In this document: one piece after another, positions 1-64,000 of the stretch
Position numbering within the stretch: position 1 is the stretch's first letter
Layout: every line of letters begins with the position of its first letter
NCBI RefSeq assembly: GCF_000012845.1
Contig: NC_009615.1
Coordinates: 1,015,501-1,079,500 of the forward strand
DNA: 64,000 bases
Direction of reading: 5' to 3'
Source of the DNA: Parabacteroides distasonis ATCC 8503
GTDB lineage: Bacteria > Bacteroidota > Bacteroidia > Bacteroidales > Tannerellaceae
Program-made: the position numbers and the translations under genes
The notes under the pieces: generated by a model
What the model was told of the DNA's origin: nothing
The model's database searches: none
The model's input: the letters and a program-made list of their open reading frames with translations, nothing else

Positions 1-1299
1 GAGAAACACTTCGATGAAAAAACGGGTAAGACTTATGAAATCGAAGCAAAGTATAAGACTGAACCGGTGAACCGTATCTCCATTCCATTGGAACAGGATA
101 TAGTGAACATTCAAACAGCTTTCACGGTCGGCACAGAACCGTCTATGGATTGCACTCCAACCGATGATGATGAAAAAAAACTGCTGGATGCGGTAAAGGC
201 TGTATTCAAGTCTAATAAAATCAAATATCAAAACAAGAAGATTGTCCGTGCCTGGCTCTCCGAACAGGAAGCGGCAGAATATTGGTATGTTACCGATGAT
301 GATTCGTTTTGGGCAAAGTTTTGGAAGAAAATAAAGACTTCTTTCGGGGGGAAGGTCAAGCCCACCAAGAAACTGAAAAGCGTGTTATGGTCTCCATTCA
401 GAGGTGATAAGCTATACCCGTTCTTTAACGATGAAGGTAAAATGATTGCTTTCTCACGTGAGTACAAGAAGAAGCTCATGGATGATTCGGAAGTCATCTG
501 CTTTATGACTATTACGGACAAAATGGTTTATCAATGGGATTTGTCTAAAGGGTATGAAGAAAGAACTCCTTTTGCTCATGGCTTCGGAAAGTTACCAGTT
601 CTTTATGCCTACCGCCCCGAACCTTATTGCAAGAAGATAAAGACTTTTCGGGTCCGGCTGGAAAAACTGTTATCTAATTATGCTGATTGTATAGACTACC
701 ATTTTTTCCCACTGCTGAAGCTAATTGGAGATGTAGAGGGTTTCATGGGTAAGGTTAAGGATAGAATGGTCAAACTTACAGGTGAAGGTGCGGATGCCCA
801 GTATCTAACGTGGAACCAAGTTCCGGATACGGTACGTTTTGAAGCAGAAACACTCACCAATATGGCTTATGATATGTCAAACACTCCAAGAATATCCTTT
901 GAAACGTTGAAGGGGGTAGGCAAAGCATCAGGAACCGCTTTCCGTTTTATGTTCATGGGTGCACATATGGCGGTAGAAAATCACGGTGAGGTTATCGGTG
1001 AGTTCTTACAGCGGAGAGTGAATTTCATTGTTTCCGCTTTAGGCTCTATCAATCCAACCGAGTTTAGCAAGGCATCGCAGACCATTGACATAGAAACAGA
1101 ACTGGTTCCATATATGATTGATAATTTGAATGATAAGGTGACTACTGCCGTTTCCGCTGTCAGTGGTGGAATTTGGTCAACCCGTGAAGGTATCATGTTT
1201 GCCGGGAATGCTGATAGGGTAGAAGAGGAGCTTGCAGAAATCAAGGAGGAACAAGGGGCAAAGAATAACAAAGCAGCGTCTCCTAACTCCAAGGGATAA
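1..1299 (+). CDS. phage portal protein, 5' end outside window
   Basis: The frame is open from base 1, so the gene starts before the window and about 432 codons are visible. The C-terminal half carries the features expected of SPP1 gp6-type portals: a segment (MSNTPRISFETLKG) before a helix-rich stem and wing region, then an acidic, Lys/Glu-rich tail. Portals form the dodecameric channel at the capsid vertex through which DNA is packaged and leaves. Its place upstream of scaffold and capsid genes supports the call. A GTG at 67 is an internal codon, not the start. The gene ends just before a terminator, so the next genes are probably transcribed separately. Confidence 0.75.
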   Translation, partial: EKHFDEKTGKTYEIEAKYKTEPVNRISIPLEQDIVNIQTAFTVGTEPSMDCTPTDDDEKKLLDAVKAVFKSNKIKYQNKKIVRAWLSEQEAAEYWYVTDDDSFWAKFWKKIKTSFGGKVKPTKKLKSVLWSPFRGDKLYPFFNDEGKMIAFSREYKKKLMDDSEVICFMTITDKMVYQWDLSKGYEERTPFAHGFGKLPVLYAYRPEPYCKKIKTFRVRLEKLLSNYADCIDYHFFPLLKLIGDVEGFMGKVKDRMVKLTGEGADAQYLTWNQVPDTVRFEAETLTNMAYDMSNTPRISFETLKGVGKASGTAFRFMFMGAHMAVENHGEVIGEFLQRRVNFIVSALGSINPTEFSKASQTIDIETELVPYMIDNLNDKVTTAVSAVSGGIWSTREGIMFAGNADRVEEELAEIKEEQGAKNNKAASPNSKG

Positions 1300-1330
1300 T
1301 TCATTACTTCATGTTTTTATAGTACTATTG

Positions 1331-1359
1331 AGCGGAGCTAATTTAGTTCCGCTTTTTTT
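1331..1359 (+). terminator. Rho-independent terminator after portal gene
   Basis: An 8-bp stem (AGCGGAGC pairing with GTTCCGCT, one G-U pair) with a 7-nt loop is followed by a run of T. It lies between the portal gene and the toxin-antitoxin pair, so it separates the two transcripts. Confidence 0.75.
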
Positions 1360-1423
1360 ATTGCTAAATTCTATATTATAGAATATATTTTCTGGAAAAA
1401 TTTTATAATTCAAAATTAATTCA

Positions 1424-1431
1424 TATTTTTG
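1424..1431 (+). promoter_or_regulatory. Bacteroidota -7 box upstream of higB
   Basis: TATTTTTG matches the TAnnTTTG -7 consensus of Bacteroidota promoters, 17 bp before the toxin ATG. No clear TTTG -33 box is seen at the usual spacing. Together with the terminator just upstream it suggests that the toxin-antitoxin pair has its own promoter. Confidence 0.5.
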
Positions 1432-1448
1432 CATTAAATAAAAGAGGT

Positions 1449-1748
1449 ATGAGAATTGTATCACATAGAAAATTGAAGGAATTCTACGAGACGAAAGGTT
1501 ATGAAGATTCACGCATAGCTTTGGAACGTTGGTATGATATAGCAGAAAAAGCTGAATGGAAGAATCTATCAGACATTAAAGTGGATTTTCTTTCAGTTGA
1601 TTATGTAGGCAATCAACACTATGTATTCAATATCAGAGGCAACAACTATCGGTTGGTTGTCGTTGTTAAGTTTACAATTGGGTACGTCTTCATTCGCTGG
1701 GTTGGTACTCATAAAGATTACGATAAGATAGATTGTTCAACCATTTAA
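1449..1748 (+). CDS. higB: HigB-family toxin (mRNA interferase)
   Basis: This 99-residue basic protein has the HigB_toxin pattern: an N-terminal helix (MRIVSHRKLKEFYE), a central Trp/Lys region, then beta strands with NIRGNNYRLVV and a C-terminal FIRWVGTHKDYDKID. Family members cleave mRNA on translating ribosomes and are neutralised by a HigA antitoxin, which is encoded directly downstream. The pair sits inside the phage head operon and is more AT-rich than the capsid genes, so it is a moron probably acting in maintenance or superinfection control. That role is inferred. Confidence 0.85.
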   Translation: MRIVSHRKLKEFYETKGYEDSRIALERWYDIAEKAEWKNLSDIKVDFLSVDYVGNQHYVFNIRGNNYRLVVVVKFTIGYVFIRWVGTHKDYDKIDCSTI

Positions 1749-1759
1749 GAGATAGAAGT

Positions 1760-2122
1760 ATGAATAAAGTAACGAAAGAACAGTATGAATTTGCTTTGGC
1801 GAGAGTGGAGGAACTTCTGCCATTGGTTGATGACAATACGCCTTCAAATGATAAGAATGCGGTGGAGCTTACAGTTATGTCCGATATTGTGATAGCATAC
1901 GAAAAAGAACATTATCCGATAGAAAAACCGACTGTTGCGGAATTGATAGAGCTATCCCTTGAAGAGAAAGGGATGAGCCAAAAGCAACTTGCTGGTGAGA
2001 TTGGAATAAGTCCATCGCGTGTGAATGACTATATTTCTGGACGTTCGGAACCGACCCTCAAAATTGCGAGGTTGCTATGTCGAGTGCTGAATATACCTCC
2101 AGCTGCGATGTTGGGTTTCTGA
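1760..2122 (+). CDS. higA: HigA-family antitoxin with XRE helix-turn-helix
   Basis: This 120-residue protein has an acidic N-terminal region and a C-terminal XRE-type helix-turn-helix (GMSQKQLAGEIGISPSRVND, then a recognition-helix region with SGRSEPTLKIARLL). The ATG at 1760 is preferred over an in-frame upstream start at 1733 because that one would overlap the toxin and adds residues unlike the family. HigA binds HigB and represses the shared promoter. It starts 12 bp after the toxin stop, which is the usual toxin-first order, and is followed by a terminator. Confidence 0.85.
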   Translation: MNKVTKEQYEFALARVEELLPLVDDNTPSNDKNAVELTVMSDIVIAYEKEHYPIEKPTVAELIELSLEEKGMSQKQLAGEIGISPSRVNDYISGRSEPTLKIARLLCRVLNIPPAAMLGF

Positions 2123-2145
2123 TTAGTTCATAAGAAGAATATTTT

Positions 2146-2178
2146 AGGCGTGATTCCATTTGGTTTCACGCCTTTTTT
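2146..2178 (+). terminator. Rho-independent terminator after higA
   Basis: AGGCGTGA pairs with TCACGCCT around a short loop, followed by a run of T. It closes the toxin-antitoxin transcript. The 200 bp from here to the scaffold gene are AT-rich and hold no convincing gene. Confidence 0.8.
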
Positions 2179-2382
2179 ATATCATTTTACGATAATCGTT
2201 TCATTGTCGTGTATCACCTATCTAATTATTTCCCTTCCACCCACTTACTTTTTACTTTTATATCATATTTGTGACATCAATGCGAAGGTCACGAATCAGG
2301 AGTTCAAATACTTACAAATCATTTGTATTGGTGGTATTTTTACTTCCACAAATTGAATTTCAAATTTAATAATTCATACGGT

Positions 2383-3018
2383 ATGACAATCTTAGAACAA
2401 ATCTTAGCAGGACTACAACAGAAATTCTCTGGGGTGGACACTGCTATCTTAACCCGGATAGCCACTAAAAAGGCAGAGGGTGTAACGGACGAGACAAAGG
2501 TAAACTCCATTGTTGAGGGTATCAGCTTTTCGGACGTGTTAAATTCCTATGGTGATTTCCGTGCCGGGGATGCTTCCAAGACCGCAGTTTCCAACTACGA
2601 AAAGAGGCATAACCTTAAAGACGGTAAGCCAATCGAGACTACCACAACCACCAAAACGGAAGAGAATAAAGACGATGTGCCTGCATGGGCGCAAGCTTTA
2701 ATTGACTCCAACAAGAACCTTTCTGATAAGCTAACACAGTTAGAAACGGAAAAGGCTCAAGCAACACGTAGCCAGCAGATTTTGGCAAAGGCAAAGGAGT
2801 ATGGTATTCCCGAAAACTACGCCAAACGATGCGCCATTAAGGACGATGAGGACTTGGACGCATACTTCAAGGACTTGAAGCAGGAGTTTGCGAATGACGG
2901 CTTTAAGGGTGTAGTTCCTCCAGATACAGCAAAAAAAGAACTGGAGAATGAAACTCAGGCGTTTGCGAAAATGATTGCAGACGACACTAAAGAAATTGTA
3001 GAACAACAAAAACAGTGA
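2383..3018 (+). CDS. phage capsid scaffold-like protein
   Basis: A 211-residue, highly charged, helix-rich protein. It has a compact N-terminal region (residues 1-75), a Thr/Glu linker, then a coiled coil rich in Lys, Glu and Gln (about 95-150) and an acidic C-terminus. Size, composition and position directly before the head genes match capsid assembly scaffolds of the GP20 type, which template capsid assembly and then leave. The ATG at 2383 is chosen; the open frame extends upstream to 2323 through AT-rich noncoding-looking DNA. Function is inferred from position and composition. Confidence 0.6.
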   Translation: MTILEQILAGLQQKFSGVDTAILTRIATKKAEGVTDETKVNSIVEGISFSDVLNSYGDFRAGDASKTAVSNYEKRHNLKDGKPIETTTTTKTEENKDDVPAWAQALIDSNKNLSDKLTQLETEKAQATRSQQILAKAKEYGIPENYAKRCAIKDDEDLDAYFKDLKQEFANDGFKGVVPPDTAKKELENETQAFAKMIADDTKEIVEQQKQ

Positions 3019-3022
3019 TTTT

Positions 3023-3874
3023 ATGGCAGCAGGATTTAAGTATAATCTTGAACCGGAAGTTGAGCAGGAAGAACGCTACGACGTAGAAACCGGACGCAGA
3101 CGCAGAGGTCCGTATAAGTTGGACACAACCAACCTCGTTGTCGGCTCGTACTTGCCCTCATTCACACCGATTGCAGCTGACTTGGTGAAGAAAACATCCC
3201 AAGTGGCTATCCGTGTGGAAGTATATGAGAAGTTTACAACAGGCTCCAATACCACATTGAAAATCAAGAAACGTTCTTTGGCTTACAAAGGTATGCACTT
3301 GGGTAACGGTGCGCATGGAGCGACAATCAACGCTATTGACAAGGCTGACAAAGCTTTTGATAAGCTGACGTTAGCGGCAGACTTTGGAGAAAATCTAGAA
3401 GCTGGAACAGTTCTTTACGAAGCGACAGCCGCAGACGGCACAACACCCAAAGTTATCGCAAATTCAGCTCTGTATGAAAGGAAGCAGGTAGAGGATGGCA
3501 TAGTATTGGTTTCCCTTTTGATGCGTGCGTTTGAAATCGAACCGACCAAGCTGGTAATGCCTTTCGCAGATATTGACAAGGCGAATATGCCGTACTTCCA
3601 GTTTAACGCTTTGGATGTCAAACAAGAAAAAGAAGCCGTATCTATTCCTAAGGCTTCTTCTAGTCAGGACGGTTTGATGAGTAAGGAAGATAAAGCCAAA
3701 TTGGATGGGGTTGCAGCACAAGCTAACAAGTATACTTTAACAGCAGCTACGCCTTCTGCTCTTGGAGGTGTAAAGCAGGCAGCCAAAGTGAATGATGCAT
3801 CTGGTACGGTGTCGGTAGAAAACTTTAACGGATTATTGACAGCGTTGAAAAACGCAGGTATAATGGCAAAATAA
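3023..3874 (+). CDS. head fiber / capsid decoration protein
   Basis: A 283-residue protein. Residues 1-195 look like a beta-rich capsid-associated domain. Residues 205-283 hold SQDGLMSKEDKAKLDGV, then PSALGGVKQAAKV, repeats typical of phi29-type head fibers and of trimeric tail fibers. Such proteins decorate the capsid and can bind host surfaces. It starts 4 bp after the scaffold gene and precedes the major capsid gene, the common order in Bacteroides siphophages. Confidence 0.65.
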   Translation: MAAGFKYNLEPEVEQEERYDVETGRRRRGPYKLDTTNLVVGSYLPSFTPIAADLVKKTSQVAIRVEVYEKFTTGSNTTLKIKKRSLAYKGMHLGNGAHGATINAIDKADKAFDKLTLAADFGENLEAGTVLYEATAADGTTPKVIANSALYERKQVEDGIVLVSLLMRAFEIEPTKLVMPFADIDKANMPYFQFNALDVKQEKEAVSIPKASSSQDGLMSKEDKAKLDGVAAQANKYTLTAATPSALGGVKQAAKVNDASGTVSVENFNGLLTALKNAGIMAK

Positions 3875-3892
3875 AGAAAGGAGGACTAATAT

Positions 3893-4975
3893 ATGATGCT
3901 AACTATTCATACATTGTTTAATGACCCGAACATTGTAAATGCAGTGATTCAGCGTGTCCTCAAGACAAGAAAGGACACAATTTATTGGCAGCAGTATTTG
4001 AGCTTCCGTAGGACTACTACTCGTGTATTTAAAGACTACATCGGTCAGGTTACTGGCGTGATGGCTGGTTCCATCAACTCCCGTTATGGCGAAAAGCCTA
4101 TCCGTGAACGCAGGAATATCGGTTCCGGATATGGTGAGATTGCCTATTTGGGTGACCGCTATCAAATCTCAATCGACCGTTTGTCTGACTTGCAGGACTT
4201 GATAGATAAGTATAATGCCGCCAAACCGGAAGACCAGAAAGCAGCCATGCGTGAAATCGTGGATTTTATCTATGACGATTATCGTCAGGTACTTCTTGCA
4301 GCCCACAAGCGTATGGATATTATTGTAGGCTCTCTGTTGATGACTGGAGCAGCAAGCGTGAAGAATAAGGACAAAAACGCAGGAGGTGTTGAATTACTGA
4401 ACATCGACTTACCCTTCAAGTTCATCAAACCGGGCACTGAAGATAAAGACCATTTTATCACGTACTTGCAGCAAACACTTAATGAATTGAGAGCTATCTA
4501 CGGTACATTCCCGAAAATGATTATGAGCCGTGGCACATTCGTCAAGAATATTATCGGTTCAAGTGAATTTGGAGATAAGTTCAAAATGCAGCTTACAGGC
4601 AATGAAATGTATATGTCTACCGGGCTTATCACCTCGCAACTGGCTTCTACCATTTTTACAGGTATCGGACTTCCGGCTATTGAAATCAAGGAAGATTATG
4701 TGGTAGACCAAACAGGTAAGAATATCCCCATTTATGCAGATGGTCGTATTTCCCTGCTTCCGCAGGATAAAATCGGTTATATGCGCTTCCACACTCCTTA
4801 TGAAGCTGTGGATGGTGTACCGGGACGTAATTACACTCAGGCAGATGGCGATATGCTGATTTCAGGTTACAAGGACGGCAATGGTCGCTATCTGGAATAC
4901 ACAGCCGAATGGATTCCGCAGATTGCGAACCCGAACCTGATTGTGAACTTCGATTTGAGTGAGATGAACGCATGA
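3893..4975 (+). CDS. major capsid protein
   Basis: A 360-residue protein resembling the phage major capsid protein E family (HK97 fold). It has an N-terminal arm with FRRTTTRVFKDY, a GYGEIAYLGDRYQI segment, and a C-terminal region with substrate-like strands ending NPNLIVNFDLSEM. It forms the shell of the head. A strong Shine-Dalgarno (AAAGGAGG, 3878-3885) precedes two consecutive ATG codons at 3893 and 3896; either could be used. Its stop overlaps the next ATG (ATGA), indicating coupled translation. Confidence 0.8.
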   Translation: MMLTIHTLFNDPNIVNAVIQRVLKTRKDTIYWQQYLSFRRTTTRVFKDYIGQVTGVMAGSINSRYGEKPIRERRNIGSGYGEIAYLGDRYQISIDRLSDLQDLIDKYNAAKPEDQKAAMREIVDFIYDDYRQVLLAAHKRMDIIVGSLLMTGAASVKNKDKNAGGVELLNIDLPFKFIKPGTEDKDHFITYLQQTLNELRAIYGTFPKMIMSRGTFVKNIIGSSEFGDKFKMQLTGNEMYMSTGLITSQLASTIFTGIGLPAIEIKEDYVVDQTGKNIPIYADGRISLLPQDKIGYMRFHTPYEAVDGVPGRNYTQADGDMLISGYKDGNGRYLEYTAEWIPQIANPNLIVNFDLSEMNA

Positions 4976-5286
4976 CAGTAAACGATTATATATTACAGAA
5001 GTTTCAGACCTTCGGCGTTAACTTGTCGGAGGCTGACCTTTTCGATATATGTCTGAACGCAAAGATAAGCGGAGGGGGGGAGATGAACGAGGATTGCCAA
5101 ACACGGGTGTCGGTGGCAATTGCGAAGTTCATCCCCTCTCTATTGCTTCGTGCCACTTCCATCAGCGAAAGCGGTTTTTCTATGTCTTGGGACATTCAAG
5201 GCATTAAGGATTACTATTCATTTCTGTGCAAGCGGTACGGTTTGAAAGACGAATTGAGTGATAAGCCTAAAGTGACTTTCTTATGA
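4972..5286 (+). CDS. small head-tail connector-like protein
   Basis: A 104-residue helical protein beginning MTVNDYILQKFQTFG. Position directly after the capsid gene and length fit the head-tail adaptor (gp6-like) slot. The sequence resembles proteins annotated DUF6706 in Bacteroides phages, an identification from memory only. It overlaps both neighbours by four bases. Confidence 0.5.
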   Translation: MTVNDYILQKFQTFGVNLSEADLFDICLNAKISGGGEMNEDCQTRVSVAIAKFIPSLLLRATSISESGFSMSWDIQGIKDYYSFLCKRYGLKDELSDKPKVTFL

Positions 5287-5606
5287 TATTCGCCCCACAC
5301 ATATTGCAGGTAAAAGTTATCACCCCGATGGACAAGGATGAGTTTGGCAGACCTATTCCCGGAACAGGTGGTGAATACTGGCAGGAGGTATGCAAGTGCC
5401 GTTGTGATGATAACACTACCAAAGAGTTTTCATCTGATAACGGCTCTGTGTATCGTCCGAATTATCATGTAGTATGTGAGAAAAGAATTACTGTCAAGGC
5501 TGGTGATGAAGTACGTTGCATGGATGGTGATGGCGTAAGAGGTCAAGGCGAAGTCTATACGGTAAAGAGTACAAACTACTTTAACTACTCGGAATTATGG
5601 ATGTAG
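5283..5606 (+). CDS. head closure (stopper)-like protein
   Basis: A 107-residue beta-rich protein with four Cys (two in VCKCRCDD). The order connector, stopper, tail completion is standard in siphophages, and a small beta-barrel here would close the connector channel. The call rests on position and predicted strand content. It starts in an ATGA overlap. Confidence 0.45.
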   Translation: MIFAPHILQVKVITPMDKDEFGRPIPGTGGEYWQEVCKCRCDDNTTKEFSSDNGSVYRPNYHVVCEKRITVKAGDEVRCMDGDGVRGQGEVYTVKSTNYFNYSELWM

Positions 5607-5896
5607 ATTTCGATTTCTCAGATGTCGACTCCTTTTTCGATGAAGGAGAATGGGAGGTCGAAAAGAAGATGATTGATGTAGGCGATGAAGCCGTGAAGTA
5701 CGCAGAGGAACATGGGGATTATCAAGACCATACACTCACTTTGAGAACGTCCAATGATTACGATGTCGATAAAGACGGTTTGACATTGAAAAACGAAGCG
5801 GAATACGCATCATTCGTAGAATCTAAAGGGTATGATGTTTTAAGTGGTGCCGCTCTTCATGCGGAGAAACGATTAAAAGAAGAATTTGAAAAATGA
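5597..5896 (+). CDS. HK97 gp10-like neck protein
   Basis: A 99-residue acidic protein. The pattern of a long N-terminal helix (EVEKKMIDVGDEAVKYAEE), a strand region (HTLTLRTSNDY), then EYASFVESKGYDVL and a Lys/Glu helix fits the HK97 gp10 tail-component family, which joins head connector and tail. It overlaps the preceding gene by 10 bases and the next by 4. Confidence 0.6.
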   Translation: MDVDFDFSDVDSFFDEGEWEVEKKMIDVGDEAVKYAEEHGDYQDHTLTLRTSNDYDVDKDGLTLKNEAEYASFVESKGYDVLSGAALHAEKRLKEEFEK

Positions 5897-6189
5897 AAAG
5901 AATATTCAAGTATGAATTGATTGTTGCAGACCATTCAAAACTATGTCTGCCTATCGGGTCGAGGATATTGTCTGTTCAAGTACAACGAGGTACTGTTTGC
6001 TTGTGGGCTATTGTAGATGAATATCAGAAAGAATTGTGCTTTGTGGATATTTATATGTACGGAACGGGGCAACACGTATCAGATGCAGATTTGGCTGGAA
6101 AAAGATTTGCCGGAACGGTTCAACTTGGAGATTTGGTTTGTCACGTATTTCTCGAATATGACGAAAACGTCCAATATTTGATAGTATGA
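5893..6189 (+). CDS. small protein of unknown function, DUF7352-like
   Basis: A 98-residue protein with an alternating strand pattern: YELIVADHSKLCLPIGSRI, then LSVQVQRGTVCLWAIVDE. It resembles the DUF7352 group (from memory). Such genes also occur outside structural operons, so this may be a moron sitting between neck genes. It is linked by ATGA overlaps on both sides, so it is translated with them. Confidence 0.45.
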   Translation: MKRIFKYELIVADHSKLCLPIGSRILSVQVQRGTVCLWAIVDEYQKELCFVDIYMYGTGQHVSDADLAGKRFAGTVQLGDLVCHVFLEYDENVQYLIV

Positions 6190-6575
6190 TAGTAACTACC
6201 GACATAGGAAACATTCTCTATCGGGACTGCAAGGCTTTCGGAATAGATATAGTGCCTGATGGTGAAACGCTGACGGGTGAATTGAAGTCCGAAAGGATTG
6301 TCATCCACACGAAGAAACAACAGCCGGGAAAGTATTGGAAGAAATCTTTCGCAGAAGTGAATTTTTGTGTGCCCGATTTGAGCAAGAATGAAGCCAACTC
6401 TATCCGACTGAATGAGCTTGAAAGACAAGCTATGAAGATATTAAGGAGTATAGGTTCCTATAATGGTTCTTTTTATCGCTATTCTATCTATAATATAGGA
6501 ACGGAAGCGGACACTGCTTTAAAGTGTCATTATGTGAATGTTAGTGTTTTGTTTGAAGTTTTAAATGTAAAATAG
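6186..6575 (+). CDS. tail completion-like protein
   Basis: A 129-residue protein ending in a strand-rich region (CHYVNVSVLFEVLNV). Length and position between the neck genes and tail tube fit a tail terminator (gp17/gpU-like), which caps the tail and joins it to the head. No diagnostic motif was recognised, so the call rests on gene order. Confidence 0.5.
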   Translation: MIVTTDIGNILYRDCKAFGIDIVPDGETLTGELKSERIVIHTKKQQPGKYWKKSFAEVNFCVPDLSKNEANSIRLNELERQAMKILRSIGSYNGSFYRYSIYNIGTEADTALKCHYVNVSVLFEVLNVK

Positions 6576-6577
6576 TT

Positions 6578-7105
6578 ATGGCAGAGAATAAAAAAATTGT
6601 GGTGGTAAACCTTCAGAAGCTGGAGGTTGCGCCGATCGGGGCTGGTGGTGCCGAAGGTTCTGTTTTTGAAGAAGTCCCGGTAGTTCATGAGGACACCTTC
6701 ACTTATGAGGATGAAGATCCGGAGGTTAAGGATTACAAAGATGTAGCTGGAAATACCTATTATTCCTCTAAAAAGCCGGGTGCGGTTAAGATCAATGCTT
6801 CTATTGGTATGTATGATCTTGAGACTAAGGCTAAATTCCAAGGTGGTAAGTTTACGGCGGGGTCAGAGAGTAAGCCGGGCACATGGGAGCGTGCCGACCA
6901 TGTAGAGAGTAAAGAGTTTACCGTCCGTGCCACAACTGAAGATGGTGTGAAAATTATTTTTCCTCGTGCCGGTGTTTCTGCTTCTGGTAAAGCGAATGAA
7001 AAGGCAATTGGCTTAGCCCTTGTTTTTACGGCGTTGAAACCAACCAAAGCCGGCGTTCCTATTGAGCGCTGGGAAGACGGGGAGGATACAACTTTGGGTG
7101 GATAA
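6578..7105 (+). CDS. major tail tube protein
   Basis: A 175-residue beta-rich protein with an acidic FTYEDEDPEVKDYKD segment and a C-terminal strand pair (IGLALVFTALKP). Size and position before the tail assembly chaperone and tape measure identify the tail tube subunit, which polymerises around the tape measure. A hydrophilic, Gly-ending C-terminus (EDTTLGG) is left exposed. Confidence 0.65.
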   Translation: MAENKKIVVVNLQKLEVAPIGAGGAEGSVFEEVPVVHEDTFTYEDEDPEVKDYKDVAGNTYYSSKKPGAVKINASIGMYDLETKAKFQGGKFTAGSESKPGTWERADHVESKEFTVRATTEDGVKIIFPRAGVSASGKANEKAIGLALVFTALKPTKAGVPIERWEDGEDTTLGG

Positions 7106-7147
7106 GTTAATGACGAGGGTGAGCAATCACCCTCTAATATTTAAACT

Positions 7148-7561
7148 ATGAGTGAGGTTTCAAAAAACATATCAGAGTTACTTTCCGGTACTTATGGAAA
7201 AGCTATTGTTGTAGGGGGAACAGTATATGTAATCAAAGCTCCTTCTATCAAAGTGATAATGAGGGCTACCCAATATTTAAGTAAGGTCGATTTACCGGAA
7301 AATGGCACTGTGCGGGAATTAATGAAGGTCGCTCCTGTCAATTTGGAGAATATCGTCAAGGGACTTTCATTCTTGGTGGTTGGTGATGTCCCGAATTATC
7401 AAAAAAGAGCTGAAAGCCTCGAACGGCAGATGCTTTCAGGTTCTAAAGAAGAATTATTGCAAGCGTATTTTGTCGCTTTTGAGTTAATAACCGGACGTGA
7501 TTTTTTCGTAGTCTGCCAGTTAGCGATGGAGCTGGCAAATCTAACAGTAAAACCCAAATAG
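7148..7561 (+). CDS. tail assembly chaperone (gpG-like)
   Basis: A 137-residue helical protein just upstream of the tape-measure gene, the conserved place of tail assembly chaperones that coat the tape measure during assembly. A canonical slippery heptamer T TTT TTC lies in phase at 7501-7507, and the -1 frame is open from there to 7767. Like lambda G/GT, this gene probably makes a short form and a longer frameshifted form. Confidence 0.65.
   Translation: MSEVSKNISELLSGTYGKAIVVGGTVYVIKAPSIKVIMRATQYLSKVDLPENGTVRELMKVAPVNLENIVKGLSFLVVGDVPNYQKRAESLERQMLSGSKEELLQAYFVAFELITGRDFFVVCQLAMELANLTVKPK
7501..7507 (+). promoter_or_regulatory. -1 ribosomal frameshift site TTTTTTC
   Basis: Zero-frame codons are GAT TTT TTC, so the heptamer T TTT TTC is in the X XXY YYZ phase. 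Both tRNAs can re-pair after a one-base backward slip. The -1 frame has no stop until 7767. The zero-frame stop is TAG at 7559. No stimulatory pseudoknot was worked out. Confidence 0.65.
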
Positions 7562-7767
7562 TAGGAGGAAATACCATCGTAGGAAGTATCACCTTATTTA
7601 TGGAAAATTTGCATCTTTCTTACAGGGAGGTGTATGAGGATCTTCCTTATCTTCTTTTGCTCTTGATGAGTGCTGATAAACCTATCGATATCCATGAGGA
7701 TAAAGATGGAACAGAAGTAAAGAAGATGTCGGGAAAGGATCTTATGAGACAAAAAAGAGGAGCATGA
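7501..7767 (+). CDS. frameshift extension of the tail chaperone (T domain)
   Basis: After slippage the -1 frame encodes about 87 residues ending in LSYREVYEDLPYLLLLLMSA and KDLMRQKRGA, a pattern common in the T domain of G-T chaperones. The T domain recruits the tail tube subunit. An internal ATG at 7600 could also start a 55-residue product. A strong AGGAGG at 7563-7568 is about 30 bases too far from it, but close to non-ATG codons in the same frame, so independent initiation cannot be excluded. Confidence 0.6.
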   Translation, partial: FFRSLPVSDGAGKSNSKTQIVGGNTIVGSITLFMENLHLSYREVYEDLPYLLLLLMSADKPIDIHEDKDGTEVKKMSGKDLMRQKRGA

Positions 7768-7865
7768 TTCTATATTCACGACAATCTTTCCATTGTCATG
7801 TATCTATTCTCATAAAATTCTACTACTTCATTTGTCTAATGTACTTTTATCCAAAACATTGATGT

Positions 7866-10800
7866 ATGCCCAAATTAGCGTTTCACATAGAAGCAGACTA
7901 TCAAAAAGTCATTAAGTTACGGGAAGAGATAGATAAGCTGAAATCTACTATTTCCGGGATGGATGGTAATACATCTCCGGCTACTTTCCGTGCGATGGAA
8001 GCCCAATTAGCTAAAAACACGAAAGAATTGGATTCTCTTGTCGCTTCAGCTGTACGTGCTGGTAATGAGATAAATCAAGGTTTTAAAAAGAAAATATTTG
8101 ATGCCTCGCAAGTTGTAAACGGGTTCTCAGAAAAGATTATCGCTCAAAAGTCGGTAATTAAAGGCATAGAAGCGGATGTAAAACGCCTTGGTGAAGCCTA
8201 TCGCATCGCATTGAAAAGAAATCCATTGTCCGCTAATAAGAAATTGGAAGAATATAATGCTGTACGTAAGGCTTTGGATGAAGAGAAGGCAGTTTTGTTC
8301 GACTTGACACAACAACAAGCTGGGGCACGTCTGTCTGTAAAGAAACTTCGTGACGAATATGCCCTTTATAAAGACGATGCTAAAGAGGTAGTAGAGAGTA
8401 ATAACGGTATTGCTATTTCTTGGAAGAAGGTATTGGCTGTTATCGGTGGGGTAGGTGTGTTGAAAGCGTTGGGTTCTGAAATTATCCGTGTGCGTGGCGA
8501 GTTCCAAGCCGCAGATACGGCTATTCAAACCTTGTTGGGAAGCAAGGAAAAAGCGGATGCGCTTATGTCGCAAGTACGTGAATATGCTAAGATTTCTCCG
8601 TTAGAGTTTTCGGATGTAACCCAAGCTACGCAGATGATGTTAGGCTTTAATATCGAGGCTGAGAAAGTACCACGTTATTTACAGGCTATTGGCGATGTCT
8701 CTATGGGAGATACCCAAAGGTTTAACTCGCTTACGTTGGCTTTCTCTCAAATGTCGGCGGCAGGAAAGTTGATGGGGCAAGATCTTAATCAGATGATTAA
8801 TGCCGGATTCAATCCATTGCAAATCATGGCAGATAAGACCGGAAAATCTATTGCTACGCTCAAAGATGAGATGTCTAAGGGGGCTATTTCCGCTGAGATG
8901 GTACAGCAAGCATTTATTGATGCTACCTCCGCAGGTGGTAGGTTCTATAATATGTCAGAGAATGCTTCCAAGGAGATAAATGGTCAACTATCTATGATGT
9001 ACGATGCATTGGATAGCGTTTTCAATGATTTGGGTCAGAAATCGGAAGGTGTTATCATGTCTGGTATTCAGGCGACTACATCCTTGGTTGAGAACTATGA
9101 AACAGTTGGTAAAGTATTAGCAGGATTGGTGATTACTTATGGAGCATACCGTACCGCTGTGATGCTTGTTACTGCTGCTGAAAGCAAACATACTATTGTA
9201 GAGATAGGGCTTACCAATGCTCGTGTATTGGCACGGAAAGTACAGCTTGCTCTTAATGCCTCAATGCTTACCAATCCTTATGTTGCTTTGGGAACGGTAA
9301 TTATTGGTTTGACAGCTACAATGTTGGCTCTATCTGACAGTACAACCATAGCAGAAAAGGCTCAAAAGAGATTCAATGATGAACAGGATAAAATGATTCA
9401 ACAAGAGACAGATCGAAAGAATCAAGTTGAATCATTGATACGTATAATTCAAGATGAGACAGAAACGGAATTAGCTAAAATATCCGTTTACGAACAGCTA
9501 CAGAAACTATCTCCTGCGATAACAGGAGCGTACAAGTTGGAAGAATTGGCCGTGCTTGATTTAGCAGAAGCAAATAAGTTATTAAATAAAGAACGTGATA
9601 CCAATACCTATGATTCGTATATCCGAAACATAGATGAGTCTACGCAGCGATTAAAGAAATTACGAGAGGACAACGGGAGACTTATAGGCGTATCTCCTTC
9701 AACAGGAATACCGCTTACTGTAAACAACAATAAAGCGATTGCGGAAGAAGAAGAACGTATCAAACTCCTACAAAAAGCGTTAGAAAATTTCAAAAGAAAG
9801 CTGTCAAAATCAACAACAGACACGACAAAAGAAGAAATAAAAAATAAATCCTACTGGGAGAAGCAGAAAAAAGAAGCGGAAGCCGCTCGTGACGCTTTAG
9901 CTGTTTCTGAGAAAAATTCAAAGAAATGGAATGAGTACACTAAACAGATACAGGAGGCACAGGAACAAATAGACAAATATTCAAATCCAAATGAGAAGGA
10001 TAAGAGTACGGATAATCAACTCAAGCAACAAGAGAAATTGATAGACGAACTCCTATCCCTCCGCCGGCAGAACCAGCAATCCGAGATCGACCTGATGAAA
10101 GAAGGCTCCGCAAAGAAGATCGCCCAGATAAACCTAGACTATGACAATGAGATCGCCGCCATACTTACCAAGGAAAAAGAGTGGAAAGACGCTCAAGGTG
10201 GCAAACTGACTAAGGAACAGACCGTGGAGATTCGTACAGCCTTGGTGAACTCATACGTCAAACGGGAGCGATCGACCTCTAATGTGAATAAGGAACAACT
10301 GGAGGAAGAGAAACGTGCCATGAACGAGTATCTGAAAGAATACGGTTCTTATCTTGATAAGAGAGATGCTATCACGGCTCTTTATAACGAGAAGATAGCC
10401 AAGGCTACGACGGAAGGCGAGCGTAAGTCCCTTTCCGAGGCCATGAAAAGGGAACTGTCTGATCTCGACATAGAGGCGAGCAAGACGACTTCCGCTATCA
10501 GTCGGTTGTTCGGTGACATGAAAGACAAGACCCTCTCCGAGTTGGAGGCCATCAACCGGAAGGGGCGTGAAGCCTTGGAGTTCTTGAAAAGCGGTGTCTG
10601 GGATGAGAGCAAGGGCAAGGATTTCGGTATCACGAAAGAGACGTTTGAACTGTGGAGTAAATCACCCGATAAACTAAAAGATATCTCGGATGCGCTCAAG
10701 GAGAACAAGGAAGCCGCGGACAAGTTGCGCCCGGCATACGAGAAGGTCGCCAAAGGTCTGAAAGGCGTATTTGAGGCTGGTAACGATACGAAAAAGCTGC

Positions 10801-12032
10801 GACAGGCAATTGACGATATAGAGGAAGGGCTTGGCGAAATCATGCGGTCCGGGCAATTCCTCTCTGATACTTTCTCGAAACTCGGGGATTCGTTCGGTGG
10901 TGCGTTCGGTGAGATAGCCGAAGGCTTGAATGTGGCCATGGACGCGGTCAATTCCGCCATGGACGGGGCGAAAGCCGGTGCGATGTTCGGGCCGATCGGT
11001 GCGTCTGCCGGTGCCGCTATCGGGGTGGTCACATCCCTTGCCTCCTCTATCGCCAAGATCCATGACAAGAAGAACGAGAGTCGTATCCAGCGTTTGCAGG
11101 ATCAGATCGACACGTTGGGCAAGTCGTACGATAAGCTGGGCAGGTCCATCGAGAAAGCCTATTCCAAGGATGCCTCCAAGCTTATCGACCAGCAGAATAA
11201 GCTATTGGAACAGCAAAAAGTGCTTATCCAAAACCAGATCAAGGAGGAGGAGGACAAGAAGAAAACCGACAATGACCGCATCAAGGAGTGGCGGGACCAG
11301 ATAGACGAGATCAATAACACCATAGCGGATAATAAGGAGGCCGGCAAGGACGCCATTTTCGGTAGTGACATAAAATCGGCGATCGACGATTTCGCCAACG
11401 CTTACGCCGATGCGTGGGCCGCCGGGGAGGACAAGGCGCGATCGGCCAAGGATCTCGTGAGGAAGATGATAAGGAACATGGTCACGGAGTCGATCAAGGC
11501 CGCCGCTTCCGATCCCATGAAAGAGATCCGGGAGAAGCTGCTCGAGTTCTGGTCCGACGATTATATCAGCGACTGGGAACAGGATTATCTGGATCGGAAG
11601 GCGCAGGAGCTGGCCGACGACCTCGACCGTAAGTTTGGTTGGGCCGACAAATATTTCAATACCGGTAATGCGGTAGAGGAGGACGACGGGCGTACGGCCT
11701 CGTCCAAAGGTGTTGGTTCCATCTCCCAGGACTCCGCGGATGTTATAGACGGTAAGATGTCGACCCAACTTATATTTTTAGATAGGACGTTGGTGCAAGT
11801 GACGGGTATAGCCGACCAGATGCGCTTCATCTACGACCTCCAGACAAGGGGCTGGAAGAACGTGGAGGCGATCAAGGACCTGTCCGGGAAGGTGTCGGAG
11901 AACACGGCCAAGGTAGCGGAGATCTCCGGACGTATAGAGGCCCTATCCGAGAAGATAGAGGCGAATACCAAGTCGGCGGCCTCCGGTATAAAGACTATTA
12001 ACGACAAGGGGATATTAATGAGATCAAGATAA
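7866..12032 (+). CDS. tail tape measure protein
   Basis: A 1388-residue protein. Residues 1-180 are coiled coil and about 195-400 form the conserved tape-measure domain. Two hydrophobic segments follow (about 415-438 and 465-491), then long coiled coils and a Gly/Ala-rich hydrophobic stretch at about 1036-1063. It sets tail length and is injected at the membrane. Base composition changes sharply near codon 728 (about 10,050): the 60 bases from 9421 have 18 G/C and those from 11401 have 41. The protein looks like a fusion of two phage lineages. Its end overlaps the next ATG. Confidence 0.9.
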   Translation: MPKLAFHIEADYQKVIKLREEIDKLKSTISGMDGNTSPATFRAMEAQLAKNTKELDSLVASAVRAGNEINQGFKKKIFDASQVVNGFSEKIIAQKSVIKGIEADVKRLGEAYRIALKRNPLSANKKLEEYNAVRKALDEEKAVLFDLTQQQAGARLSVKKLRDEYALYKDDAKEVVESNNGIAISWKKVLAVIGGVGVLKALGSEIIRVRGEFQAADTAIQTLLGSKEKADALMSQVREYAKISPLEFSDVTQATQMMLGFNIEAEKVPRYLQAIGDVSMGDTQRFNSLTLAFSQMSAAGKLMGQDLNQMINAGFNPLQIMADKTGKSIATLKDEMSKGAISAEMVQQAFIDATSAGGRFYNMSENASKEINGQLSMMYDALDSVFNDLGQKSEGVIMSGIQATTSLVENYETVGKVLAGLVITYGAYRTAVMLVTAAESKHTIVEIGLTNARVLARKVQLALNASMLTNPYVALGTVIIGLTATMLALSDSTTIAEKAQKRFNDEQDKMIQQETDRKNQVESLIRIIQDETETELAKISVYEQLQKLSPAITGAYKLEELAVLDLAEANKLLNKERDTNTYDSYIRNIDESTQRLKKLREDNGRLIGVSPSTGIPLTVNNNKAIAEEEERIKLLQKALENFKRKLSKSTTDTTKEEIKNKSYWEKQKKEAEAARDALAVSEKNSKKWNEYTKQIQEAQEQIDKYSNPNEKDKSTDNQLKQQEKLIDELLSLRRQNQQSEIDLMKEGSAKKIAQINLDYDNEIAAILTKEKEWKDAQGGKLTKEQTVEIRTALVNSYVKRERSTSNVNKEQLEEEKRAMNEYLKEYGSYLDKRDAITALYNEKIAKATTEGERKSLSEAMKRELSDLDIEASKTTSAISRLFGDMKDKTLSELEAINRKGREALEFLKSGVWDESKGKDFGITKETFELWSKSPDKLKDISDALKENKEAADKLRPAYEKVAKGLKGVFEAGNDTKKLRQAIDDIEEGLGEIMRSGQFLSDTFSKLGDSFGGAFGEIAEGLNVAMDAVNSAMDGAKAGAMFGPIGASAGAAIGVVTSLASSIAKIHDKKNESRIQRLQDQIDTLGKSYDKLGRSIEKAYSKDASKLIDQQNKLLEQQKVLIQNQIKEEEDKKKTDNDRIKEWRDQIDEINNTIADNKEAGKDAIFGSDIKSAIDDFANAYADAWAAGEDKARSAKDLVRKMIRNMVTESIKAAASDPMKEIREKLLEFWSDDYISDWEQDYLDRKAQELADDLDRKFGWADKYFNTGNAVEEDDGRTASSKGVGSISQDSADVIDGKMSTQLIFLDRTLVQVTGIADQMRFIYDLQTRGWKNVEAIKDLSGKVSENTAKVAEISGRIEALSEKIEANTKSAASGIKTINDKGILMRSR

Positions 12033-12454
12033 TGATGGAGACGGTTAACGACATAATCAAATCGGCCCTCTCGCTCGGGGCGTGCAGTGGTTCTAACGGG
12101 GTGACGGACTGGAGAAGCCTCGTGTGGCTGTTCTTCAGCCCGCAGGGGCGTGAGTTTTGCGCGGAGAATGATTTCCCGTCGCTAGACATGTTCCGTGGCA
12201 TGGCCGGTCACGTGATGCCCTATGGGGTGTACGTTGACTCCGGCCACGTGGACGTAACCAATCCCGGCAATATCGCCGTGATAGGTGATACGGATGCGGT
12301 GATAACGATAGACGATAACGAGCGTGTTCACAAGGTGATCCTCATGCACGGCGGCAAGGCTAGGGTCGTGGCGAGCGACTACGCCGTGATCCTGCTGGTG
12401 AATATCGGGGGAGAGGTTGAGATAAACAAGGATAATACCGTGGTGATCTTATGA
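12032..12454 (+). CDS. phage tail-region protein of unknown function
   Basis: A 140-residue protein, helical in the first half, with strands in the second (IAVIGDTDAVITIDDNERV, and VVASDYAVILLVNIGG) that look like a small beta-helix or jelly-roll repeat. It overlaps the tape measure stop by one base and the next gene by four. It lies between tape measure and distal tail genes, so a tail-tip assembly role is likely, but no family was recognised. Confidence 0.5.
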   Translation: MMETVNDIIKSALSLGACSGSNGVTDWRSLVWLFFSPQGREFCAENDFPSLDMFRGMAGHVMPYGVYVDSGHVDVTNPGNIAVIGDTDAVITIDDNERVHKVILMHGGKARVVASDYAVILLVNIGGEVEINKDNTVVIL

Positions 12455-13383
12455 GGGGTGAGTTATACATAGACGGCAAGGACGCCTACACCGATTTCGG
12501 CGTATGGATCACGGAGGGAGGTTACGACGGCCTCCTGCCTTTCCCCGAGCTGGTGGAGCCGGACAGGAACGACTGGCCGGACGAGGACGGCATAGAGCCG
12601 GACTTGGAAAAGCCCACCTTGAAACCACGGGAGCTCAACATCACGTTCGTCCGCAGCGTGGAGGGAAGATCCGCCGGCGATCTTGTCGAGCACCTATCGA
12701 AGCCCGGGTATCATGCCTTCCGCGTCCCCTCGCTGGGCAGGGAGTGGAGCTTGCGGCTCATCCAGAGCCCGGCGTATGAGGATTGGGACATGTTGGAGGC
12801 CTTCACGTTACGTTTCGCTGAGGACCGGCCCGTAAGACCCTCTTCCGTGGCGATCCCGGAGGGTGGAGGCTGGTACGTCCCACTCTCCGAGTACGAGCTT
12901 GACGGCGTGCCCCTGGACCGGTACGGCGTGATGGTGACGGAGGGTCGTGACGAGATCATGAGATCCCCGACCGTGAAGACTAACCTGTCCCGTACGGTAC
13001 TGGATGTTGACGGCAGGATATATGATACGGAAAACGTCGTTTTCAACAGCAAGGAGGTCACGCTTAAATGCTGCCTGATCGCCGGCTCAATGACGGCGTT
13101 CTGGACCTGTTACGACGCCCTGCTCCACGCCTTGATCCAACCGGGCGAGCGTTCGTTGTACGTGGATTACAACGTGGAGGAATACCCCTGCTATTACAAG
13201 AGGACATCCGGATGGAAGCTTGAGAGCCTCCGTGGGCGTGTGGTGGTGACATTCAACCTCGCACTGGAGTTCACGGTGTTCCGCCTTGGCGGGACGGACT
13301 ACCTGCTGGCCACGGAGGATGGTGACCTTATCGTCACGGAGGATGGAGAGTATTACATAGACCTGGGAACATATGAGAACTAA
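12451..13383 (+). CDS. distal tail (Dit-like) protein
   Basis: A 310-residue protein built of two similar halves, each beginning with a short strand motif (DAYTDFGVWITEGG at 10-23; VPLDRYGVMVTEGRDE at about 150-165) and ending in a beta sandwich. The duplicated beta architecture and the place after the tape measure fit a distal tail hub. It also carries TDYLLATEDGDLIVTEDGEY, a short tandem strand repeat near the C-terminus. Overlaps the next gene by 11 bases. Confidence 0.55.
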   Translation: MRGELYIDGKDAYTDFGVWITEGGYDGLLPFPELVEPDRNDWPDEDGIEPDLEKPTLKPRELNITFVRSVEGRSAGDLVEHLSKPGYHAFRVPSLGREWSLRLIQSPAYEDWDMLEAFTLRFAEDRPVRPSSVAIPEGGGWYVPLSEYELDGVPLDRYGVMVTEGRDEIMRSPTVKTNLSRTVLDVDGRIYDTENVVFNSKEVTLKCCLIAGSMTAFWTCYDALLHALIQPGERSLYVDYNVEEYPCYYKRTSGWKLESLRGRVVVTFNLALEFTVFRLGGTDYLLATEDGDLIVTEDGEYYIDLGTYEN

Positions 13384-14110
13384 GAAAAAGAAAATATCAG
13401 AACTCACGCTGGCCGACAGCCTTACCGGTCTGTACACGATCGGTTGCAAGATCATAGACGGCATACAAACCAGCGTGAAGGTGAGCCTCGAGGTGATCCA
13501 GAAGGCTTACGAGGACATGCTTACGGAGATCTCCAACGCCCGTGCCGCCACTAAGGCGGCCAATACGGCGGCCTCCAATGCCAACACCGCCAAGCTGAAC
13601 GCCGAGGCGGCCACGTCAAAGGCCAATACGGCTACGGCGAACGCCATCACCGCGACAGGGAACGCCAATACCGCAACCGGTAAGGCTAATACCGCAGCTG
13701 ATTTAGCCAATAAAGCCGCGGCTAACGCTAATGCCGCTCACGATGGGTTAGAGAAGATCAAGGAAGATACCGAAATCGCAACTAAAAACGCAAATGACGC
13801 GGCGAAATTGGCGAATGAGAAAGCTTCTTACGCCAACACGCAGGGTAACTTCGCCAAGACACAGGGTGACCGCGCGCAAGAGCTGGCCGACCACCCGTGG
13901 AAGGTTGGCGATAACGGCAACTGGTGGAAATGGGATCTGGATGGGGACAGGTATGTCGATACGGGCATCCTCGCTAAGGGAGGCGTCTTGTACCCGACCT
14001 TCACGATCAACCCCGCCGACATGACGCTGGTGATGTCCTACGAGGACGAGGTGTCACCAAACCTTGTCAAGCTCAACCAAGAGACCGGTGAGCTGTATTT
14101 GAACGTATGA
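13373..14110 (+). CDS. tail fiber-like protein with Ala/Asn coiled coil
   Basis: A 245-residue protein. An N-terminal anchor (residues 1-55) is followed by a 110-residue helical rod of heptad-like A-N-T-A units, then a C-terminal beta domain with WKVGDNGNWWKWDLDG and a collagen-free tip. This is the design of short trimeric fibers or baseplate spikes in Bacteroides phages. The internal nucleotide repetitiveness comes from the coding repeat. Confidence 0.6.
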   Translation: MRTKKKKISELTLADSLTGLYTIGCKIIDGIQTSVKVSLEVIQKAYEDMLTEISNARAATKAANTAASNANTAKLNAEAATSKANTATANAITATGNANTATGKANTAADLANKAAANANAAHDGLEKIKEDTEIATKNANDAAKLANEKASYANTQGNFAKTQGDRAQELADHPWKVGDNGNWWKWDLDGDRYVDTGILAKGGVLYPTFTINPADMTLVMSYEDEVSPNLVKLNQETGELYLNV

Positions 14111-14135
14111 CCAAAAAAAGGAAGGAGGAATTATA

Positions 14136-14897
14136 ATGAGTCAGATAGTATTGGGGAAGGTGGCGTTCGTCGATAAGGGCGTTTATGCCACGGCGAGTAC
14201 GTACAACACCTTCGATTTCGTCGTCACGGATGATAGCTGCTACCTCTGTGTCAAGGACGGAAACAAGAACCACCCCTTGACCGATACGGCTTGGTGGAAA
14301 TGTATCGCCCGTGGTACGCAGGCAACGGAAGCGGCCAAGACCGCCCTTGCGGAGGCGAATAAGGCTATCGAGGCCACGAGGAACGCTATCTCTGCTGCGG
14401 GTTTGGCTAACGCTAAAGCGTTGGAGGCTGGGAAACAGGCTGATTTGGCCGGTCGAGCATCTGATGAGGCTTTGGCTGCCGCTGTCGAGGCTGAGGCGAT
14501 GATTTCCGAGGGCAATGCGCAGATCGCTTCCATGAAAGCGGCCGAGCAATCGTTGATGAGTCAAGCGCTTCTTGCCCCTACCCGTATGGAGCTGAAATAT
14601 GTCAAGAGGATAACGTTAGGGAATGCCGTCGCCCAGAAGATAGCCGTGAGTCTTTTTCCAGCTTATGTATTACCTAATGTGATATTTCAACAGGCGTTTT
14701 ATTCCGGTGATGCGTTGTACGTGGACCCACGTGGAAACTTGACTGTCTGTAAGACCGGCACGGCCACGATCCACGTTATCCCGTCGCATAACACCTCGTT
14801 GTCCCAAACGATAGTCATTGAGGTTACTGCCCCGGTCATTCGTAAGGCCGGTAGCGTGATGAGATTTTTATCCGGTAGCCGGATACGAAAGGTATAA
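14136..14897 (+). CDS. tail fiber-like protein with coiled coil and Ig-like tip
   Basis: A 253-residue protein preceded by a strong Shine-Dalgarno (GGAGG) and ATG. Residues 1-60 form a small beta domain with paired Trp (TAWWKC), resembling carbohydrate-binding fiber heads. Residues 65-150 are an Ala-rich helical rod. Residues 160-240 form a Big-like Ig domain (TVCKTGTATIHVIPSHN). It lies directly upstream of the DGR target gene and is probably part of the same adhesion complex. Confidence 0.55.
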   Translation: MSQIVLGKVAFVDKGVYATASTYNTFDFVVTDDSCYLCVKDGNKNHPLTDTAWWKCIARGTQATEAAKTALAEANKAIEATRNAISAAGLANAKALEAGKQADLAGRASDEALAAAVEAEAMISEGNAQIASMKAAEQSLMSQALLAPTRMELKYVKRITLGNAVAQKIAVSLFPAYVLPNVIFQQAFYSGDALYVDPRGNLTVCKTGTATIHVIPSHNTSLSQTIVIEVTAPVIRKAGSVMRFLSGSRIRKV

Positions 14898-14924
14898 TTG
14901 TCTAACATTTTAATATACAGAATC

Positions 14925-16397
14925 ATGTCATTAACAACAGCAGAGGAGGAGAAGGTACGTGCGATTATCACGGCCTTCGATAACGGCAAGACGATCGACC
15001 AGCTGCCCTTGGCCGACACGAGCCAGCCCTCCAAGTATTTGATCGAGGGAGTGTCCAAGGAAACGGGCGAGTCGGTTAAGATCCCTTTCGCCGACGCGGT
15101 ATCGATCGTGAACAAGCACGTCGCTATCCGTCGCTGGAAACGTGGTCAGGGCACGCCAGTCGGCGAGGCTTACGGTAATATCGATTTCCTGCGGGATCTT
15201 CCCTCCGTGATCGGTCTGGGCTGCTACCTCGTGTCCGTTGACCGTAGCCGGCGTAAGCTTGACCCGACGAACCACCGTCGTTTCGCCGACGGCAGTCCCG
15301 CTGCCTTGGACGGCACGATGGGCGATTACCTGTGGTGCTGGAACGCCCACTACTACTCTTGGTGGGTTGACTCCACCTATTATTACGAGGCTGTCAGCCC
15401 GACCCCGATCGAGGGTCATTTGAACTATTACATCCCGGCCGGGGGTACGTCGGCCTTGGGAGCCGGCGTCATGGACCGTACGAGCGGCACGTTGGTCTCC
15501 GTCGTCAGTGACGATCCCCGTTATCGTGGCGGGAACAACGATGCGACGAGGGATGGCAAGCACAACACGCAGCTAGGCATGGTTGCCACGAACATGAACG
15601 CCGCGGCTTTCGGCACGGCCGCCCGCAAGAAGGGTGAGGGCTGGGAATCCGGCTGGTTCGTCGCGAACAGCGTCGTCGGTTATCTCTACCGCCTTATCAT
15701 GGGTACCCGTGATTGCCAGTCCGCGTTGAACCCGGTAAAGGACTCCAATGGCCTATATCAGGGCGGTACCGGTAAGGGGGTTACGGAATGGTCTTGGGAT
15801 CCTTGGTCGAGCCATAACGGTGGTTATCCGATTATTCCGACGAGCGTAGGGATCGAGTTGGGGGACTCGGTCGGCGTGAGCGACTACGCCGTGAAGGGCT
15901 CGGACGGTGGTACCGTCCACCAAGCGCACGTCCCTTGCTTCCTAGGCTTGAAGAACTTCTACGGGCATATCGGTCTGATCGAGCGTGGCGCTTTGATAAA
16001 CAAGCTGTCCGACGGTAGCGGAGATTATTATGTCGCCCCGTCCCTTTACTCGGCTTTCAACATCAACTCGATCGAGGGTCTGATAAAGGCTGCGAAGGTT
16101 CCTAAGAACGATCCCAGTGGCTGGAAATATATCACTGAGCTCAGTATGCAGAATCTATGCTCCGCCCCGACTGTCGCCTCCGGCAGCTCCAGCACCTATT
16201 ATTGCGACGGTTGGTATAACGACAACGCTATTTCCGGCCTTCGCTGTCCGTTCCGTCGTGGTCATGCGCACTACGGTGCTTTTGCCGGCTTAGCGTACCT
16301 CTATGGTAGCATTGCGGTCTCGCACGCTTACGTGGACTGGTCGTCGCCCCTCTGCTATTTTGCAGAGGACGTAAGCCCCGTGCCCGTGCAGTACTAG
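14925..16397 (+). CDS. DGR target (variable) tail protein
   Basis: A 490-residue protein starting at ATG 14925 (MSLTTAEEEKVRAII); an upstream TTG at 14898 is less likely. The N-terminal 60 residues look like a tail-attachment segment, the middle is Gly/Trp/Tyr-rich, and residues about 437-476 are the variable repeat (RCPFRRGHAHYGAFAGLAYL onward). The fold is presumably C-type lectin-like, as in other DGR targets, with variable residues on the ligand-binding face. It should sit at the tail tip and set host range. The gene ends only 14 codons after the repeat, and those codons contain the DGR hairpin. Confidence 0.85.
   Translation: MSLTTAEEEKVRAIITAFDNGKTIDQLPLADTSQPSKYLIEGVSKETGESVKIPFADAVSIVNKHVAIRRWKRGQGTPVGEAYGNIDFLRDLPSVIGLGCYLVSVDRSRRKLDPTNHRRFADGSPAALDGTMGDYLWCWNAHYYSWWVDSTYYYEAVSPTPIEGHLNYYIPAGGTSALGAGVMDRTSGTLVSVVSDDPRYRGGNNDATRDGKHNTQLGMVATNMNAAAFGTAARKKGEGWESGWFVANSVVGYLYRLIMGTRDCQSALNPVKDSNGLYQGGTGKGVTEWSWDPWSSHNGGYPIIPTSVGIELGDSVGVSDYAVKGSDGGTVHQAHVPCFLGLKNFYGHIGLIERGALINKLSDGSGDYYVAPSLYSAFNINSIEGLIKAAKVPKNDPSGWKYITELSMQNLCSAPTVASGSSSTYYCDGWYNDNAISGLRCPFRRGHAHYGAFAGLAYLYGSIAVSHAYVDWSSPLCYFAEDVSPVPVQY
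16232..16351 (+). repeat. DGR variable repeat (VR)
   Basis: These 120 bp match 16605-16724 except at 16269, 16272, 16302, 16309, 16312, 16323, 16329 and 16335. At each the template has A and the VR has C, T, T, G, T, C, T and G respectively. Each change hits one of the eight AAY codons, giving His, Tyr, Tyr, Ser, Ile, His, Tyr and Asp. The last 14 bases, TGGTCGTCGCCCCT, are invariant and GC-rich, as expected of the IMH (initiation of mutagenic homing) end. Confidence 0.95.
16349..16368 (+). promoter_or_regulatory. DNA hairpin at the 3' end of the VR
   Basis: CCTCTGC (16349-16355) and GCAGAGG (16362-16368) form a perfect 7-bp stem with the 6-nt loop TATTTT. It overlaps the last three bases of the VR. 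The corresponding template positions have no such repeat. In the Bordetella phage BPP-1 DGR a hairpin or cruciform just downstream of the VR marks the target for retrohoming; this element has the right place and size. It also codes for the last residues of the target protein. Confidence 0.75.
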
Positions 16398-16432
16398 CGT
16401 TCATTGTGTTCGGGTGTCCATCGTGTCCATTA

Positions 16433-16532
16433 GGGTGCGAAGCGCCCGAGCACCCAAGGCACGTAAGTGCCGCATCTTAGTTCTTTGACATGTTGTTTCC
16501 GTTCCTGTTTTATTTTTCCCGCCGTAAGGCGG
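16433..16532 (+). ncRNA. hairpin cluster between VR and TR
   Basis: Three hairpins are visible: GGGTGC/GCACCC (16433-16455), GGCAC-GTAA-GTGCC (16458-16471) and CCGCC-GTAA-GGCGG (16519-16532). The last two share a GTAA tetraloop of the stable GNRA class. The region could end the target-gene transcript or form part of a structured RNA upstream of the template. There is no good T-run after any stem. Whether it is transcribed with the template RNA is unknown. Confidence 0.45.
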
Positions 16533-16554
16533 TCGCACTTGAAAAATTAAATAT

Positions 16555-16562
16555 TACATTTG
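16555..16562 (+). promoter_or_regulatory. -7 box upstream of the template repeat
   Basis: TACATTTG matches TAnnTTTG. A start about 7 bp downstream would place the 5' end of the template RNA near 16570, some 35 nt before the TR. No -33 TTTG is seen at the usual spacing, so strength is uncertain. It would drive TR RNA and probably the reverse transcriptase. Confidence 0.45.
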
Positions 16563-16604
16563 TGCCGCCTATTGATTGGGCGGGTTGTCTTCTCTGACGT
16601 CCAG

Positions 16605-16724
16605 TTCCGGCCTTCGCTGTCCGTTCCGTCGTGGTCATGCGAACAACGGTGCTTTTGCCGGCTTAGCGTACCTCAATGGTAACAATGCGGTCTCGAACGC
16701 TAACGTGAACTGGTCGTCGCCCCT
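16605..16724 (+). repeat. DGR template repeat (TR)
   Basis: These 120 bp hold 19 adenines, 16 of them paired in eight AAC or AAT codons in the target frame. AAY is the codon class that gives the widest amino-acid range and no stop codon when A is randomised, a hallmark of DGR templates. The TR lies 163 bp upstream of the reverse transcriptase start and 254 bp downstream of the VR. Homology ends at 16724; a frame remaining open around it is not evidence of translation. Confidence 0.95.
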
Positions 16725-16887
16725 AGGATATGCCGCTGATTTATTCAGTAAGAAGAAGTGGAGGAGAGACCCTGTCACTGGACAAAAAATCAAGGCTAAA
16801 GGTATAGTCCCGGTAGGTTGATAAACCGACGGCTCATGACCCGATGGCGATTGCAGACACTGGACACTAAAAGACACTTGGGACACC

Positions 16888-18402
16888 ATGAGGAGAAAAG
16901 GTGACTTTTCCGGGGATATAGCCCGGAAAGAAAACTATTACAAGGCTTTTGATCATGCCAGCAAGAACAAGCATGGCAAAAAGGCCATAATAAAGTTCGA
17001 GGCGGACTTGGAAAAGAACCTTTCCGATCTCCTATACTCTTTTGAAAACGGGACGTTCGTAACCTCCCCGTATCGTTTCATGACCGTCCATGAGCCGAAG
17101 AAACGTCTTATCGGGATGCTCCCTTTCCCGGATCATGTCCAGCACTGGGCGATGCTCAATGAGGTGGAGGATTATTTTACGAGATCCTTCTCCGCGTATA
17201 CCTACGGAGGGGTGAAAGGACGCGGTCCCCACGCCTACATGAGGATGATCCGGAAGGTCCTGAGAAAATATCCGGAACGTACCACCGACTATCTCCTGTG
17301 CGATATCCACCACTTCTATCCGACCGTCAATCACCCTGTACTGAAAAGCCAGCTCAGGACACGTATCAAGGATAATCATTTATTGCGAAGGCTTGATGAG
17401 ATCATCGATAGCGTCGAGGGGGATACCGGTATGTTTCCCGGCACGAAGCTGGCGCAGTTCTTCTCGCTTGTCTATCTTTATCTTTTCGATCACGATTTGA
17501 AGCGGTGCTTCCATGTCGGGGAATGCCCGGCTTTGGTTGAGTACTACACGAAAAGGTATATCGAGGAAAGTATCGCAACGGCCAAAACAGAACATGATTA
17601 TGAGGAGTTATCCAAAGGGATCCAATATCTCTCGGACAGGTTCAAGGGATATCTGAACCGTCTGGATTTCTGCTACCGTCTCGCCGATGATGTCCTGATA
17701 CTGCATGAGGACACCGTATTCTTGCACCTTGTCATCGAGTGGATCGGTCTTTATTACGCTAACGAGCTTAGGATCGGTCTTAACCCGAGATGGAAGATCG
17801 GGCACGTGACGGACGGTGTCGATACGGGGGGATACGTGCATTTCCCGGATCACGTCCGTGTCCGGAAACGTAACAAGGTGGCTCTCTGCCGCCAGATAGC
17901 GAGATTGAGAAAGAAGGGTTTGCCGGACGAGGAGATAAGGAAGAGGGCCTCTTCCCGTATAGGCTTCATTCAACACGCTGATACGAGTAATCTATTAAAT
18001 AAATTAGGAATGGAAACACCAAGGAAAAGACTGGGACAGGTGATAAGGAATAAAAAAAGTCCGTGGGAGGATCTCCCGGCCGACCGGAAAATGAGATTCG
18101 AGGATATACTTTATGATACCCGGATACCGGAGGATAAACGAGGGCTGGAGGATGATAAACTCATAGAGTTGATTGATTATAAAATCGAGGATAGCAAGAT
18201 CGAGAAAAACGAGGACGGCACGCCAAAGAAGTGCCTCGCCATACGTTTCCGATGGAAAGGCGAGGAGCGTTACGCTTTCACCGGTTCCGCCGTCTTGATT
18301 GATCAGGCGCTCACGGACTTCTCTCACGAGGACTTGCCGGTGGATACCGTGATAAAGGTGCTCACCAACAAGTTCGGTAAGAAATTTTTCAGGTTCACTT
18401 GA
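16888..18402 (+). CDS. DGR reverse transcriptase with C-terminal extension
   Basis: A 504-residue protein. It has the RT metal-binding Asp motif DIHHFYPTV (about 138-146), the DGR-type motif 4 GTKLAQ (about 185-190) in place of the retroviral QG motif, and the catalytic LADD (about 264-267, in CYRLADDVLIL). The thumb region follows to about 380. It copies TR RNA into A-mutagenised cDNA that replaces the VR. Motif 4 has Ala where most DGR enzymes have Ser-Gln. Residues after about 395 (a Lys/Glu linker, then a beta-rich segment ending KFGKKFFRFT) exceed the usual length. No separate Avd accessory gene was found nearby. Confidence 0.9.
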   Translation: MRRKGDFSGDIARKENYYKAFDHASKNKHGKKAIIKFEADLEKNLSDLLYSFENGTFVTSPYRFMTVHEPKKRLIGMLPFPDHVQHWAMLNEVEDYFTRSFSAYTYGGVKGRGPHAYMRMIRKVLRKYPERTTDYLLCDIHHFYPTVNHPVLKSQLRTRIKDNHLLRRLDEIIDSVEGDTGMFPGTKLAQFFSLVYLYLFDHDLKRCFHVGECPALVEYYTKRYIEESIATAKTEHDYEELSKGIQYLSDRFKGYLNRLDFCYRLADDVLILHEDTVFLHLVIEWIGLYYANELRIGLNPRWKIGHVTDGVDTGGYVHFPDHVRVRKRNKVALCRQIARLRKKGLPDEEIRKRASSRIGFIQHADTSNLLNKLGMETPRKRLGQVIRNKKSPWEDLPADRKMRFEDILYDTRIPEDKRGLEDDKLIELIDYKIEDSKIEKNEDGTPKKCLAIRFRWKGEERYAFTGSAVLIDQALTDFSHEDLPVDTVIKVLTNKFGKKFFRFT

Positions 18403-18459
18403 CCCGTTGGGATCGCTCTTGGCCGATCCTTCCGGGTCGGCTAAAAAACATTTAAATAT

Positions 18460-18873
18460 ATGGAGACAAGAGCGATTTACACGGAGAGAAAGACATTCGT
18501 AAAATACGATGACAACCATTACCTGCTATACCTGAACGAGGAGGTCTTGGAGAACCACGTTCCGGAGGGCCACGGGGGCGAACCGGAACCGGAGCCTTGC
18601 ACGGCTTACGCCTATACCGGCACGTGCGAGGATGGCGGCACGCTGGTCGAGGCTACTTCCGCAAGTTATGACAGTCTCGTGTCCGGATTGATCCGGAGAG
18701 AGTATTCCGCCGATCGGGTAGAGGCGATAACGCTGAATAAATTGAGCTCGGATAATGAGAGAAAGGCCGAGTTTGAGGCCGAGTTCGCCTGTCTGGAACG
18801 TTACCGTAACGACTGCAAGGCGAGGGTACGTGCCTTGCTGGGTATGCCCGAAAGCGTCTCGAACACCCTTTAA
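18460..18873 (+). CDS. phage protein of unknown function
   Basis: A 137-residue acidic protein with an N-terminal strand region (TFVKYDDNHYLLYLN), a Pro/Glu-rich linker, a YAYTGTCEDGGTLVEA segment and two C-terminal helices. Similar small genes occur in tail regions of Bacteroides phages (from memory). It follows the reverse transcriptase but lacks the compact four-helix pattern expected of Avd, so it is not called as the DGR accessory protein. Confidence 0.5.
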   Translation: METRAIYTERKTFVKYDDNHYLLYLNEEVLENHVPEGHGGEPEPEPCTAYAYTGTCEDGGTLVEATSASYDSLVSGLIRREYSADRVEAITLNKLSSDNERKAEFEAEFACLERYRNDCKARVRALLGMPESVSNTL

Positions 18874-18885
18874 ATACCGTTCGAG

Positions 18886-21800
18886 ATGCGTATCTATGAT
18901 AAGACGGGCGAGGTATTGCTTGACATCCCGGTGGACGATGACAGCTATCGTTACCGGGCGATAGCGCAAGCGAAGAAGGTGGAGCTGCGTTACTCCCTAG
19001 TGGATCACGTGGAGCTGCCCACCGGGACGTATATCGAGTACCATGGGGAAAGGTACACGCTGTGGTACCCTTCGGATTTCAAGAAGGAGGGCACGAGGGT
19101 ATTCGACTATACCGTCACCTTCGGCGGCAACGAGGAGATCCTGAAAAAATATAAGTACAAGCTGTTGTCCGACAAGCCGTACAAGCTCAAGTTCGTCATG
19201 ACGGCCACGCCGAGGATGTTCGTGGAGCTGCTGGTGGACAACCTCAATCTCTATGATTCCGGCTGGACGGTCGGCACGGTGATCGAGGCCCCGGAGAAAC
19301 TGTTGTCGTTCAACCATGAGAAATGCTGGGCTGTATTGGGGCGTTTGGCCGAGGAGTTCGACACGGAGTTCGAGATCGTCGGAAAGACAGTTCACTTGCG
19401 CAAGGTGGAGTACTTCAAGGATGCCCCGGTCGCTCTCAGCTATGGCAAGGGAAACGGTTTCCTTCCGGGTGTAGGTCGTGCGAACCAAGGCGACAACCTC
19501 CCCGTGGAGATATTGTACGTGCAAGGCGGTGAGCGGAATATCGATTACTCGGCCTATGGCAGCCAGACATTGTTGTTACCCAAGTCACAGGAGCTGGAGT
19601 ACCAAGGCCGACGGTACAAGACCGATCCGGATGGGATGTATGTCACTCGCGCGGACAGGCCCCTTTCCTCTTATAATGAGGACAGCTACGACGCCAGCGA
19701 TATATATCCATCCCGGGTCGGTACGGTGAGCAAGACCGATACGGAGCCGGGCGAAGACACGGACGGGAACGATGTCACGTTCTATGATTTCTACGACTCG
19801 TCAATTCCAGATAACCTTAATTTCGAGGATTGCCTGATCGCTGGCCAGAGCATGACCGTGATCTTCCAGACAGGCCGTCTGGCGGGCCGTGAGTTCGATG
19901 TCAAGTACGTACACGAGGGGCGTAAGTTCGAGATCGTCTCGTCCGAGCAGGATGGCATGACGCTGCCGAACGCCTCCCTGTATCCGGAGGTCGGAGACAA
20001 GTACGCCGTCTTCAACATATCCCTTCCCGCCGCCTACGTATGCGACAACGCCACCAAGACCGGGGCGAGCTGGGACATGTTCCGGGAGGCGGTACGCTAC
20101 CTGTACGAGCGTGAGGAGCGGCAATTCGCGTTCGGCGGAGAGCTGGACGGCATATGGGCCAAGAAGAATTGGTTGGCGATCGGCGCCAAGCTGGTACCCG
20201 GCGGTTATGTCGATTTCAGCGATCCCCAGTTCCAGCCGGACGGTATCCTGATCCGGATCACCGGGGTGAGGGATCACATTAATAGGCCCCACAGTCCGGA
20301 GCTTGAGCTATCCAACACGCCGGTAGGCGGTTTCCTGTCCGATGAGTTGGGCAAGCTGGAGAGCGAGGAGGTCGTTAATGACAAGAGGTATAAGGAGGCG
20401 TTACAGTTTACCAAGCGCCGTTACCGTGACGCTATCGAGGCGCAAGAGATGCTGGAAGTGGCCTTCGATAATTACTCCAAGGGCATAGACCCGATATGGG
20501 TACGTACCATGTCGCTCTTGGTGGGTGATGAGTCCCTGCAATTCCGTTTCGTCAACAGCAAGACCGCTCCTGTGACCGTCATGCCCGATTTCAGGTATGA
20601 TGACAACACCGGGGTGTTTACCGCCCCGGCTTTGATCTTGCAGCACATGACGCTGGGCATCAGTGATATCAAGGAGTCCCATAAGCCTTCCGAATACCAG
20701 TATTGGGATATGGGGGCGTATACGAGTCCCTACTTGGGGGATTACGGGAAACTCTATCTCTATGCGAAGTGCGGCAAGAGCGGTGGGAAGGGGACGTTCG
20801 AGATGTCCGGGAGCCCTCATAAGTTCGAGGAGGATGGGTACTATTATTTCTTGACCGGTTTATTGGGCAGCCAGTTTGACGGGGCCCGTTCCTTCGTTAC
20901 CGTGTACGGTTTCACGGAGATACTCCCCGGCCGGGTGACGGTGGATAGGATTGTCTCGACGGATGGTAATACCTATTTCATACTGAATAAGGGGGATGGC
21001 TCTGGCGAGTTTCATGGGCGTATGGTCTTTACCGCCGGTTCGGGGCTGAAAAACCTTGATGAGTGGCCGGAATTGGATCAGTCTATCAAGGAGGCCAAGA
21101 AATCCGTGGAGGACCTGAACTATTACGTGGACGGGGCGTTCAAGGATGGTATAGTCACGGAGACGGAGGCCGTAGCGATCGAGAAATACCTGAATACGGT
21201 CAATGTTTCCAAGGCCGAGGTCGAGGCCACTTATAAAAAATTATATGAGAATACCTATCTCTCCGGCCCGGCCAAGACCGGGCTTTTGAACGCGAAGGTG
21301 ACATTGTTCGGGGCGATTGACAACCTATTGTCCTCCATCAATACCGCTATCGTTGACGGCAAGGCGACAGAGGCCGAGAAAAAAGACGTTGACGCCAAGT
21401 TCACGGCCTTCAATACCGCCATGTCCTCTTTTAACACAGCCGTAGAGGCCGCAAACAAGGCTATTCAAGATACGCTGAAAGGGTATTCAGATACAGCCAT
21501 GAAAAAGGCGCAGGACGCTCTTAGCGAGGCGGAAAATGCCAGTAACGCTGCCAATAACGCCCAAGGATCGGCTAACGATGCCCAGAGCATGGCCAATGAC
21601 AAGGCGAAGGTGTTCTACCAATCCACGGCCCCGAGATCGGGAATGCGGAAGAACGATCTTTGGGTAGACGGCGTGAATATCTATCGCTATAATGGTGAAG
21701 GGTGGGTTTTCGCCTCCGAGTACGACTGCACGATTACCGAGATCAATGGCGGCCTCGTGTCCACGGGGGCGATAGCGTTCGGTAATACCGGGGGCATGGC

Positions 21801-22557
21801 CGCTAGCGGTACCGTAAGGATATGGTCCGGCGGGAACTCCGGGGCGAACGGGGAGCCTCCCGCTTCCCCGACATTCAAGGTGCTCAGTGACGGCAAGGTA
21901 TATGGCAGCAACTCCATCATGTGCATGAACCGTAATTACGAGGTCTCATGCGGTTTCGCCAGTGACGGTAATAGCGGTGGCGATATCTCGAACCTTGATC
22001 CGGGATCTGTCCGTATATGGGTCGGCAGCACTTACGAGCGAAGGGATGAAGCCCCTTTCCGGGTCGGGCTAAGCGGTTTGGTGGCCGCTAGCGGGTTGAT
22101 GCTCTCCAAGCGACATTATATGTATAACGGGGCGTTGGCCATCCACAACGACGGACAAGTCACGCTAAGATCGGTAGATACCGATAATGGTGGTAACCAC
22201 CTGCGTAATGTCATAATGCAGACGTATCCGAATTACGTGAACTCGGTACTTGATCTGACCGATATATTAGACTCCGCTACGGCGATGAGTGTCCCGCCTA
22301 TCTTGACATTGAGGTGTGGGCGTTCCGCTTATACCAATTATCCGAGGATATGGATTAATTGCGTGCATAAGGCTGGTTGGGGTTCCGCTTTCCGGGTCGA
22401 GTCCCGGTATTTTAATGACGATGGTGCCATGGAGAGAACTGTCATTAATGTCGGCTCCATGATGACACACGTGCAATTGGGGGCGTTAAGCTCTTCGCCC
22501 GAGCTATATCCTGTTTACTATGATAACAAAACAGGTTATTTATGTATGAAATACTAA
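18886..22557 (+). CDS. large tail tip / fiber protein
   Basis: A 1223-residue protein. The N-terminal half (about 1-500) resembles prophage tail hub proteins, with strands, loops and an LSFNHEKCWAVLGRLAEEFD segment of the endopeptidase-tail (Tal) type. A helical section around 510-540 leads into a beta domain with Trp/Tyr clusters. Residues about 740-900 are coiled coil rich in Ala and Asn, and 920-1223 form a Gly/Ser-rich fiber tip ending GYLCMKY. It should form the central spike or fiber after the DGR adhesin. The C-terminal autoproteolytic chaperone seen in some fibers was not recognised. Confidence 0.7.
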   Translation: MRIYDKTGEVLLDIPVDDDSYRYRAIAQAKKVELRYSLVDHVELPTGTYIEYHGERYTLWYPSDFKKEGTRVFDYTVTFGGNEEILKKYKYKLLSDKPYKLKFVMTATPRMFVELLVDNLNLYDSGWTVGTVIEAPEKLLSFNHEKCWAVLGRLAEEFDTEFEIVGKTVHLRKVEYFKDAPVALSYGKGNGFLPGVGRANQGDNLPVEILYVQGGERNIDYSAYGSQTLLLPKSQELEYQGRRYKTDPDGMYVTRADRPLSSYNEDSYDASDIYPSRVGTVSKTDTEPGEDTDGNDVTFYDFYDSSIPDNLNFEDCLIAGQSMTVIFQTGRLAGREFDVKYVHEGRKFEIVSSEQDGMTLPNASLYPEVGDKYAVFNISLPAAYVCDNATKTGASWDMFREAVRYLYEREERQFAFGGELDGIWAKKNWLAIGAKLVPGGYVDFSDPQFQPDGILIRITGVRDHINRPHSPELELSNTPVGGFLSDELGKLESEEVVNDKRYKEALQFTKRRYRDAIEAQEMLEVAFDNYSKGIDPIWVRTMSLLVGDESLQFRFVNSKTAPVTVMPDFRYDDNTGVFTAPALILQHMTLGISDIKESHKPSEYQYWDMGAYTSPYLGDYGKLYLYAKCGKSGGKGTFEMSGSPHKFEEDGYYYFLTGLLGSQFDGARSFVTVYGFTEILPGRVTVDRIVSTDGNTYFILNKGDGSGEFHGRMVFTAGSGLKNLDEWPELDQSIKEAKKSVEDLNYYVDGAFKDGIVTETEAVAIEKYLNTVNVSKAEVEATYKKLYENTYLSGPAKTGLLNAKVTLFGAIDNLLSSINTAIVDGKATEAEKKDVDAKFTAFNTAMSSFNTAVEAANKAIQDTLKGYSDTAMKKAQDALSEAENASNAANNAQGSANDAQSMANDKAKVFYQSTAPRSGMRKNDLWVDGVNIYRYNGEGWVFASEYDCTITEINGGLVSTGAIAFGNTGGMAASGTVRIWSGGNSGANGEPPASPTFKVLSDGKVYGSNSIMCMNRNYEVSCGFASDGNSGGDISNLDPGSVRIWVGSTYERRDEAPFRVGLSGLVAASGLMLSKRHYMYNGALAIHNDGQVTLRSVDTDNGGNHLRNVIMQTYPNYVNSVLDLTDILDSATAMSVPPILTLRCGRSAYTNYPRIWINCVHKAGWGSAFRVESRYFNDDGAMERTVINVGSMMTHVQLGALSSSPELYPVYYDNKTGYLCMKY

Positions 22558-22575
22558 TTTAAAAAAATAATAGAT

Positions 22576-22965
22576 ATGAAATTGACATTGAAAGACAGGG
22601 TATTAATACTCAATAACGTGCTGCCGATGTACGACAATCGCAAAAATATCGGCTTGAAAATATCTATCTCCGGCAAGGTCCAGCTATTGGATTCGGAGCG
22701 GAAGGAAGTGGTTATGACCCCTGTTGGTAACGGGGAATACGAGATCTCATTCAAGACCGTGGACGCCATGACAGGGGTCAAGTCCTTTGATTTCACGGAC
22801 GATGAGTTATGGTACCTGAAACAGCGGGTGGATTACCTTGATCGGCAGGGGATGTTCTCCGCCGAGACGATCGACTCTTATTCCAAGATACTCGACCAGC
22901 CTTTTTCCGGGGAGGAATACCAAGATAGATGGAATGAGCTAAAGGGAATAGATCCTATCGCTTAA
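22576..22965 (+). CDS. phage protein of unknown function
   Basis: A 129-residue protein beginning MKLTLKDRVLILNNVLP, with strands to residue 60 and a helical C-terminal half (FTDDELWYLKQRVDYLDRQG). It sits between the tail fiber and lysis genes, a place often used by small conserved proteins of Bacteroides phages. No domain was recognised. Confidence 0.5.
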   Translation: MKLTLKDRVLILNNVLPMYDNRKNIGLKISISGKVQLLDSERKEVVMTPVGNGEYEISFKTVDAMTGVKSFDFTDDELWYLKQRVDYLDRQGMFSAETIDSYSKILDQPFSGEEYQDRWNELKGIDPIA

Positions 22966-23032
22966 CGGGATATAAGCCTTTATCGGGGGCGGGCAAATAA
23001 AAGTCCCCGTATATATTAAAAGAAAACGAGTT

Positions 23033-23380
23033 ATGGGAGTTGATTTGAATACGATATTGGCGATAATCGGTGCGATGGGCGGGATCGAGGGGATAAAATG
23101 GGGCATCCGTGCGTGGGCGAACCGTAAGACTAACGCCCGTATAGCGGACGCTCAAGCTGACGTGGAGGAGTTCAAGGCCCTGCGTGAGTATAATGAGTTC
23201 TTGCAAAAGCAGTTGTCTGAGAAGGAGGAACGGTTCGTTGAGCAGACCGGACGGCTCCGGCAGGTGCAGGACGAGCTTTTCACCTTAAAAGAGAGCTACT
23301 CGGACGTGAAGATAGAACTGGCTTTAAAAAGGTGCGAGAAAAAGAAATGCGGCGATCGTGAGCCGCAGAACGGTTATTAA
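23033..23380 (+). CDS. small membrane-anchored coiled-coil protein, holin candidate
   Basis: A 115-residue protein with one weak N-terminal hydrophobic segment (TILAIIGAMGGIEGIKWGI, about 6-24), a long coiled coil (about 45-95) and a Cys-containing tail (RCEKKKCGDREPQNGY). It lies directly before the peptidoglycan-degrading gene. A holin or holin partner is plausible from position; a single anchor and long soluble coil are unusual for a classical holin. Confidence 0.45.
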   Translation: MGVDLNTILAIIGAMGGIEGIKWGIRAWANRKTNARIADAQADVEEFKALREYNEFLQKQLSEKEERFVEQTGRLRQVQDELFTLKESYSDVKIELALKRCEKKKCGDREPQNGY

Positions 23381-23396
23381 GAAGGGAGGATAAGGA

Positions 23397-23804
23397 ATGA
23401 GAAATAACAATTTACCCCGGGGATTACGTAACAACAACCCCGGGAACATCAGAAGGAATAGCGATGTCTTCCAAGGCGAGAAGACAAGCTCAGACAAAGA
23501 GTTCAAGCAATTTAAATCGATGGCATACGGGTATAGGGCGATCTTCAAGATCCTGTCGAACTACGGCAGGAACTACCATCTAAAGACTATCCGTCAGATG
23601 ATAGGAAGATGGGCTCCGCCGAAAGAGAACCATACGGAAAAGTATATTCAATTTGTATCTGACTACGCTGGAATCCCGGCTGACGATCCGATAAACATCA
23701 ACGACCGAGAACAGATGATCCGGATCGTGGCAGGGATGAGCCGTTTTGAGAATGGGAGAGAGGCAGATATGTCGGATGTTATTGCGGGGTGGAATTTATT
23801 ATGA
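23397..23804 (+). CDS. phage endolysin (structural protein P5-like muramidase)
   Basis: A 135-residue protein with the N-terminal motif GLRNNNPGNIRRN and a downstream FKSMAYGYRAIFKILSNY segment, the signature of the small lysozyme-like group annotated as structural protein P5 or lytic enzymes in Bacteroides phages. The YGYRA segment and the WAPPKENHTEKYIQFVSDYA region match the family's catalytic domain. It degrades peptidoglycan at lysis. The stop overlaps the next ATG (ATGA). Confidence 0.7.
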   Translation: MRNNNLPRGLRNNNPGNIRRNSDVFQGEKTSSDKEFKQFKSMAYGYRAIFKILSNYGRNYHLKTIRQMIGRWAPPKENHTEKYIQFVSDYAGIPADDPININDREQMIRIVAGMSRFENGREADMSDVIAGWNLL

Positions 23805-24292
23805 GAACGGGAATGATTTGCGGGATGCTGGCGATAGCCGGTATCCTCGCCTTGTCCGGGTGTCGAACCAAGATACAGCCTGTCGCTATCGAGAATCGTA
23901 TAGACTCGATCTATCTAGACAAGTTGGTGCCTTACCCAATGCCAGCCGATAGCGCCTCCATCCGTGCGTTGATGGAATGCGATGAGAACGGTAAGGTAGT
24001 CCTTCGTTGGCTGGACATGGCCAACACCAAGAACGTTGAGCTCATGTTCGCCTTGGATAGCCTCGGTAACGTGATCGCCAATATGAGGATTCCCCGGGAT
24101 ACGTTATATCTTCCGTCTAAGGAGATATACGTGGATAGGAGGGTAGAGGTTCCGATACCGGTGGAGAAGGAACTATCTAAGTGGGAGTCCATCAAGATAG
24201 AGGTTGGTGGTTGGGCGATAGGTCTTTTGTCTGGGTGTCTGATTATAGGTATAGGTTATGTCGTAAGATGGCTGGCATATAAAAAGAGATAA
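23801..24292 (+). CDS. unimolecular spanin-like lipoprotein
   Basis: A 163-residue protein from ATG 23801; an in-frame ATG at 23789 is possible but the ATGA overlap with the endolysin favours 23801. It has a signal peptide ending in the lipobox LSGC, a periplasmic region with predicted strands and helix (residues 25-130), and a C-terminal transmembrane segment (IGLLSGCLIIGIGYVV) with a positive tail. An outer-membrane lipid anchor plus inner-membrane helix is the topology of a u-spanin, which fuses the membranes at the last step of lysis. Confidence 0.65.
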   Translation: MRTGMICGMLAIAGILALSGCRTKIQPVAIENRIDSIYLDKLVPYPMPADSASIRALMECDENGKVVLRWLDMANTKNVELMFALDSLGNVIANMRIPRDTLYLPSKEIYVDRRVEVPIPVEKELSKWESIKIEVGGWAIGLLSGCLIIGIGYVVRWLAYKKR

Positions 24293-24294
24293 AA

Positions 24295-24326
24295 ATCTCC
24301 GATATGAGGATTCCCATATCGGAGAT
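24295..24326 (+). terminator. strong hairpin at the end of the late operon
   Basis: ATCTCCGATATG and CATATCGGAGAT form a perfect 12-bp stem around an 8-nt loop, starting three bases after the spanin stop. No T-run follows, so it may act as a terminator with a factor or as an RNA-stabilising 3' end. The 216 bp from here to the next gene are AT-rich and hold the regulatory repeats described separately. Confidence 0.6.
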
Positions 24327-24466
24327 AGTAGTGTCTTTCATGGTATTAGTTTTTAGGTTAGTGATTGTGCTGCTCTGCTTGCGATGAGTAGAGTGGTTTT
24401 TGCTATATGGTACTAACACTATGAAACTTTCATTTTTTTGATTATATACTATTTAATGTTTGTTTT

Positions 24467-24534
24467 GCGGGAAAATTTTCCTTAAAATATTTGTTTTGCG
24501 TTTAAAAATGCTTATTTTTGCGGGAAAATATTCC
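24467..24534 (+). promoter_or_regulatory. promoter flanked by two operator-like repeats
   Basis: A full Bacteroidota promoter is visible: TTTG at 24490-24493, a 19-bp gap, and TATTTTTG at 24513-24520. It is bracketed by GCGGGAAAATTTTCC (24467-24481) and GCGGGAAAATATTCC (24520-24534), identical at 14 of 15 positions and each with a GGAA...TTCC dyad. The downstream copy covers the likely start site. This is what an autoregulated repressor operator would look like; the HTH protein downstream is the likely binder. Confidence 0.65.
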
Positions 24535-24542
24535 TGTAAAGC

Positions 24543-25745
24543 ATGATGGATGAAATAAATATAGAACTACAAAAAGTAATAGATGCAGCGGTTAAATCTT
24601 CAGTAGATTTACAAAGTGTAACTTCTGTAAGAGAGCTGTATCAGAAAAGAAAAGATGAATTGGGGCTAACTGATTATCAAATTCAGAATTTATTAGGGAT
24701 GGATAAAAATGTTCTAAACCCAATTATAGATGGCTCTGCGAAATTCATAAATGTTGTTAGTGTTATTAAACTATCTCATTTTTTAGGAGTATCAGTAAAT
24801 GATCTAATTAAAATTTATGTCCCTGAAATGAGAGCGGAGCAAATTGGTGATATACAAAGGGCTCGTGAAGCTGGTTATATCGTTGAGAACTTTGATACAG
24901 TAACACTAACAAAAATAAAGTTCTTTAAGAAAAAATCCAGTTCTAAAGATATGTCTCAAAGAATAAAGGATTTTTTTGGATTTAATACAATATATGATTA
25001 TTCGGAAACTCTTGTTTTTCCAGTATTTAGCAAGACAAAGAGAAATTCTAATAATTTAATCCGCAATTTTTGGGTACAATCAGCGTTAACTCAGTTTCAA
25101 CAAATAAATAATCCTAACAAATATGATCGAACTTCTTTGATTGATTTGATGCCTAAAATAAGACCCTTTACGCGTGATATAGAAAATGGGTTAGTACAAG
25201 TGGCTAAGGCATTATATAAAGTAGGAGTTACTGTTATATTTCAACCTTCTATTGAGAAATTGCAAATAAGAGGGGCAACTTTCTCATGCAATAAAAAACC
25301 TTGTATAGTACTATCCGACTTGCAAAAGAACTATCCGACCTTGTGGTTTACTTTGTTACATGAGTTGCATCATGTTTTATATGATTTTGATGAGATTAAT
25401 AAGAGAGTCTTTCATTTGAGTAGTGGGGAGGGAGATATTTTTTTAATGAATGAGGAACGTGCAGATAATTTTGCTACTGAATATTTGCTTAGTGAGGCGA
25501 GATTAAGATATGCCATTGGATACATAAATTCAAAAAAAATAATAGAACAGTTAGCAAGAGAATGGTGTGTTCATTCTTCTATTATATACTCTATATATTG
25601 TTATAAAACAAATGAATGGCCAAAATATCAAAAATATATACCCAAAATGGATGACGCATTAAGTTTGTTAAATACCCATCCTTTTGAAAAAGAAACGTTA
25701 TTAGAATCAGTTTTACAGATTAAGAACTTAATATATAATATATAA
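24543..25745 (+). CDS. HTH regulator fused to ImmA/IrrE-type metallopeptidase
   Basis: A 400-residue protein. Residues 30-100 form an XRE/HigA-like helix-turn-helix (GLTDYQIQNLLGMDKNVLNP). Residues about 215-330 are an ImmA/IrrE peptidase with the zinc motif HELHH at 273-277 and a third ligand in NEERADNFATEYLL near 303. In ICEBs1 ImmA cleaves the repressor ImmR; in fused forms a single protein may sense and relieve repression. It may control lysogeny or a defence response. The gene is AT-rich compared with the lysis genes and is followed two bases later by its partner. Confidence 0.8.
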   Translation: MMDEINIELQKVIDAAVKSSVDLQSVTSVRELYQKRKDELGLTDYQIQNLLGMDKNVLNPIIDGSAKFINVVSVIKLSHFLGVSVNDLIKIYVPEMRAEQIGDIQRAREAGYIVENFDTVTLTKIKFFKKKSSSKDMSQRIKDFFGFNTIYDYSETLVFPVFSKTKRNSNNLIRNFWVQSALTQFQQINNPNKYDRTSLIDLMPKIRPFTRDIENGLVQVAKALYKVGVTVIFQPSIEKLQIRGATFSCNKKPCIVLSDLQKNYPTLWFTLLHELHHVLYDFDEINKRVFHLSSGEGDIFLMNEERADNFATEYLLSEARLRYAIGYINSKKIIEQLAREWCVHSSIIYSIYCYKTNEWPKYQKYIPKMDDALSLLNTHPFEKETLLESVLQIKNLIYNI

Positions 25746-25747
25746 TT

Positions 25748-26251
25748 ATGGAAGAAAATAAAAAAATAACTCAAGAAGAACTTGAGAGAATTGAAAAAGA
25801 ACGGGAAGAAGAAAGAGAACGTCTTTCTATATTAATGAAAGCGGATGAGATAAAAGAGGAGACTTTTTCTTTTGATATCGATGGACAGGTTGAGCTAAAA
25901 AGTGAACTAGCAGATATGGCACTTGAAGCAATAGATGATCCTGAAACAAAATATAACTTGTATTATAAAGTGCTGAATTCATTGTTAAAGAAGTATTTAC
26001 CGAAAGGAGAAGATCATAAAGCTGCAAGAGATTTGATTTATGAAGAGAAAAATACCTTTTTAACACGTGGACACCGGAAAGATGACAAAGGTATTCGTGG
26101 TGCAGATGGACGGATGTCTTATATACCGGATATGAATGAGTTAATAAACATTGTGACTGATTGGATATCATCAAAAGGTGGTATGTATGAATTATATGTG
26201 AAAATTAGAGATTTGAATATATCCAAAGGCTATGGAGAGCCACGTTCATGA
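25748..26251 (+). CDS. unknown partner of the ImmA/IrrE gene
   Basis: A 167-residue protein. The first 35 residues are a highly charged Glu/Lys/Arg helix; the rest is helical with a conserved-looking stretch (FLTRGHRKDDKGIRGADGRM) and an AARDLIYEEKN helix. It starts 2 bp after the metallopeptidase stop and ends before a terminator, so the two form an operon. It may be the peptidase's substrate or inhibitor. No family was recognised. Confidence 0.5.
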   Translation: MEENKKITQEELERIEKEREEERERLSILMKADEIKEETFSFDIDGQVELKSELADMALEAIDDPETKYNLYYKVLNSLLKKYLPKGEDHKAARDLIYEEKNTFLTRGHRKDDKGIRGADGRMSYIPDMNELINIVTDWISSKGGMYELYVKIRDLNISKGYGEPRS

Positions 26252-26273
26252 TTCAAATTACAGAAATTATGTG

Positions 26274-26307
26274 AACGTCTGGGTAAAATAATTATCCGGA
26301 CGTTTTT
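26274..26307 (+). terminator. Rho-independent terminator after the ImmA operon
   Basis: An 11-bp stem with two G-U pairs (AACGTC... with ...GACGTT) around an AT-rich loop, followed by TTT. It ends the two-gene operon and isolates it from the next small genes. Confidence 0.7.
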
Positions 26308-26343
26308 CTCTTCCTCCTTACCCTCCCTTCCAAAATAATTCCC

Positions 26344-26351
26344 TACATTTG
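26344..26351 (+). promoter_or_regulatory. -7 box upstream of small cargo genes
   Basis: TACATTTG matches TAnnTTTG, 24 bp before the ATG at 26375. No -33 box was seen. It follows a terminator, so the 60- and 216-residue genes probably form their own transcript. Confidence 0.45.
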
Positions 26352-26374
26352 GGAAATCCTTAAAAGTAATCACT

Positions 26375-26557
26375 ATGGCAAAAGATTCTACACCCTCGCA
26401 GATTGCGACCAATGCGTTACAATCACTCCCTTTCGATAATATTATCGGAGGCCCCTTGAATGCTTGTATAGAGGCTCAACAATTAGAGAAGACTGCTGCT
26501 GAGTTCATGAAAGAGGCTGGGCTTGATCTGGATAAAGATGCGAAAGATAAAGAATAG
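26375..26557 (+). CDS. small protein, resembles DUF2589 N-terminus
   Basis: A 60-residue protein: SLPFDNIIGGPLNACIEAQQ, then a helix and an acidic Lys/Asp tail. The LPFDNIIGGPL pattern resembles the start of DUF2589 family proteins, which are longer, so this may be a short or truncated relative (comparison from memory). It lies 24 bp before the next gene and probably is co-transcribed with it. Confidence 0.4.
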   Translation: MAKDSTPSQIATNALQSLPFDNIIGGPLNACIEAQQLEKTAAEFMKEAGLDLDKDAKDKE

Positions 26558-26581
26558 TTTAAATCCCTAAATTGATTGACC

Positions 26582-27232
26582 ATGAAAGCGGAAAAACAAC
26601 AGAGAGAGGCTACTTCACGGGTAATACAACCTTCAAAAGGAGGAATGCGATCTTTTGAATTTGCAGATAATAAAATCTCCAAGATTAAACAGCTTTATGA
26701 GGTTGAAAGAAACCTGGGGTATAGTGCTGTACAAAATATAGAGTTTATTAATACAAGAAAGCCTAATATCTCTGGACCTGTAGTTCAGCTAGCAACAACA
26801 TGGCAATGGACTGGTACTTACTGGGATGCCTTAAGGACAGATGGATATCCTTCAGCACAACCAAATAGGCCCGGAGCTTACCTATATGAAGTAGTAGCAA
26901 CTAAAGAAGATGCGGTAGAAGATGTTGAGCCTCCATTGGGTTACTCATTAGTGACTGACTCAGTAGGGAGACAGGCTTATTTGCATAATCCCAACGATTA
27001 TGTGGTAGGTAGAGTTGCTCTTGATCATTTAATAGATATAGCACATGGAAATGAACACAGAATTCATCGTTCAGCTCAGATGGCGGGTACCTTAATTCCT
27101 ACTTATATCCATCCTAACGATGATGAATTATATACTTTTACAACTCAAGACAATCATATTGATGGTATTCCTAAAATAACTATTTATGAACAAGGGAAGG
27201 TCAGAGGAGGTGTTCACAAATTTGGTAAATAA
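26582..27232 (+). CDS. cargo protein of unknown function
   Basis: A 216-residue protein from ATG 26582. The N-terminus (KQQREATSRVIQPSKGG, then RSFEFADN) resembles the leader found on some cargo proteins of extracellular contractile injection systems, where a disordered Lys/Gln stretch precedes an F-x-x-x-DNRPE-like motif; this is a weak match. The rest is beta-rich with WQWTGTYWDALRTDGY and a His-rich stretch (GNEHRIHRSAQ). It has no signal peptide or membrane segment. Function is unknown. Confidence 0.4.
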   Translation: MKAEKQQREATSRVIQPSKGGMRSFEFADNKISKIKQLYEVERNLGYSAVQNIEFINTRKPNISGPVVQLATTWQWTGTYWDALRTDGYPSAQPNRPGAYLYEVVATKEDAVEDVEPPLGYSLVTDSVGRQAYLHNPNDYVVGRVALDHLIDIAHGNEHRIHRSAQMAGTLIPTYIHPNDDELYTFTTQDNHIDGIPKITIYEQGKVRGGVHKFGK

Positions 27233-27434
27233 CCGAAGATTGAACAACGACAAGAATTGTGATCATCAACCCCATAAGCCTCCATCCTCTCAACCGGGAA
27301 AGACCGTATCAACCCTGCGATATGGGGGGTAAAGTGAACTATATCATGAACTGCTCTCTCAAATTTATCGATCGGGTACCGGCATATATAGTTAAGGTTA
27401 ACGTTCGGAGTTGTAATATTTCGGGCGTTTTTTG

Positions 27435-27442
27435 TATATTTG
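27435..27442 (+). promoter_or_regulatory. -7 box upstream of RES gene
   Basis: TATATTTG matches TAnnTTTG, with a TTG at 27411-27413 about 21 bp upstream as a partial -33 box. It lies 28 bp before the ATG. The 200 bp upstream (27233-27430) show no other gene that can be supported. Confidence 0.5.
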
Positions 27443-27469
27443 TAAGTGTTAAAATTAAATCATTAGATA

Positions 27470-28666
27470 ATGGAAGGATTTTATGAAAAACTAAGAAAGT
27501 TAATGCCTTTAAAGAATTGGAATGATTTGATCTTAGAAGAAAGAGAAAAGCAGGATTTTAGAGAAGGTTTGTCATGTGCATTGGATGCTTATGTTTCATT
27601 GTTGAAAGAGTATAAAGAAATTCTTGGACCAGATATAGATGATATTATAGCAAAGGTCGAAGAATGTAATAACTACCTAAAGGAGTGTGTGAATTATTAT
27701 TATGAAGGGATGTATAGCTCTGCATATGAGTCTATAGCAAAAATTTTATCAGATTCTCTTTATCAGAACTCATATCTCCCGATTCAGTCAGGATGTGTTT
27801 TGTATAAAGCAAGGACTATTGGAAAATATCAAAAACTTACTTTTGAAGATATGTTTCATATACCTTTAAATCAAAGGGGAATAGTGAAAACACAACGTTA
27901 TAGTGCTCCTGGATATCCTTGTTTATATTTAGGAAAAAGTATTAACGTCTGTTGGGAAGAACTTGGACGGCCTCGTTTTGATGATCTAATGATTTCTCGT
28001 TTTGTTGTTAAAAATGAATTTCAGGTGTTAGATTTAAGGGTGCCTCAAAAAGATGCCTTGAAAAGTGATAGGTTGGCAGAGATATTGAAAAAAATACCGC
28101 TTATTATGAGTGTATCAATAGTTGTAATAGACACAGACGCCTCTTTTAAGCCAGAATATATTATTCCACAACTTATAATAGAATATATTATTACGAATAA
28201 TCGGAATGAATATAAAGAAGGAAAACGTGATCTTTTTAGTTTTATATTGGGAGTATACTATACGTCTACTCACATAAATGGAGATTTGGAATTTCCAGAA
28301 AATATTTTTTATAATTTAGCACTACCAGTTGTTGTCGTCAATGGTAAAGAAACCTATTGTGAGCTTTTATCTTCTTGCTTTGACTGGACAGATCCTACTT
28401 CTTATTATTATGAAGATATAAAAGAAAAATTTGGAAGTACTTTCAGAGATGTGGATATTGATTCAAAATTGACACAAAAAGAACTTCATTATAAATATTC
28501 AAAAATGGGAGAATTAGAAAGTCGCATGTCTGAATTATCTTTAAAGGAGCACAAGCATTGCATTGTAAATACTAATACAATTTATCTCGATTCAGACGGT
28601 AAAATGCTAAATAAGTTAGAAATACGTGCTGATCATGATACAAGCTGGGCATTTAATAACTTATAG
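27470..28666 (+). CDS. RES-domain protein, toxin or defence effector candidate
   Basis: A 398-residue protein. Residues 1-100 are helical. A RES domain follows (about 108-285): an Arg in LYKARTIGK, then KTQRYSAPGYPCLYLGKSI and CWEEL, giving the Arg, Glu and Ser that name the family. RES enzymes degrade NAD+ by phosphorolysis and usually pair with an Xre antitoxin; none is adjacent here. The C-terminal 100 residues are of unknown type. A solitary RES protein at the cargo end of a prophage suggests an abortive-infection effector. That role is inferred. Confidence 0.7.
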   Translation: MEGFYEKLRKLMPLKNWNDLILEEREKQDFREGLSCALDAYVSLLKEYKEILGPDIDDIIAKVEECNNYLKECVNYYYEGMYSSAYESIAKILSDSLYQNSYLPIQSGCVLYKARTIGKYQKLTFEDMFHIPLNQRGIVKTQRYSAPGYPCLYLGKSINVCWEELGRPRFDDLMISRFVVKNEFQVLDLRVPQKDALKSDRLAEILKKIPLIMSVSIVVIDTDASFKPEYIIPQLIIEYIITNNRNEYKEGKRDLFSFILGVYYTSTHINGDLEFPENIFYNLALPVVVVNGKETYCELLSSCFDWTDPTSYYYEDIKEKFGSTFRDVDIDSKLTQKELHYKYSKMGELESRMSELSLKEHKHCIVNTNTIYLDSDGKMLNKLEIRADHDTSWAFNNL

Positions 28667-28701
28667 ATTGGGGGCAGAAGAAGTCCCCAGCCGTTAGTAA
28701 A

Positions 28702-28809
28702 ACCTCTAACCTTCCTACTAACGCAAAACACGTGAGCAAACTGTATGGCCAGAGCTGAAAACCCTCTTTCGTGTTACGATTGTTCTTGTATTGTAGGAAT
28801 GTTAGAGGT
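28702..28809 (+). repeat. inverted repeat between RES gene and integrase
   Basis: ACCTCTAACCTTCCTAC (28702-28718) pairs with its reverse complement at 28793-28809 with one mismatch in 17. The 74-nt middle has a weaker inner pairing. It may be a folded RNA 3' end for the RES gene, a recombination or excisionase site, or the relic of a small element. The stretch 28667-28996 otherwise holds only the fragment listed next. Confidence 0.5.
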
Positions 28810-28817
28810 CTTAAATA

Positions 28818-28991
28818 TCACAACAGCAACCTCCCTTCCTTCTTATCCATCACCGCATTGAAAACACTTTTATAGGTCTCATACAACTCCTTCCGGCTTT
28901 CCTGCCCCGGCCAATCGGCAAAAGATTCTCCTGCAAAAAATTTCCAAGCGAAGATCCGTTTGGCTTTTTCGGACAACTCTAACAGGTCGAC
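28818..28991 (-). pseudogene. gene fragment next to the integrase
   Basis: The minus strand is open for 58 codons up to a TGA, with protein-like content (EKAKRIFAWKFFAGESFADW and ETYKSVFNAVMDKKEG). It is blocked upstream by an in-frame TAG directly beside the integrase stop, and only a Met 13 residues from the end is available. It looks like the 3' end of a gene cut off by recombination. The original gene was not recognised. Confidence 0.35.
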
Positions 28992-28996
28992 CTAAT

Positions 28997-30304
28997 TTAT
29001 TTTAGACTATCCCATTTGAATAAGGATAACAACTTCCTGTTGGCCTCCCAAAGTACACTGTAATCCCGTTCGATATACACACGAGCCAACTTCAATGTGG
29101 AATCGGTATGGTTAAGCATCTCATCTACCCTTGCAATATCAATGCCCGCTTTATTAGCGGCTAACGTTGCCATTGTATGCCGGGCATAATAATAATTCAG
29201 ATCCGGAACTCCTATTATTTCTCCTATCTCATCTAGTCCTTTATTTATTGATTTATTGAAATTCTCTGAACTTCTATACCGCTTATGAAAAATAAAGACT
29301 TTCTCTCCAGATGGGTCGGAGTATTTCTCAAACAGTTTTTTTATTTCCGGTTCAATCCGGACTTTCATTTCTGCCTTATCTTCACGCCTAGTACGTGTCT
29401 TAGTCCTTTGATAGGAAATAATTCCGTTTTCGACGGTAGGAGCATTATAGAAATCGGCACTATTCATGCCCATCATCGCAAATGATAGGATAAAAATGTC
29501 TTTCGCTAAATTGAAAACAGGCTGACCTCCATTGCGAGCATTTTGTTTATACGGAAGATCTATTATTTGCTGTACTTGGTCTATAGACAATGTTCGATGC
29601 TCACTTTGGGGAACTGGTGCGATTTTGTATTTTGAGAACGGGGAAAATGGGATGCGTATGATTCCTCTATCCTCGTCGTTATATTCATTTTTAGCGAGGT
29701 TGTGTAATGTTTTGATTTGTGATGTGTAAAGGGATATGACCCGTTTGCCTTTAGGCTTATCAGTTGGTTTTGATCCACCATCGCGGCATCCTTTAAAAGA
29801 AGGTTCATTTTTTAGGAACTTCTCAAACGCTCTCATAAAAGATGCTGTAATGAGGTTTATGTCGAGCTCTTCTTTTCCGATGAACCTGACAAGCGCATTT
29901 ATGGCTATCCGATAGTTCTTTGCCGTACCTAGTCTTCCGTCCTGCTCGAGATCATCCGCTATTTTTCGTCCATAGGAAATGAAATTCAGGCTGAAATTCT
30001 CTTCCTCTGTAGTCAAGTACTCCACAATTCGATCAACCTCCCAGTGCTCTGCTTCAACACCTGCGGATGTCAATTTTTTCTTAAATCCTAATATCATCTC
30101 TTCCATTAGGTCGATTACGGCTTGATTCTTGATCTTGATTTTTTCTTTTCCGTTGTCTTTCTTTTTTATAATATCTGAAACTGACACATTGTGGCTGGTC
30201 TTGATGTATTTGGACTTGCCTTTCTGTGTTATACGGATTTTTACGTTATATGTACCATCCTCTTTCCGTTGATGCGGGAGTACTAAAAATTTGAATGTAG
30301 CCAT
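28997..30304 (-). CDS. phage tyrosine integrase
   Basis: A 435-residue tyrosine recombinase from the ATG at 30304 (MATFKFLVLPHQRKEDGTYN); an ATG 42 bp further upstream is possible but lies across the promoter. It has an Arm-type N-terminal DNA-binding region, a SAM-like core-binding domain (about 100-210) and a catalytic domain with ARHTMATLA, LNHTD and the Tyr in VYIERD. The first catalytic Arg region reads FAMMGMNSADF, a variation common in Bacteroidales integrases. It integrates and excises the prophage. The gene points inward from the right end. Confidence 0.9.
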   Translation of the reverse strand: MATFKFLVLPHQRKEDGTYNVKIRITQKGKSKYIKTSHNVSVSDIIKKKDNGKEKIKIKNQAVIDLMEEMILGFKKKLTSAGVEAEHWEVDRIVEYLTTEEENFSLNFISYGRKIADDLEQDGRLGTAKNYRIAINALVRFIGKEELDINLITASFMRAFEKFLKNEPSFKGCRDGGSKPTDKPKGKRVISLYTSQIKTLHNLAKNEYNDEDRGIIRIPFSPFSKYKIAPVPQSEHRTLSIDQVQQIIDLPYKQNARNGGQPVFNLAKDIFILSFAMMGMNSADFYNAPTVENGIISYQRTKTRTRREDKAEMKVRIEPEIKKLFEKYSDPSGEKVFIFHKRYRSSENFNKSINKGLDEIGEIIGVPDLNYYYARHTMATLAANKAGIDIARVDEMLNHTDSTLKLARVYIERDYSVLWEANRKLLSLFKWDSLK

Positions 30305-30343
30305 AATCGTGCACTGTAAAACATTTGTAAAAAAAATAGTACA

Positions 30344-30351
30344 CAAAAGTA
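30344..30351 (-). promoter_or_regulatory. -7 box for the integrase
   Basis: The minus strand reads TACTTTTG, matching TAnnTTTG, 40 bp before the integrase ATG at 30304. This is one reason to prefer that start. No -33 box at normal spacing. The AT-rich 200 bp to the right should include the prophage end, but no tRNA or clear attachment repeat was seen. Confidence 0.45.
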
Positions 30352-30550
30352 CGTCAAAAAGATATTTTATATGTACGTGTTTGGATTATTTAATTAGTAG
30401 GATAATATGATATGTGTGGTTAATTGCTTGATTATTAATAAAATGTTAATGCTTTGACCTCGAGGAAAGGCAGTGCATTAGCTAATAATTGAACAATAAC
30501 TTTTACTTTTCATAGGTTGTGTATATTCTGTCTTATGTACGCGAATGTAT

Positions 30551-30582
30551 AAAAAAAGCGGAGACCGAAGGGCCTCCGCTTT
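30551..30582 (-). terminator. terminator of the alkaline phosphatase gene
   Basis: AAAGCGGAG and CTCCGCTTT form a perfect 9-bp stem around a 10-nt loop, with A/T runs on both sides, so it can work in both directions. It follows the phosphatase stop on the minus strand. Confidence 0.8.
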
Positions 30583-30587
30583 ATATT

Positions 30588-32288
30588 TTATTTTAAGAAA
30601 TCAACTAGACTTGCCGGAAGATAGAACGTGTTATTTTTATCGACATAAACGACGACAGAGTTTAACCGTATCTCATCTTGGCCTTTCTTCCCGGACTTCA
30701 CGATATTGGAGAACGGGGTGATCGTTAGCTGTTTTTTCTTATCTTTCTTGTTCTTAACGATCAAGGTTGGAGAACCTTTCTCGTCGGCGGCAGGGACGAT
30801 CTCGCAAGTGTAATCCTCGAATACGTCCGTGTGGCGTGCGAAGTTCTTGTTTGTAAGATCTTCCAAGTTTTCGTGTGTCAATCCGAACAAATTGCATAAG
30901 TACTCATTCAGCTCGATGTTCGTATTCATACCTAGGGGTAAGGTTCCTTGCGGATGGTAAGCGGCAAGGAATACTTCCTCGCCCGTATGGCCGCCGGTCG
31001 TGAAACCGAAGCAAGTGCGGGAAGTGATGATATGCGCCATCAATCCGGTTAACGAGCCACTGTACATGGAGGAATTATCTTCTGGTTTGCGTTGGTCTTC
31101 CGGTATCGGGCTATTCTTATAATCCTTGCAATTGTTCAACGCATTCATCTCTTCCGGTGTCAGCTCGAAGCCGGCGTAGGTGCGGAATACGTTTTGCACT
31201 TCTGAGTTAGGAACGCTGTTTACCTTGTTGGCGAAACCCTCGGCGGTCAATTTATACAGGGAGAATTGGTGGAACAATTGATCTTTCGTCAATTTATCGT
31301 AACCTTTACAATCTCTTCTACCTAAGCTGATACCGCTGTTTCCGTGGTCGGGTACGATGACAACGGCAGTCTCGCCGTTATTGCGTGCGAACTCCAATGC
31401 GGCACCGCAGGCACGATCGAATGCCAAGAAATCGGTAGCCATACCTACCGGGTCATTTCCATGAGCGGCCCAGTCTACCTTACTGCCTTCTACCATTAAG
31501 AAGAAGCCATTCGGGTTCTTGGATAATTTGTCGATCGCCTTACGAGTCATTTCCTCGATAGAAGGTTGCTCTTCCGGATTGCGGTCGATATCGTAAGCCA
31601 TTTCCTTGTTGCCATATAAAGCCCACATCTTCTGATTATTATCGGCACGCATACCTTTCAGGTCGTTTCTATATACGCCGTATCCGTTCGCCAATAGATA
31701 ATCTTCCATATCCTTTGTAAGGATAGAAACTCCACCACCGATAACGACATCGATATCATTATGAACCATCTGCGGAGCGATCCAGTCGTATTTACCACGG
31801 TTGTAGCTATGAGCGGAGCAGTCCGCCGGGGTAGCGTGCGGGAATTCGCAAGTGAAAACCAATCCCGTGGCTTTGCCCTGCAACATCTTTCCAGCCTCCA
31901 ATACAGTGGTAAGCGGTTGGAAGGCACGGGCCGGGTCGGTCGGGTAGATATCGTTATCACCGTCGTTCTCCGGGTAAGTGGATACATAACCCGTACGGCT
32001 CGGTTGTCCGGTCATGTAGCATGATGTAGTAGGAGCGGAGTCGCCGATAGGGGCGTTAGAAGAATGCGTACGCACCGTTCCGCACAAATACGGGTCGATG
32101 TTCAATTTCGGTTTGCTGGGATCTTGGTACCATTGCAACCAACGGGCGATAGAGATAGTCGCCAATGAGGTTCCGTCCGGGATTAAAAGGATCACGTTCT
32201 TGACAGGCTTCACGTTCTCCTTTTCCACGGCATTGGCCGGCATGATGATAATAGCCAGCAAAAGCAGAAAAGCTAATGTTTTTTTCAT
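30588..32288 (-). CDS. phoA: periplasmic alkaline phosphatase
   Basis: A 566-residue protein from the ATG at 32288, nine codons inside the longest frame, chosen because it begins a clear signal peptide (MKKTLAFLLLL). The PhoA fold is marked by LIPDG, the nucleophile motif GDSAPTTSCYMTG (Ser after Asp), EGSKVDWAAHGND, VIVPDHGNSG and the metal-site GGHTGEEVFLAAYHP. It releases phosphate from monoesters in the periplasm. It has a C-terminal extension of about 60 residues rich in Lys that E. coli PhoA lacks. It is the first clear chromosomal gene right of the prophage. Confidence 0.9.
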   Translation of the reverse strand: MKKTLAFLLLLAIIIMPANAVEKENVKPVKNVILLIPDGTSLATISIARWLQWYQDPSKPKLNIDPYLCGTVRTHSSNAPIGDSAPTTSCYMTGQPSRTGYVSTYPENDGDNDIYPTDPARAFQPLTTVLEAGKMLQGKATGLVFTCEFPHATPADCSAHSYNRGKYDWIAPQMVHNDIDVVIGGGVSILTKDMEDYLLANGYGVYRNDLKGMRADNNQKMWALYGNKEMAYDIDRNPEEQPSIEEMTRKAIDKLSKNPNGFFLMVEGSKVDWAAHGNDPVGMATDFLAFDRACGAALEFARNNGETAVVIVPDHGNSGISLGRRDCKGYDKLTKDQLFHQFSLYKLTAEGFANKVNSVPNSEVQNVFRTYAGFELTPEEMNALNNCKDYKNSPIPEDQRKPEDNSSMYSGSLTGLMAHIITSRTCFGFTTGGHTGEEVFLAAYHPQGTLPLGMNTNIELNEYLCNLFGLTHENLEDLTNKNFARHTDVFEDYTCEIVPAADEKGSPTLIVKNKKDKKKQLTITPFSNIVKSGKKGQDEIRLNSVVVYVDKNNTFYLPASLVDFLK

Positions 32289-32331
32289 GTGCTTTAATTT
32301 AATAATGTATAACAAATTCTTCTATTAAATC

Positions 32332-33510
32332 CTAATTTCCAAGTGGGATGATCTCCTCGTTGAACCGTGTCAACTTCTCCACGCCCGTCTCCGTTACAAG
32401 GAAACTGTTCTCGATACCCACGGCACCGACACCCGGGATCACGAATTTGGGCTCCAAGGCGAACACCATATTCGGTAAAAGCTCCTCTTTCGAGCGAGGG
32501 GTAAGCACAGGTAGCTCATTGATCTGTATACCGATGCCATGTCCTACGAATTTAGCCTGTTGCTCGGTTCCCATAAAGTTAGCCGAAAGACCTTCTTTCT
32601 TAGCGATATTCGCCGCTATATTATATAAATCCGAACAAGCGGTTCCCGGGCGGGTAGCGTTTTCTACCTCCTGCTGTATCGTAAGGGCCACTTGATGCGC
32701 CCGATAAGCTTCCTCCGTCAGGCGGCCTACGGAGAAGACACGGGTCATGTCCGTCATATAAGCCGTATAATTGCCGGCCATATCCACCATGATAGCGGTA
32801 CCTTCTTTTAATAAAGTACCGTTAGCGCCCAGCGGACAAGAAGCGTCTATGCCGCCTCCACCCAAAGCGAAATCAAAAGGGGATGGGGTCTCGGCGTTTT
32901 CCCCGGCGAGAATACTGCCCATATAGATATCCATATTGGCTCCGAAAGCACGGAAAAGACCGATCGAGCCGTTCTTGCGCATACGTTTCTCGATCTCGTA
33001 CTGAAACTCCAAGTCTGTCATACCGGGACGGAAACATTCCGGGATCTCGCTATAAGTAGCCTCATGCTTGCGGGCGGCGATACGGAATTGCCCGATCTCC
33101 CAAGGGGTTTTTACCCGGCGAAGGTTTCGCATGAAAGCGGTGGCGTTACCGGCCTCCTCCGGTTGGAATACCTTTTGTAAACGGATATATTCATTATAAG
33201 TTAACTCATCTGCCTCTAATAAGAGTCTTTTCGGCATCTTAATTCCTCGTTCCGCAAATAAGGTTGGGATGTCTTCCGGCTTACGGATGTATTCCACTTG
33301 ATGTCCTGAAAGCCCGTTCGGTCGCTTGATCAGGAACCACGGCTCACCGTCTACCGGCAAATAAAAATAACCACTATAGATTTGTCCTGTCGTATAATAA
33401 AGATTTACATCTACGGTAAGCAAACAGGCATCCATACCCATCTTTGCCATACCATCTCTCATCCGATCCCATTTTATCTTTAGGTCGTTCTTCAATTCTT
33501 CTGAAATCAT
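32332..33510 (-). CDS. M24 family metallopeptidase (Xaa-Pro peptidase-like)
   Basis: A 392-residue protein with a creatinase-like N-terminal domain (1-150) and a pita-bread catalytic domain. The expected metal ligands are visible: Asp in VDMAGNYTAYMTD, His in FVGHGIGIQINELP, Glu in FALEPKF and Glu in GIENSFLVTE. It should cleave the N-terminal bond before proline or act on a related small substrate. No signal peptide, so cytoplasmic. It starts 44 bp upstream of the phosphatase and may be transcribed with it. Confidence 0.8.
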   Translation of the reverse strand: MISEELKNDLKIKWDRMRDGMAKMGMDACLLTVDVNLYYTTGQIYSGYFYLPVDGEPWFLIKRPNGLSGHQVEYIRKPEDIPTLFAERGIKMPKRLLLEADELTYNEYIRLQKVFQPEEAGNATAFMRNLRRVKTPWEIGQFRIAARKHEATYSEIPECFRPGMTDLEFQYEIEKRMRKNGSIGLFRAFGANMDIYMGSILAGENAETPSPFDFALGGGGIDASCPLGANGTLLKEGTAIMVDMAGNYTAYMTDMTRVFSVGRLTEEAYRAHQVALTIQQEVENATRPGTACSDLYNIAANIAKKEGLSANFMGTEQQAKFVGHGIGIQINELPVLTPRSKEELLPNMVFALEPKFVIPGVGAVGIENSFLVTETGVEKLTRFNEEIIPLGN

Positions 33511-33545
33511 CTTCCTTTGTATTACTTTTATTTTGTACCGGGCAT

Positions 33546-33553
33546 CAAAGGTA
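33546..33553 (-). promoter_or_regulatory. -7 box for the M24 peptidase gene
   Basis: The minus strand reads TACCTTTG, matching TAnnTTTG, 36 bp before the ATG at 33510. No -33 box was seen. Confidence 0.5.
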
Positions 33554-33701
33554 ACAAGAATTTACGAGATTTAAGTGGATTTGAGGTGAATAAAGTATTA
33601 CAAACGCATATATGCGAATATACGGTTGAATAGGGAAATCTTCTTATGAATAAAGATAATCATATCTGTATCTATTCCTTGATTCTCGTCGTGAATCCTA
33701 T

Positions 33702-33760
33702 AAACCACGGCGTGGTCTTTACAGATCATGGCGTGGTTTACAAAGACCACGCCGTGGTTT
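33702..33760. repeat. perfect 19-bp inverted repeat in a 329-bp gap
   Basis: Arms 33702-33720 (AAACCACGGCGTGGTCTTT) and 33742-33760 are exact reverse complements with a 21-nt loop. The loop carries another GGCGTGGTTTAC unit, so three versions of the same CCACGGCGTGG-like palindrome lie in 60 bp. A second palindrome, CGCATATATGCG, lies at 33605-33616. No gene is seen in 33511-33839. It may be a REP-like mobile unit or the shared 3' end of the flanking genes. Confidence 0.7.
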
Positions 33761-33839
33761 GTAGAATAGAAGTAGATCCGATATAGAATATATAAGTATT
33801 CAGCTGGTTATTCTTGCGGAACAGATAGGGTATTCGATA

Positions 33840-34289
33840 CTATTGGACCGGGATCTTGATAACCACCTTCCGGATATTCCCTTGGCCGATACCCGGGGCG
33901 TGCCCGTCTTCCGGGAAATAAATGGCGAATTGTCCGGGATAGATTTTCGTATAGGCGGTAGGTTTGTCGATATAAAAGGCGATATCTTGCTCCTCGTTGT
34001 ATGGAACGGACTCCTCTAGTAATTGATCTCCCGGTTTCCACCCGATTTTCTCTACGCCCAATAAGGGGAATTGGATATCGATAAATTTCTTGTGGGTCTC
34101 GATGGCCGCTTCCGACTTCTCCTTTCCGAAGAGGCTGGCGATGCTAACCGTGAAACCAGCGTCCGCTATATCGTATTTACCATCTTCCATTTTTGAAAAA
34201 TCAGTAGACTTAACATAGTCAAAAGCCTGCTTAAACAGCGGATGGATACATTCGATCCGCTTAGAGTTCTCAAGTGAGTCTAGAATCAT
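33840..34289 (-). CDS. YhcH/YjgK/YiaL family sugar-metabolism protein
   Basis: A 149-residue beta-barrel protein. Family motifs include ETHKKFIDIQFPLLG and the metal-binding FPEDGHAPG with a C-terminal KVVIKIPV strand. Relatives such as NanQ anomerise or otherwise process sialic acid and related sugars. It stands alone here on the minus strand, divergent from copA, with no sugar operon nearby, so the substrate is unknown. Confidence 0.8.
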   Translation of the reverse strand: MILDSLENSKRIECIHPLFKQAFDYVKSTDFSKMEDGKYDIADAGFTVSIASLFGKEKSEAAIETHKKFIDIQFPLLGVEKIGWKPGDQLLEESVPYNEEQDIAFYIDKPTAYTKIYPGQFAIYFPEDGHAPGIGQGNIRKVVIKIPVQ

Positions 34290-34429
34290 ATTGTTATTAA
34301 GTTTTAGTAATTGGTTTGAAAATCCTTACAAATGTCGGGTATTTCCCTGTTAAATAATAGTCATATTTCTCAAATAAATCTATTAAGTTCCTAGGTTTCT
34401 TAACGTACGTAAATACTGTTTCGTAAAGT

Positions 34430-34466
34430 TTGCAATCTGGTTGCAATCATATTTATCGTATCTTTG
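34430..34466 (+). promoter_or_regulatory. promoter region of copA with direct repeats
   Basis: TATCTTTG at 34459-34466 matches the -7 box, 39 bp before the copA ATG. Two copies of TTGCAATC (34430-34437 and 34441-34448), 11 bp apart (one helical turn), cover the expected -33 region. This is the usual layout of an activator site. Which regulator binds is unknown. Confidence 0.5.
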
Positions 34467-34504
34467 TTATTCATTTATATATAACTAAACAGGTGATACG
34501 ATCT

Positions 34505-36718
34505 ATGAAAGATTTGGAGACAATTATACTACCGGTTCTCGAGATGAGTTGCGCCGTATGTGCCAATAACGTAGAGAATACGGTGAAGGGACTTCCCGGC
34601 GTGGAAGAGGCATCGGTGAATTTCGCGGCGAATACGCTTTCCGTCAAATACCATCCATCCTTGATTACTCCTCAGAAAATGAGAGAGGCCGTGCAGGAGG
34701 CCGGATACGATTTGGTCGTGGAGGTAGAGGATCCGACGGCGGTACAGGAAGAGATGGCACGAGAGCATTACCGGAAGCTACGCCGGAATACGATCGGGGC
34801 GTGGGTACTTTCCATTCCGCTGGCCCTGCTGGGAATGGTGTTTATGCATACGCCCGGCGGTAACTGGATCATGATGGCGCTGGCCTTGGTGATTATGATC
34901 GTGTTCGGGCGGTCGTTCTACGTGAACGGCGTGCGCCATGCGTTGCACGGTAGCGCCAATATGGATACATTGGTGGCGTTGAGTACCTCGATCGCTTTCC
35001 TGTTCAGTTTCTTCAATACCGTATACCCGCAGTTCTGGTATGAGAAAGGATTGGAGCCGCATGTTTATTATGAGGCATCCGGCGTGATCATAGCATTCGT
35101 TCTGTTGGGTAAACTTCTGGAGGAGCGGGCGAAGAACAGCACTTCTTCCGCTATCAAGAGCTTGATGGGATTGCAGCCTAAAACCGCCCGTCGTGTGCGA
35201 GATGGTCAGGAGGAAGAGGTCTCTATCTCGTTCTTGCGGGTGGGAGATCTTGTCAGTGTCCGTCCCGGTGAGAAGATCCCGGTGGACGGCACGGTGTCTC
35301 AAGGTTCCTCTTCCGTGGATGAGAGCATGTTGAGTGGCGAGCCGATTCCTGTCGTGAAATCACAAGGCGACCGAGTCTTGGCCGGGACGATCAACCAAAA
35401 GGGCGCTTTCTTGATGGAGGCGACCGGGGTGGGGAGCGCTACCGTATTATCGCAAATCGTACAGATGGTACAAGCCGCTCAAGGAAGTAAGGCGCCCGTG
35501 CAGCGTATCGTTGATAAAATAAGTGGTATATTTGTACCGATCGTTGTCGGATTGGCGATACTTACTTTTATCGTCTGGCTGGTAGTAGGAGGAAGCGGGT
35601 ACTTCTCGTACGCTCTCTTATCGGCGGTATCGGTATTGGTGATCGCTTGCCCTTGCGCGTTGGGACTTGCTACGCCAACTGCCTTGATGGTCGGGATGGG
35701 TAAAGGCGCCGAGCATCATATATTGATCAAAGACGCTTTTGCCTTGGAAAACCTTTGTAAGGTGGATACCGTCGTGCTGGATAAGACCGGGACCTTGACC
35801 GAGGGCGTACCCGAGGTGACTGACTCTTTCTGGGTATCGGAGGCAAGCCGGGATATGCTGGATATCCTTTATACCGCCGAGATGAAGTCTGAGCATCCTT
35901 TGGCGTCCGCTATCCTCTCATGGTTGAAAGGAACGGAGGCTGCGGAGATCGACGCTGATAGTTTCGAGAGCGTAACGGGGCGTGGTATCCAAATGCAGGT
36001 ACATGGCGTGACGTATTGGGTAGGAAGCAAAGGCTTTTTGGAAACCTTCAAGGCGATGGTTCCGCCCGAGGCTGGGCGGGAAATCATCCGGTGGGAAGAG
36101 GATGGCAAGAGTATCGTTTATTACGGTTGGGAATCGGAATTGCTTGCGGTCATGGCTATTTCGGATCGGTTGAAACTTACGTCGGGAGAGGCGGTAGAGG
36201 CCTTGAAAGAAATGGGTATCGAGGTTCATTTATTGACCGGCGATGGGAAACGGACCGCCGAGACCGTTGCGGCCATGCTGGATATCCGTCATTATAAGGC
36301 GGATGTCTTGCCGAGCGATAAGGAGGAGTATATCCGTTCCTTGCAAGCCGCCGGAAGGAAAGTGGCTATGGTGGGGGATGGTATCAACGACTCGCAAGCC
36401 TTGGCCCGTGCGGATGTGAGCATTGCGATGGGTAAGGGAACGGATATCGCCATGGATGTGGCGATGGTCACGTTGATTACTTCGGATTTGATGTTATTGC
36501 CGGATGCGATCCGCTTGTCGAAACGTACGGTTCGCTCGATCCACCAGAATTTATTCTGGGCATTTATCTATAACTTGATCGGAATCCCATTGGCGGCGGG
36601 GGGCTTATTCCCGGTGAACGGATTGTTACTGAACCCGATGTTGGCGAGTGCTGCGATGGCTTTCAGTTCCGTGTCGGTGGTATTAAATAGCTTACGGTTG
36701 AAATGGAGTAAACTTTAA
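34505..36718 (+). CDS. copA: copper-exporting P1B-type ATPase
   Basis: A 737-residue protein from ATG 34505; the longer frame from 34430 would start inside the promoter. Residues 1-75 form one heavy-metal-associated domain with CAVC at 16-19. Eight transmembrane helices follow, with the CPC metal site ([11 protein letters not shown], near 382), the phosphorylated DKTGT (near 425), SEHPLASA and GDGIND (near 624). The CPC site marks Cu+ export across the inner membrane. It is followed by a small metallochaperone, forming a copper-efflux operon. Confidence 0.9.
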
Positions 36719-36733
36719 ATAATAAGTAGAGAT

Positions 36734-36940
36734 ATGGCAACATTAAAATTTAAGACAAACGCTAAATGTGGCGGATGCGTGGCGGCTATCGGCGCTAAAT
36801 TGAATAAATTAGTAAAAGAGGACGCATGGTCGATCGACTTGAAATCCCCGGATAAAACATTGACTATAACAACCGATCTTCCGGCGGAGACAATTCTTTC
36901 CGCCGTATCGGAGGCCGGTTTCAAGGCTAGCGCCTTGTAG
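36734..36940 (+). CDS. heavy-metal-associated domain chaperone
   Basis: A 68-residue single HMA domain with CGGC at about 12-15 and the ferredoxin-like pattern of two helices and four strands. It starts 16 bp after copA, and so probably carries Cu+ to it, as CopZ does. The metal motif CGGC differs from the usual MxCxxC by its missing Met; the same variation is common in Bacteroidota. Confidence 0.8.
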   Translation: MATLKFKTNAKCGGCVAAIGAKLNKLVKEDAWSIDLKSPDKTLTITTDLPAETILSAVSEAGFKASAL

Positions 36941-36957
36941 TCGTAGCGATCGGATGG

Positions 36958-37608
36958 ATGAGAAAACAAAGACAGACTCATGGTGAGGAAGTAGCGAATG
37001 TGCTTACGCATGGTGCGGGCATGTTGTTCGGCTTAACGGCGATTGTCGTCTTGATGATCGCCGGGATTCGTACAGGTGATCCGTGGGTGATCGGTAGTTT
37101 CGCCGTTTATGCGTTGTGCATGACTTCCTCGTATGTGACCTCTACCTTTTACCACGCCGCTTCCGATCCCAAGCGGAAATGCCAGTTGCGCCGTTGGGAT
37201 CATAGCGCTATTTATTTGCATATTGCGGGTACTTATACGCCATTTACCTTGGTGGCTCTCCGCGACGAGGGTTTCTGGGGCTGGGGATTATTTATTACGG
37301 TTTGGCTGGCAGCGGTTATCGGCGTATGGTTTAGCTTCCGTCGGATGAAGAAAAAGGATAATCTGAAAACGGTTTGTTATCTGCTGATGAGCTGGGTGGT
37401 GATTATCGCTTTCAAACCATTGATCGATGTTTTCCAGCGTACGGATTCGATGTATGTCTTATATTGGTTGATCGGAGGAGGCTTGTTCTATTCCTTAGGA
37501 ACGATTTTTTTCTTTCTGGATAAATATAAATATATGCATTCCGCATGGCATTTATTCGTTCTCGGGGGAACGGTTTGCCATTTTATAGCGATCTATAATT
37601 TGGTGTAA
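36958..37608 (+). CDS. hemolysin III family membrane protein
   Basis: A 216-residue protein with seven hydrophobic segments and the family motifs: EEVANVLTHGAG near the start, YVTSTFYHAA, RWDHSAIYLHIAGTYTP and a C-terminal AWHLFVLGGTVCHF. The conserved His and Asp suggest a metal-bound hydrolase site as in PAQR proteins. Despite the name, most members are not proven hemolysins. It starts 18 bp after the chaperone gene and may share its transcript, ending at the terminator that follows. Confidence 0.85.
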   Translation: MRKQRQTHGEEVANVLTHGAGMLFGLTAIVVLMIAGIRTGDPWVIGSFAVYALCMTSSYVTSTFYHAASDPKRKCQLRRWDHSAIYLHIAGTYTPFTLVALRDEGFWGWGLFITVWLAAVIGVWFSFRRMKKKDNLKTVCYLLMSWVVIIAFKPLIDVFQRTDSMYVLYWLIGGGLFYSLGTIFFFLDKYKYMHSAWHLFVLGGTVCHFIAIYNLV

Positions 37609-37616
37609 GGAAAAAT

Positions 37617-37655
37617 AAAGAAGCCGGAACTGTGTTTAGCGGTTCCGGCTTCTTT
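37617..37655. terminator. bidirectional terminator
   Basis: A perfect 14-bp stem (AAAGAAGCCGGAAC with its complement) around an 11-nt loop, flanked by A-rich and T-rich runs. It separates the convergent copper and TldE transcripts. Confidence 0.85.
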
Positions 37656-37688
37656 TATTCTTGTTCTTCCGGATGTTGTTTCTTGTAT

Positions 37689-39008
37689 TTATAATCCGCT
37701 AAAATCAACCCCATTGAAAAGCAAGGAAGGGATTCGCCAGCTGGAGGATAGGCGGGGGTCGTTTCCGACTTCCGCTAGGTTACTCCATAGGGAGAGCATA
37801 TTACCCGTGGCGTTCATCTCGGAGATCGGTTGGGATAGCTTGCCTCTCTCGATCAAGAAACCTTCCACACCATACGAGAAATCGCCGGTCGTGCTATTGC
37901 AGTTTCCACCGTTGAAGCCGGTCACCAATATACCTTTGTCGATAGAGGCGATCAATCCGTCCAGATCCTTATCACCATTCCGCATGGTAAGAATCGAGGG
38001 AGAGCCGATCGTTTGTTCCATGCCCATCTTGTTGGCGGAATACGTATCGATATAATACGTTTTCAATATACCCTGCTCGAATACCGGAAGACGTTTCGTG
38101 GCAACACCCTCGCTATCGAAATAACGTGCGCCGGAAGCCTTTACCAAATGAGGCTCATCTATCAAGGTCATCTTGTCGCTCGCTACCTTTTGGTCGATCT
38201 TATCCAACAAGAAAGAGTTCTTTTGCTGGATGGAGGAACCGTAAATGGCTCCGATTACTGGAGAAAGCAGACGACTGGAGTTCATGTTATCCACGATCAT
38301 GGTATATTTACCGGACGCCACTTTCCGCTGTCCCAGTTTTCGAAGCACCCGTTCCAGCGCTTTCGTACCGATACCGGTCTTCACCAGCTCGTCATAATAC
38401 AAGGAAGAGTCGTACCAATAAGACTCGGGACGGGCGTCACCCTCCCCACGGATGCTGACACTCCCCACCAAGCCATAAGAGGAACCAGAAGCCTCGCCTT
38501 CGAAACCGTTGCTGGCTACCATGTACTTAAAGTCCTTCTCGTCGCTGTAGGAAGCGTTGGCGGAGATGATCCGGTCGTCCTTGCCCATGATTTCCTCACA
38601 GACGCTCATGGCCAACGCTACCTTGTCGTCCGGTTGCACGGAGTCGAAATTCGGGTCGACCAATCGCAAGTCCGCCGCCCCACCTTTATAATACAAGGAA
38701 GCGTCCGGCAGCGTGCGAGCCTTGTCCTCGGCGAGGAAACGAGTGGCGGAGATACCATCCTTGATGAACTTCTCCAGCTCTTTCTTATCCAAGCGATTGG
38801 TAGAGTAGGAGCCGTAACGGCCGTCCACGAACAAATGAACCACCATGCTGTTCTCGGACGCCTGTTGCAGACGGTCTATTTTCATATCCCGTATCTCAAA
38901 CGAACTGCTGGAACCATTGTAAAGCGTGACACGTGAAGACTGACAACCATTCTTCAAGGCATATTCCATGGCCCATTGAGCCAATTTCTTATTTTCGTTT
39001 GTTATCAT
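37689..39008 (-). CDS. TldE/PmbA family protein
   Basis: A 439-residue TldD/PmbA family protein without the HExxxH metal motif of its partner, as expected of the TldE subunit. It has the conserved GFNGGNCNSTTGDFSYG region and the C-terminal AEVGNDPRLSSSWRIPSLLF. TldD/TldE form a heterodimeric peptidase that matures microcin B17 and degrades CcdA in E. coli. It starts one base downstream of the tldD stop, so the two are co-translated. No signal peptide is seen, in contrast with its partner. Confidence 0.85.
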   Translation of the reverse strand: MITNENKKLAQWAMEYALKNGCQSSRVTLYNGSSSSFEIRDMKIDRLQQASENSMVVHLFVDGRYGSYSTNRLDKKELEKFIKDGISATRFLAEDKARTLPDASLYYKGGAADLRLVDPNFDSVQPDDKVALAMSVCEEIMGKDDRIISANASYSDEKDFKYMVASNGFEGEASGSSYGLVGSVSIRGEGDARPESYWYDSSLYYDELVKTGIGTKALERVLRKLGQRKVASGKYTMIVDNMNSSRLLSPVIGAIYGSSIQQKNSFLLDKIDQKVASDKMTLIDEPHLVKASGARYFDSEGVATKRLPVFEQGILKTYYIDTYSANKMGMEQTIGSPSILTMRNGDKDLDGLIASIDKGILVTGFNGGNCNSTTGDFSYGVEGFLIERGKLSQPISEMNATGNMLSLWSNLAEVGNDPRLSSSWRIPSLLFNGVDFSGL

Positions 39009-39009
39009 A

Positions 39010-40542
39010 TTAGTTTTCTCCTCCTACTGTAAGTTTGCTGACTAAGGCCGACGGCATACCGCAGGTTACCGGGCAAGACTGTCCATCCTTACCGCAGGTC
39101 CATGTGCCGTTATCCATTTTATAATTATTACCCACCATCGTGATATCCGCCAACGCTTTCGGGCCGTTACCGATGATATTGATATCCTTGATAGGTTGGG
39201 TGAGCTTGCCGTTCTCGATCAAGTAACCATCCTTCACGAAGAAGGTAAAATCGCCTGCGCCAATCTGTACCTGCCCGTTCGTGAAGTTGGCGGCATAGAT
39301 ACCTTTCTTTACGGTAGAGATGATCTCCTCTTCCGTCACGTTGCCCGCTTCCATATAAGTGGCACGCATACGGGGGATAGGCATCTGACGGAAAGACTCC
39401 CGGCGGCCATTGCCCGTAGAGGGGATGCCGTAATGTTTTGCGCTGATACGATCGTGCAGATAACTGGTCAAGACTCCCTCCCGTACGATATAGGTTTTTT
39501 GTCCGTCCACACCCTCGTCATCGATATTGACCGAGCCCCGGTTGAAAGGAATCGTGCCGTCGTCCACCACGTTGATATGCTCGTTGCAAACTTTCTTGTT
39601 CAGCTGATCGGAGAAAATAGAGGTGTTCTTACGGTTGAAATCCGCCTCGAAAGCATGGCCGATCGCCTCGTGCAATAAGATGCCAGAGCCACCGGCACCC
39701 ATGACAACAGGCATTTCCCCGCCTTTTGGCTTGATCGCCTGAAATAAGATAGAGGTCTTATCCACTGCCTCTTGGGCAAGCTCGTTGATCAGGTCGTCCG
39801 TCAGGAATTCCGCTCCCATACGAAAAGCCCGTGCGGCGTACGAGTTCTCGATCTTCCCGTTATCCTCCATGATGCAGACGGCGCTCAAGGCGCTCATCGG
39901 GCGATAATCGTAATAAATCTGCCCTTCCGAGTTACAGAATAAGATATGAGAGGTCGTGTCTCCCAAAGAGGCCATCACCTTGGTGACCCGCTTGTCCTTT
40001 GCGAATATCTGATCGTTCAGTTTCTGCAAGAAAGGCATCTTGTCATTAATGGCTATCTCGTCCCAAGGTGTTTGTACGTTATAGAAATTGTTCGTACACG
40101 CTTTTTCCGTCAGGTTTATTGCGGTGGTGTTCGCCGATCCGGTGGCGATCCGTGCGGCCGTGCGAGCCGCCTTCAGCATCTCGTCTAAGGTAACGTTCTC
40201 TACGTAGGCGTATCCCGTTTGGTCACCAGCCAAGACTCGTACGCCCATCCCAAAATCGATGTTGGATGAGGCACGGTTTACGGCACCATCCTGCAACCCC
40301 ACGTTGTTCCTGTATGAATGCTCGAAAAACAAATCGGCATAATCCCCGCCTTTCTCCAAGGCTGCCGCCAATACCTTCCTCAAATCCCCCTCACTCACCT
40401 TGAAATAATTCATGGCGAATGAAATACCGGCTGCTTTATCCCCCTCACTACCGGTGCAACTTCCTAGTAAGGAAGGAGCCGCTAATGTTCCAAGCATAAC
40501 CATACCTCCTGTTTTAATGAAATCACGTCTGTTAATATTCAT
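39010..40542 (-). CDS. TldD family metallopeptidase, probably exported
   Basis: A 510-residue protein with the zinc motif HEAIGH in GSGILLHEAIGHAFEADF (near residue 290). The start carries NINRRDFIKTGG, a twin-arginine motif, then a hydrophobic stretch and LLGSC, a lipobox, so it is probably exported by Tat and possibly lipid-anchored. Classical TldD is cytoplasmic. The ATG overlaps the upstream radical SAM gene by 11 bases. A TldE subunit without a signal raises the question of where the heterodimer forms; co-export as a folded pair is possible. Confidence 0.85.
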   Translation of the reverse strand: MNINRRDFIKTGGMVMLGTLAAPSLLGSCTGSEGDKAAGISFAMNYFKVSEGDLRKVLAAALEKGGDYADLFFEHSYRNNVGLQDGAVNRASSNIDFGMGVRVLAGDQTGYAYVENVTLDEMLKAARTAARIATGSANTTAINLTEKACTNNFYNVQTPWDEIAINDKMPFLQKLNDQIFAKDKRVTKVMASLGDTTSHILFCNSEGQIYYDYRPMSALSAVCIMEDNGKIENSYAARAFRMGAEFLTDDLINELAQEAVDKTSILFQAIKPKGGEMPVVMGAGGSGILLHEAIGHAFEADFNRKNTSIFSDQLNKKVCNEHINVVDDGTIPFNRGSVNIDDEGVDGQKTYIVREGVLTSYLHDRISAKHYGIPSTGNGRRESFRQMPIPRMRATYMEAGNVTEEEIISTVKKGIYAANFTNGQVQIGAGDFTFFVKDGYLIENGKLTQPIKDINIIGNGPKALADITMVGNNYKMDNGTWTCGKDGQSCPVTCGMPSALVSKLTVGGEN

Positions 40543-41773
40543 GTTGTTGTTGTTTAGCCCAATCCATCACGTTTGCGGGTGGACGTTGATTCAATAACTC
40601 TTTTTTCATAAAATCCATGTAAGGAGCTACATGCTTGAAGAATTTCTTGTATCCCTTACATAGATAATTTAGTCCCGGCTCCCCATTCGGCGTATGGAGA
40701 AACCGGTTTTTCGGGCACTCTCCATGGCAAGCGAAAAGATATTCGCATTCCTTGCATTGCGTAGGGAGCTTATCTTCTTTATCCGTTCCAAACTTTTGTT
40801 GTACCGGACTGTACATCATCTCCGTTAATGTCTTTGTTTGGATATTCCCGAGTTTGTATTCCGGGAATACGAAATGGTCGCAAGCATATACGTCGCCATT
40901 GAACTCCATTACCCCGGCGTGACCGCAATGGCGGGCCAAGGAGCAGACCCCGGGTTGTTCGCCTACCCAGTTCGCCAAGGTGGAATCGAATAATTGGATG
41001 TAGAACTTGCCGACATCCTCTTTCAGCCACTCGTCGAACAAGGCGCAAAGGAAATCCCCCCATTTCTCGCTATCTACCGAGAACGGAGCTAGCTCGATCG
41101 CTGCGTCTTGCTCCTCGGGAGAAGATAGCTTGGTGCCTTCCTTGTGCCGGCCGATACGCTCCACGATCGGGGCGAATTGGATGAAACGGCAATCCAGTTC
41201 CTTGAAGAAATTATAGAATTCCAGCGGATAATCCACGTTATAGTCATTCACGACGGCCATGGCGTTATATTCTACCCCATGTTTTTTCAGCAACTCGATT
41301 CCCTTCATCACCTTATAGAAAGAGGGGAGTCTCTGCCGGTTCCTACGGTATTCGTCGTGGAACTCTTGCGGGCCATCGATAGATACACCCACCAAGAAAT
41401 TATTTTCCTTGAAAAATTGGCACCACTCATCATTCAATAGGGTACCATTGGTTTGGATACAGTTGTCTATTTGCCGTCCTCCCGCATATTTACGCTGCAA
41501 CTCCAAGGCTTTTTTATAGAAGCTGATAGGCCGCATCAGCGTCTCACCTCCATGCCATGTAAACAAGACTTCTTGCATGGTCTGGCATTCCATGTATTCC
41601 TTGATGAACTTCTCGAGTATCTGGTCTGTCATGATGTGATTCTTTACATCCGGATAGAACTTGCTTTTCTCAAGGTAATAACAATACTCGCATGCCAAAT
41701 TACAAACAGAACCAACCGGTTTCAACATGATGTAGACCGGCTTAGCGAAAGGGGAAATATAGGAACTATTCAT
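40532..41773 (-). CDS. anSME-like radical SAM/SPASM enzyme
   Basis: A 413-residue protein. The radical SAM motif CNLACEYC (Cys 24, 28 and 31) binds the [4Fe-4S] cluster. A C-terminal SPASM domain has Cys in SLARHCGHAGVM, YACDHFVF and QCKECEYLFACHGECPK for two more clusters. The closest known function is anaerobic sulfatase maturation, converting an active-site Cys or Ser to formylglycine. No sulfatase lies in the window. It overlaps tldD, which suggests a shared pathway, possibly peptide modification plus proteolysis. Confidence 0.85.
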   Translation of the reverse strand: MNSSYISPFAKPVYIMLKPVGSVCNLACEYCYYLEKSKFYPDVKNHIMTDQILEKFIKEYMECQTMQEVLFTWHGGETLMRPISFYKKALELQRKYAGGRQIDNCIQTNGTLLNDEWCQFFKENNFLVGVSIDGPQEFHDEYRRNRQRLPSFYKVMKGIELLKKHGVEYNAMAVVNDYNVDYPLEFYNFFKELDCRFIQFAPIVERIGRHKEGTKLSSPEEQDAAIELAPFSVDSEKWGDFLCALFDEWLKEDVGKFYIQLFDSTLANWVGEQPGVCSLARHCGHAGVMEFNGDVYACDHFVFPEYKLGNIQTKTLTEMMYSPVQQKFGTDKEDKLPTQCKECEYLFACHGECPKNRFLHTPNGEPGLNYLCKGYKKFFKHVAPYMDFMKKELLNQRPPANVMDWAKQQQHEY

Positions 41774-41797
41774 GGTATATTATTAGATGTTACATTT

Positions 41798-43564
41798 CTA
41801 TTTCAACTCGAACTCGCTAAGTACAATTTTTTGTTTTAGTTCGCTGAACGTTTGATCGGACTTAGTCAGTGTACGGAAGGTATATTTATCCCCGTATGTG
41901 GAAAGTACCTTTTCCATCTCATTTTCTCCGATCAAGAAATAACCTTTGGCGGGTGTTTCTTTATCGAAGTCATGGAAGATATTTCCCATATAGAAGTTTA
42001 ACCCGTACAGATTCCGATAAATCCGAAGGTTATTTACGACATATACATTCTTTTTATTCAATGGATATTCTTTCAGGATACGTTCAGCGAAAACGCGGCA
42101 AGAATCCCCTTCACGAATACCTCTCATAATGACACCGTCGATTAATAAATTAATCGAGAATGTCAAGGCTATCGTAGCATAGAGAATCTTGATATTTATT
42201 TTCTTGAACATCTGGTAATAGACCGTTCCTAATATCAATAGATTTATGAAGATAATACAGATCGTAAGTGTGCTGGGATGAACCAATACTTTTGATACCA
42301 TTCGTACCATGTCCAAGGTCGATGCGTTTTGTGTATATTGACCGACGATACCAACAGGATCAATAATACCGAATACCGTAAGCAAGATCGCTATCATGAC
42401 GACACTTACTACGGAAGCTAAAAAGGCAGCGAATACCCGAGTTACTTTCGTACGGTATTCTGTAATATATAAGGCATACTGAGCCAAGAACAAGGCAATG
42501 AACGGATAAGCCGGCATTAAATATACGCTTCGTTTACTGGAAGGGATCGAATAGAAGAAAAGGATGCCGACTAAAGCAACCAAACTAAATAAACGAACTT
42601 TTTCCATGGAGCGGATACGTTTCCACGTATTCTTTAAGATCTCTTTAATAGGTTGCTCAGGCTTGCTAAGTTTCAGCCCGAATAAAGAGAAGAAAAAGAA
42701 AATAGTCCAAGGTATAAAGCCTGCCGCCAACGTCATGAAATTGTACCAAACACCATTCTCATGCCCCAGATCATAGGAAATTTCAGGAGTGTTTAGGTGT
42801 AAGAAACGAGCGAAATTCTCCGCTAATACGACATTAAGGAACTCATCTCCCCCCTGCTTCCATGCGGCGGTATACCACAACATCGGTAGGAATAAAGAGG
42901 AAATTCCCGCATATAATAAAGTCTTGAATATGGTGAGATAACTGTATTGACCTAACATTAATAGATAAATGCCGAATACGAATAGGGGCAATACTACGCC
43001 TACCGGTCCTTTGGTCAGAACGGCGCATCCTAATAATAAAGGTATGAATATGGGAAGTCCTTTCAGCTCTAATTTATCTTCCCATCGATATAGCTGGAAA
43101 AGCCCTATGACGATGAAAGTAGTGAGCAACATATCCACCCGAGTCGTCATGGCCGCCCGATGTATCTCTACGCAGGTGACCAATAGGAGGGTCGCTATGA
43201 ATGCCTCCTGAAACTTTACGATTCGTTTACCGAAAAAGACCAATACGAACCCGATCAAGGTAATAAAGGCTAAAGCCGATGGCAAGCGGGAGGTGAACTC
43301 GGAAACATATCCCTGTGGATAGGAGAAAGCAGCCATTAACCAATGCGCCATCGGTGGCTTAAAAGCGAACTCGTTGGCGTAGGATTGTGGCAAGACCCAA
43401 TTGCCCGTCTCGAGCATGGAGATCGCTACGGCCGCTTCCCGGGGTTCCCCTTTGGTGGAGAAGTCGCCGAGGCCGATCCAAGGTAACACAGATATAATAC
43501 AGATTACTACCATCATGGTTACCGGCTTTTGCAAGTAAAGATATTGAAGTGTAGGTGTACGCAT
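41798..43564 (-). CDS. ArnT-like GT39/GT83 membrane glycosyltransferase
   Basis: A 588-residue protein with about a dozen membrane segments. The first periplasmic loop holds the acidic EPREAAVAISMLETG pattern of ArnT/PMT enzymes, which use a lipid-linked sugar to modify lipid A or proteins. The large C-terminal periplasmic part is about 120 residues. It is upstream of the anSME gene in the same direction with a 24-bp gap, so it may be the first gene of that operon; the functional link is unclear. Confidence 0.8.
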   Translation of the reverse strand: MRTPTLQYLYLQKPVTMMVVICIISVLPWIGLGDFSTKGEPREAAVAISMLETGNWVLPQSYANEFAFKPPMAHWLMAAFSYPQGYVSEFTSRLPSALAFITLIGFVLVFFGKRIVKFQEAFIATLLLVTCVEIHRAAMTTRVDMLLTTFIVIGLFQLYRWEDKLELKGLPIFIPLLLGCAVLTKGPVGVVLPLFVFGIYLLMLGQYSYLTIFKTLLYAGISSLFLPMLWYTAAWKQGGDEFLNVVLAENFARFLHLNTPEISYDLGHENGVWYNFMTLAAGFIPWTIFFFFSLFGLKLSKPEQPIKEILKNTWKRIRSMEKVRLFSLVALVGILFFYSIPSSKRSVYLMPAYPFIALFLAQYALYITEYRTKVTRVFAAFLASVVSVVMIAILLTVFGIIDPVGIVGQYTQNASTLDMVRMVSKVLVHPSTLTICIIFINLLILGTVYYQMFKKINIKILYATIALTFSINLLIDGVIMRGIREGDSCRVFAERILKEYPLNKKNVYVVNNLRIYRNLYGLNFYMGNIFHDFDKETPAKGYFLIGENEMEKVLSTYGDKYTFRTLTKSDQTFSELKQKIVLSEFELK

Positions 43565-43662
43565 ATGACAATTAATATATAGGGCTTTGGCCCATTAATG
43601 TTATAAAACAGTTTGCAAAAGAACAATTTTTTATGGACTTTCCCCGCATTTTTAGAAACTTT

Positions 43663-45219
43663 TTATGTGCCCAATGAATGTTTGATAGCCTTTCGTATCG
43701 CTTCCGCATCCTCCTTGTTTTCCTTTAATATGGAGAGAATCAGGTTTAAATAACTCTCTTTGTTACTGATACCGCAGATCGCGCATAGGCGGCTCTGTGG
43801 TAACATCCCTTTTTGATTATAAACACGGAGGATGCTTTTGTAGTTCTCCGTTTCTATATAAGACTCGAACTCTTCTTTTATGTTTTTGTATATTTCTTCC
43901 ACATGGATGTTCAGACGGATACTCTCTACATGTTCGGTTAATTGCTCCACCGTCGTTATCTTGCGATCAACGGTAGTCTCCAGTTTTTTACGGACTTGAT
44001 GTTTGGCATGAAGGATTACTTGCGAGTCCAGTTCTTTTTGGAAAAGACGTACTACGTTTTCTTTCACTTGCTTGAAAACATCGTCCGGATCTTTCATCAA
44101 CCGTTTGGCGACCGTCTTGATCACATCCTCTATCATCAATAGGTTCTCCACTTCCGCTACGTCCGGTACATAAATATGTTGTTCCCGTAGATAGTTTATT
44201 TCTCCTTGTGTACGCCTATCACGATCTACGATACCTTTGCTATCTAATGTATGGAAGTCTTTCAGTTGGCCGAACGCTTTGGTTGTCTCGATTACTTTTT
44301 GGCAACCACCCATCGGTTTCACCAAATAATCGGGGAATATGAAGGGGTAAAGCTTACTGTCGATACTGTTCGTGTCGGTCCCTTCGATAAACAAGATCGG
44401 TTTCCGGCTGCCAAGTATTTCCATATATACTTCTTCCGGGAAACTTTCATTACTCTCGATCAACTCGTAATCCCATACGGAATGATCCGCGTCGTAAGAA
44501 CGAATCCAGATCCGTTTGCTGTCGGAGCGGGAGGTGGCGAAATCAATGTCATGTGTGAGATAAACAAACGTACAGTCCGGACGTATCGCCTCAATCTCGT
44601 CCCAAAGCTGGTTCTTTATGGAGTTGTGGAGAAGGGTTTCCGGCTCTTCGATCACGAGCAAGGCGTTCGGGCATGCGCATAATGCGGCCCCAATCAAGTA
44701 GAACACCAGTTTCTCGCTATCGCTCATGCGTCCGGCGGTGTAGGAATTTGAATCACGCCCCGTGGATACAAGCTCGATAAATCCCGACTTTCGTATCAGA
44801 CGATTATGCGGAAACATCTTTTCCCAGATCGCTTGTATAATATCTATCTTGGTGATCGGAGGATCTACTTCGTTATTAGTCTTGCAGGCTTCCTTGAAAT
44901 TGACTGCCGCCTCGAACTCCTCGCTCTGGAGTTGCAAAATCAGTTTCTCGTATTCAGAAATACGTGGCATGAACAGTCGTTCTTTGATCATAGACTGTAA
45001 ACGTGCGAATTCATTGGAGGCCGATAATTTAGATTCGTCATCGCTGATGAATAAGGCATGTATACCGGATATTCTTTTCGCTTGACCCGCATATCTCTCC
45101 AATAAATCTCTGCCAAAAGAGCTTTTTCCCGCACCGTTCGCTCCGATCACGACTAATATCTTCGTGTCTAGCATGATGGGATGTGTCACATTAACTTTCG
45201 TTGGGAGTGTTAGTTCCAT
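43663..45219 (-). CDS. AAA ATPase with DUF4435 (TOPRIM-like) region
   Basis: A 518-residue protein. An ABC/SMC-like ATPase with Walker A GANGAGKSS (29-37) and Walker B in LLVIEEPETLLH is followed by a DUF4435 region with KPILFIEGTDTNSIDSKLY and GIVDRDRR, similar to the TOPRIM nuclease of OLD-family proteins. A C-terminal helical part completes it. ATPase-TOPRIM proteins often act in anti-phage defence; here the gene stands alone. The minus strand has TATCTTTG (45241-45248) upstream as a likely -7 box. Confidence 0.75.
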   Translation of the reverse strand: MELTLPTKVNVTHPIMLDTKILVVIGANGAGKSSFGRDLLERYAGQAKRISGIHALFISDDESKLSASNEFARLQSMIKERLFMPRISEYEKLILQLQSEEFEAAVNFKEACKTNNEVDPPITKIDIIQAIWEKMFPHNRLIRKSGFIELVSTGRDSNSYTAGRMSDSEKLVFYLIGAALCACPNALLVIEEPETLLHNSIKNQLWDEIEAIRPDCTFVYLTHDIDFATSRSDSKRIWIRSYDADHSVWDYELIESNESFPEEVYMEILGSRKPILFIEGTDTNSIDSKLYPFIFPDYLVKPMGGCQKVIETTKAFGQLKDFHTLDSKGIVDRDRRTQGEINYLREQHIYVPDVAEVENLLMIEDVIKTVAKRLMKDPDDVFKQVKENVVRLFQKELDSQVILHAKHQVRKKLETTVDRKITTVEQLTEHVESIRLNIHVEEIYKNIKEEFESYIETENYKSILRVYNQKGMLPQSRLCAICGISNKESYLNLILSILKENKEDAEAIRKAIKHSLGT

Positions 45220-45286
45220 ACATGTTATTGATTAGGTTTTCAAAGATAAGCTTTTTCTTTGAAAGTTCGCACGAGACCTAAAAAAT

Positions 45287-45331
45287 AAAGTGCCTTTTCC
45301 GAAACATCCTTAAAGACGGGAAAGGCACTTT
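45287..45331 (-). terminator. terminator of the small helical gene
   Basis: A 14-bp stem with one G-U pair (AAAGTGCCTTTTCC and its partner) around a 17-nt loop. On the minus strand it is followed by a T-run, so it ends the 70-residue gene's transcript and isolates the ATPase gene. Confidence 0.75.
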
Positions 45332-45357
45332 TATTAAAACCTTAGCAGAGTTTTTTC

Positions 45358-45570
45358 TTATTTGCTCTTCTCCAAGATAACGCGAGCGAGGCGAGCTTGT
45401 ATTTGCATTAATGTATTAACATCCTCGTTCTCGAAATTGATGTCAGCTACTTTTAAACTTCTTTTGGAAACTACCGGAGCCGATTTAGCAGCCATTAATT
45501 CTTGTACTAATTCATCTACTTGCTCTTTGATTTTCTCTGCCTTTTTTGAATAATCTACTGTACGTGCCAT
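45358..45570 (-). CDS. small helical protein of unknown function
   Basis: A 70-residue Lys/Glu-rich helical protein (KAEKIKEQVDELVQELM, then NTLMQIQARLARVILEKS). It has its own -7 box (minus-strand TATCTTTG, 45606-45613) and terminator, so it is probably a real, singly transcribed gene. No family was recognised. Confidence 0.6.
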   Translation of the reverse strand: MARTVDYSKKAEKIKEQVDELVQELMAAKSAPVVSKRSLKVADINFENEDVNTLMQIQARLARVILEKSK

Positions 45571-45672
45571 AGTTCTTTTGATATTTTATTTTATGAATAC
45601 TATCGCAAAGATAATTACATTTTTATAATACACATAATAAAACGTAAATATTCTGTGCTATTTTTACGAAAA

Positions 45673-45705
45673 AGTCCGAGCTGCAATATTTTCGCAGCCC
45701 GGACT
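45673..45705 (-). terminator. terminator of the amino acid antiporter gene
   Basis: A 12-bp stem with one mismatch (AGTCCGAGCTGC with GCAGCCCGGACT) around a 9-nt loop; the minus strand continues in a T-run. It lies 25 bp beyond the antiporter stop. Confidence 0.75.
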
Positions 45706-45730
45706 AGGTAATTATCGAGATGAATGTGTG

Positions 45731-47218
45731 TTATGCTTTTGTCGTATTCGTCTCGGATACGTCATTTTTTACTTCCCAATGGAACGGTTCGAATTCAGTG
45801 TTCGGATCTACCCAAGATGCTTTCTTAGACGCATAGATAATAAACGGTGCCGCAACGACAACAATTACACCGATGAAGAGAACGGCGAACCAAACCGTAT
45901 TATTTCCTGTAGAAATCTGGCTAGGAGGAATGAAACTTAATACGAACGCTAATAAGGAACCACAGAATCCTAAACCTCCGATTAACCACATCAAGCCATT
46001 GCCACCTTTTCCGATACGGAAAGGACGACCTGCCTTTTTCATCTTATAACGTAATGCGATCGCTCCGGAGAACATCAACATATACATTATTAAATATAAG
46101 ATCACCGTAAGCTGTGATAAGATCTGATAAAAGCTTTGTACGGATGGCATTACCACGAATAATAAGCTAAGAAGTGTAACAGCCGCTCCTTGGATATAAA
46201 GGATGTTTTTCTGTACGCCGATCTTATTGGTCTTCTGGAAGAACGGGGGCAGATAACCTGCTTTACCAACTGCGAATATACCTTTGGAAGGACCAGCGAC
46301 CCATGTCAATACTCCTGCTAATACGCCAAATGCCAAAGCGATAGCGATAATTGGGGATAACCATGAGGCATGAATGTACTTGAAGTAATTGTCGAATCCC
46401 ACTAATAAACTTTGCGTAAGATTGATGTCTTTCTCTGGGATAATAATACCCAACGCAAAAGTTCCTAGTACGAAGATTACAACGGTGATCAAGGCACCGA
46501 TAAATACAGCTTTCGGATAGTTTTTAGAAGGATTGTCAACGTCTTTCACGTGAATACCGCCCATTTCCATACCTGCGTAAAAAAGGAAGATACTTGCGGC
46601 TAAGACTAAGTTGTCGAATTTACTGAAGTCGGGGAAGAAGTTACTGTGGAAATCCATATTGGAATGCCCGCCAGTCGCTAGGTATACGATACCTAAAATG
46701 ATGAGTAACGCCGCTGGTATGATAGTACCTACCATACCTCCGATTTTCGCTACTTTTCCAACCCAACTCAATCCCTTTAGTGAGATAAATGTAGCCAGCC
46801 AATAAATAATTAACACGATCGCTAATGTGTAGTATTTGTTATTCGCCAGCAGCATATCTTCGGGATGATCCATACCGATGAAGGCGATGGATACGGCTCC
46901 AAAAGTTAATACTGTCGGATACCAGATCGTACTTTCAATCCATTGAACCCAGATAGCCAGAAAGCCTAGACGTTTTCCATAGGCCTCACCTACCCAACGG
47001 AATACACCACCTTGTTTGTCTTGGAACATTGCCGCTAATTCCGCTGCCACCAAAGAGGTCGGGATTAAGAATACGATTGCCGCGAATAAGTAATAGAAAG
47101 CCGAACTTAGTCCGTATACGGCTTCTGCTGGCAGTCCGCGTAAAGATACTACTGCCGTCACGTTCATGATTGCTAGGGTAAACACACCTAGCTTTACTGT
47201 CTTGTTGATATTTGCCAT
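45731..47218 (-). CDS. APC-family amino acid antiporter, GadC-like
   Basis: A 495-residue protein with 12 predicted membrane helices. The start (VFTLAIMNVTAVVSLRGLPA) and EAYGKRLGFLAIWVQWIEST match the glutamate:GABA antiporter group of the APC superfamily. These exchange an amino acid for its decarboxylated product during acid stress. No glutamate decarboxylase lies in the window, so the substrate pair is uncertain. The C-terminus is a soluble acidic tail like the pH-gating plug of GadC. Confidence 0.8.
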   Translation of the reverse strand: MANINKTVKLGVFTLAIMNVTAVVSLRGLPAEAVYGLSSAFYYLFAAIVFLIPTSLVAAELAAMFQDKQGGVFRWVGEAYGKRLGFLAIWVQWIESTIWYPTVLTFGAVSIAFIGMDHPEDMLLANNKYYTLAIVLIIYWLATFISLKGLSWVGKVAKIGGMVGTIIPAALLIILGIVYLATGGHSNMDFHSNFFPDFSKFDNLVLAASIFLFYAGMEMGGIHVKDVDNPSKNYPKAVFIGALITVVIFVLGTFALGIIIPEKDINLTQSLLVGFDNYFKYIHASWLSPIIAIALAFGVLAGVLTWVAGPSKGIFAVGKAGYLPPFFQKTNKIGVQKNILYIQGAAVTLLSLLFVVMPSVQSFYQILSQLTVILYLIMYMLMFSGAIALRYKMKKAGRPFRIGKGGNGLMWLIGGLGFCGSLLAFVLSFIPPSQISTGNNTVWFAVLFIGVIVVVAAPFIIYASKKASWVDPNTEFEPFHWEVKNDVSETNTTKA

Positions 47219-47415
47219 AGATTTATGTTTTAAAAATGAGAATTACTTCTCTCGTTTAAGTCTGAGTTTATAACAGCGAATCAAAGAAGATGTTTTGTTT
47301 TTGCTACGTAAAACTTGGTTAATTAACACATTTCGCTGTTTAAACAAATGGTATATGAGGTTTGTTGTCATAAACCAAAATGAAAAGGATTATAATTAAA
47401 TAAATAGTAACGCTT

Positions 47416-48162
47416 ATGAAAATGGCCGTATTTGATTTCGCATTGAGAAAGAAGGGAGTATATGGTGTGTTACATATCATTATACTATTGTTGTCGCTGT
47501 TCTTGGTTATCAGTATCTCCATCGATACATTTAAGAATATTCCCTTTTACACGCAAACTTCTTATAAGAAGATTCAATTATGGATCTGTTTGTTTTTTCT
47601 TTTCGATTTTGTTTTGGAATTTTTCCTGTCGAAAGATAAATTACGTTATTTGCGAACGCACTTTATTTTCTTGCTCGTAGCGATCCCTTACCAAAATATA
47701 ATAGAATATTATCATATTATCACCTCACCCGAGCTTAGTTATTTCTTACGTTTCGTTCCTTTGGTACGGGGTGGGTATGCGTTGGCGATCGTGGTGGGAT
47801 GGTTGTCGTACAATAAGGCGTCGGGCTTGTTTGTCTCTTACTTGACGATGTTGCTGGCCACGGTTTATTTCTCAAGTCTTATATTTTTTGTCTTGGAGCA
47901 CAAGGTGAACCCGTTGGTGGCTAATTATGGGGACGCTCTATGGTGGGCGTTTATGGATGTGACAACGGTTGGCTCTAACATATCCGCTATTACGGTTACG
48001 GGGCGAGTCCTTTCGGTCGTATTGGCTGCTTTGGGCATGATGATGTTTCCAATATTTACGGTATATGTGACAAGCCTTGTCCAAAAAAGTAACGAGGAGA
48101 AAAAAAGGTTTTATGAGAACATGCAGGCTCCTTCTCCCCAGCCAGAGGTGAAGGATAAATAG
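47416..48162 (+). CDS. voltage-gated-type ion channel with atypical filter
   Basis: A 248-residue protein with six membrane segments in the S1-S6 plan and a pore loop ALWWAFMDVTTVGSNISAIT. The usual K+ filter TVGYG is replaced by TVGSN, so K+ selectivity is doubtful; a weakly selective cation channel is possible. There is no S4 with regular Arg spacing and no C-terminal RCK domain, only a short charged tail. The 200-bp gap upstream to the antiporter gene holds both divergent promoters, not resolved. Confidence 0.7.
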   Translation: MKMAVFDFALRKKGVYGVLHIIILLLSLFLVISISIDTFKNIPFYTQTSYKKIQLWICLFFLFDFVLEFFLSKDKLRYLRTHFIFLLVAIPYQNIIEYYHIITSPELSYFLRFVPLVRGGYALAIVVGWLSYNKASGLFVSYLTMLLATVYFSSLIFFVLEHKVNPLVANYGDALWWAFMDVTTVGSNISAITVTGRVLSVVLAALGMMMFPIFTVYVTSLVQKSNEEKKRFYENMQAPSPQPEVKDK

Positions 48163-48259
48163 AAACTCTAGTTCCTACAGTGGATACTGCGAGGTCTTCC
48201 CGTAGGGAACAAACAGGCTGGAGGAAGTGGCGGAGATTACACTATGATTTGCTGGAAAG

Positions 48260-48291
48260 TTTGATTGGCTTCTGTTTTTTTCGTATCTTTA
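48260..48291 (+). promoter_or_regulatory. promoter of uvrA
   Basis: TTTG at 48260-48263, a 20-bp gap and TATCTTTA at 48284-48291 match the Bacteroidota -33/-7 layout apart from the last base. It lies 27 bp before the ATG at 48319. Confidence 0.6.
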
Positions 48292-48318
48292 CGGCCCCTA
48301 AAACCAGATAGGTAAAAG

Positions 48319-51174
48319 ATGATAAAAGATAAGCAGGCATTGGAAGGCGGGCGCATATCCATACTTGGCGCACGTGTTCATAATCTGAAGAATATAGATG
48401 TAGAGATTCCGAGGAATAAGTTGACGGTGATTACCGGCATGAGTGGTAGCGGCAAGTCATCATTGGCGTTCGATACGATTTTCGCTGAGGGACAAAGGCG
48501 GTATGTGGAGACATTCTCGGCTTACGCCCGGAATTTCTTAGGGAATATGGAGAGACCCGATGTGGATAAGATAACGGGTCTGAGTCCGGTTATCTCCATT
48601 GAGCAAAAGACAACCAATAAGAATCCTCGTTCCACCGTCGGTACGACTACCGAGATCTATGACTTTTTCCGTTTGCTTTACGCTAGGGCGGGAGAGGCCT
48701 ATTCCTATTTGAGCGGGGAGAAGATGGTGAAATATACCGAGGATCAAGTCTTACGGCTGATCTTGGATGAGTACAACGGGAAAAAAACGTATCTCTTGGC
48801 TCCGTTGGTCCGTAATCGTAAGGGGCACTATAAGGAACTTTTCGAGCAGATACGTAAAAAAGGATATCTGAACGTCCGTGTCGATGGCGAGTTGAAAGAG
48901 ATCTTCCATGGGATGAAGCTGGATCGTTATAAGATGCACAGCATCGAGGTGGTGATCGATAAGATGATTGTCTCCGAGGCAGACGAGCGTCGTTTGAAAG
49001 AGAGCTTGAAGATCGCCATGAAGCAAGGCGATGGCCTTGTGCTGATACTGGATGCCGAGACTAACGAGGTTCGCCATTATAGTCGTCGTTTGATGGACCC
49101 GGTGACCGGATTGTCTTACAGTGAGCCGGCTCCGCATAATTTCTCGTTCAACTCCCCTCAAGGAGCGTGTCCGAAATGTAAAGGCTTAGGACAGGTCAAT
49201 TTGTTGGATATGGACAAGATCGTTCCCGATCCATCCTTAAGTATATATAGCGGTGGCATCGTCGCTTTGGGTAAATATAAGAATTCGTTGATATTCTGGC
49301 AGATTGAGGCGCTTTGCCAAAAGCATGGCGTGACGATCAAGACGCCTATACGGGATATTCCCGAGGAGGCGATGGACGAGATCATGAACGGTACGGACGA
49401 GCGGTTGCAGATCAAGAATGACTCGTTAGGATCGTCTAACTATTTTTTGTCGTATGAGGGAGTCGCCAAGTATATCTTGATGCAACAGGAGAGCGAGGCA
49501 TCCGCCTCGGCGCAGAAATGGGCGGGACAATTCATCAAGATGGCCACTTGTCCGGAATGTAACGGCTGGCGATTGAATAAGGAGGCGTTGAGCTACCGGA
49601 TAGCGGGAAAGAATATCGCCGAGTTGTCGGCCATGGATATCTCGGAATTATACGAGTGGCTGGAGGGTATCGAGGAGAAGCTGGACCCGAAACAGCTTCG
49701 GATCGCTACGGAGATATTGAAGGAGATACGCTCCCGCCTGCGCTTCTTGCTGGATGTGGGATTGGATTATCTTTCCATGAACCGGGGTTCCGCTACCTTG
49801 TCTGGCGGTGAGAGCCAGCGTATCCGTTTGGCTACCCAGATCGGAAGTCAATTGGTGAACGTACTTTATATATTGGATGAGCCGAGTATCGGTTTACACC
49901 AACGGGACAACGTCCGTTTGATTAATTCCCTGAAACAATTGCGTGATACGGGAAACTCCGTGATCGTCGTGGAGCATGATAAGGATATGATGCTGAGTGC
50001 CGATTACGTGGTGGATATGGGGCCTAAAGCGGGCCGTCTGGGTGGTGAGGTCGTCTTTGAGGGAACGCCCAAGGAGATGTTGCGTGTAGATACCTTGACC
50101 TCTTCCTATCTGAATGGAAACACGGAGATAGCCGTTCCTGCCGAGCGTCGGAAAGGCAACGGGCAGTTTATTACGATCAAGGGAGCCAGTGGCAATAACC
50201 TGAAGCATGTGGACGTGTCTTTTCCCTTGGGTACGCTTATTTGCGTCACGGGTGTGTCGGGTAGCGGAAAGTCTACCTTGATAAATCGCACGCTGCAACC
50301 GATCTTGAGCCAGCATTTCTATCACTCGCTGGAAGACCCCTTGGCATACGACGTCATCGAGGGAATCGAGCATGTAGATAAGATCGTGAATGTGGATCAA
50401 TCTCCGATCGGTCGTTCCCCCCGGAGCAACCCGGCTACCTATACGGGGGTATTCTCGGATATCCGGAATCTGTTCGTGGAACTTCCGGAATCGAAGGTGA
50501 GAGGGTATAAACCGGGACGTTTCTCTTTTAACGTATCGGGCGGACGGTGCGAGACCTGTAAGGGAAATGGCTATAAGACGATCGAGATGAATTTCCTACC
50601 GGACGTGCTGGTGCCTTGCGAGGATTGTCACGGCAAGCGATATAACCGGGAAACCCTAGAGGTTCGTTTTCGTGGGAAATCAATTGCGGATATCTTGGAT
50701 ATGACGATTAATATGGCAGTGGAGTTCTTCGAGAATATCCCGACGATCTTATCCAAGATCAAGGTCCTGCAAGATGTAGGTCTGGGATATATCAAGTTGG
50801 GGCAACCCTCTACTACCTTATCCGGTGGCGAGAGCCAACGTGTCAAGCTGGCTACCGAGCTGGCGAAGCGGGATACGGGAAAGACGCTTTATGTATTGGA
50901 TGAACCTACCACCGGTCTGCACTTCGAGGATATCCGGGTCTTGCTGGGGGTATTGAACAAGTTGGTGGATAAAGGCAACACGATCATCGTTATCGAACAT
51001 AACCTCGATGTTATCAAGAGCGCCGATTACTTGATCGATATGGGCCCCGAGGGCGGTCGCCGTGGAGGCAATGTCCTTTTTACCGGAACTCCGGAAGCTT
51101 TAGCAAAGAGTGGCGTCGGGTTTACGGCTCCGTTCTTGAAAGAAGAGTTAGATATAGCAAATAAGAAAAAATGA
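48319..51174 (+). CDS. uvrA: excinuclease ABC subunit A
   Basis: A 951-residue protein with two ABC ATPase halves: Walker A GMSGSGKSS (near 40) and GVSGSGKST (near 650), with LSGGESQRI and LSGGESQRV signatures. Zinc modules are visible as CPKCKGLG and CETCKGNGYKTIEMNF...CEDCHGKRYN. UvrA scans DNA for bulky lesions and loads UvrB. Length matches canonical UvrA. Its stop overlaps the ATG of the next small gene. Confidence 0.95.
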   Translation: MIKDKQALEGGRISILGARVHNLKNIDVEIPRNKLTVITGMSGSGKSSLAFDTIFAEGQRRYVETFSAYARNFLGNMERPDVDKITGLSPVISIEQKTTNKNPRSTVGTTTEIYDFFRLLYARAGEAYSYLSGEKMVKYTEDQVLRLILDEYNGKKTYLLAPLVRNRKGHYKELFEQIRKKGYLNVRVDGELKEIFHGMKLDRYKMHSIEVVIDKMIVSEADERRLKESLKIAMKQGDGLVLILDAETNEVRHYSRRLMDPVTGLSYSEPAPHNFSFNSPQGACPKCKGLGQVNLLDMDKIVPDPSLSIYSGGIVALGKYKNSLIFWQIEALCQKHGVTIKTPIRDIPEEAMDEIMNGTDERLQIKNDSLGSSNYFLSYEGVAKYILMQQESEASASAQKWAGQFIKMATCPECNGWRLNKEALSYRIAGKNIAELSAMDISELYEWLEGIEEKLDPKQLRIATEILKEIRSRLRFLLDVGLDYLSMNRGSATLSGGESQRIRLATQIGSQLVNVLYILDEPSIGLHQRDNVRLINSLKQLRDTGNSVIVVEHDKDMMLSADYVVDMGPKAGRLGGEVVFEGTPKEMLRVDTLTSSYLNGNTEIAVPAERRKGNGQFITIKGASGNNLKHVDVSFPLGTLICVTGVSGSGKSTLINRTLQPILSQHFYHSLEDPLAYDVIEGIEHVDKIVNVDQSPIGRSPRSNPATYTGVFSDIRNLFVELPESKVRGYKPGRFSFNVSGGRCETCKGNGYKTIEMNFLPDVLVPCEDCHGKRYNRETLEVRFRGKSIADILDMTINMAVEFFENIPTILSKIKVLQDVGLGYIKLGQPSTTLSGGESQRVKLATELAKRDTGKTLYVLDEPTTGLHFEDIRVLLGVLNKLVDKGNTIIVIEHNLDVIKSADYLIDMGPEGGRRGGNVLFTGTPEALAKSGVGFTAPFLKEELDIANKKK

Positions 51175-51392
51175 AGAATCCTATACAAATGATCAAGCAG
51201 TGCGTGGAGAAGGAGGAACCTTACTTCGTGCTGAGAGGGCAGGACGTATGTGCGTTGGCTGCCATAGAGACCTATTATGAGGAGGTGAGGAATAAGGTGA
51301 AAGATCCTTATTTCATCGAGGAGATCGAAGAGATCATGAAAGATTTCCGGGCGTACCGGGAGGAAGTGTCTAACACTAAAATACCGGATTGA
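51171..51392 (+). CDS. small protein translationally coupled to uvrA
   Basis: A 73-residue charged helical protein (KNPIQMIKQCVEKEEPYF, LAAIETYYEEVRNKV). The ATGA overlap with uvrA and 3-bp gap to the next gene indicate one operon. No family was recognised, and no link to repair can be shown. Confidence 0.6.
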   Translation: MKNPIQMIKQCVEKEEPYFVLRGQDVCALAAIETYYEEVRNKVKDPYFIEEIEEIMKDFRAYREEVSNTKIPD

Positions 51393-51395
51393 TTT

Positions 51396-51995
51396 ATGGC
51401 AGACGACAGTTACAAGACCATCAAGCAAGTAGCCGAGGGATATTATACCGAGAAGCGCAGCCGCTTTATCTCGTATGCTATCCCCGTGCGTACGGTAGAA
51501 GAGGTGAAGGAGCAACTGGAGAAATACCGTAAACAATATTATGATGCCCGCCATGTATGCTGGGCGTATATGTTAGGTCCAGAGCGGCAGACGTTCCGGG
51601 CCAACGATGACGGGGAGCCTTCTTCCACGGCCGGGAAACCGATCCTCGGACAGATCAACTCGAATGAGCTGACCGATTTATTGATTGTCGTAGTACGTTA
51701 TTTTGGTGGAATCGAGTTAGGAACCAGCGGGCTGATCGTCGCTTATCGCACGGCCGCCGCCGAGGCTATCGCCGCCGCAGAGATCGAGGAACGTACGGTA
51801 GACGAGGACATCACGGTCGTTTTCGAATACCCATACCTGAACGGGATCATGCGTATCGTAAAAGAGGATAACCCCGCTATCATCTCACAGAAGTTCGAGA
51901 TGGATTGCGAGATGACGCTTCGTATCCGTAAAGGGGAGGCCGAACGCCTCAAGAATCGCTTGTTAAAGGTTGAGACCGCTTATCTAAAAGAGTAG
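51396..51995 (+). CDS. YigZ/IMPACT family protein
   Basis: A 199-residue protein with the family N-terminal domain: EKRSRFISYAIPV, HVCWAYMLG and ANDDGEPSSTAGKPIL, then VVVRYFGGIELGTSGL. A ferredoxin-like C-terminal domain follows. IMPACT relatives regulate the stress kinase GCN2 in eukaryotes; the bacterial role is not settled. It starts 3 bp after the previous stop. Confidence 0.9.
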   Translation: MADDSYKTIKQVAEGYYTEKRSRFISYAIPVRTVEEVKEQLEKYRKQYYDARHVCWAYMLGPERQTFRANDDGEPSSTAGKPILGQINSNELTDLLIVVVRYFGGIELGTSGLIVAYRTAAAEAIAAAEIEERTVDEDITVVFEYPYLNGIMRIVKEDNPAIISQKFEMDCEMTLRIRKGEAERLKNRLLKVETAYLKE

Positions 51996-52102
51996 CAAGC
52001 GATCAACTAATTCAATTTTCAATTGTTTTTTGTAGAGACAAGGCTCATGAGGAACCCTGCCCCTGCATTTTATTGTGTAAATATTAATATAGTTTTATCT
52101 GA

Positions 52103-53311
52103 ATGAAAAAAGTTCTTTTATTCTCTTTTTTTCTAGTGTTGGGTTTGGTCGTGTCGCAAATGCTTCCCGCTATGGTGGGGGAACAGTATTCGCTGGTAAA
52201 GACGATCTCTAATACATTTTTGTTTATTTGCCTTGCGTTTATCATGATTAATGTGGGGCGTGAGTTCGAGATTGATAAGACCCGGTGGAAGTCTTATACC
52301 GAAGATTATTTCATAGCGATGGCTACGGCTGCGTTTCCGTGGATATTCGTGGCTTTATATTATATGTTTGTCTTGCTTCCGGGCGATTTATGGGGAAGTT
52401 GGGACGCTTGGAAGGAGAACCTGTTGCTAAGCCGGTTCGCCGCGCCTACCTCGGCGGGTATCTTGTTTACGATGTTGGCCGCCGCCGGGCTAAAAGCCTC
52501 TTGGGTGTATAAGAAGGTACAGGTATTGGCGATCTTCGACGACTTGGATACGATCCTGTTGATGATCCCGTTGCAAATCATGATGATCGGCTTGCGCTGG
52601 CAATTGGGAGTCATTATTCTGGTTGTGGTATTGCTCTTGATTCTGGGTTGGAAGAAAATGGGATATTATAATGTACGTCAAGACTGGAAAGCCATCTTGT
52701 TCTATGCTGTCGTGACGTTTGGTATCACGCAAGTGATTTATCTGGTATCGAAACATATGTACGGGGAGGAGGCTAGCATCCATATCGAGGTACTTTTACC
52801 TGCGTTTGTCGTAGGTATGATCATGCGGCATAAGCATATCGATACCAAGATCGAGCATCAAGTGTCCGATTTTATCTCTTATCTCTTTATGTTCCTTGTC
52901 GGAGTGAGCATGCCGGTGTTTATGGGCGTGGATTTCGCTCAGCAAGCGGCGGAAGTAACTACGGTGACAGGTTCCCAGCCGATGATGTCATGGTCGATGA
53001 TCGCTTTACACGTCGTAATCGTCTCATTCTTATCCAATATCGGTAAACTATTTCCTTTGTTTTTCTACCGTGACCGGATGAAACGGGAGCGTTTGGCGCT
53101 GTCTATCGGTATGTTTACCCGTGGAGAGGTAGGAGCCGGCGTTATTTTCATAGCCTTGGGATATGGATTAGGTGGCCCTATGTTGATAATTTCTGTGTTA
53201 ACTATTGTGTTTAATTTAATTTTAACTGGTATCTTTGTCATCTGGGTAGAGAAACTCACACGCAGCGCTTATAACCTGGAGCAAGCAGGAAAAGCCAAAG
53301 CTGTCAATTAA
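52103..53311 (+). CDS. CPA-type cation:proton antiporter
   Basis: A 402-residue protein with about 11-12 membrane helices. The motif FAAPTSAGILFTMLAAAGL and the acidic FDDLDT pair match the ion-binding helices of CPA antiporters. It should exchange Na+ or K+ for H+ across the inner membrane. Directly downstream lies nhaA, so this is a small ion-homeostasis locus. The two genes are separated by 113 bp with a hairpin. Confidence 0.75.
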   Translation: MKKVLLFSFFLVLGLVVSQMLPAMVGEQYSLVKTISNTFLFICLAFIMINVGREFEIDKTRWKSYTEDYFIAMATAAFPWIFVALYYMFVLLPGDLWGSWDAWKENLLLSRFAAPTSAGILFTMLAAAGLKASWVYKKVQVLAIFDDLDTILLMIPLQIMMIGLRWQLGVIILVVVLLLILGWKKMGYYNVRQDWKAILFYAVVTFGITQVIYLVSKHMYGEEASIHIEVLLPAFVVGMIMRHKHIDTKIEHQVSDFISYLFMFLVGVSMPVFMGVDFAQQAAEVTTVTGSQPMMSWSMIALHVVIVSFLSNIGKLFPLFFYRDRMKRERLALSIGMFTRGEVGAGVIFIALGYGLGGPMLIISVLTIVFNLILTGIFVIWVEKLTRSAYNLEQAGKAKAVN

Positions 53312-53344
53312 TAGAAAAAACACTTGAAGGTATTTCAAGATGAT

Positions 53345-53376
53345 ATTCCGTTTCCCTCTTGGGAGGGAAACGGAAT
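53345..53376 (+). terminator. perfect hairpin between the two antiporter genes
   Basis: ATTCCGTTTCCCTC pairs perfectly over 14 bp with its complement around a TTGG loop. No T-run follows. Outer segments (GAAGGT near 53327 and ACCTTC near 53402) could extend the structure. It may be a terminator needing a factor or a leader structure of nhaA. Confidence 0.6.
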
Positions 53377-53424
53377 AGTCATAGTACGATCAATTGTTGA
53401 AGACCTTCATCTAACTTATTATTT

Positions 53425-54786
53425 ATGGACCGTACGATTAATGTTATCCTTAAACCGTTGCGTCGCTTCGCTATACAGAAGCCGAACGCTAGTCTTTTAT
53501 TGTTTGCCGCTACCATCGTTGCTATGGTCTTGGCCAATTCGCCTTGGGCAGATAGGTATCACCAGTTATTAGCTTTTCCAATCGATCTGCAAGCCGGGCA
53601 GTTTAACTTCTTTGCGCATCATGGCGAGACCATGTCTATGCTGGCTTTCGTGAACGACGCCCTTATGGCGGTTTTCTTTTTCGTGATCGGTCTGGAGATC
53701 AAGCAAGAGGTATTGATCGGTGAGTTGAGTTCCGTGCGGAAGGCGCTATTGCCTATTATCGCCGCCTGTGGTGGAATGATCGTGCCGGTCTTATTTTATA
53801 TGTTAGTATGTAATACGCCTCCCGAGGTAAACGGGGCGGCTATTCCGATGGCTACGGATATCGCTTTCGCCTTGGCCGTATTGGGCTTGTTGGGGAAGCG
53901 GGTGCCGTTGAGCATGCGTATCTTCTTGACCGCCTTGGCTGTGGTGGATGATATTGGAGGTATCATAATTATCGCCCTGTTTTATAGCGGGCATATCGCT
54001 TTCGAGCCTTTGTTGATATCCCTGATAGTCCTCGCTTTGTTGTATGTGGGAGGAAAGTTCCGGGTACACAACCGATTGTTTTTCTATATCGGTGGCTTTA
54101 TCGTTTGGCTGCTATTTCTGGAGTCAGGAATCCATCCGACAATCGCCGGCGTGTTGATCGCCTTTACGGTTCCTGCCCGTCCGGTTGTTAAGCTAGATGA
54201 TTTCACGTGTGATATGACCGGGTATTTGAATATGCTGGACTATACCGAGGTTCGTCAGTCCCGTAAAGCGGAAGTGCTTACGCCTACACAAATTCAGGTA
54301 TTGAATAACATCCATACGTTGGCGGATAAAACGATCAGTCCGTTGCAGACCATCGCTGATAAGTTGCATCCTTTGGTAAACTATGTGATACTTCCTTTAT
54401 TCGCTTTCGTGAATGCCGGTGTGACATTCGGGGATATCCAACCCCAGACATTAGTTAATGTACCGTTGGCGGTGTTCGTGGGCCTATTTGTAGGAAAGAC
54501 ATTAGGTATATTCTCTTTCTCTTACTTGTTCGCGTGTACGCCATTTGCCTCCATGCCTACAGGCATGAGCAAGCGTAATTTATTTGGAGTATCCATGTTG
54601 GGAGGAATCGGTTTCACGGTCGCTTTGTTTATAGCGAATCTTTCCTTTGACGGCAGTACGGCGGCGGGTGCCGATCTCTTGAATCAGGCGAAGCTGGGTG
54701 TATTCACGGGATCGTTTATATCCGGTCTTTGCGGTTATCTGGTATTGAAATGGGTTTTACCTAAAGAAAAAGTGGAAACGATCTAA
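53425..54786 (+). CDS. nhaA: Na+/H+ antiporter NhaA
   Basis: A 453-residue protein with the NhaA fold, including AFVNDALMAVFFFVIGLEIK, the MATDIAFALAVLGLLG segment and the paired Asp in ALAVVDDIGGIIIIALFY that bind Na+. It exports Na+ in exchange for two H+ and is active at alkaline pH. A middle insert (about 250-310) after SGIHPTIAGVL is longer than in the E. coli protein, as is common in Bacteroidota. Confidence 0.95.
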   Translation: MDRTINVILKPLRRFAIQKPNASLLLFAATIVAMVLANSPWADRYHQLLAFPIDLQAGQFNFFAHHGETMSMLAFVNDALMAVFFFVIGLEIKQEVLIGELSSVRKALLPIIAACGGMIVPVLFYMLVCNTPPEVNGAAIPMATDIAFALAVLGLLGKRVPLSMRIFLTALAVVDDIGGIIIIALFYSGHIAFEPLLISLIVLALLYVGGKFRVHNRLFFYIGGFIVWLLFLESGIHPTIAGVLIAFTVPARPVVKLDDFTCDMTGYLNMLDYTEVRQSRKAEVLTPTQIQVLNNIHTLADKTISPLQTIADKLHPLVNYVILPLFAFVNAGVTFGDIQPQTLVNVPLAVFVGLFVGKTLGIFSFSYLFACTPFASMPTGMSKRNLFGVSMLGGIGFTVALFIANLSFDGSTAAGADLLNQAKLGVFTGSFISGLCGYLVLKWVLPKEKVETI

Positions 54787-54789
54787 ATA

Positions 54790-54818
54790 AAAAGGCAGTC
54801 CGGCAAGGACTGCCTTTT
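54790..54818 (+). terminator. Rho-independent terminator after nhaA
   Basis: AAAAGGCAGTCC and GGACTGCCTTTT form a perfect 12-bp stem around a 5-nt loop, four bases after the stop. Confidence 0.9.
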
Positions 54819-54898
54819 ACATTATATTATGCCGTAACTAAAGTTTCGTGAGATCTTGTTGCCATGTAATATATGATTTGATAATTGAGCACGCCTTC

Positions 54899-55150
54899 TT
54901 AAAGCTCTTTGGATTTGTTGAATAGCGAGCCGATCCATAATAACAAAATAGCTCCGACCGTAGAGGTTATCAAGCTCCCTAAGATACCACCGGCCGATAT
55001 GCCTAGTAAACTGAATACCCAGCCACCCAATACACCTCCAATAATACCTAGGATCAAATTAACAATGACCCCGAAACCTCCTCCACGCATAATCTTACCA
55101 GCCAGATAACCGGCTACGATACCGATGATAATAGACCAAATAAATCCCAT
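54899..55150 (-). CDS. GlsB/YeaQ/YmgE family membrane protein
   Basis: An 83-residue Gly-rich protein with three hydrophobic segments: WSIIIGIVAGYLAGKIMRGG, VNLILGIIGGVLGGWVFSLL and a third before the Lys-containing end. This is the transglycosylase-associated family of inner-membrane stress proteins, of unknown biochemical activity. It stands alone between the antiporter and the glucosidase genes. Confidence 0.85.
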   Translation of the reverse strand: MGFIWSIIIGIVAGYLAGKIMRGGGFGVIVNLILGIIGGVLGGWVFSLLGISAGGILGSLITSTVGAILLLWIGSLFNKSKEL

Positions 55151-55247
55151 AACGAATAGTTTTATATTTTATTAAAAAGTTCTGATGCTTTGTATTTAAA
55201 CACATCCTAAAAGTCTTTAGTTGCGCTTTGTACCTCTTTTTAACGAA

Positions 55248-57014
55248 TCATTCCAAAAGATCTAGCGAATCTATGAAGGATTCATAGACGGGATGGTTCA
55301 ATTGAAAGACAATCGCTTCGAAAGGACGGAGCGTGATATCTTTTTGAGGCGCCATATGACTTCGGGCCCCGTAATTGTCCAATAGGACGTGTGCGTTACT
55401 CATATCTATCCCCGGAGTGGAGATTGCCGCCTTGGGGGAGAAATTGAGCATAATCAGATAAGTGTCGGCCCCAGTCTTGCGTAAGAAGGTATAGGATTGG
55501 GGATTCTCCGCATCCAGCAAATGATAACTGCCATAAATCAAACTCGGATTCTCCTTACGGAAGCTGACTACTTTCTTAAAATAATTAAGTATGGAGGTCG
55601 GATCTTTTTCTTCGTCCGTTACGTTTATCCAAGTATAATCTGGATTTACCTTTAACCAAGGGGTTCCTGCCGTAAATCCCGCTTCCGGCGAGCGATCCCA
55701 TTGGAAAGGAGTGCGGGCGTTGTCTCGTCCGGTCTCTTTCTGTTCGTCCAATACCGCCTGCGGATCTTTACCCTCTGCTTTCGCTTTCTTATAGCGGTTG
55801 ATCGTATCGATATCGTTATAATTCTCGATACGGTCGAACCGAATGTTACGCATACCTATCTCGTCCCCGGCGAACCAATAAGGCGTTCCTTTCATCGTAA
55901 GCAGAAAAGTAATAAGCATCTTGGCGGACAAGGCCCTGAACTCATCCTTATCGCTACCAAAGCGACTGACCATACGGGGCTGGTCATGATTACCCAAGTA
56001 GATCGAGGGCCAACCCTTATCTACCGCCTTATCCCATTCCGTAAACATCTTCTTTAGGGCGATCAAGCTATAGTCTATACCGGATTCCGGATTGTCCGGT
56101 AGGGTTGTATTCCGGATGCGGGCGGCGTCGAAATGATAAAGCATATTCAACTCTTCCCGGGCCGGATCGACAAATTTAGCGACATCATCTACCATCACGG
56201 CCGAACCTTCTCCAACACTCATACAATCGTATTTGCTTAATACCTGCCGATTCATCTCGTGAAGATAGAGGTGTAGGCGAGGCTCTTTGGCATAGAAAGA
56301 AAAGATATCCGGATATTTCTTGGAATCTATGAGAGGGAATGAGGGATCTTTGGCGATAAGAGAGATAGAATCCATGCGAAAACCGTCTATCCCTTTATCG
56401 AACCAGAAGCGCATCATATCGAAAATCTCTTGGCGTACCTCCGGGTTCTCCCAATTTAAGTCGGGTTGTTTCCGGGAGAAATAATGCAGGTAATACGAGT
56501 CGGTTGGCTTGTTATACATCCAAGCGTTGCCTTCCTCGTCGAAATAGCTGAGGCGCAAGGGAGGCTCACCTTTCTCGGCCGGCCACCAATGGTAATAATT
56601 ATAATAGGGATTATGTCTGGATTTACGGGCTTCCTCGAACCAAGGATGCTCGTCGCTGGTATGGTTTACTACCAAGTCCAGTACCAGTCGCATCTCCCGT
56701 TTATGAATCTCTTTCAGGAGGCGGTCGAAATCTTCCATCGTACCGAATTCCCGCATGATTTCCCGATAGTCGCTGATGTCGTAGCCATTATCATCGTTGG
56801 GAGAGAGAAAGATCGGGTTTAACCAGATGATATCCACACCCAAGCTTTGTATATAATCCAGGCGGGAGGTAATACCGTTTAAGTCACCGATTCCGTCGCC
56901 ATCGCTGTCTTGAAAGCTACGGGGATAGATTTGATATATAATCGCTTCTTTCCACCAAGTCTTTTGAATGTCCTCTTGACCGGACGTACTCTCTGTAACA
57001 TGCTTTGAATCCAT
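55248..57014 (-). CDS. GH13 alpha-glucosidase (oligo-1,6-glucosidase type)
   Basis: A 588-residue protein from the ATG at 57014 (MDSKHVTEST); the longer frame to 57209 runs through the next gene's start and is not used. Motifs include WWKEAIIYQIYPRSFQDSDG, LDLVVNHTSDEHPW, the nucleophile in DGFRMDSI, the acid/base Glu in MSVGEGSAV and LGNHDQPRMVSRFG. It cleaves alpha-1,6 or alpha-1,4 links in short glucans. No signal peptide, so cytoplasmic. Divergent from the alpha-amylase gene. Confidence 0.9.
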   Translation of the reverse strand: MDSKHVTESTSGQEDIQKTWWKEAIIYQIYPRSFQDSDGDGIGDLNGITSRLDYIQSLGVDIIWLNPIFLSPNDDNGYDISDYREIMREFGTMEDFDRLLKEIHKREMRLVLDLVVNHTSDEHPWFEEARKSRHNPYYNYYHWWPAEKGEPPLRLSYFDEEGNAWMYNKPTDSYYLHYFSRKQPDLNWENPEVRQEIFDMMRFWFDKGIDGFRMDSISLIAKDPSFPLIDSKKYPDIFSFYAKEPRLHLYLHEMNRQVLSKYDCMSVGEGSAVMVDDVAKFVDPAREELNMLYHFDAARIRNTTLPDNPESGIDYSLIALKKMFTEWDKAVDKGWPSIYLGNHDQPRMVSRFGSDKDEFRALSAKMLITFLLTMKGTPYWFAGDEIGMRNIRFDRIENYNDIDTINRYKKAKAEGKDPQAVLDEQKETGRDNARTPFQWDRSPEAGFTAGTPWLKVNPDYTWINVTDEEKDPTSILNYFKKVVSFRKENPSLIYGSYHLLDAENPQSYTFLRKTGADTYLIMLNFSPKAAISTPGIDMSNAHVLLDNYGARSHMAPQKDITLRPFEAIVFQLNHPVYESFIDSLDLLE

Positions 57015-57119
57015 CTTATTATTCTTTAGTTTTTTACTATAACAAAAGGAGGTGGTGGTTAGTTTCAGCAACTTATGACGCTTGAGAAGTGTTGTTTTAT
57101 CAACAAATAGAAGAAACAT

Positions 57120-58568
57120 ATGGAAAATGGAGTAATGATGCAGTATTTCGAATGGAATCTGCCGAACGATGGAATGCTGTGGAAACGGCTGAAGGATGAT
57201 GCTTCGCATTTACATGAGATCGGGATCAGCGCCGTATGGATTCCACCCGCTTACAAAGGCCATGAGCAAGCGGACGAGGGGTATGGAACCTATGATCTAT
57301 ATGATTTGGGGGAGTTTGACCAAAAAGGGACCATACGTACCAAGTATGGAACTAAACAGGAACTTCAAGAAATGATCGAGGAACTTCACCGGAACCAGAT
57401 TGGCGTATATCTGGATGCCGTGATGAACCATAAGGCGGGAGCCGATTATACCGAGTGGTTTATGGCGCAAGAGGTAGATCCTGGGCAACGGGAAAACGCT
57501 ACCAGCGAACCCCATGAGATAGAGGGCTGGACCGGCTTCGACTTCCCGGGGCGTGGCAATATGTATTCTAATTTTAAATGGCATTGGTTTCATTTCTCCG
57601 GGACGGACTATGATGTGTCCCGCAAGAAGGAAGGTATATTCCAGATTCTGGGAGAGGGAAAACATTGGAGTGAGGGAGTCGATGATGAGAATGGAAATTA
57701 TGACTATCTCATGTTCGCCGATCTGGATTTCGATAACCCCGAAGTCGTGCGTGAGATGCAGGACTGGGGGATCTGGGTATCGAACGAACTAAACTTGGAC
57801 GGTATGCGCCTTGACGCGATCAAGCATATGAACGACCAGTTTATCAAGCATTTTCTGGAGGCGGTGAGAGCGGATCGGGGAGAGGGTTTCTACGCTGTCG
57901 GGGAATATTGGAAAAACGATACCGAATCGTTGGAGGCTTACCTGTCGCAAGTAGAATATAACGTGGATTTGTTTGACGTAGCCTTACATTATAACTTGAA
58001 TGAGGCTTCCGAGAAAGGTCGTGACTATGATTTACGCGATCTATTAAAAGGGACCTTGGTCGAGATATGCCCGGATCAAGCCGTCACCTTCGTGGATAAC
58101 CATGATTCCCAGAAAAACAGTTCTTTGGAGTCGCAGGTAAAGGATTGGTTCAAACCTTCCGCCTACGGTTTGATCCTGTTGATGAAGAAAGGGTATCCGT
58201 GCATCTTTTATGGGGATTATTATGGCGTAAAAGGGAAGAAATCTCCCCATCGTAAGGTATTGGATATGCTATTGCGTGCCCGGAAAGAATATGCGTACGG
58301 GGAAGAGGTGGATTATTTTGATCATCCGAACACGATTGGCTTCGTACGCTTGGGAGATTCGGGACATGCTGATTCGGGCTTGGCGTTGGTTATCTCGAAC
58401 GGGGAAGATGGAGAGAAAACAATGTCTGTGGGGGAGAACCGGAAAGGCGAGGTATGGCATGAGATCACAGGCTCGGTAAAAGATACCGTGGCGATTGATG
58501 AGGAAGGGAAAGGCCGTTTCCTTGTCAAGGGAGGCAAATTGGCTGTTTGGGTCAAGGTCAAGGCTTAA
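57120..58568 (+). CDS. cytoplasmic alpha-amylase (GH13)
   Basis: A 482-residue protein without signal peptide starting MENGVMMQYFEWNLPNDG. It has YLDAVMNHKAGAD, the nucleophile in GMRLDAIKHM, the acid/base Glu in YAVGEYW and the third acid in FVDNHDSQ. It cleaves internal alpha-1,4 links of maltodextrins or glycogen inside the cell. With the divergent glucosidase it can take glucans to glucose. The 105-bp gap between them holds both promoters, not resolved. Confidence 0.9.
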   Translation: MENGVMMQYFEWNLPNDGMLWKRLKDDASHLHEIGISAVWIPPAYKGHEQADEGYGTYDLYDLGEFDQKGTIRTKYGTKQELQEMIEELHRNQIGVYLDAVMNHKAGADYTEWFMAQEVDPGQRENATSEPHEIEGWTGFDFPGRGNMYSNFKWHWFHFSGTDYDVSRKKEGIFQILGEGKHWSEGVDDENGNYDYLMFADLDFDNPEVVREMQDWGIWVSNELNLDGMRLDAIKHMNDQFIKHFLEAVRADRGEGFYAVGEYWKNDTESLEAYLSQVEYNVDLFDVALHYNLNEASEKGRDYDLRDLLKGTLVEICPDQAVTFVDNHDSQKNSSLESQVKDWFKPSAYGLILLMKKGYPCIFYGDYYGVKGKKSPHRKVLDMLLRARKEYAYGEEVDYFDHPNTIGFVRLGDSGHADSGLALVISNGEDGEKTMSVGENRKGEVWHEITGSVKDTVAIDEEGKGRFLVKGGKLAVWVKVKA

Positions 58569-58576
58569 CGGATGCT

Positions 58577-61102
58577 TTACTTGACCTCGAATTGTATTTT
58601 CTTCTGGTTCCCCTCGTTGTCGATGAGGGTAAGGAGATGTTTTCCTTGGCTCACGGAGCAACTGATCTGGTGATTATCGGTGGTCTCTCCCAGATAGCTT
58701 TCGTCCAGATGCCAGTAAATCGTAGCGTCACGGCGGGCGTGGGCGGCCTTGAAGATAAATTTCTCGGACTTTCCGGAGAAGCCTTTCGGAAGGTAGAGAA
58801 TGGCGTTATGCTCGGGATAGATCAGTTCGATCTGGCGGTTCTGGTCTTGCCCGCAGCCGGGTTTTACCGGAGGGAGCGGGATATAATCGATGTGATAGTT
58901 GCGGTAGTAATACTCCTGCGCGGGAGGAAGCACGAACCACGGGCGGCTGATCATCCGGTCGACAGACTCGCAGGAACTATTGACCCTGTACCGTCCGTCC
59001 GCCGATAGATGTACGAGCTTATGGTAGGGGCAGACCCCCGTGTTATTGCCGGACAGCGGCATGTATAAGGTGTCCGTTTGCTCGCAGTAGGGCGAGGCTT
59101 TATGTCCGCTGTTCCGGCAGATCGCCAGGGGAAGCGTCTCATCGTAGGGCAGGTCGAACCATTCGCTACCGGGCAATAGGGAAAAGAGATCGAAAAGGAC
59201 CGGGGCGGCGTTGCCGACACCCGTAAGTCCTGGACGGCCCTCGCCGGAAGCGTTACCGGCCCATACGCCGACGACGTAGCGGGGAGTCGTGCCGATCGCC
59301 CAAGCGTCTCGTCCCCCGTAACTCGTCCCGGTCTTCCATGCGATCCGCTTCATCGACTCGAATTGTTGCCAGTCGGCCTCTTCCTCGGGACGGTTCAGGG
59401 CGGACATCGCCTCGAACGTGTACCACAGGGCCGCGGAGGAAAGGAGAGCCTTATCGGTGAGCCGGCTATCGGTAAGGGAACGGATGGGTTCCTTCCTCTC
59501 CGCCGGAAAGGGAGTCAGCGGATGGATGTCCGCCGGATTATAGCGTCCGTTGTAAGTACGGTAATGTTTAAGCACACGAGACATGGAGGCATACATACCG
59601 GAAAGATCCCATAAGGTTCCCTCGGCCCCTCCCAAGATCAAGGAGGCCCCGTAATGTTCCTCGGAGAAACGTAAGGTAGTCATTCCCCACGATTTCAGTA
59701 AAGACATAAAGCGTCCGGTATTATACCGGGAGAGCATTCGTACCAAGGGGACGTTCAAGGAGCGTTCGATGGCTACATGGGCCGGTACCGCCCCGTAGAA
59801 TGTCTTGTTGTAATTATGGGGGGAGAAGCCATTTATATTCAAGGGCACGTCCGATACCAGCATAGAGGGGAGCAACAGCCCGTCGTGCAGCATACCGGCA
59901 TACAGGAAGGGCTTGAGGATGCTTCCCGTGCTGCGGGGCGAGGTGATGATGTCCACTTGGTTCCCCCGCCGCTCGTCGGCCGGATAGGTAGCGTTTCCGG
60001 CGTAGGCCAATACCTCCCCGGTCTCCACGTCCGCTACGATCGCCGCCAGATTATGGATATGGTTGGAACTGTATTCACGGGCATAACGGTTTACGAGGGC
60101 CTGTGTCTGCCGTTGCAGGGCTTGGCGGACGGAGGTTTGGATGCGTTGCCCCGGTTGTTCTGCGGCCAGTCTTTCTAACAGGTGAGGGGCATCATTAGGT
60201 AAAGGGAGAGGGGCTTCGGGAAGTGGCTCCATGCAGGCCAGCTCGTATTCGGTTTCCTCCAATACGCCTTTCTTCTGAAGGGAAGCCAACAGGCGATCCC
60301 GCTTCTCCTTCAGTTGTTTCCGGTTTCTCCCGGGGTGGATCAAGGCGGGGGAGTTGGGAAGAACCGCGAGCGTGGCGCTCTCGGCCCACGATAGCTCGGA
60401 GGCGCTTCGCCCGAAATAACGCCATGCGGCGGTCTCCAGCCCGATTACGTTTCCCCCGAAGGGAGCGTGCGAGGCATAGAGGTTCAGTATCTCTTGTTTG
60501 CTATAGGTGGTTTCCAGGAAGAGCGCCCAGCACATCTCGATCGTTTTCTCGTAGAAGGTCCGGTCTTGGTTCCCTCTCGCTATGCGTGCCAATTGCATGG
60601 TCAAGGTACTTCCTCCGCTCACCACACGCCCCGCTTTCCCGTTCAAGCGGATCGCCCGGAAGATGGCGGCGGGGTCTATACCGGGATGGTAAAAGAACCG
60701 TTTATCCTCATACGTGAGCAAGCAATCCACGAATTTATCAGGCAAGCTATCCGCCGCCGGGAAACGCCATTGCCCGTCCGGTGCGATACGTGCGCCTAAA
60801 AGCTCGCCCTCGGCCGAATATAATAAGGTAGAGCAGGGGGCGGGAAATAATTGCCGGGGCACGATGCCATACAGGATACACCACGCCGTCACGCCGATCC
60901 CCAAGAGGGATGCGAGGAGGCGCCATGGCACTCGTCCCGGCCTCGGTAGTAGCGACTTGGATAGATGGCTGAGGCATCTGCCAGTACTCCGTAGGAAGTA
61001 CTGTAGTACTGTGCGCAAAGTACTGCGGTACTCCTTAAGAAGTACTGCGGTACTGTCCGGCTGAGTATTGCGGTACTTTATAAGGAGTACTGCCTCAATC
61101 AT
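58577..61102 (-). CDS. pbpC: penicillin-binding protein 1C
   Basis: An 841-residue protein. After an N-terminal cytoplasmic stretch and membrane anchor (about 60-85) come a GT51 domain (YEDKRFFYHPGIDP, GGSTLTMQLAR) and a transpeptidase domain with the Ser in RSTGSILKPFLYAGM, and KTGTSYGGRDAWAIG. The C-terminal domain (about 690-841) is of the PbpC-specific type. The ATG at 61102 overlaps the upstream stop by 8 bases; one at 61123 is also possible. The first 50 codons run through a repetitive AGTACT-rich stretch, so the N-terminus is poorly constrained. Confidence 0.85.
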   Translation of the reverse strand: MIEAVLLIKYRNTQPDSTAVLLKEYRSTLRTVLQYFLRSTGRCLSHLSKSLLPRPGRVPWRLLASLLGIGVTAWCILYGIVPRQLFPAPCSTLLYSAEGELLGARIAPDGQWRFPAADSLPDKFVDCLLTYEDKRFFYHPGIDPAAIFRAIRLNGKAGRVVSGGSTLTMQLARIARGNQDRTFYEKTIEMCWALFLETTYSKQEILNLYASHAPFGGNVIGLETAAWRYFGRSASELSWAESATLAVLPNSPALIHPGRNRKQLKEKRDRLLASLQKKGVLEETEYELACMEPLPEAPLPLPNDAPHLLERLAAEQPGQRIQTSVRQALQRQTQALVNRYAREYSSNHIHNLAAIVADVETGEVLAYAGNATYPADERRGNQVDIITSPRSTGSILKPFLYAGMLHDGLLLPSMLVSDVPLNINGFSPHNYNKTFYGAVPAHVAIERSLNVPLVRMLSRYNTGRFMSLLKSWGMTTLRFSEEHYGASLILGGAEGTLWDLSGMYASMSRVLKHYRTYNGRYNPADIHPLTPFPAERKEPIRSLTDSRLTDKALLSSAALWYTFEAMSALNRPEEEADWQQFESMKRIAWKTGTSYGGRDAWAIGTTPRYVVGVWAGNASGEGRPGLTGVGNAAPVLFDLFSLLPGSEWFDLPYDETLPLAICRNSGHKASPYCEQTDTLYMPLSGNNTGVCPYHKLVHLSADGRYRVNSSCESVDRMISRPWFVLPPAQEYYYRNYHIDYIPLPPVKPGCGQDQNRQIELIYPEHNAILYLPKGFSGKSEKFIFKAAHARRDATIYWHLDESYLGETTDNHQISCSVSQGKHLLTLIDNEGNQKKIQFEVK
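60983..61091 (-). repeat. AGTACT palindrome cluster in the pbpC 5' region
   Basis: Within 109 bp the palindrome AGTACT or its variant GGTACT occurs nine times (for example 60983, 60997, 61005, 61019, 61027, 61041, 61049, 61072, 61086), mostly as AGTACTGCGGTACT pairs. The stretch codes for the cytoplasmic leader of PbpC, read as Lys/Tyr/Arg-Ser-Thr repeats. It has no spacer regularity of a CRISPR array. It looks like a REP-type element that expanded inside or into a coding start. Confidence 0.75.
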
Positions 61103-61532
61103 ACCAATTGACACTCTCCTCATAATGATCGAACCTTAGCTCTTCCGTCACTCCGACTCTTCGCAAGGCGTTTAGCACGATCCTTTGCTCTTTAGGTGAG
61201 AGTGGAAATTCGCCCCTTCGCCGCTCAAAGTAGGGGTTACGTCCGAAATGGGACATGAGTATCGACATGAATTGCTGGTATTGCGCCGGGAACATCCGGC
61301 TCTGCATCCCGGTGAAGCCCCGTGCGTAGGTGACGGGAGCGGAGTCTCGGAAGTAGGGGCAAGCCTCATCCCGGGTACAGAGGGTGGGGTTCAGCAGCCG
61401 TAATACGGTTGCCGGTTGTTCGATGAGCGGTTGGTAGGCGATCTGGTGCAGGCACTTTCCGGCCCGAGGGCAATCTTGTTGCTGGCAGACGGCGTAGTCG
61501 ATGGGGATTTCCTTGTGTAGTTTCTTGGTCAT
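61095..61532 (-). CDS. small Cys-rich protein, DUF6078-like
   Basis: A 145-residue protein with an N-terminal Cys cluster (YAVCQQQDCPRAGKCLHQ, then LCTRDEACPYFRD), possibly a metal or cluster site, and a C-terminal helical region ending LRFDHYEESVNWYD. It resembles the DUF6078 group of Bacteroidales (from memory). Its stop overlaps pbpC, so the two are co-transcribed. Function is unknown. Confidence 0.65.
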   Translation of the reverse strand: MTKKLHKEIPIDYAVCQQQDCPRAGKCLHQIAYQPLIEQPATVLRLLNPTLCTRDEACPYFRDSAPVTYARGFTGMQSRMFPAQYQQFMSILMSHFGRNPYFERRRGEFPLSPKEQRIVLNALRRVGVTEELRFDHYEESVNWYD

Positions 61533-61627
61533 GATCTTGTTTTACAATCTTAGATGTTTCATTGAACGCAAATATAGCGAATATATTCGAGAAGTGATTG
61601 TTCGAAAAGGAGATATACGGATAGATC

Positions 61628-61658
61628 ATTGCATCTTGGTATAATTTATGTACATTTG
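61628..61658 (+). promoter_or_regulatory. promoter of the alpha-2-macroglobulin gene
   Basis: ATTG at 61628-61631, a 19-bp gap and TACATTTG at 61651-61658 fit the Bacteroidota -33/-7 layout, 22 bp before the ATG at 61681. The 148-bp gap (61533-61680) also carries the promoter of the divergent DUF6078-pbpC operon. Confidence 0.6.
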
Positions 61659-61680
61659 TGGATTAACCATTTAAACATTC

Positions 61681-64000
61681 ATGTGTATGATACGGTCTAT
61701 CGGTTTATTCTGCGTACTTTGTCTCTTGTCTATCTTGACAAGTTGTCATACGACAAGCCCTGCGGATCAAGATCTCCCTCCTTATAATCCGAATGTAGAG
61801 GCGTTTACTACCGGGAAGATTTCCCGGTATTCTCCCGTTTACCTGATCTTTAATCAAGAGATCCGGGCGGATCGATTAAAGGCGGACCGATTGGGGAAAC
61901 TCGTGCGCCTCAAGCCCGATGTGCCGGGGAAATGGGCTTTCGAGAATAACCGGACGTTGGTATTCAAGCCGGAGAAAGGCTTTGAGCGAAACACCTCTTA
62001 TCAAGTGAAAGCCGATTTGTCCGAATGGTTTGAGGCACAAGGTAAGGATAAGTGGTTCGCTTTTGGTTTTACCACGCTCCCTTTAGCCCTTCGGGGGAAT
62101 CTGGAATCGATGGATATCAACAAGAAAAACGAGAATGGGTACGATCTGACCGCCGTGCTTTTCACGCCGGATAAGGAATCTCCGGAGACCGTGGAGTCGT
62201 TGGTGGATTTCTCGGAGAAGGTAGACGCTACTTGGCAACACAGCCCGGATGGGAAGAAACATGAGGTGACCTTACTCAATGTCTCCGCCGGGATGGAGGG
62301 GGAACGGACACTCAAGCTTTCCGTATCTTCTAATAAACTAGGCGTGGAAAAGGCCGATGTCGTGACAGTGAGCGTTCCGGATCAGAATGATTTCTCGGTG
62401 TACGACGTGACGTATGTGTCCGAGCCGGAGCGTTACGTGGAGGTCGCTTTCACGAAGTTATTGGATGTGGGCCAAGATATGAGAGGCTTGGCCTTTATCG
62501 CCGAGAATACGTCGGAGACCGTAACCGTGGACGGAAACAAGCTACGCCTATATCCGGATGCCGATTTGTGGCAAAAGGGCGTGATGAATATCCACCTGAA
62601 CCAAGGCATCCGCAGCAAGAGCGGCTTGAACCTGAAAGAGGCTGTCGTGCGTCAAATAATCCTAGATGAGCAGAAACCCGGCGTCCGTTTTATCGGGAAA
62701 GGAGTGATCATCCCGCAATCCACGCAATTATCCGTTCCTTTCCAAGCGATTTATTTGCGAGGGGTTACGGTGAGCGTTATCAAGATATTGGAGCAGAATA
62801 TCGGTCAGTTCCTGCAATCGAACAACTTGGATGAGTCCGGGGAGTTAATGCGTGTCGGGCGCTTGATCGCCCGTAAGACGATCTTCTTGGATGAAGAGGG
62901 TCTTGATTTATCCCGGTGGAATACCTTCGCGATCGATTTGAAACGATTGATCGAGCCGGAACCGGGCGCTATCTACCGTCTGGAGCTTTCGTTTGACCGT
63001 TCTTTGTCTGTTTATCCTTGCGGGAATGATACGGTGGTCCTCTCGAAGGAACAGATCTTGGCCTCGGATGAGATCCGTTTCAAGGAAGAGTCCGCCCGTT
63101 TTGACGAGGGAGGGTATTACTATTATCGCCAATATGATTGGTCTGATTATAATTGGGAGAAACGGGATGATCCTTGCTCGGACAGTTATTATTTTAATAA
63201 GGTGGAGGGAAAGAATGTCTTGGCTACTAATTTAGGACTGGTCGCCATGCTGGGGCAGGATAATGATATGACCGTGTTGGTGCATAATATACAGAATACG
63301 GAGCCGGAGCGAGGAGTTACGGTTACCGCCTATAATTACCAACACCAAGCGTTGGCCTCGGGCACGACCAATGACAAGGGGCAGGTACGGCTGGATCTCT
63401 CCTCGGGACGTCCGTTCTACCTGATCGCCTCACAGGGAACCCAACGTTCCTATCTGCGGGTGGATAACGGATCGGCTCTCTCGCTCAGCTCGTTCGATGT
63501 ATCGGGCGAGGTAGTCCAGAAAGGGATCAAGGGCTTTATCTATGGTGAGCGAGGCGTATGGCGTCCGGGTGACACGTTGCATCTGGGCTTTATGCTGAAC
63601 GACCGGGCGAAGCAATTGCCGGCAGAGCATCCGGTGGTGATGGAGCTGTACAACCCGTTAGGGCAAATGTATGCCCGTAAGACGCAGACCCGTGGCGAGC
63701 TAGGGCTTTATGTCTTCGATTTCGTTACCGAGGCGGATGCCCCCACGGGTGCGTGGAATGTGAAGGCGCAAGTGGGTGGGGTCTCTTTCTCGAAGCGCTT
63801 ACGCATCGAGTCCATCAAGCCAAACCGCCTGAAGATCGCCTTATCCATGCCGGAGAAGACTTTGTTGCGTGGTGAGCCTATGGATGCCCGCCTGCATGTG
63901 GAATGGCTGCAAGGAGCTATCGCCCGTAACTTGAAATATGATATACAAGGTACCTTTATCGCTACCCCGACTACCTTCGAGGGTTATAAGGGTTTCTATT
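61681..64000 (+). CDS. bacterial alpha-2-macroglobulin lipoprotein, 3' end outside window
   Basis: The frame is open from ATG 61681 to the window end, 773 codons; a second ATG at 61687 is equally good. A short signal peptide ends in the lipobox LTSC (Cys near 22). Residues after it form MG-type beta domains (KISRYSPVYLIFNQEIRAD, then LFTPDKES, FVTEADAPTG). The CxEQ thioester would lie past the window. Such proteins trap invading proteases in the periplasm, and their genes accompany pbpC in E. coli (yfhM) and here divergently. Confidence 0.85.
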   Translation, partial: MCMIRSIGLFCVLCLLSILTSCHTTSPADQDLPPYNPNVEAFTTGKISRYSPVYLIFNQEIRADRLKADRLGKLVRLKPDVPGKWAFENNRTLVFKPEKGFERNTSYQVKADLSEWFEAQGKDKWFAFGFTTLPLALRGNLESMDINKKNENGYDLTAVLFTPDKESPETVESLVDFSEKVDATWQHSPDGKKHEVTLLNVSAGMEGERTLKLSVSSNKLGVEKADVVTVSVPDQNDFSVYDVTYVSEPERYVEVAFTKLLDVGQDMRGLAFIAENTSETVTVDGNKLRLYPDADLWQKGVMNIHLNQGIRSKSGLNLKEAVVRQIILDEQKPGVRFIGKGVIIPQSTQLSVPFQAIYLRGVTVSVIKILEQNIGQFLQSNNLDESGELMRVGRLIARKTIFLDEEGLDLSRWNTFAIDLKRLIEPEPGAIYRLELSFDRSLSVYPCGNDTVVLSKEQILASDEIRFKEESARFDEGGYYYYRQYDWSDYNWEKRDDPCSDSYYFNKVEGKNVLATNLGLVAMLGQDNDMTVLVHNIQNTEPERGVTVTAYNYQHQALASGTTNDKGQVRLDLSSGRPFYLIASQGTQRSYLRVDNGSALSLSSFDVSGEVVQKGIKGFIYGERGVWRPGDTLHLGFMLNDRAKQLPAEHPVVMELYNPLGQMYARKTQTRGELGLYVFDFVTEADAPTGAWNVKAQVGGVSFSKRLRIESIKPNRLKIALSMPEKTLLRGEPMDARLHVEWLQGAIARNLKYDIQGTFIATPTTFEGYKGFY

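Follow-up and report, generated by a model that had tools for sequence, protein, structure and literature searches.

A prophage of Parabacteroides distasonis ATCC 8503 carries a tail gene, a near-repeat of its 3′ part and a reverse transcriptase (RT) with unusual catalytic motifs. Does such a cassette work as a diversity-generating retroelement (DGR)? We analysed a window of 64,000 nucleotides, that is, the whole stretch of DNA under study, and suggest that the cassette is very probably a variant-type phage DGR that is functional.

Table 1. Features of the cassette and its surroundings (positions within the window)
Feature	Position	Strand	Evidence or remark
Tape measure protein, same prophage	7866..12032	+	PF20155 E 3.9e-27
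Target gene of the DGR, encoding a tail protein of 490 aa	14925..16397	+	FGE-type C-type-lectin fold predicted, starting near residue 97
Variable repeat (VR)	16232..16351	+	target residues 437-475
Hairpin CCTCTGC-TATTTT-GCAGAGG	16349..16368	+	straddles VR 3′ end; not at TR
Template repeat (TR)	16605..16724	+	19 adenines; TR/VR alignment and relatives
RT-17-like structured RNA (RF03020), TR-RT spacer	16768..16860	+	26.9 bits, full model 1-95
RT, 504 aa, fused C-terminal domain	16888..18402	+	phrog_1423 E 6.9e-74; BPP-1 bRT 8ub7 E 3.7e-23
RT motif 4, PGTKLAQ where DGR RTs have (I/V/L)GxxxSQ	17437..17457	+	motif alignment
RT motif C (domain 5), LADD instead of the usual YxDD	17680..17691	+	motif alignment
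RT C-terminal domain, predicted OB-fold-like	18010..18399	+	
Tyrosine integrase, probable right end of prophage	28997..30346	-	PF13102 E 3.5e-11; PF00589 sub-threshold at E 3.2e-4
Alkaline phosphatase gene (host type)	30588-32315		begins the stretch after the integrase

Template and variable repeat

The two repeats align over 120 nt each without gaps and differ at eight sites. As is characteristic of DGRs, the differences are confined to TR adenines (8/8; four A>T, two A>C and two A>G), and each of the eight in-frame AAY codons of the TR holds exactly one of them. If eight differences fell at random on the 120 sites, this all-adenine outcome would have a probability of 9e-8. An unaided repeat search also recovers the pair (127 nt, 91% identity). 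A preliminary description made from the sequence alone had reported the repeat copy and the A-only differences, one per AAY codon and at 8 of the 19 TR adenines, and the alignment bears out both. It had also stated that the target gene ends in the repeat. The 120-bp repeat stands, but it is not the gene end, as 46 nt including the stop codon follow the VR. In the 4.81 Mb genome the TR matches only the TR and VR sites (E 0.001), thus no second VR was found elsewhere.

Target gene and prophage

The target protein is assigned to a tail PHROG, which supports the earlier placement of the target in the tail module. Its predicted structure is closest to the DGR protein TaqVP of Thermus aquaticus (Foldseek), with which it shares 17% identity, and Mtd is also matched; the VR would thus lie, as in other DGRs, in the 3′ part of a gene for a C-type-lectin fold. 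TaqVP is not known to be a phage tail protein. We compared the window protein with 60 homologs hand-picked from 120 listed ones (n = 61). The mean entropy at ten AAY positions, eight of the window TR and two lost from it, is 3.08 bits versus 1.36 bits for the other VR residues and 1.19 bits for residues 66-436. The target cluster comprises 7866 member sequences, compared with 986 for the RT and 517, 92 and 1052 for three clusters of a neighbouring tail protein. We infer that the varied residues are at the surface and that the target may act as the changing receptor-binding tip expected earlier.

At the 3′ end of the VR, and not at the TR, the DNA can form a hairpin of the BPP-1 type with a stem of 7 bp. 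Stems of 7-8 bp are also present at the VRs of the relatives L003, L005, L007, L070, L071, L075 and L076. By analogy with the role described for the VR-end hairpin of BPP-1 (PMC3240598), it is likely the mark of the target.

Terminase, portal, head, tape measure and integrase genes support the claim that the region is a prophage. The phage is a temperate one with an integrase, and the DGR lies in its tail module. For the attachment site, a comparison of the flanks gave only repeats of 13-14 bp; since there are several of them, they are at chance level, and to name the 13-mer at 30347 as the site would be a guess.

Reverse transcriptase and template RNA

That an RT follows the TR, as had been claimed, is confirmed. 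It is assigned to the DGR clade by its match to phrog_1423 and to BPP-1 bRT, its top match among solved structures (PDB 8ub7). The window RT has no listed match in Pfam even with a limit of E 10, and RVT_1 does not report it; thus surveys that find DGRs via PF00078 alone would miss this DGR. Two motifs depart from the canonical signature, which is typical but not defining for a DGR. Instead of (I/V/L)GxxxSQ in domain 4, all seven members of the clade have PGTKLAQ or a PGTKLAQ-type sequence, and instead of YxDD (or FxDD) in domain 5 all seven have LADD, in which both aspartates are retained and tyrosine is replaced by leucine. Among 122 aligned RT rows, LADD occurs in 29, AQ in 24 and FADN in 82.

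For two pairs within its own clade the dN/dS of the RT is 0.049 and 0.084, and that of its C-terminal domain 0.064 and 0.065. At the level of the compared sequences, purifying selection on the window RT is thereby shown. The model of the C-terminal domain has a weak structural match to OB folds. The RTs of L007 and L008 are frameshifted. At the DNA level a run of seven adenines precedes the C-terminal domain in the window and in 5/6 relatives of its clade, and a run of eight in L008; we do not claim a programmed frameshift there. A search of the host genome with the window RT gave one match, its own, and no second; RVT_1 gave no match in this genome.

The spacer between TR and RT matches the RT-17 model with E-values of 0.0056 and 0.0018, its score being below the gathering threshold of 40.4 bits. 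The spacer of L007 scores 33.5 bits, and RT-17 is at or above gathering in 10/10 loci with a FADN-type RT that were searched. We regard this RNA as probably the 3′ part of the template RNA. No match to bAvd was found in the host genome or in five related virus records, a search that detects bAvd in the BPP-1 record and could miss a diverged Avd. The preliminary description had called the DGR "complete", which calls for qualification: Avd was not detected, and the RT combines non-canonical motifs with a fused C-terminal domain.

Variation among related phages

In the window and six relatives, all seven VRs are distinct and 79/83 of the TR-VR differences are at TR adenines (hypergeometric p about 1e-63, with sites pooled and not independent). 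The five closest phages are 97.5-98.4% identical to the window across the 3478-bp cassette, and their VRs differ pairwise at 12-18/120 sites. The order VR-TR-RNA-RT is kept in the relatives, and in those examined TR and RT are a few hundred bases or less apart. As far as sequences can tell, the seven distinct VRs, the strong adenine bias and the low dN/dS of the RT support the earlier suggestion of active or recent mutagenic homing. A DNA search of phage records for relatives gave no match, a search of GTDB contigs with six peptides gave none that was confirmed, and a scan with P0051 found nothing.

The FADN sister clade

RTs with FADN, in which the second catalytic aspartate is replaced by asparagine, form a supported sister clade of the window lineage (L037-L043, L070-L077 and the 82 FADN rows of the alignment). 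Across the entire protein, C-terminal domain included, they are about 36-44% identical to the window RT, and the cassettes have the same order, with an exact VR hairpin of at least 5 bp in 7/10 examined. Unlike the window RT, they mostly have LGxxxSQ in motif 4. In 13 FADN loci, 143/285 TR adenines are changed versus 0/1254 other bases, counted in segments that a scanner had chosen and whose lengths were fixed manually, with trimmed 3′ ends in most of L070-L076. Because non-A mismatches cost more in this scanner than A mismatches and segments end there, the scan favours A-only pairs; it is hard to see, however, how this bias alone could give 143 adenine changes and no others in 1539 sites. Left out of these and of the Hankyphage-type counts were L010, L030, L039, L040, L051, L059, L061, L062, L067, L068 and L069, which have a related RT but no pair, and L065, whose pair lies at the edge of a contig. 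For L050 and L052, no TR/VR pair and no RT match were obtained. In the open-licence literature searched we found no description of DGR RTs with an xxDN motif.

Discussion

We suggest that the window DGR operates as follows. A transcript would span the TR and the structured RT-17-like spacer, and the RT would bind the spacer RNA. The fused OB-like domain probably supplies the nucleic-acid binding that Avd performs in BPP-1. The RT would then copy the TR and misincorporate opposite template adenines; priming, use of the hairpin and receptor binding are likewise presumed. We also propose, tentatively and with doubts that slightly outweigh our belief, that there is an Avd-free, single-protein branch of DGRs in which an OB-fold-fused RT works on an RT-17-type template RNA and the active site was rebuilt (LADD with AQ in the window lineage, FADN in the large sister clade) while adenine mutagenesis was kept.

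Could the RT instead be a dead relic, with AQ and LADD as marks of inactivation and the VRs as fossils of older homing? Toro and Nisa-Martinez judged AQ and AN variants of SQ to be probably inactivation or sequencing errors (PMC4244168), and the two frameshifted relatives would fit. However, both motifs are common to the whole clade and recur in the RT alignment, the dN/dS is low and the VRs of even the closest phages differ, so that we consider a relic improbable. Hardly more credible, and if anything slightly less so, is the action of another RT in trans on the window TR and VR. For other DGRs such trans action has been suggested (PMC10907252), but the host genome has only the one match to the window RT and none to RVT_1, and in the relatives the TR stays close to its own RT. 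As RVT_1 misses the window RT, a further odd-type RT unlike it could hide in the genome. An ordinary diverged duplication without any retroelement can yield direct repeats of such length, but the adenine bias in seven phages, 13 FADN loci and five Hankyphage-type loci, each beside an RT, makes this explanation negligible.

A functional DGR could in addition hit its own TR, by self-homing or VR-to-TR conversion, so that TRs erode at adenines. Among the five closest phages, transversions (AAT to CAT, CCT or TTT) are found in 4/22 TR adenine columns versus 10/812 elsewhere in the cassette (Fisher p 3e-4; 0.004 if scored as three events), and L070 and L072 have CCT where L071, L073 and L074 have AAT. 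The pattern was noticed after the fact, however, and when every aligned flank serves as background, p rises to 0.011 (transversions) or 0.23 (changes of any kind). It was not replicated in the L070-L076 sets, the Hankyphage sets or the seven-phage set, and tandem changes affect non-A bases of the TR too (columns 89-90; L005). Moreover, Hankyphage TRs are reported to be without substitutions or identical between strains (PMC6199706 and PMC12135933). We therefore regard such erosion as an unlikely addition to the functional DGR, if a less remote one than the relic.

The window RT lineage is little noticed and has an unusual active site. Published rules hold that both aspartates of motif C are invariant in DGR RTs (PMC3521204) and that AQ instead of SQ probably means inactivation or error (PMC4244168). 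Both look too narrow because RTs that break them adjoin adenine-mutated VRs in gut phages. The natural series of YADD, LADD and FADN, and of SQ and AQ, offers a test of which residues cause the errors of the RT at adenine. The Rfam orphan RT-17 is likely to belong to DGR template RNAs, and an enzyme that needs no Avd would make it simpler to diversify proteins in a targeted way.

Of the known systems, the BPP-1 DGR (Mtd, Avd, bRT) has the same order of target with VR, TR, spacer and RT, TR-VR differences that are adenine-specific according to the literature, a C-type-lectin target in the tail (a predicted fold in the window) and a hairpin after the VR. Among solved structures, its bRT is closest in sequence to the window RT, but it has 328 residues versus 504 with the C-terminal OB-like domain, is accompanied by Avd, which was not detected for the window cassette, and differs from the window RT with its LADD and AQ motifs. 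The window hairpin has the loop TATTTT where a GRNA loop is reported for phage DGRs.

Hankyphage (Bacteroides phage p00) is likewise a temperate phage of Bacteroidales with a tail target, though described in the literature as a transposable phage. Its RT has YCDD and keeps SQ, and the two loci searched have an RT-3 RNA instead of RT-17. The adjoining 161-aa protein P0001 matches DUF4376 and not bAvd. In five Hankyphage-type loci the TR/VR pair has the adenine bias and the RT alongside. The VR-TR offset is 370 versus 373 in the window, and the Hankyphage RT aligns with the window RT from end to end, including the C-terminal domain, at 25% identity.

Position and variation of the retroelement

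The preliminary description placed a diversity-generating retroelement (DGR) in the tail module of a prophage, which is borne out by the phage genes around the cassette (table). Tail genes precede the target gene, and downstream of the reverse transcriptase (RT) lies a 1223-aa protein that matches some tail PHROGs. The element carrying the DGR is an integrase-type temperate phage.

Features of the cassette and its prophage surroundings (window positions)
Feature	Position	Remark
portal protein	1-1299	upstream of DGR target
major head protein	3893-4975	upstream of DGR target
tape measure	7866-12032	upstream of DGR target
large terminase		just outside window, left side
target gene	14925-16397	(+)
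variable repeat (VR)	16232-16351	(+)
template repeat (TR)	16605-16724	(+)
RT-17 RNA match	16768-16860	
RT	16888-18402	(+)
tyrosine integrase	28997-30346	marks probable right prophage end
alkaline phosphatase gene	30588-32315	with integrase marks probable right prophage end

A 13-bp repeat, AAGTACGTCAAAA, occurs at 30347 beside the integrase start and about 55 kb away at G000:C1:990617; that it is the attachment core is a guess. Left of the terminase, the stretch L078 encodes at 4067-9186 and 15720-15793 a helicase, cytosine-5 and adenine DNA methylases and tRNA-Val. A tRNA-Ala gene lies at position 18600 of stretch L079.

Two 120-nt repeats had been described which differ at eight template adenines, one per AAY codon. 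The repeats are where they had been placed and the VR-TR alignment gives the same eight of eight. We judge the reading as well as the observation to be right. Over the whole 4,811,379-bp genome the TR matches these two places only.

The same cassette is found in six IMG/VR phages (RT identity 84-99%), and a DNA scan with the TR-junction pattern returned again those six contigs. Each TR differs from its own VR at 8 sites in the window, 9 in L006 and L008, 11 in L004, 13 in L003 and L005 and 20 in L007. As grounds against its reading the preliminary description had named variation not biased to template A, or a VR identical in all strains together with a damaged RT. We find that 79 of the 83 differences fall on TR adenines, which make up 148 of the 840 sites (4/692 at other sites: two of these belong to L007, and L004 and L005 have one each, at the base that opens the repeat), and that all seven VRs are distinct. 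In the target protein, over an alignment of the window's copy with 60 of the 120 homologs listed (61 rows), mean entropy is 3.08 bits at the ten AAY positions, 1.36 at other VR residues and 1.19 at residues 66-436. Species names on close homologs of the target include Parabacteroides goldsteinii and Parabacteroides sp., and for one with 69% identity Bacteroides fragilis, which makes Parabacteroides a likely source. In a large protein database the 90% cluster of the target has 7866 members, that of the RT 986 and those of the neighbouring tail protein 517, 92 and 1052; the large target cluster fits the expectation for a hypervariable protein, subject to the way in which the database dereplicates members.

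Two window TR codons, CAT and TTT, lack adenines of the AAT present in most relatives (TR positions 32 and 50-51); the first is CAT in L008 and CCT in L006. Transversions of A are locally in excess in the TRs, nominally significant in a post hoc test that other sets of loci did not replicate, and template erosion at adenines is therefore a weak possibility. In three relatives (L010, L039, L040) the target gene ends in a TR-type flank (SPLNF or SPLNL) and a second repeat was not found, as if recombination between VR and TR had deleted the intervening DNA and left a locked DGR.

A variant reverse transcriptase

PHROG and PDB sequence searches group the window RT with DGR RTs. All seven members of its clade carry non-family motifs, PGTKLAQ as motif 4 (usually (I/V/L)GxxxSQ) and LADD as motif C (usually YxDD), and it is in this variant of the DGR machinery that we locate the novelty. 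The DiGReF study gives the motif-C aspartates as 100% conserved and a change of Tyr to Phe in 14% (PMC3521204); a later survey ascribes AQ/AN variants to probable inactivation or errors of sequencing (PMC4244168). Against the window RT, Pfam RVT_1 listed no match up to E 10, and across the whole genome none at E 0.001 (3 of 14 control genomes matched). It scores 24.4 bits with a FADN RT (cut-off 29.6), 61.6 with BPP-1 bRT and 48.0 with the Hankyphage RT. The precomputed PF00078 label is absent from the 16 closest homologs (P0002-P0017) and present on many of the more distant ones listed; the latter counts against a wider claim that RVT_1 misses such RTs. A run of seven A (18052-18058) lies at the junction of the RT and its C-terminal domain; L008 has A8 and a frameshift there (7165), and the L007 RT has a separate frameshift close to its end. 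Both could be slippage, error or decay.

We aligned 120 listed of 231 RT homologs with the window and Hankyphage RTs. Motif C in these 122 rows, many near-identical, is FADN in 82, LADD in 29, YADD in 4, FVDD in 2, and FMDN, IADD, SADD, YCDD or gapped in one each. Once five rows were removed (P0031, half of which aligns, and four that are shorter), dereplication at 93% left 69 rows: 37 FADN, 23 LADD, 4 YADD, 2 FVDD and one each of IADD, FMDN and YCDD. In the tree the 37 FADN rows form a single group (support 100/99), and the FMDN row stands apart on a very long branch.

FADN lacks the second catalytic aspartate. In 13 FADN loci (L037, L038, L041-L043, L070-L077), with segments chosen by a scanner favouring A-only pairs and lengths set by hand, 143 of 285 TR adenines are changed and none of the 1254 remaining sites; the counts are 79/148 and 4/692 for the LADD clade, and 50/138 and 2/417 for five Hankyphage-type loci. 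The dN/dS of FADN RTs is 0.053-0.103 (five pairs, L070-L076) and 0.066 (L041-L042), two further pairs being saturated, and L071, L073 and L074 have three VRs on one common TR (120 sites). Judged from these A-only changes, low dN/dS and shared template, loss of the second motif-C aspartate has very probably left these RTs active, unless another RT acts in trans in those hosts.

Hairpins, structured RNA and associated proteins

In BPP-1, target recognition is reported to require a hairpin (PMC3240598). A comparable 7-bp stem, CCTCTGC-TATTTT-GCAGAGG, begins in the last VR bases of the window; its TR is without it. Among 17 loci examined, an exact VR stem of at least 7 bp occurs in eight (window, L003, L005, L007, L070, L071, L075, L076) and a shorter one in L006, L042, L043 and L077; none was found in L037, L038, L041 or the Hankyphage loci L029 and L066, and no TR has a stem above 5 bp.

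The spacer between TR and RT of the window has a match to the structured RNA RT-17 (RF03020) that covers the whole model but lies below the gathering threshold (26.9 against 40.4 bits). L005 and L007 (33.5 bits) also miss this threshold, which all ten FADN loci searched reach. In 12 tabulated loci RT-17 starts 23-52 nt past the TR and ends 27-157 nt ahead of the RT. Scanning 123 host-family genomes, with stricter filters under which the window's own genome is unmatched, gave RT-17 at seven places in six genomes (6/7 above cut-off), with a related RT beside six and an A-biased TR/VR pair beside five. At L081 and L086 RT-17 and an RT are present and the pair was not found; L087 (G046:C35:9627-9704) has RT-17 and a pair with 16 of 17 differences at A, and no related RT within the stretch examined.

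Hankyphage-type loci carry RT-3 instead of RT-17 (2 of 2 searched). Beside the Hankyphage RT, a 161-aa protein (L029 5302-5787) does not match bAvd but matches Pfam DUF4376 (E 1.3e-5); it is probably the protein taken as Hankyphage Avd.
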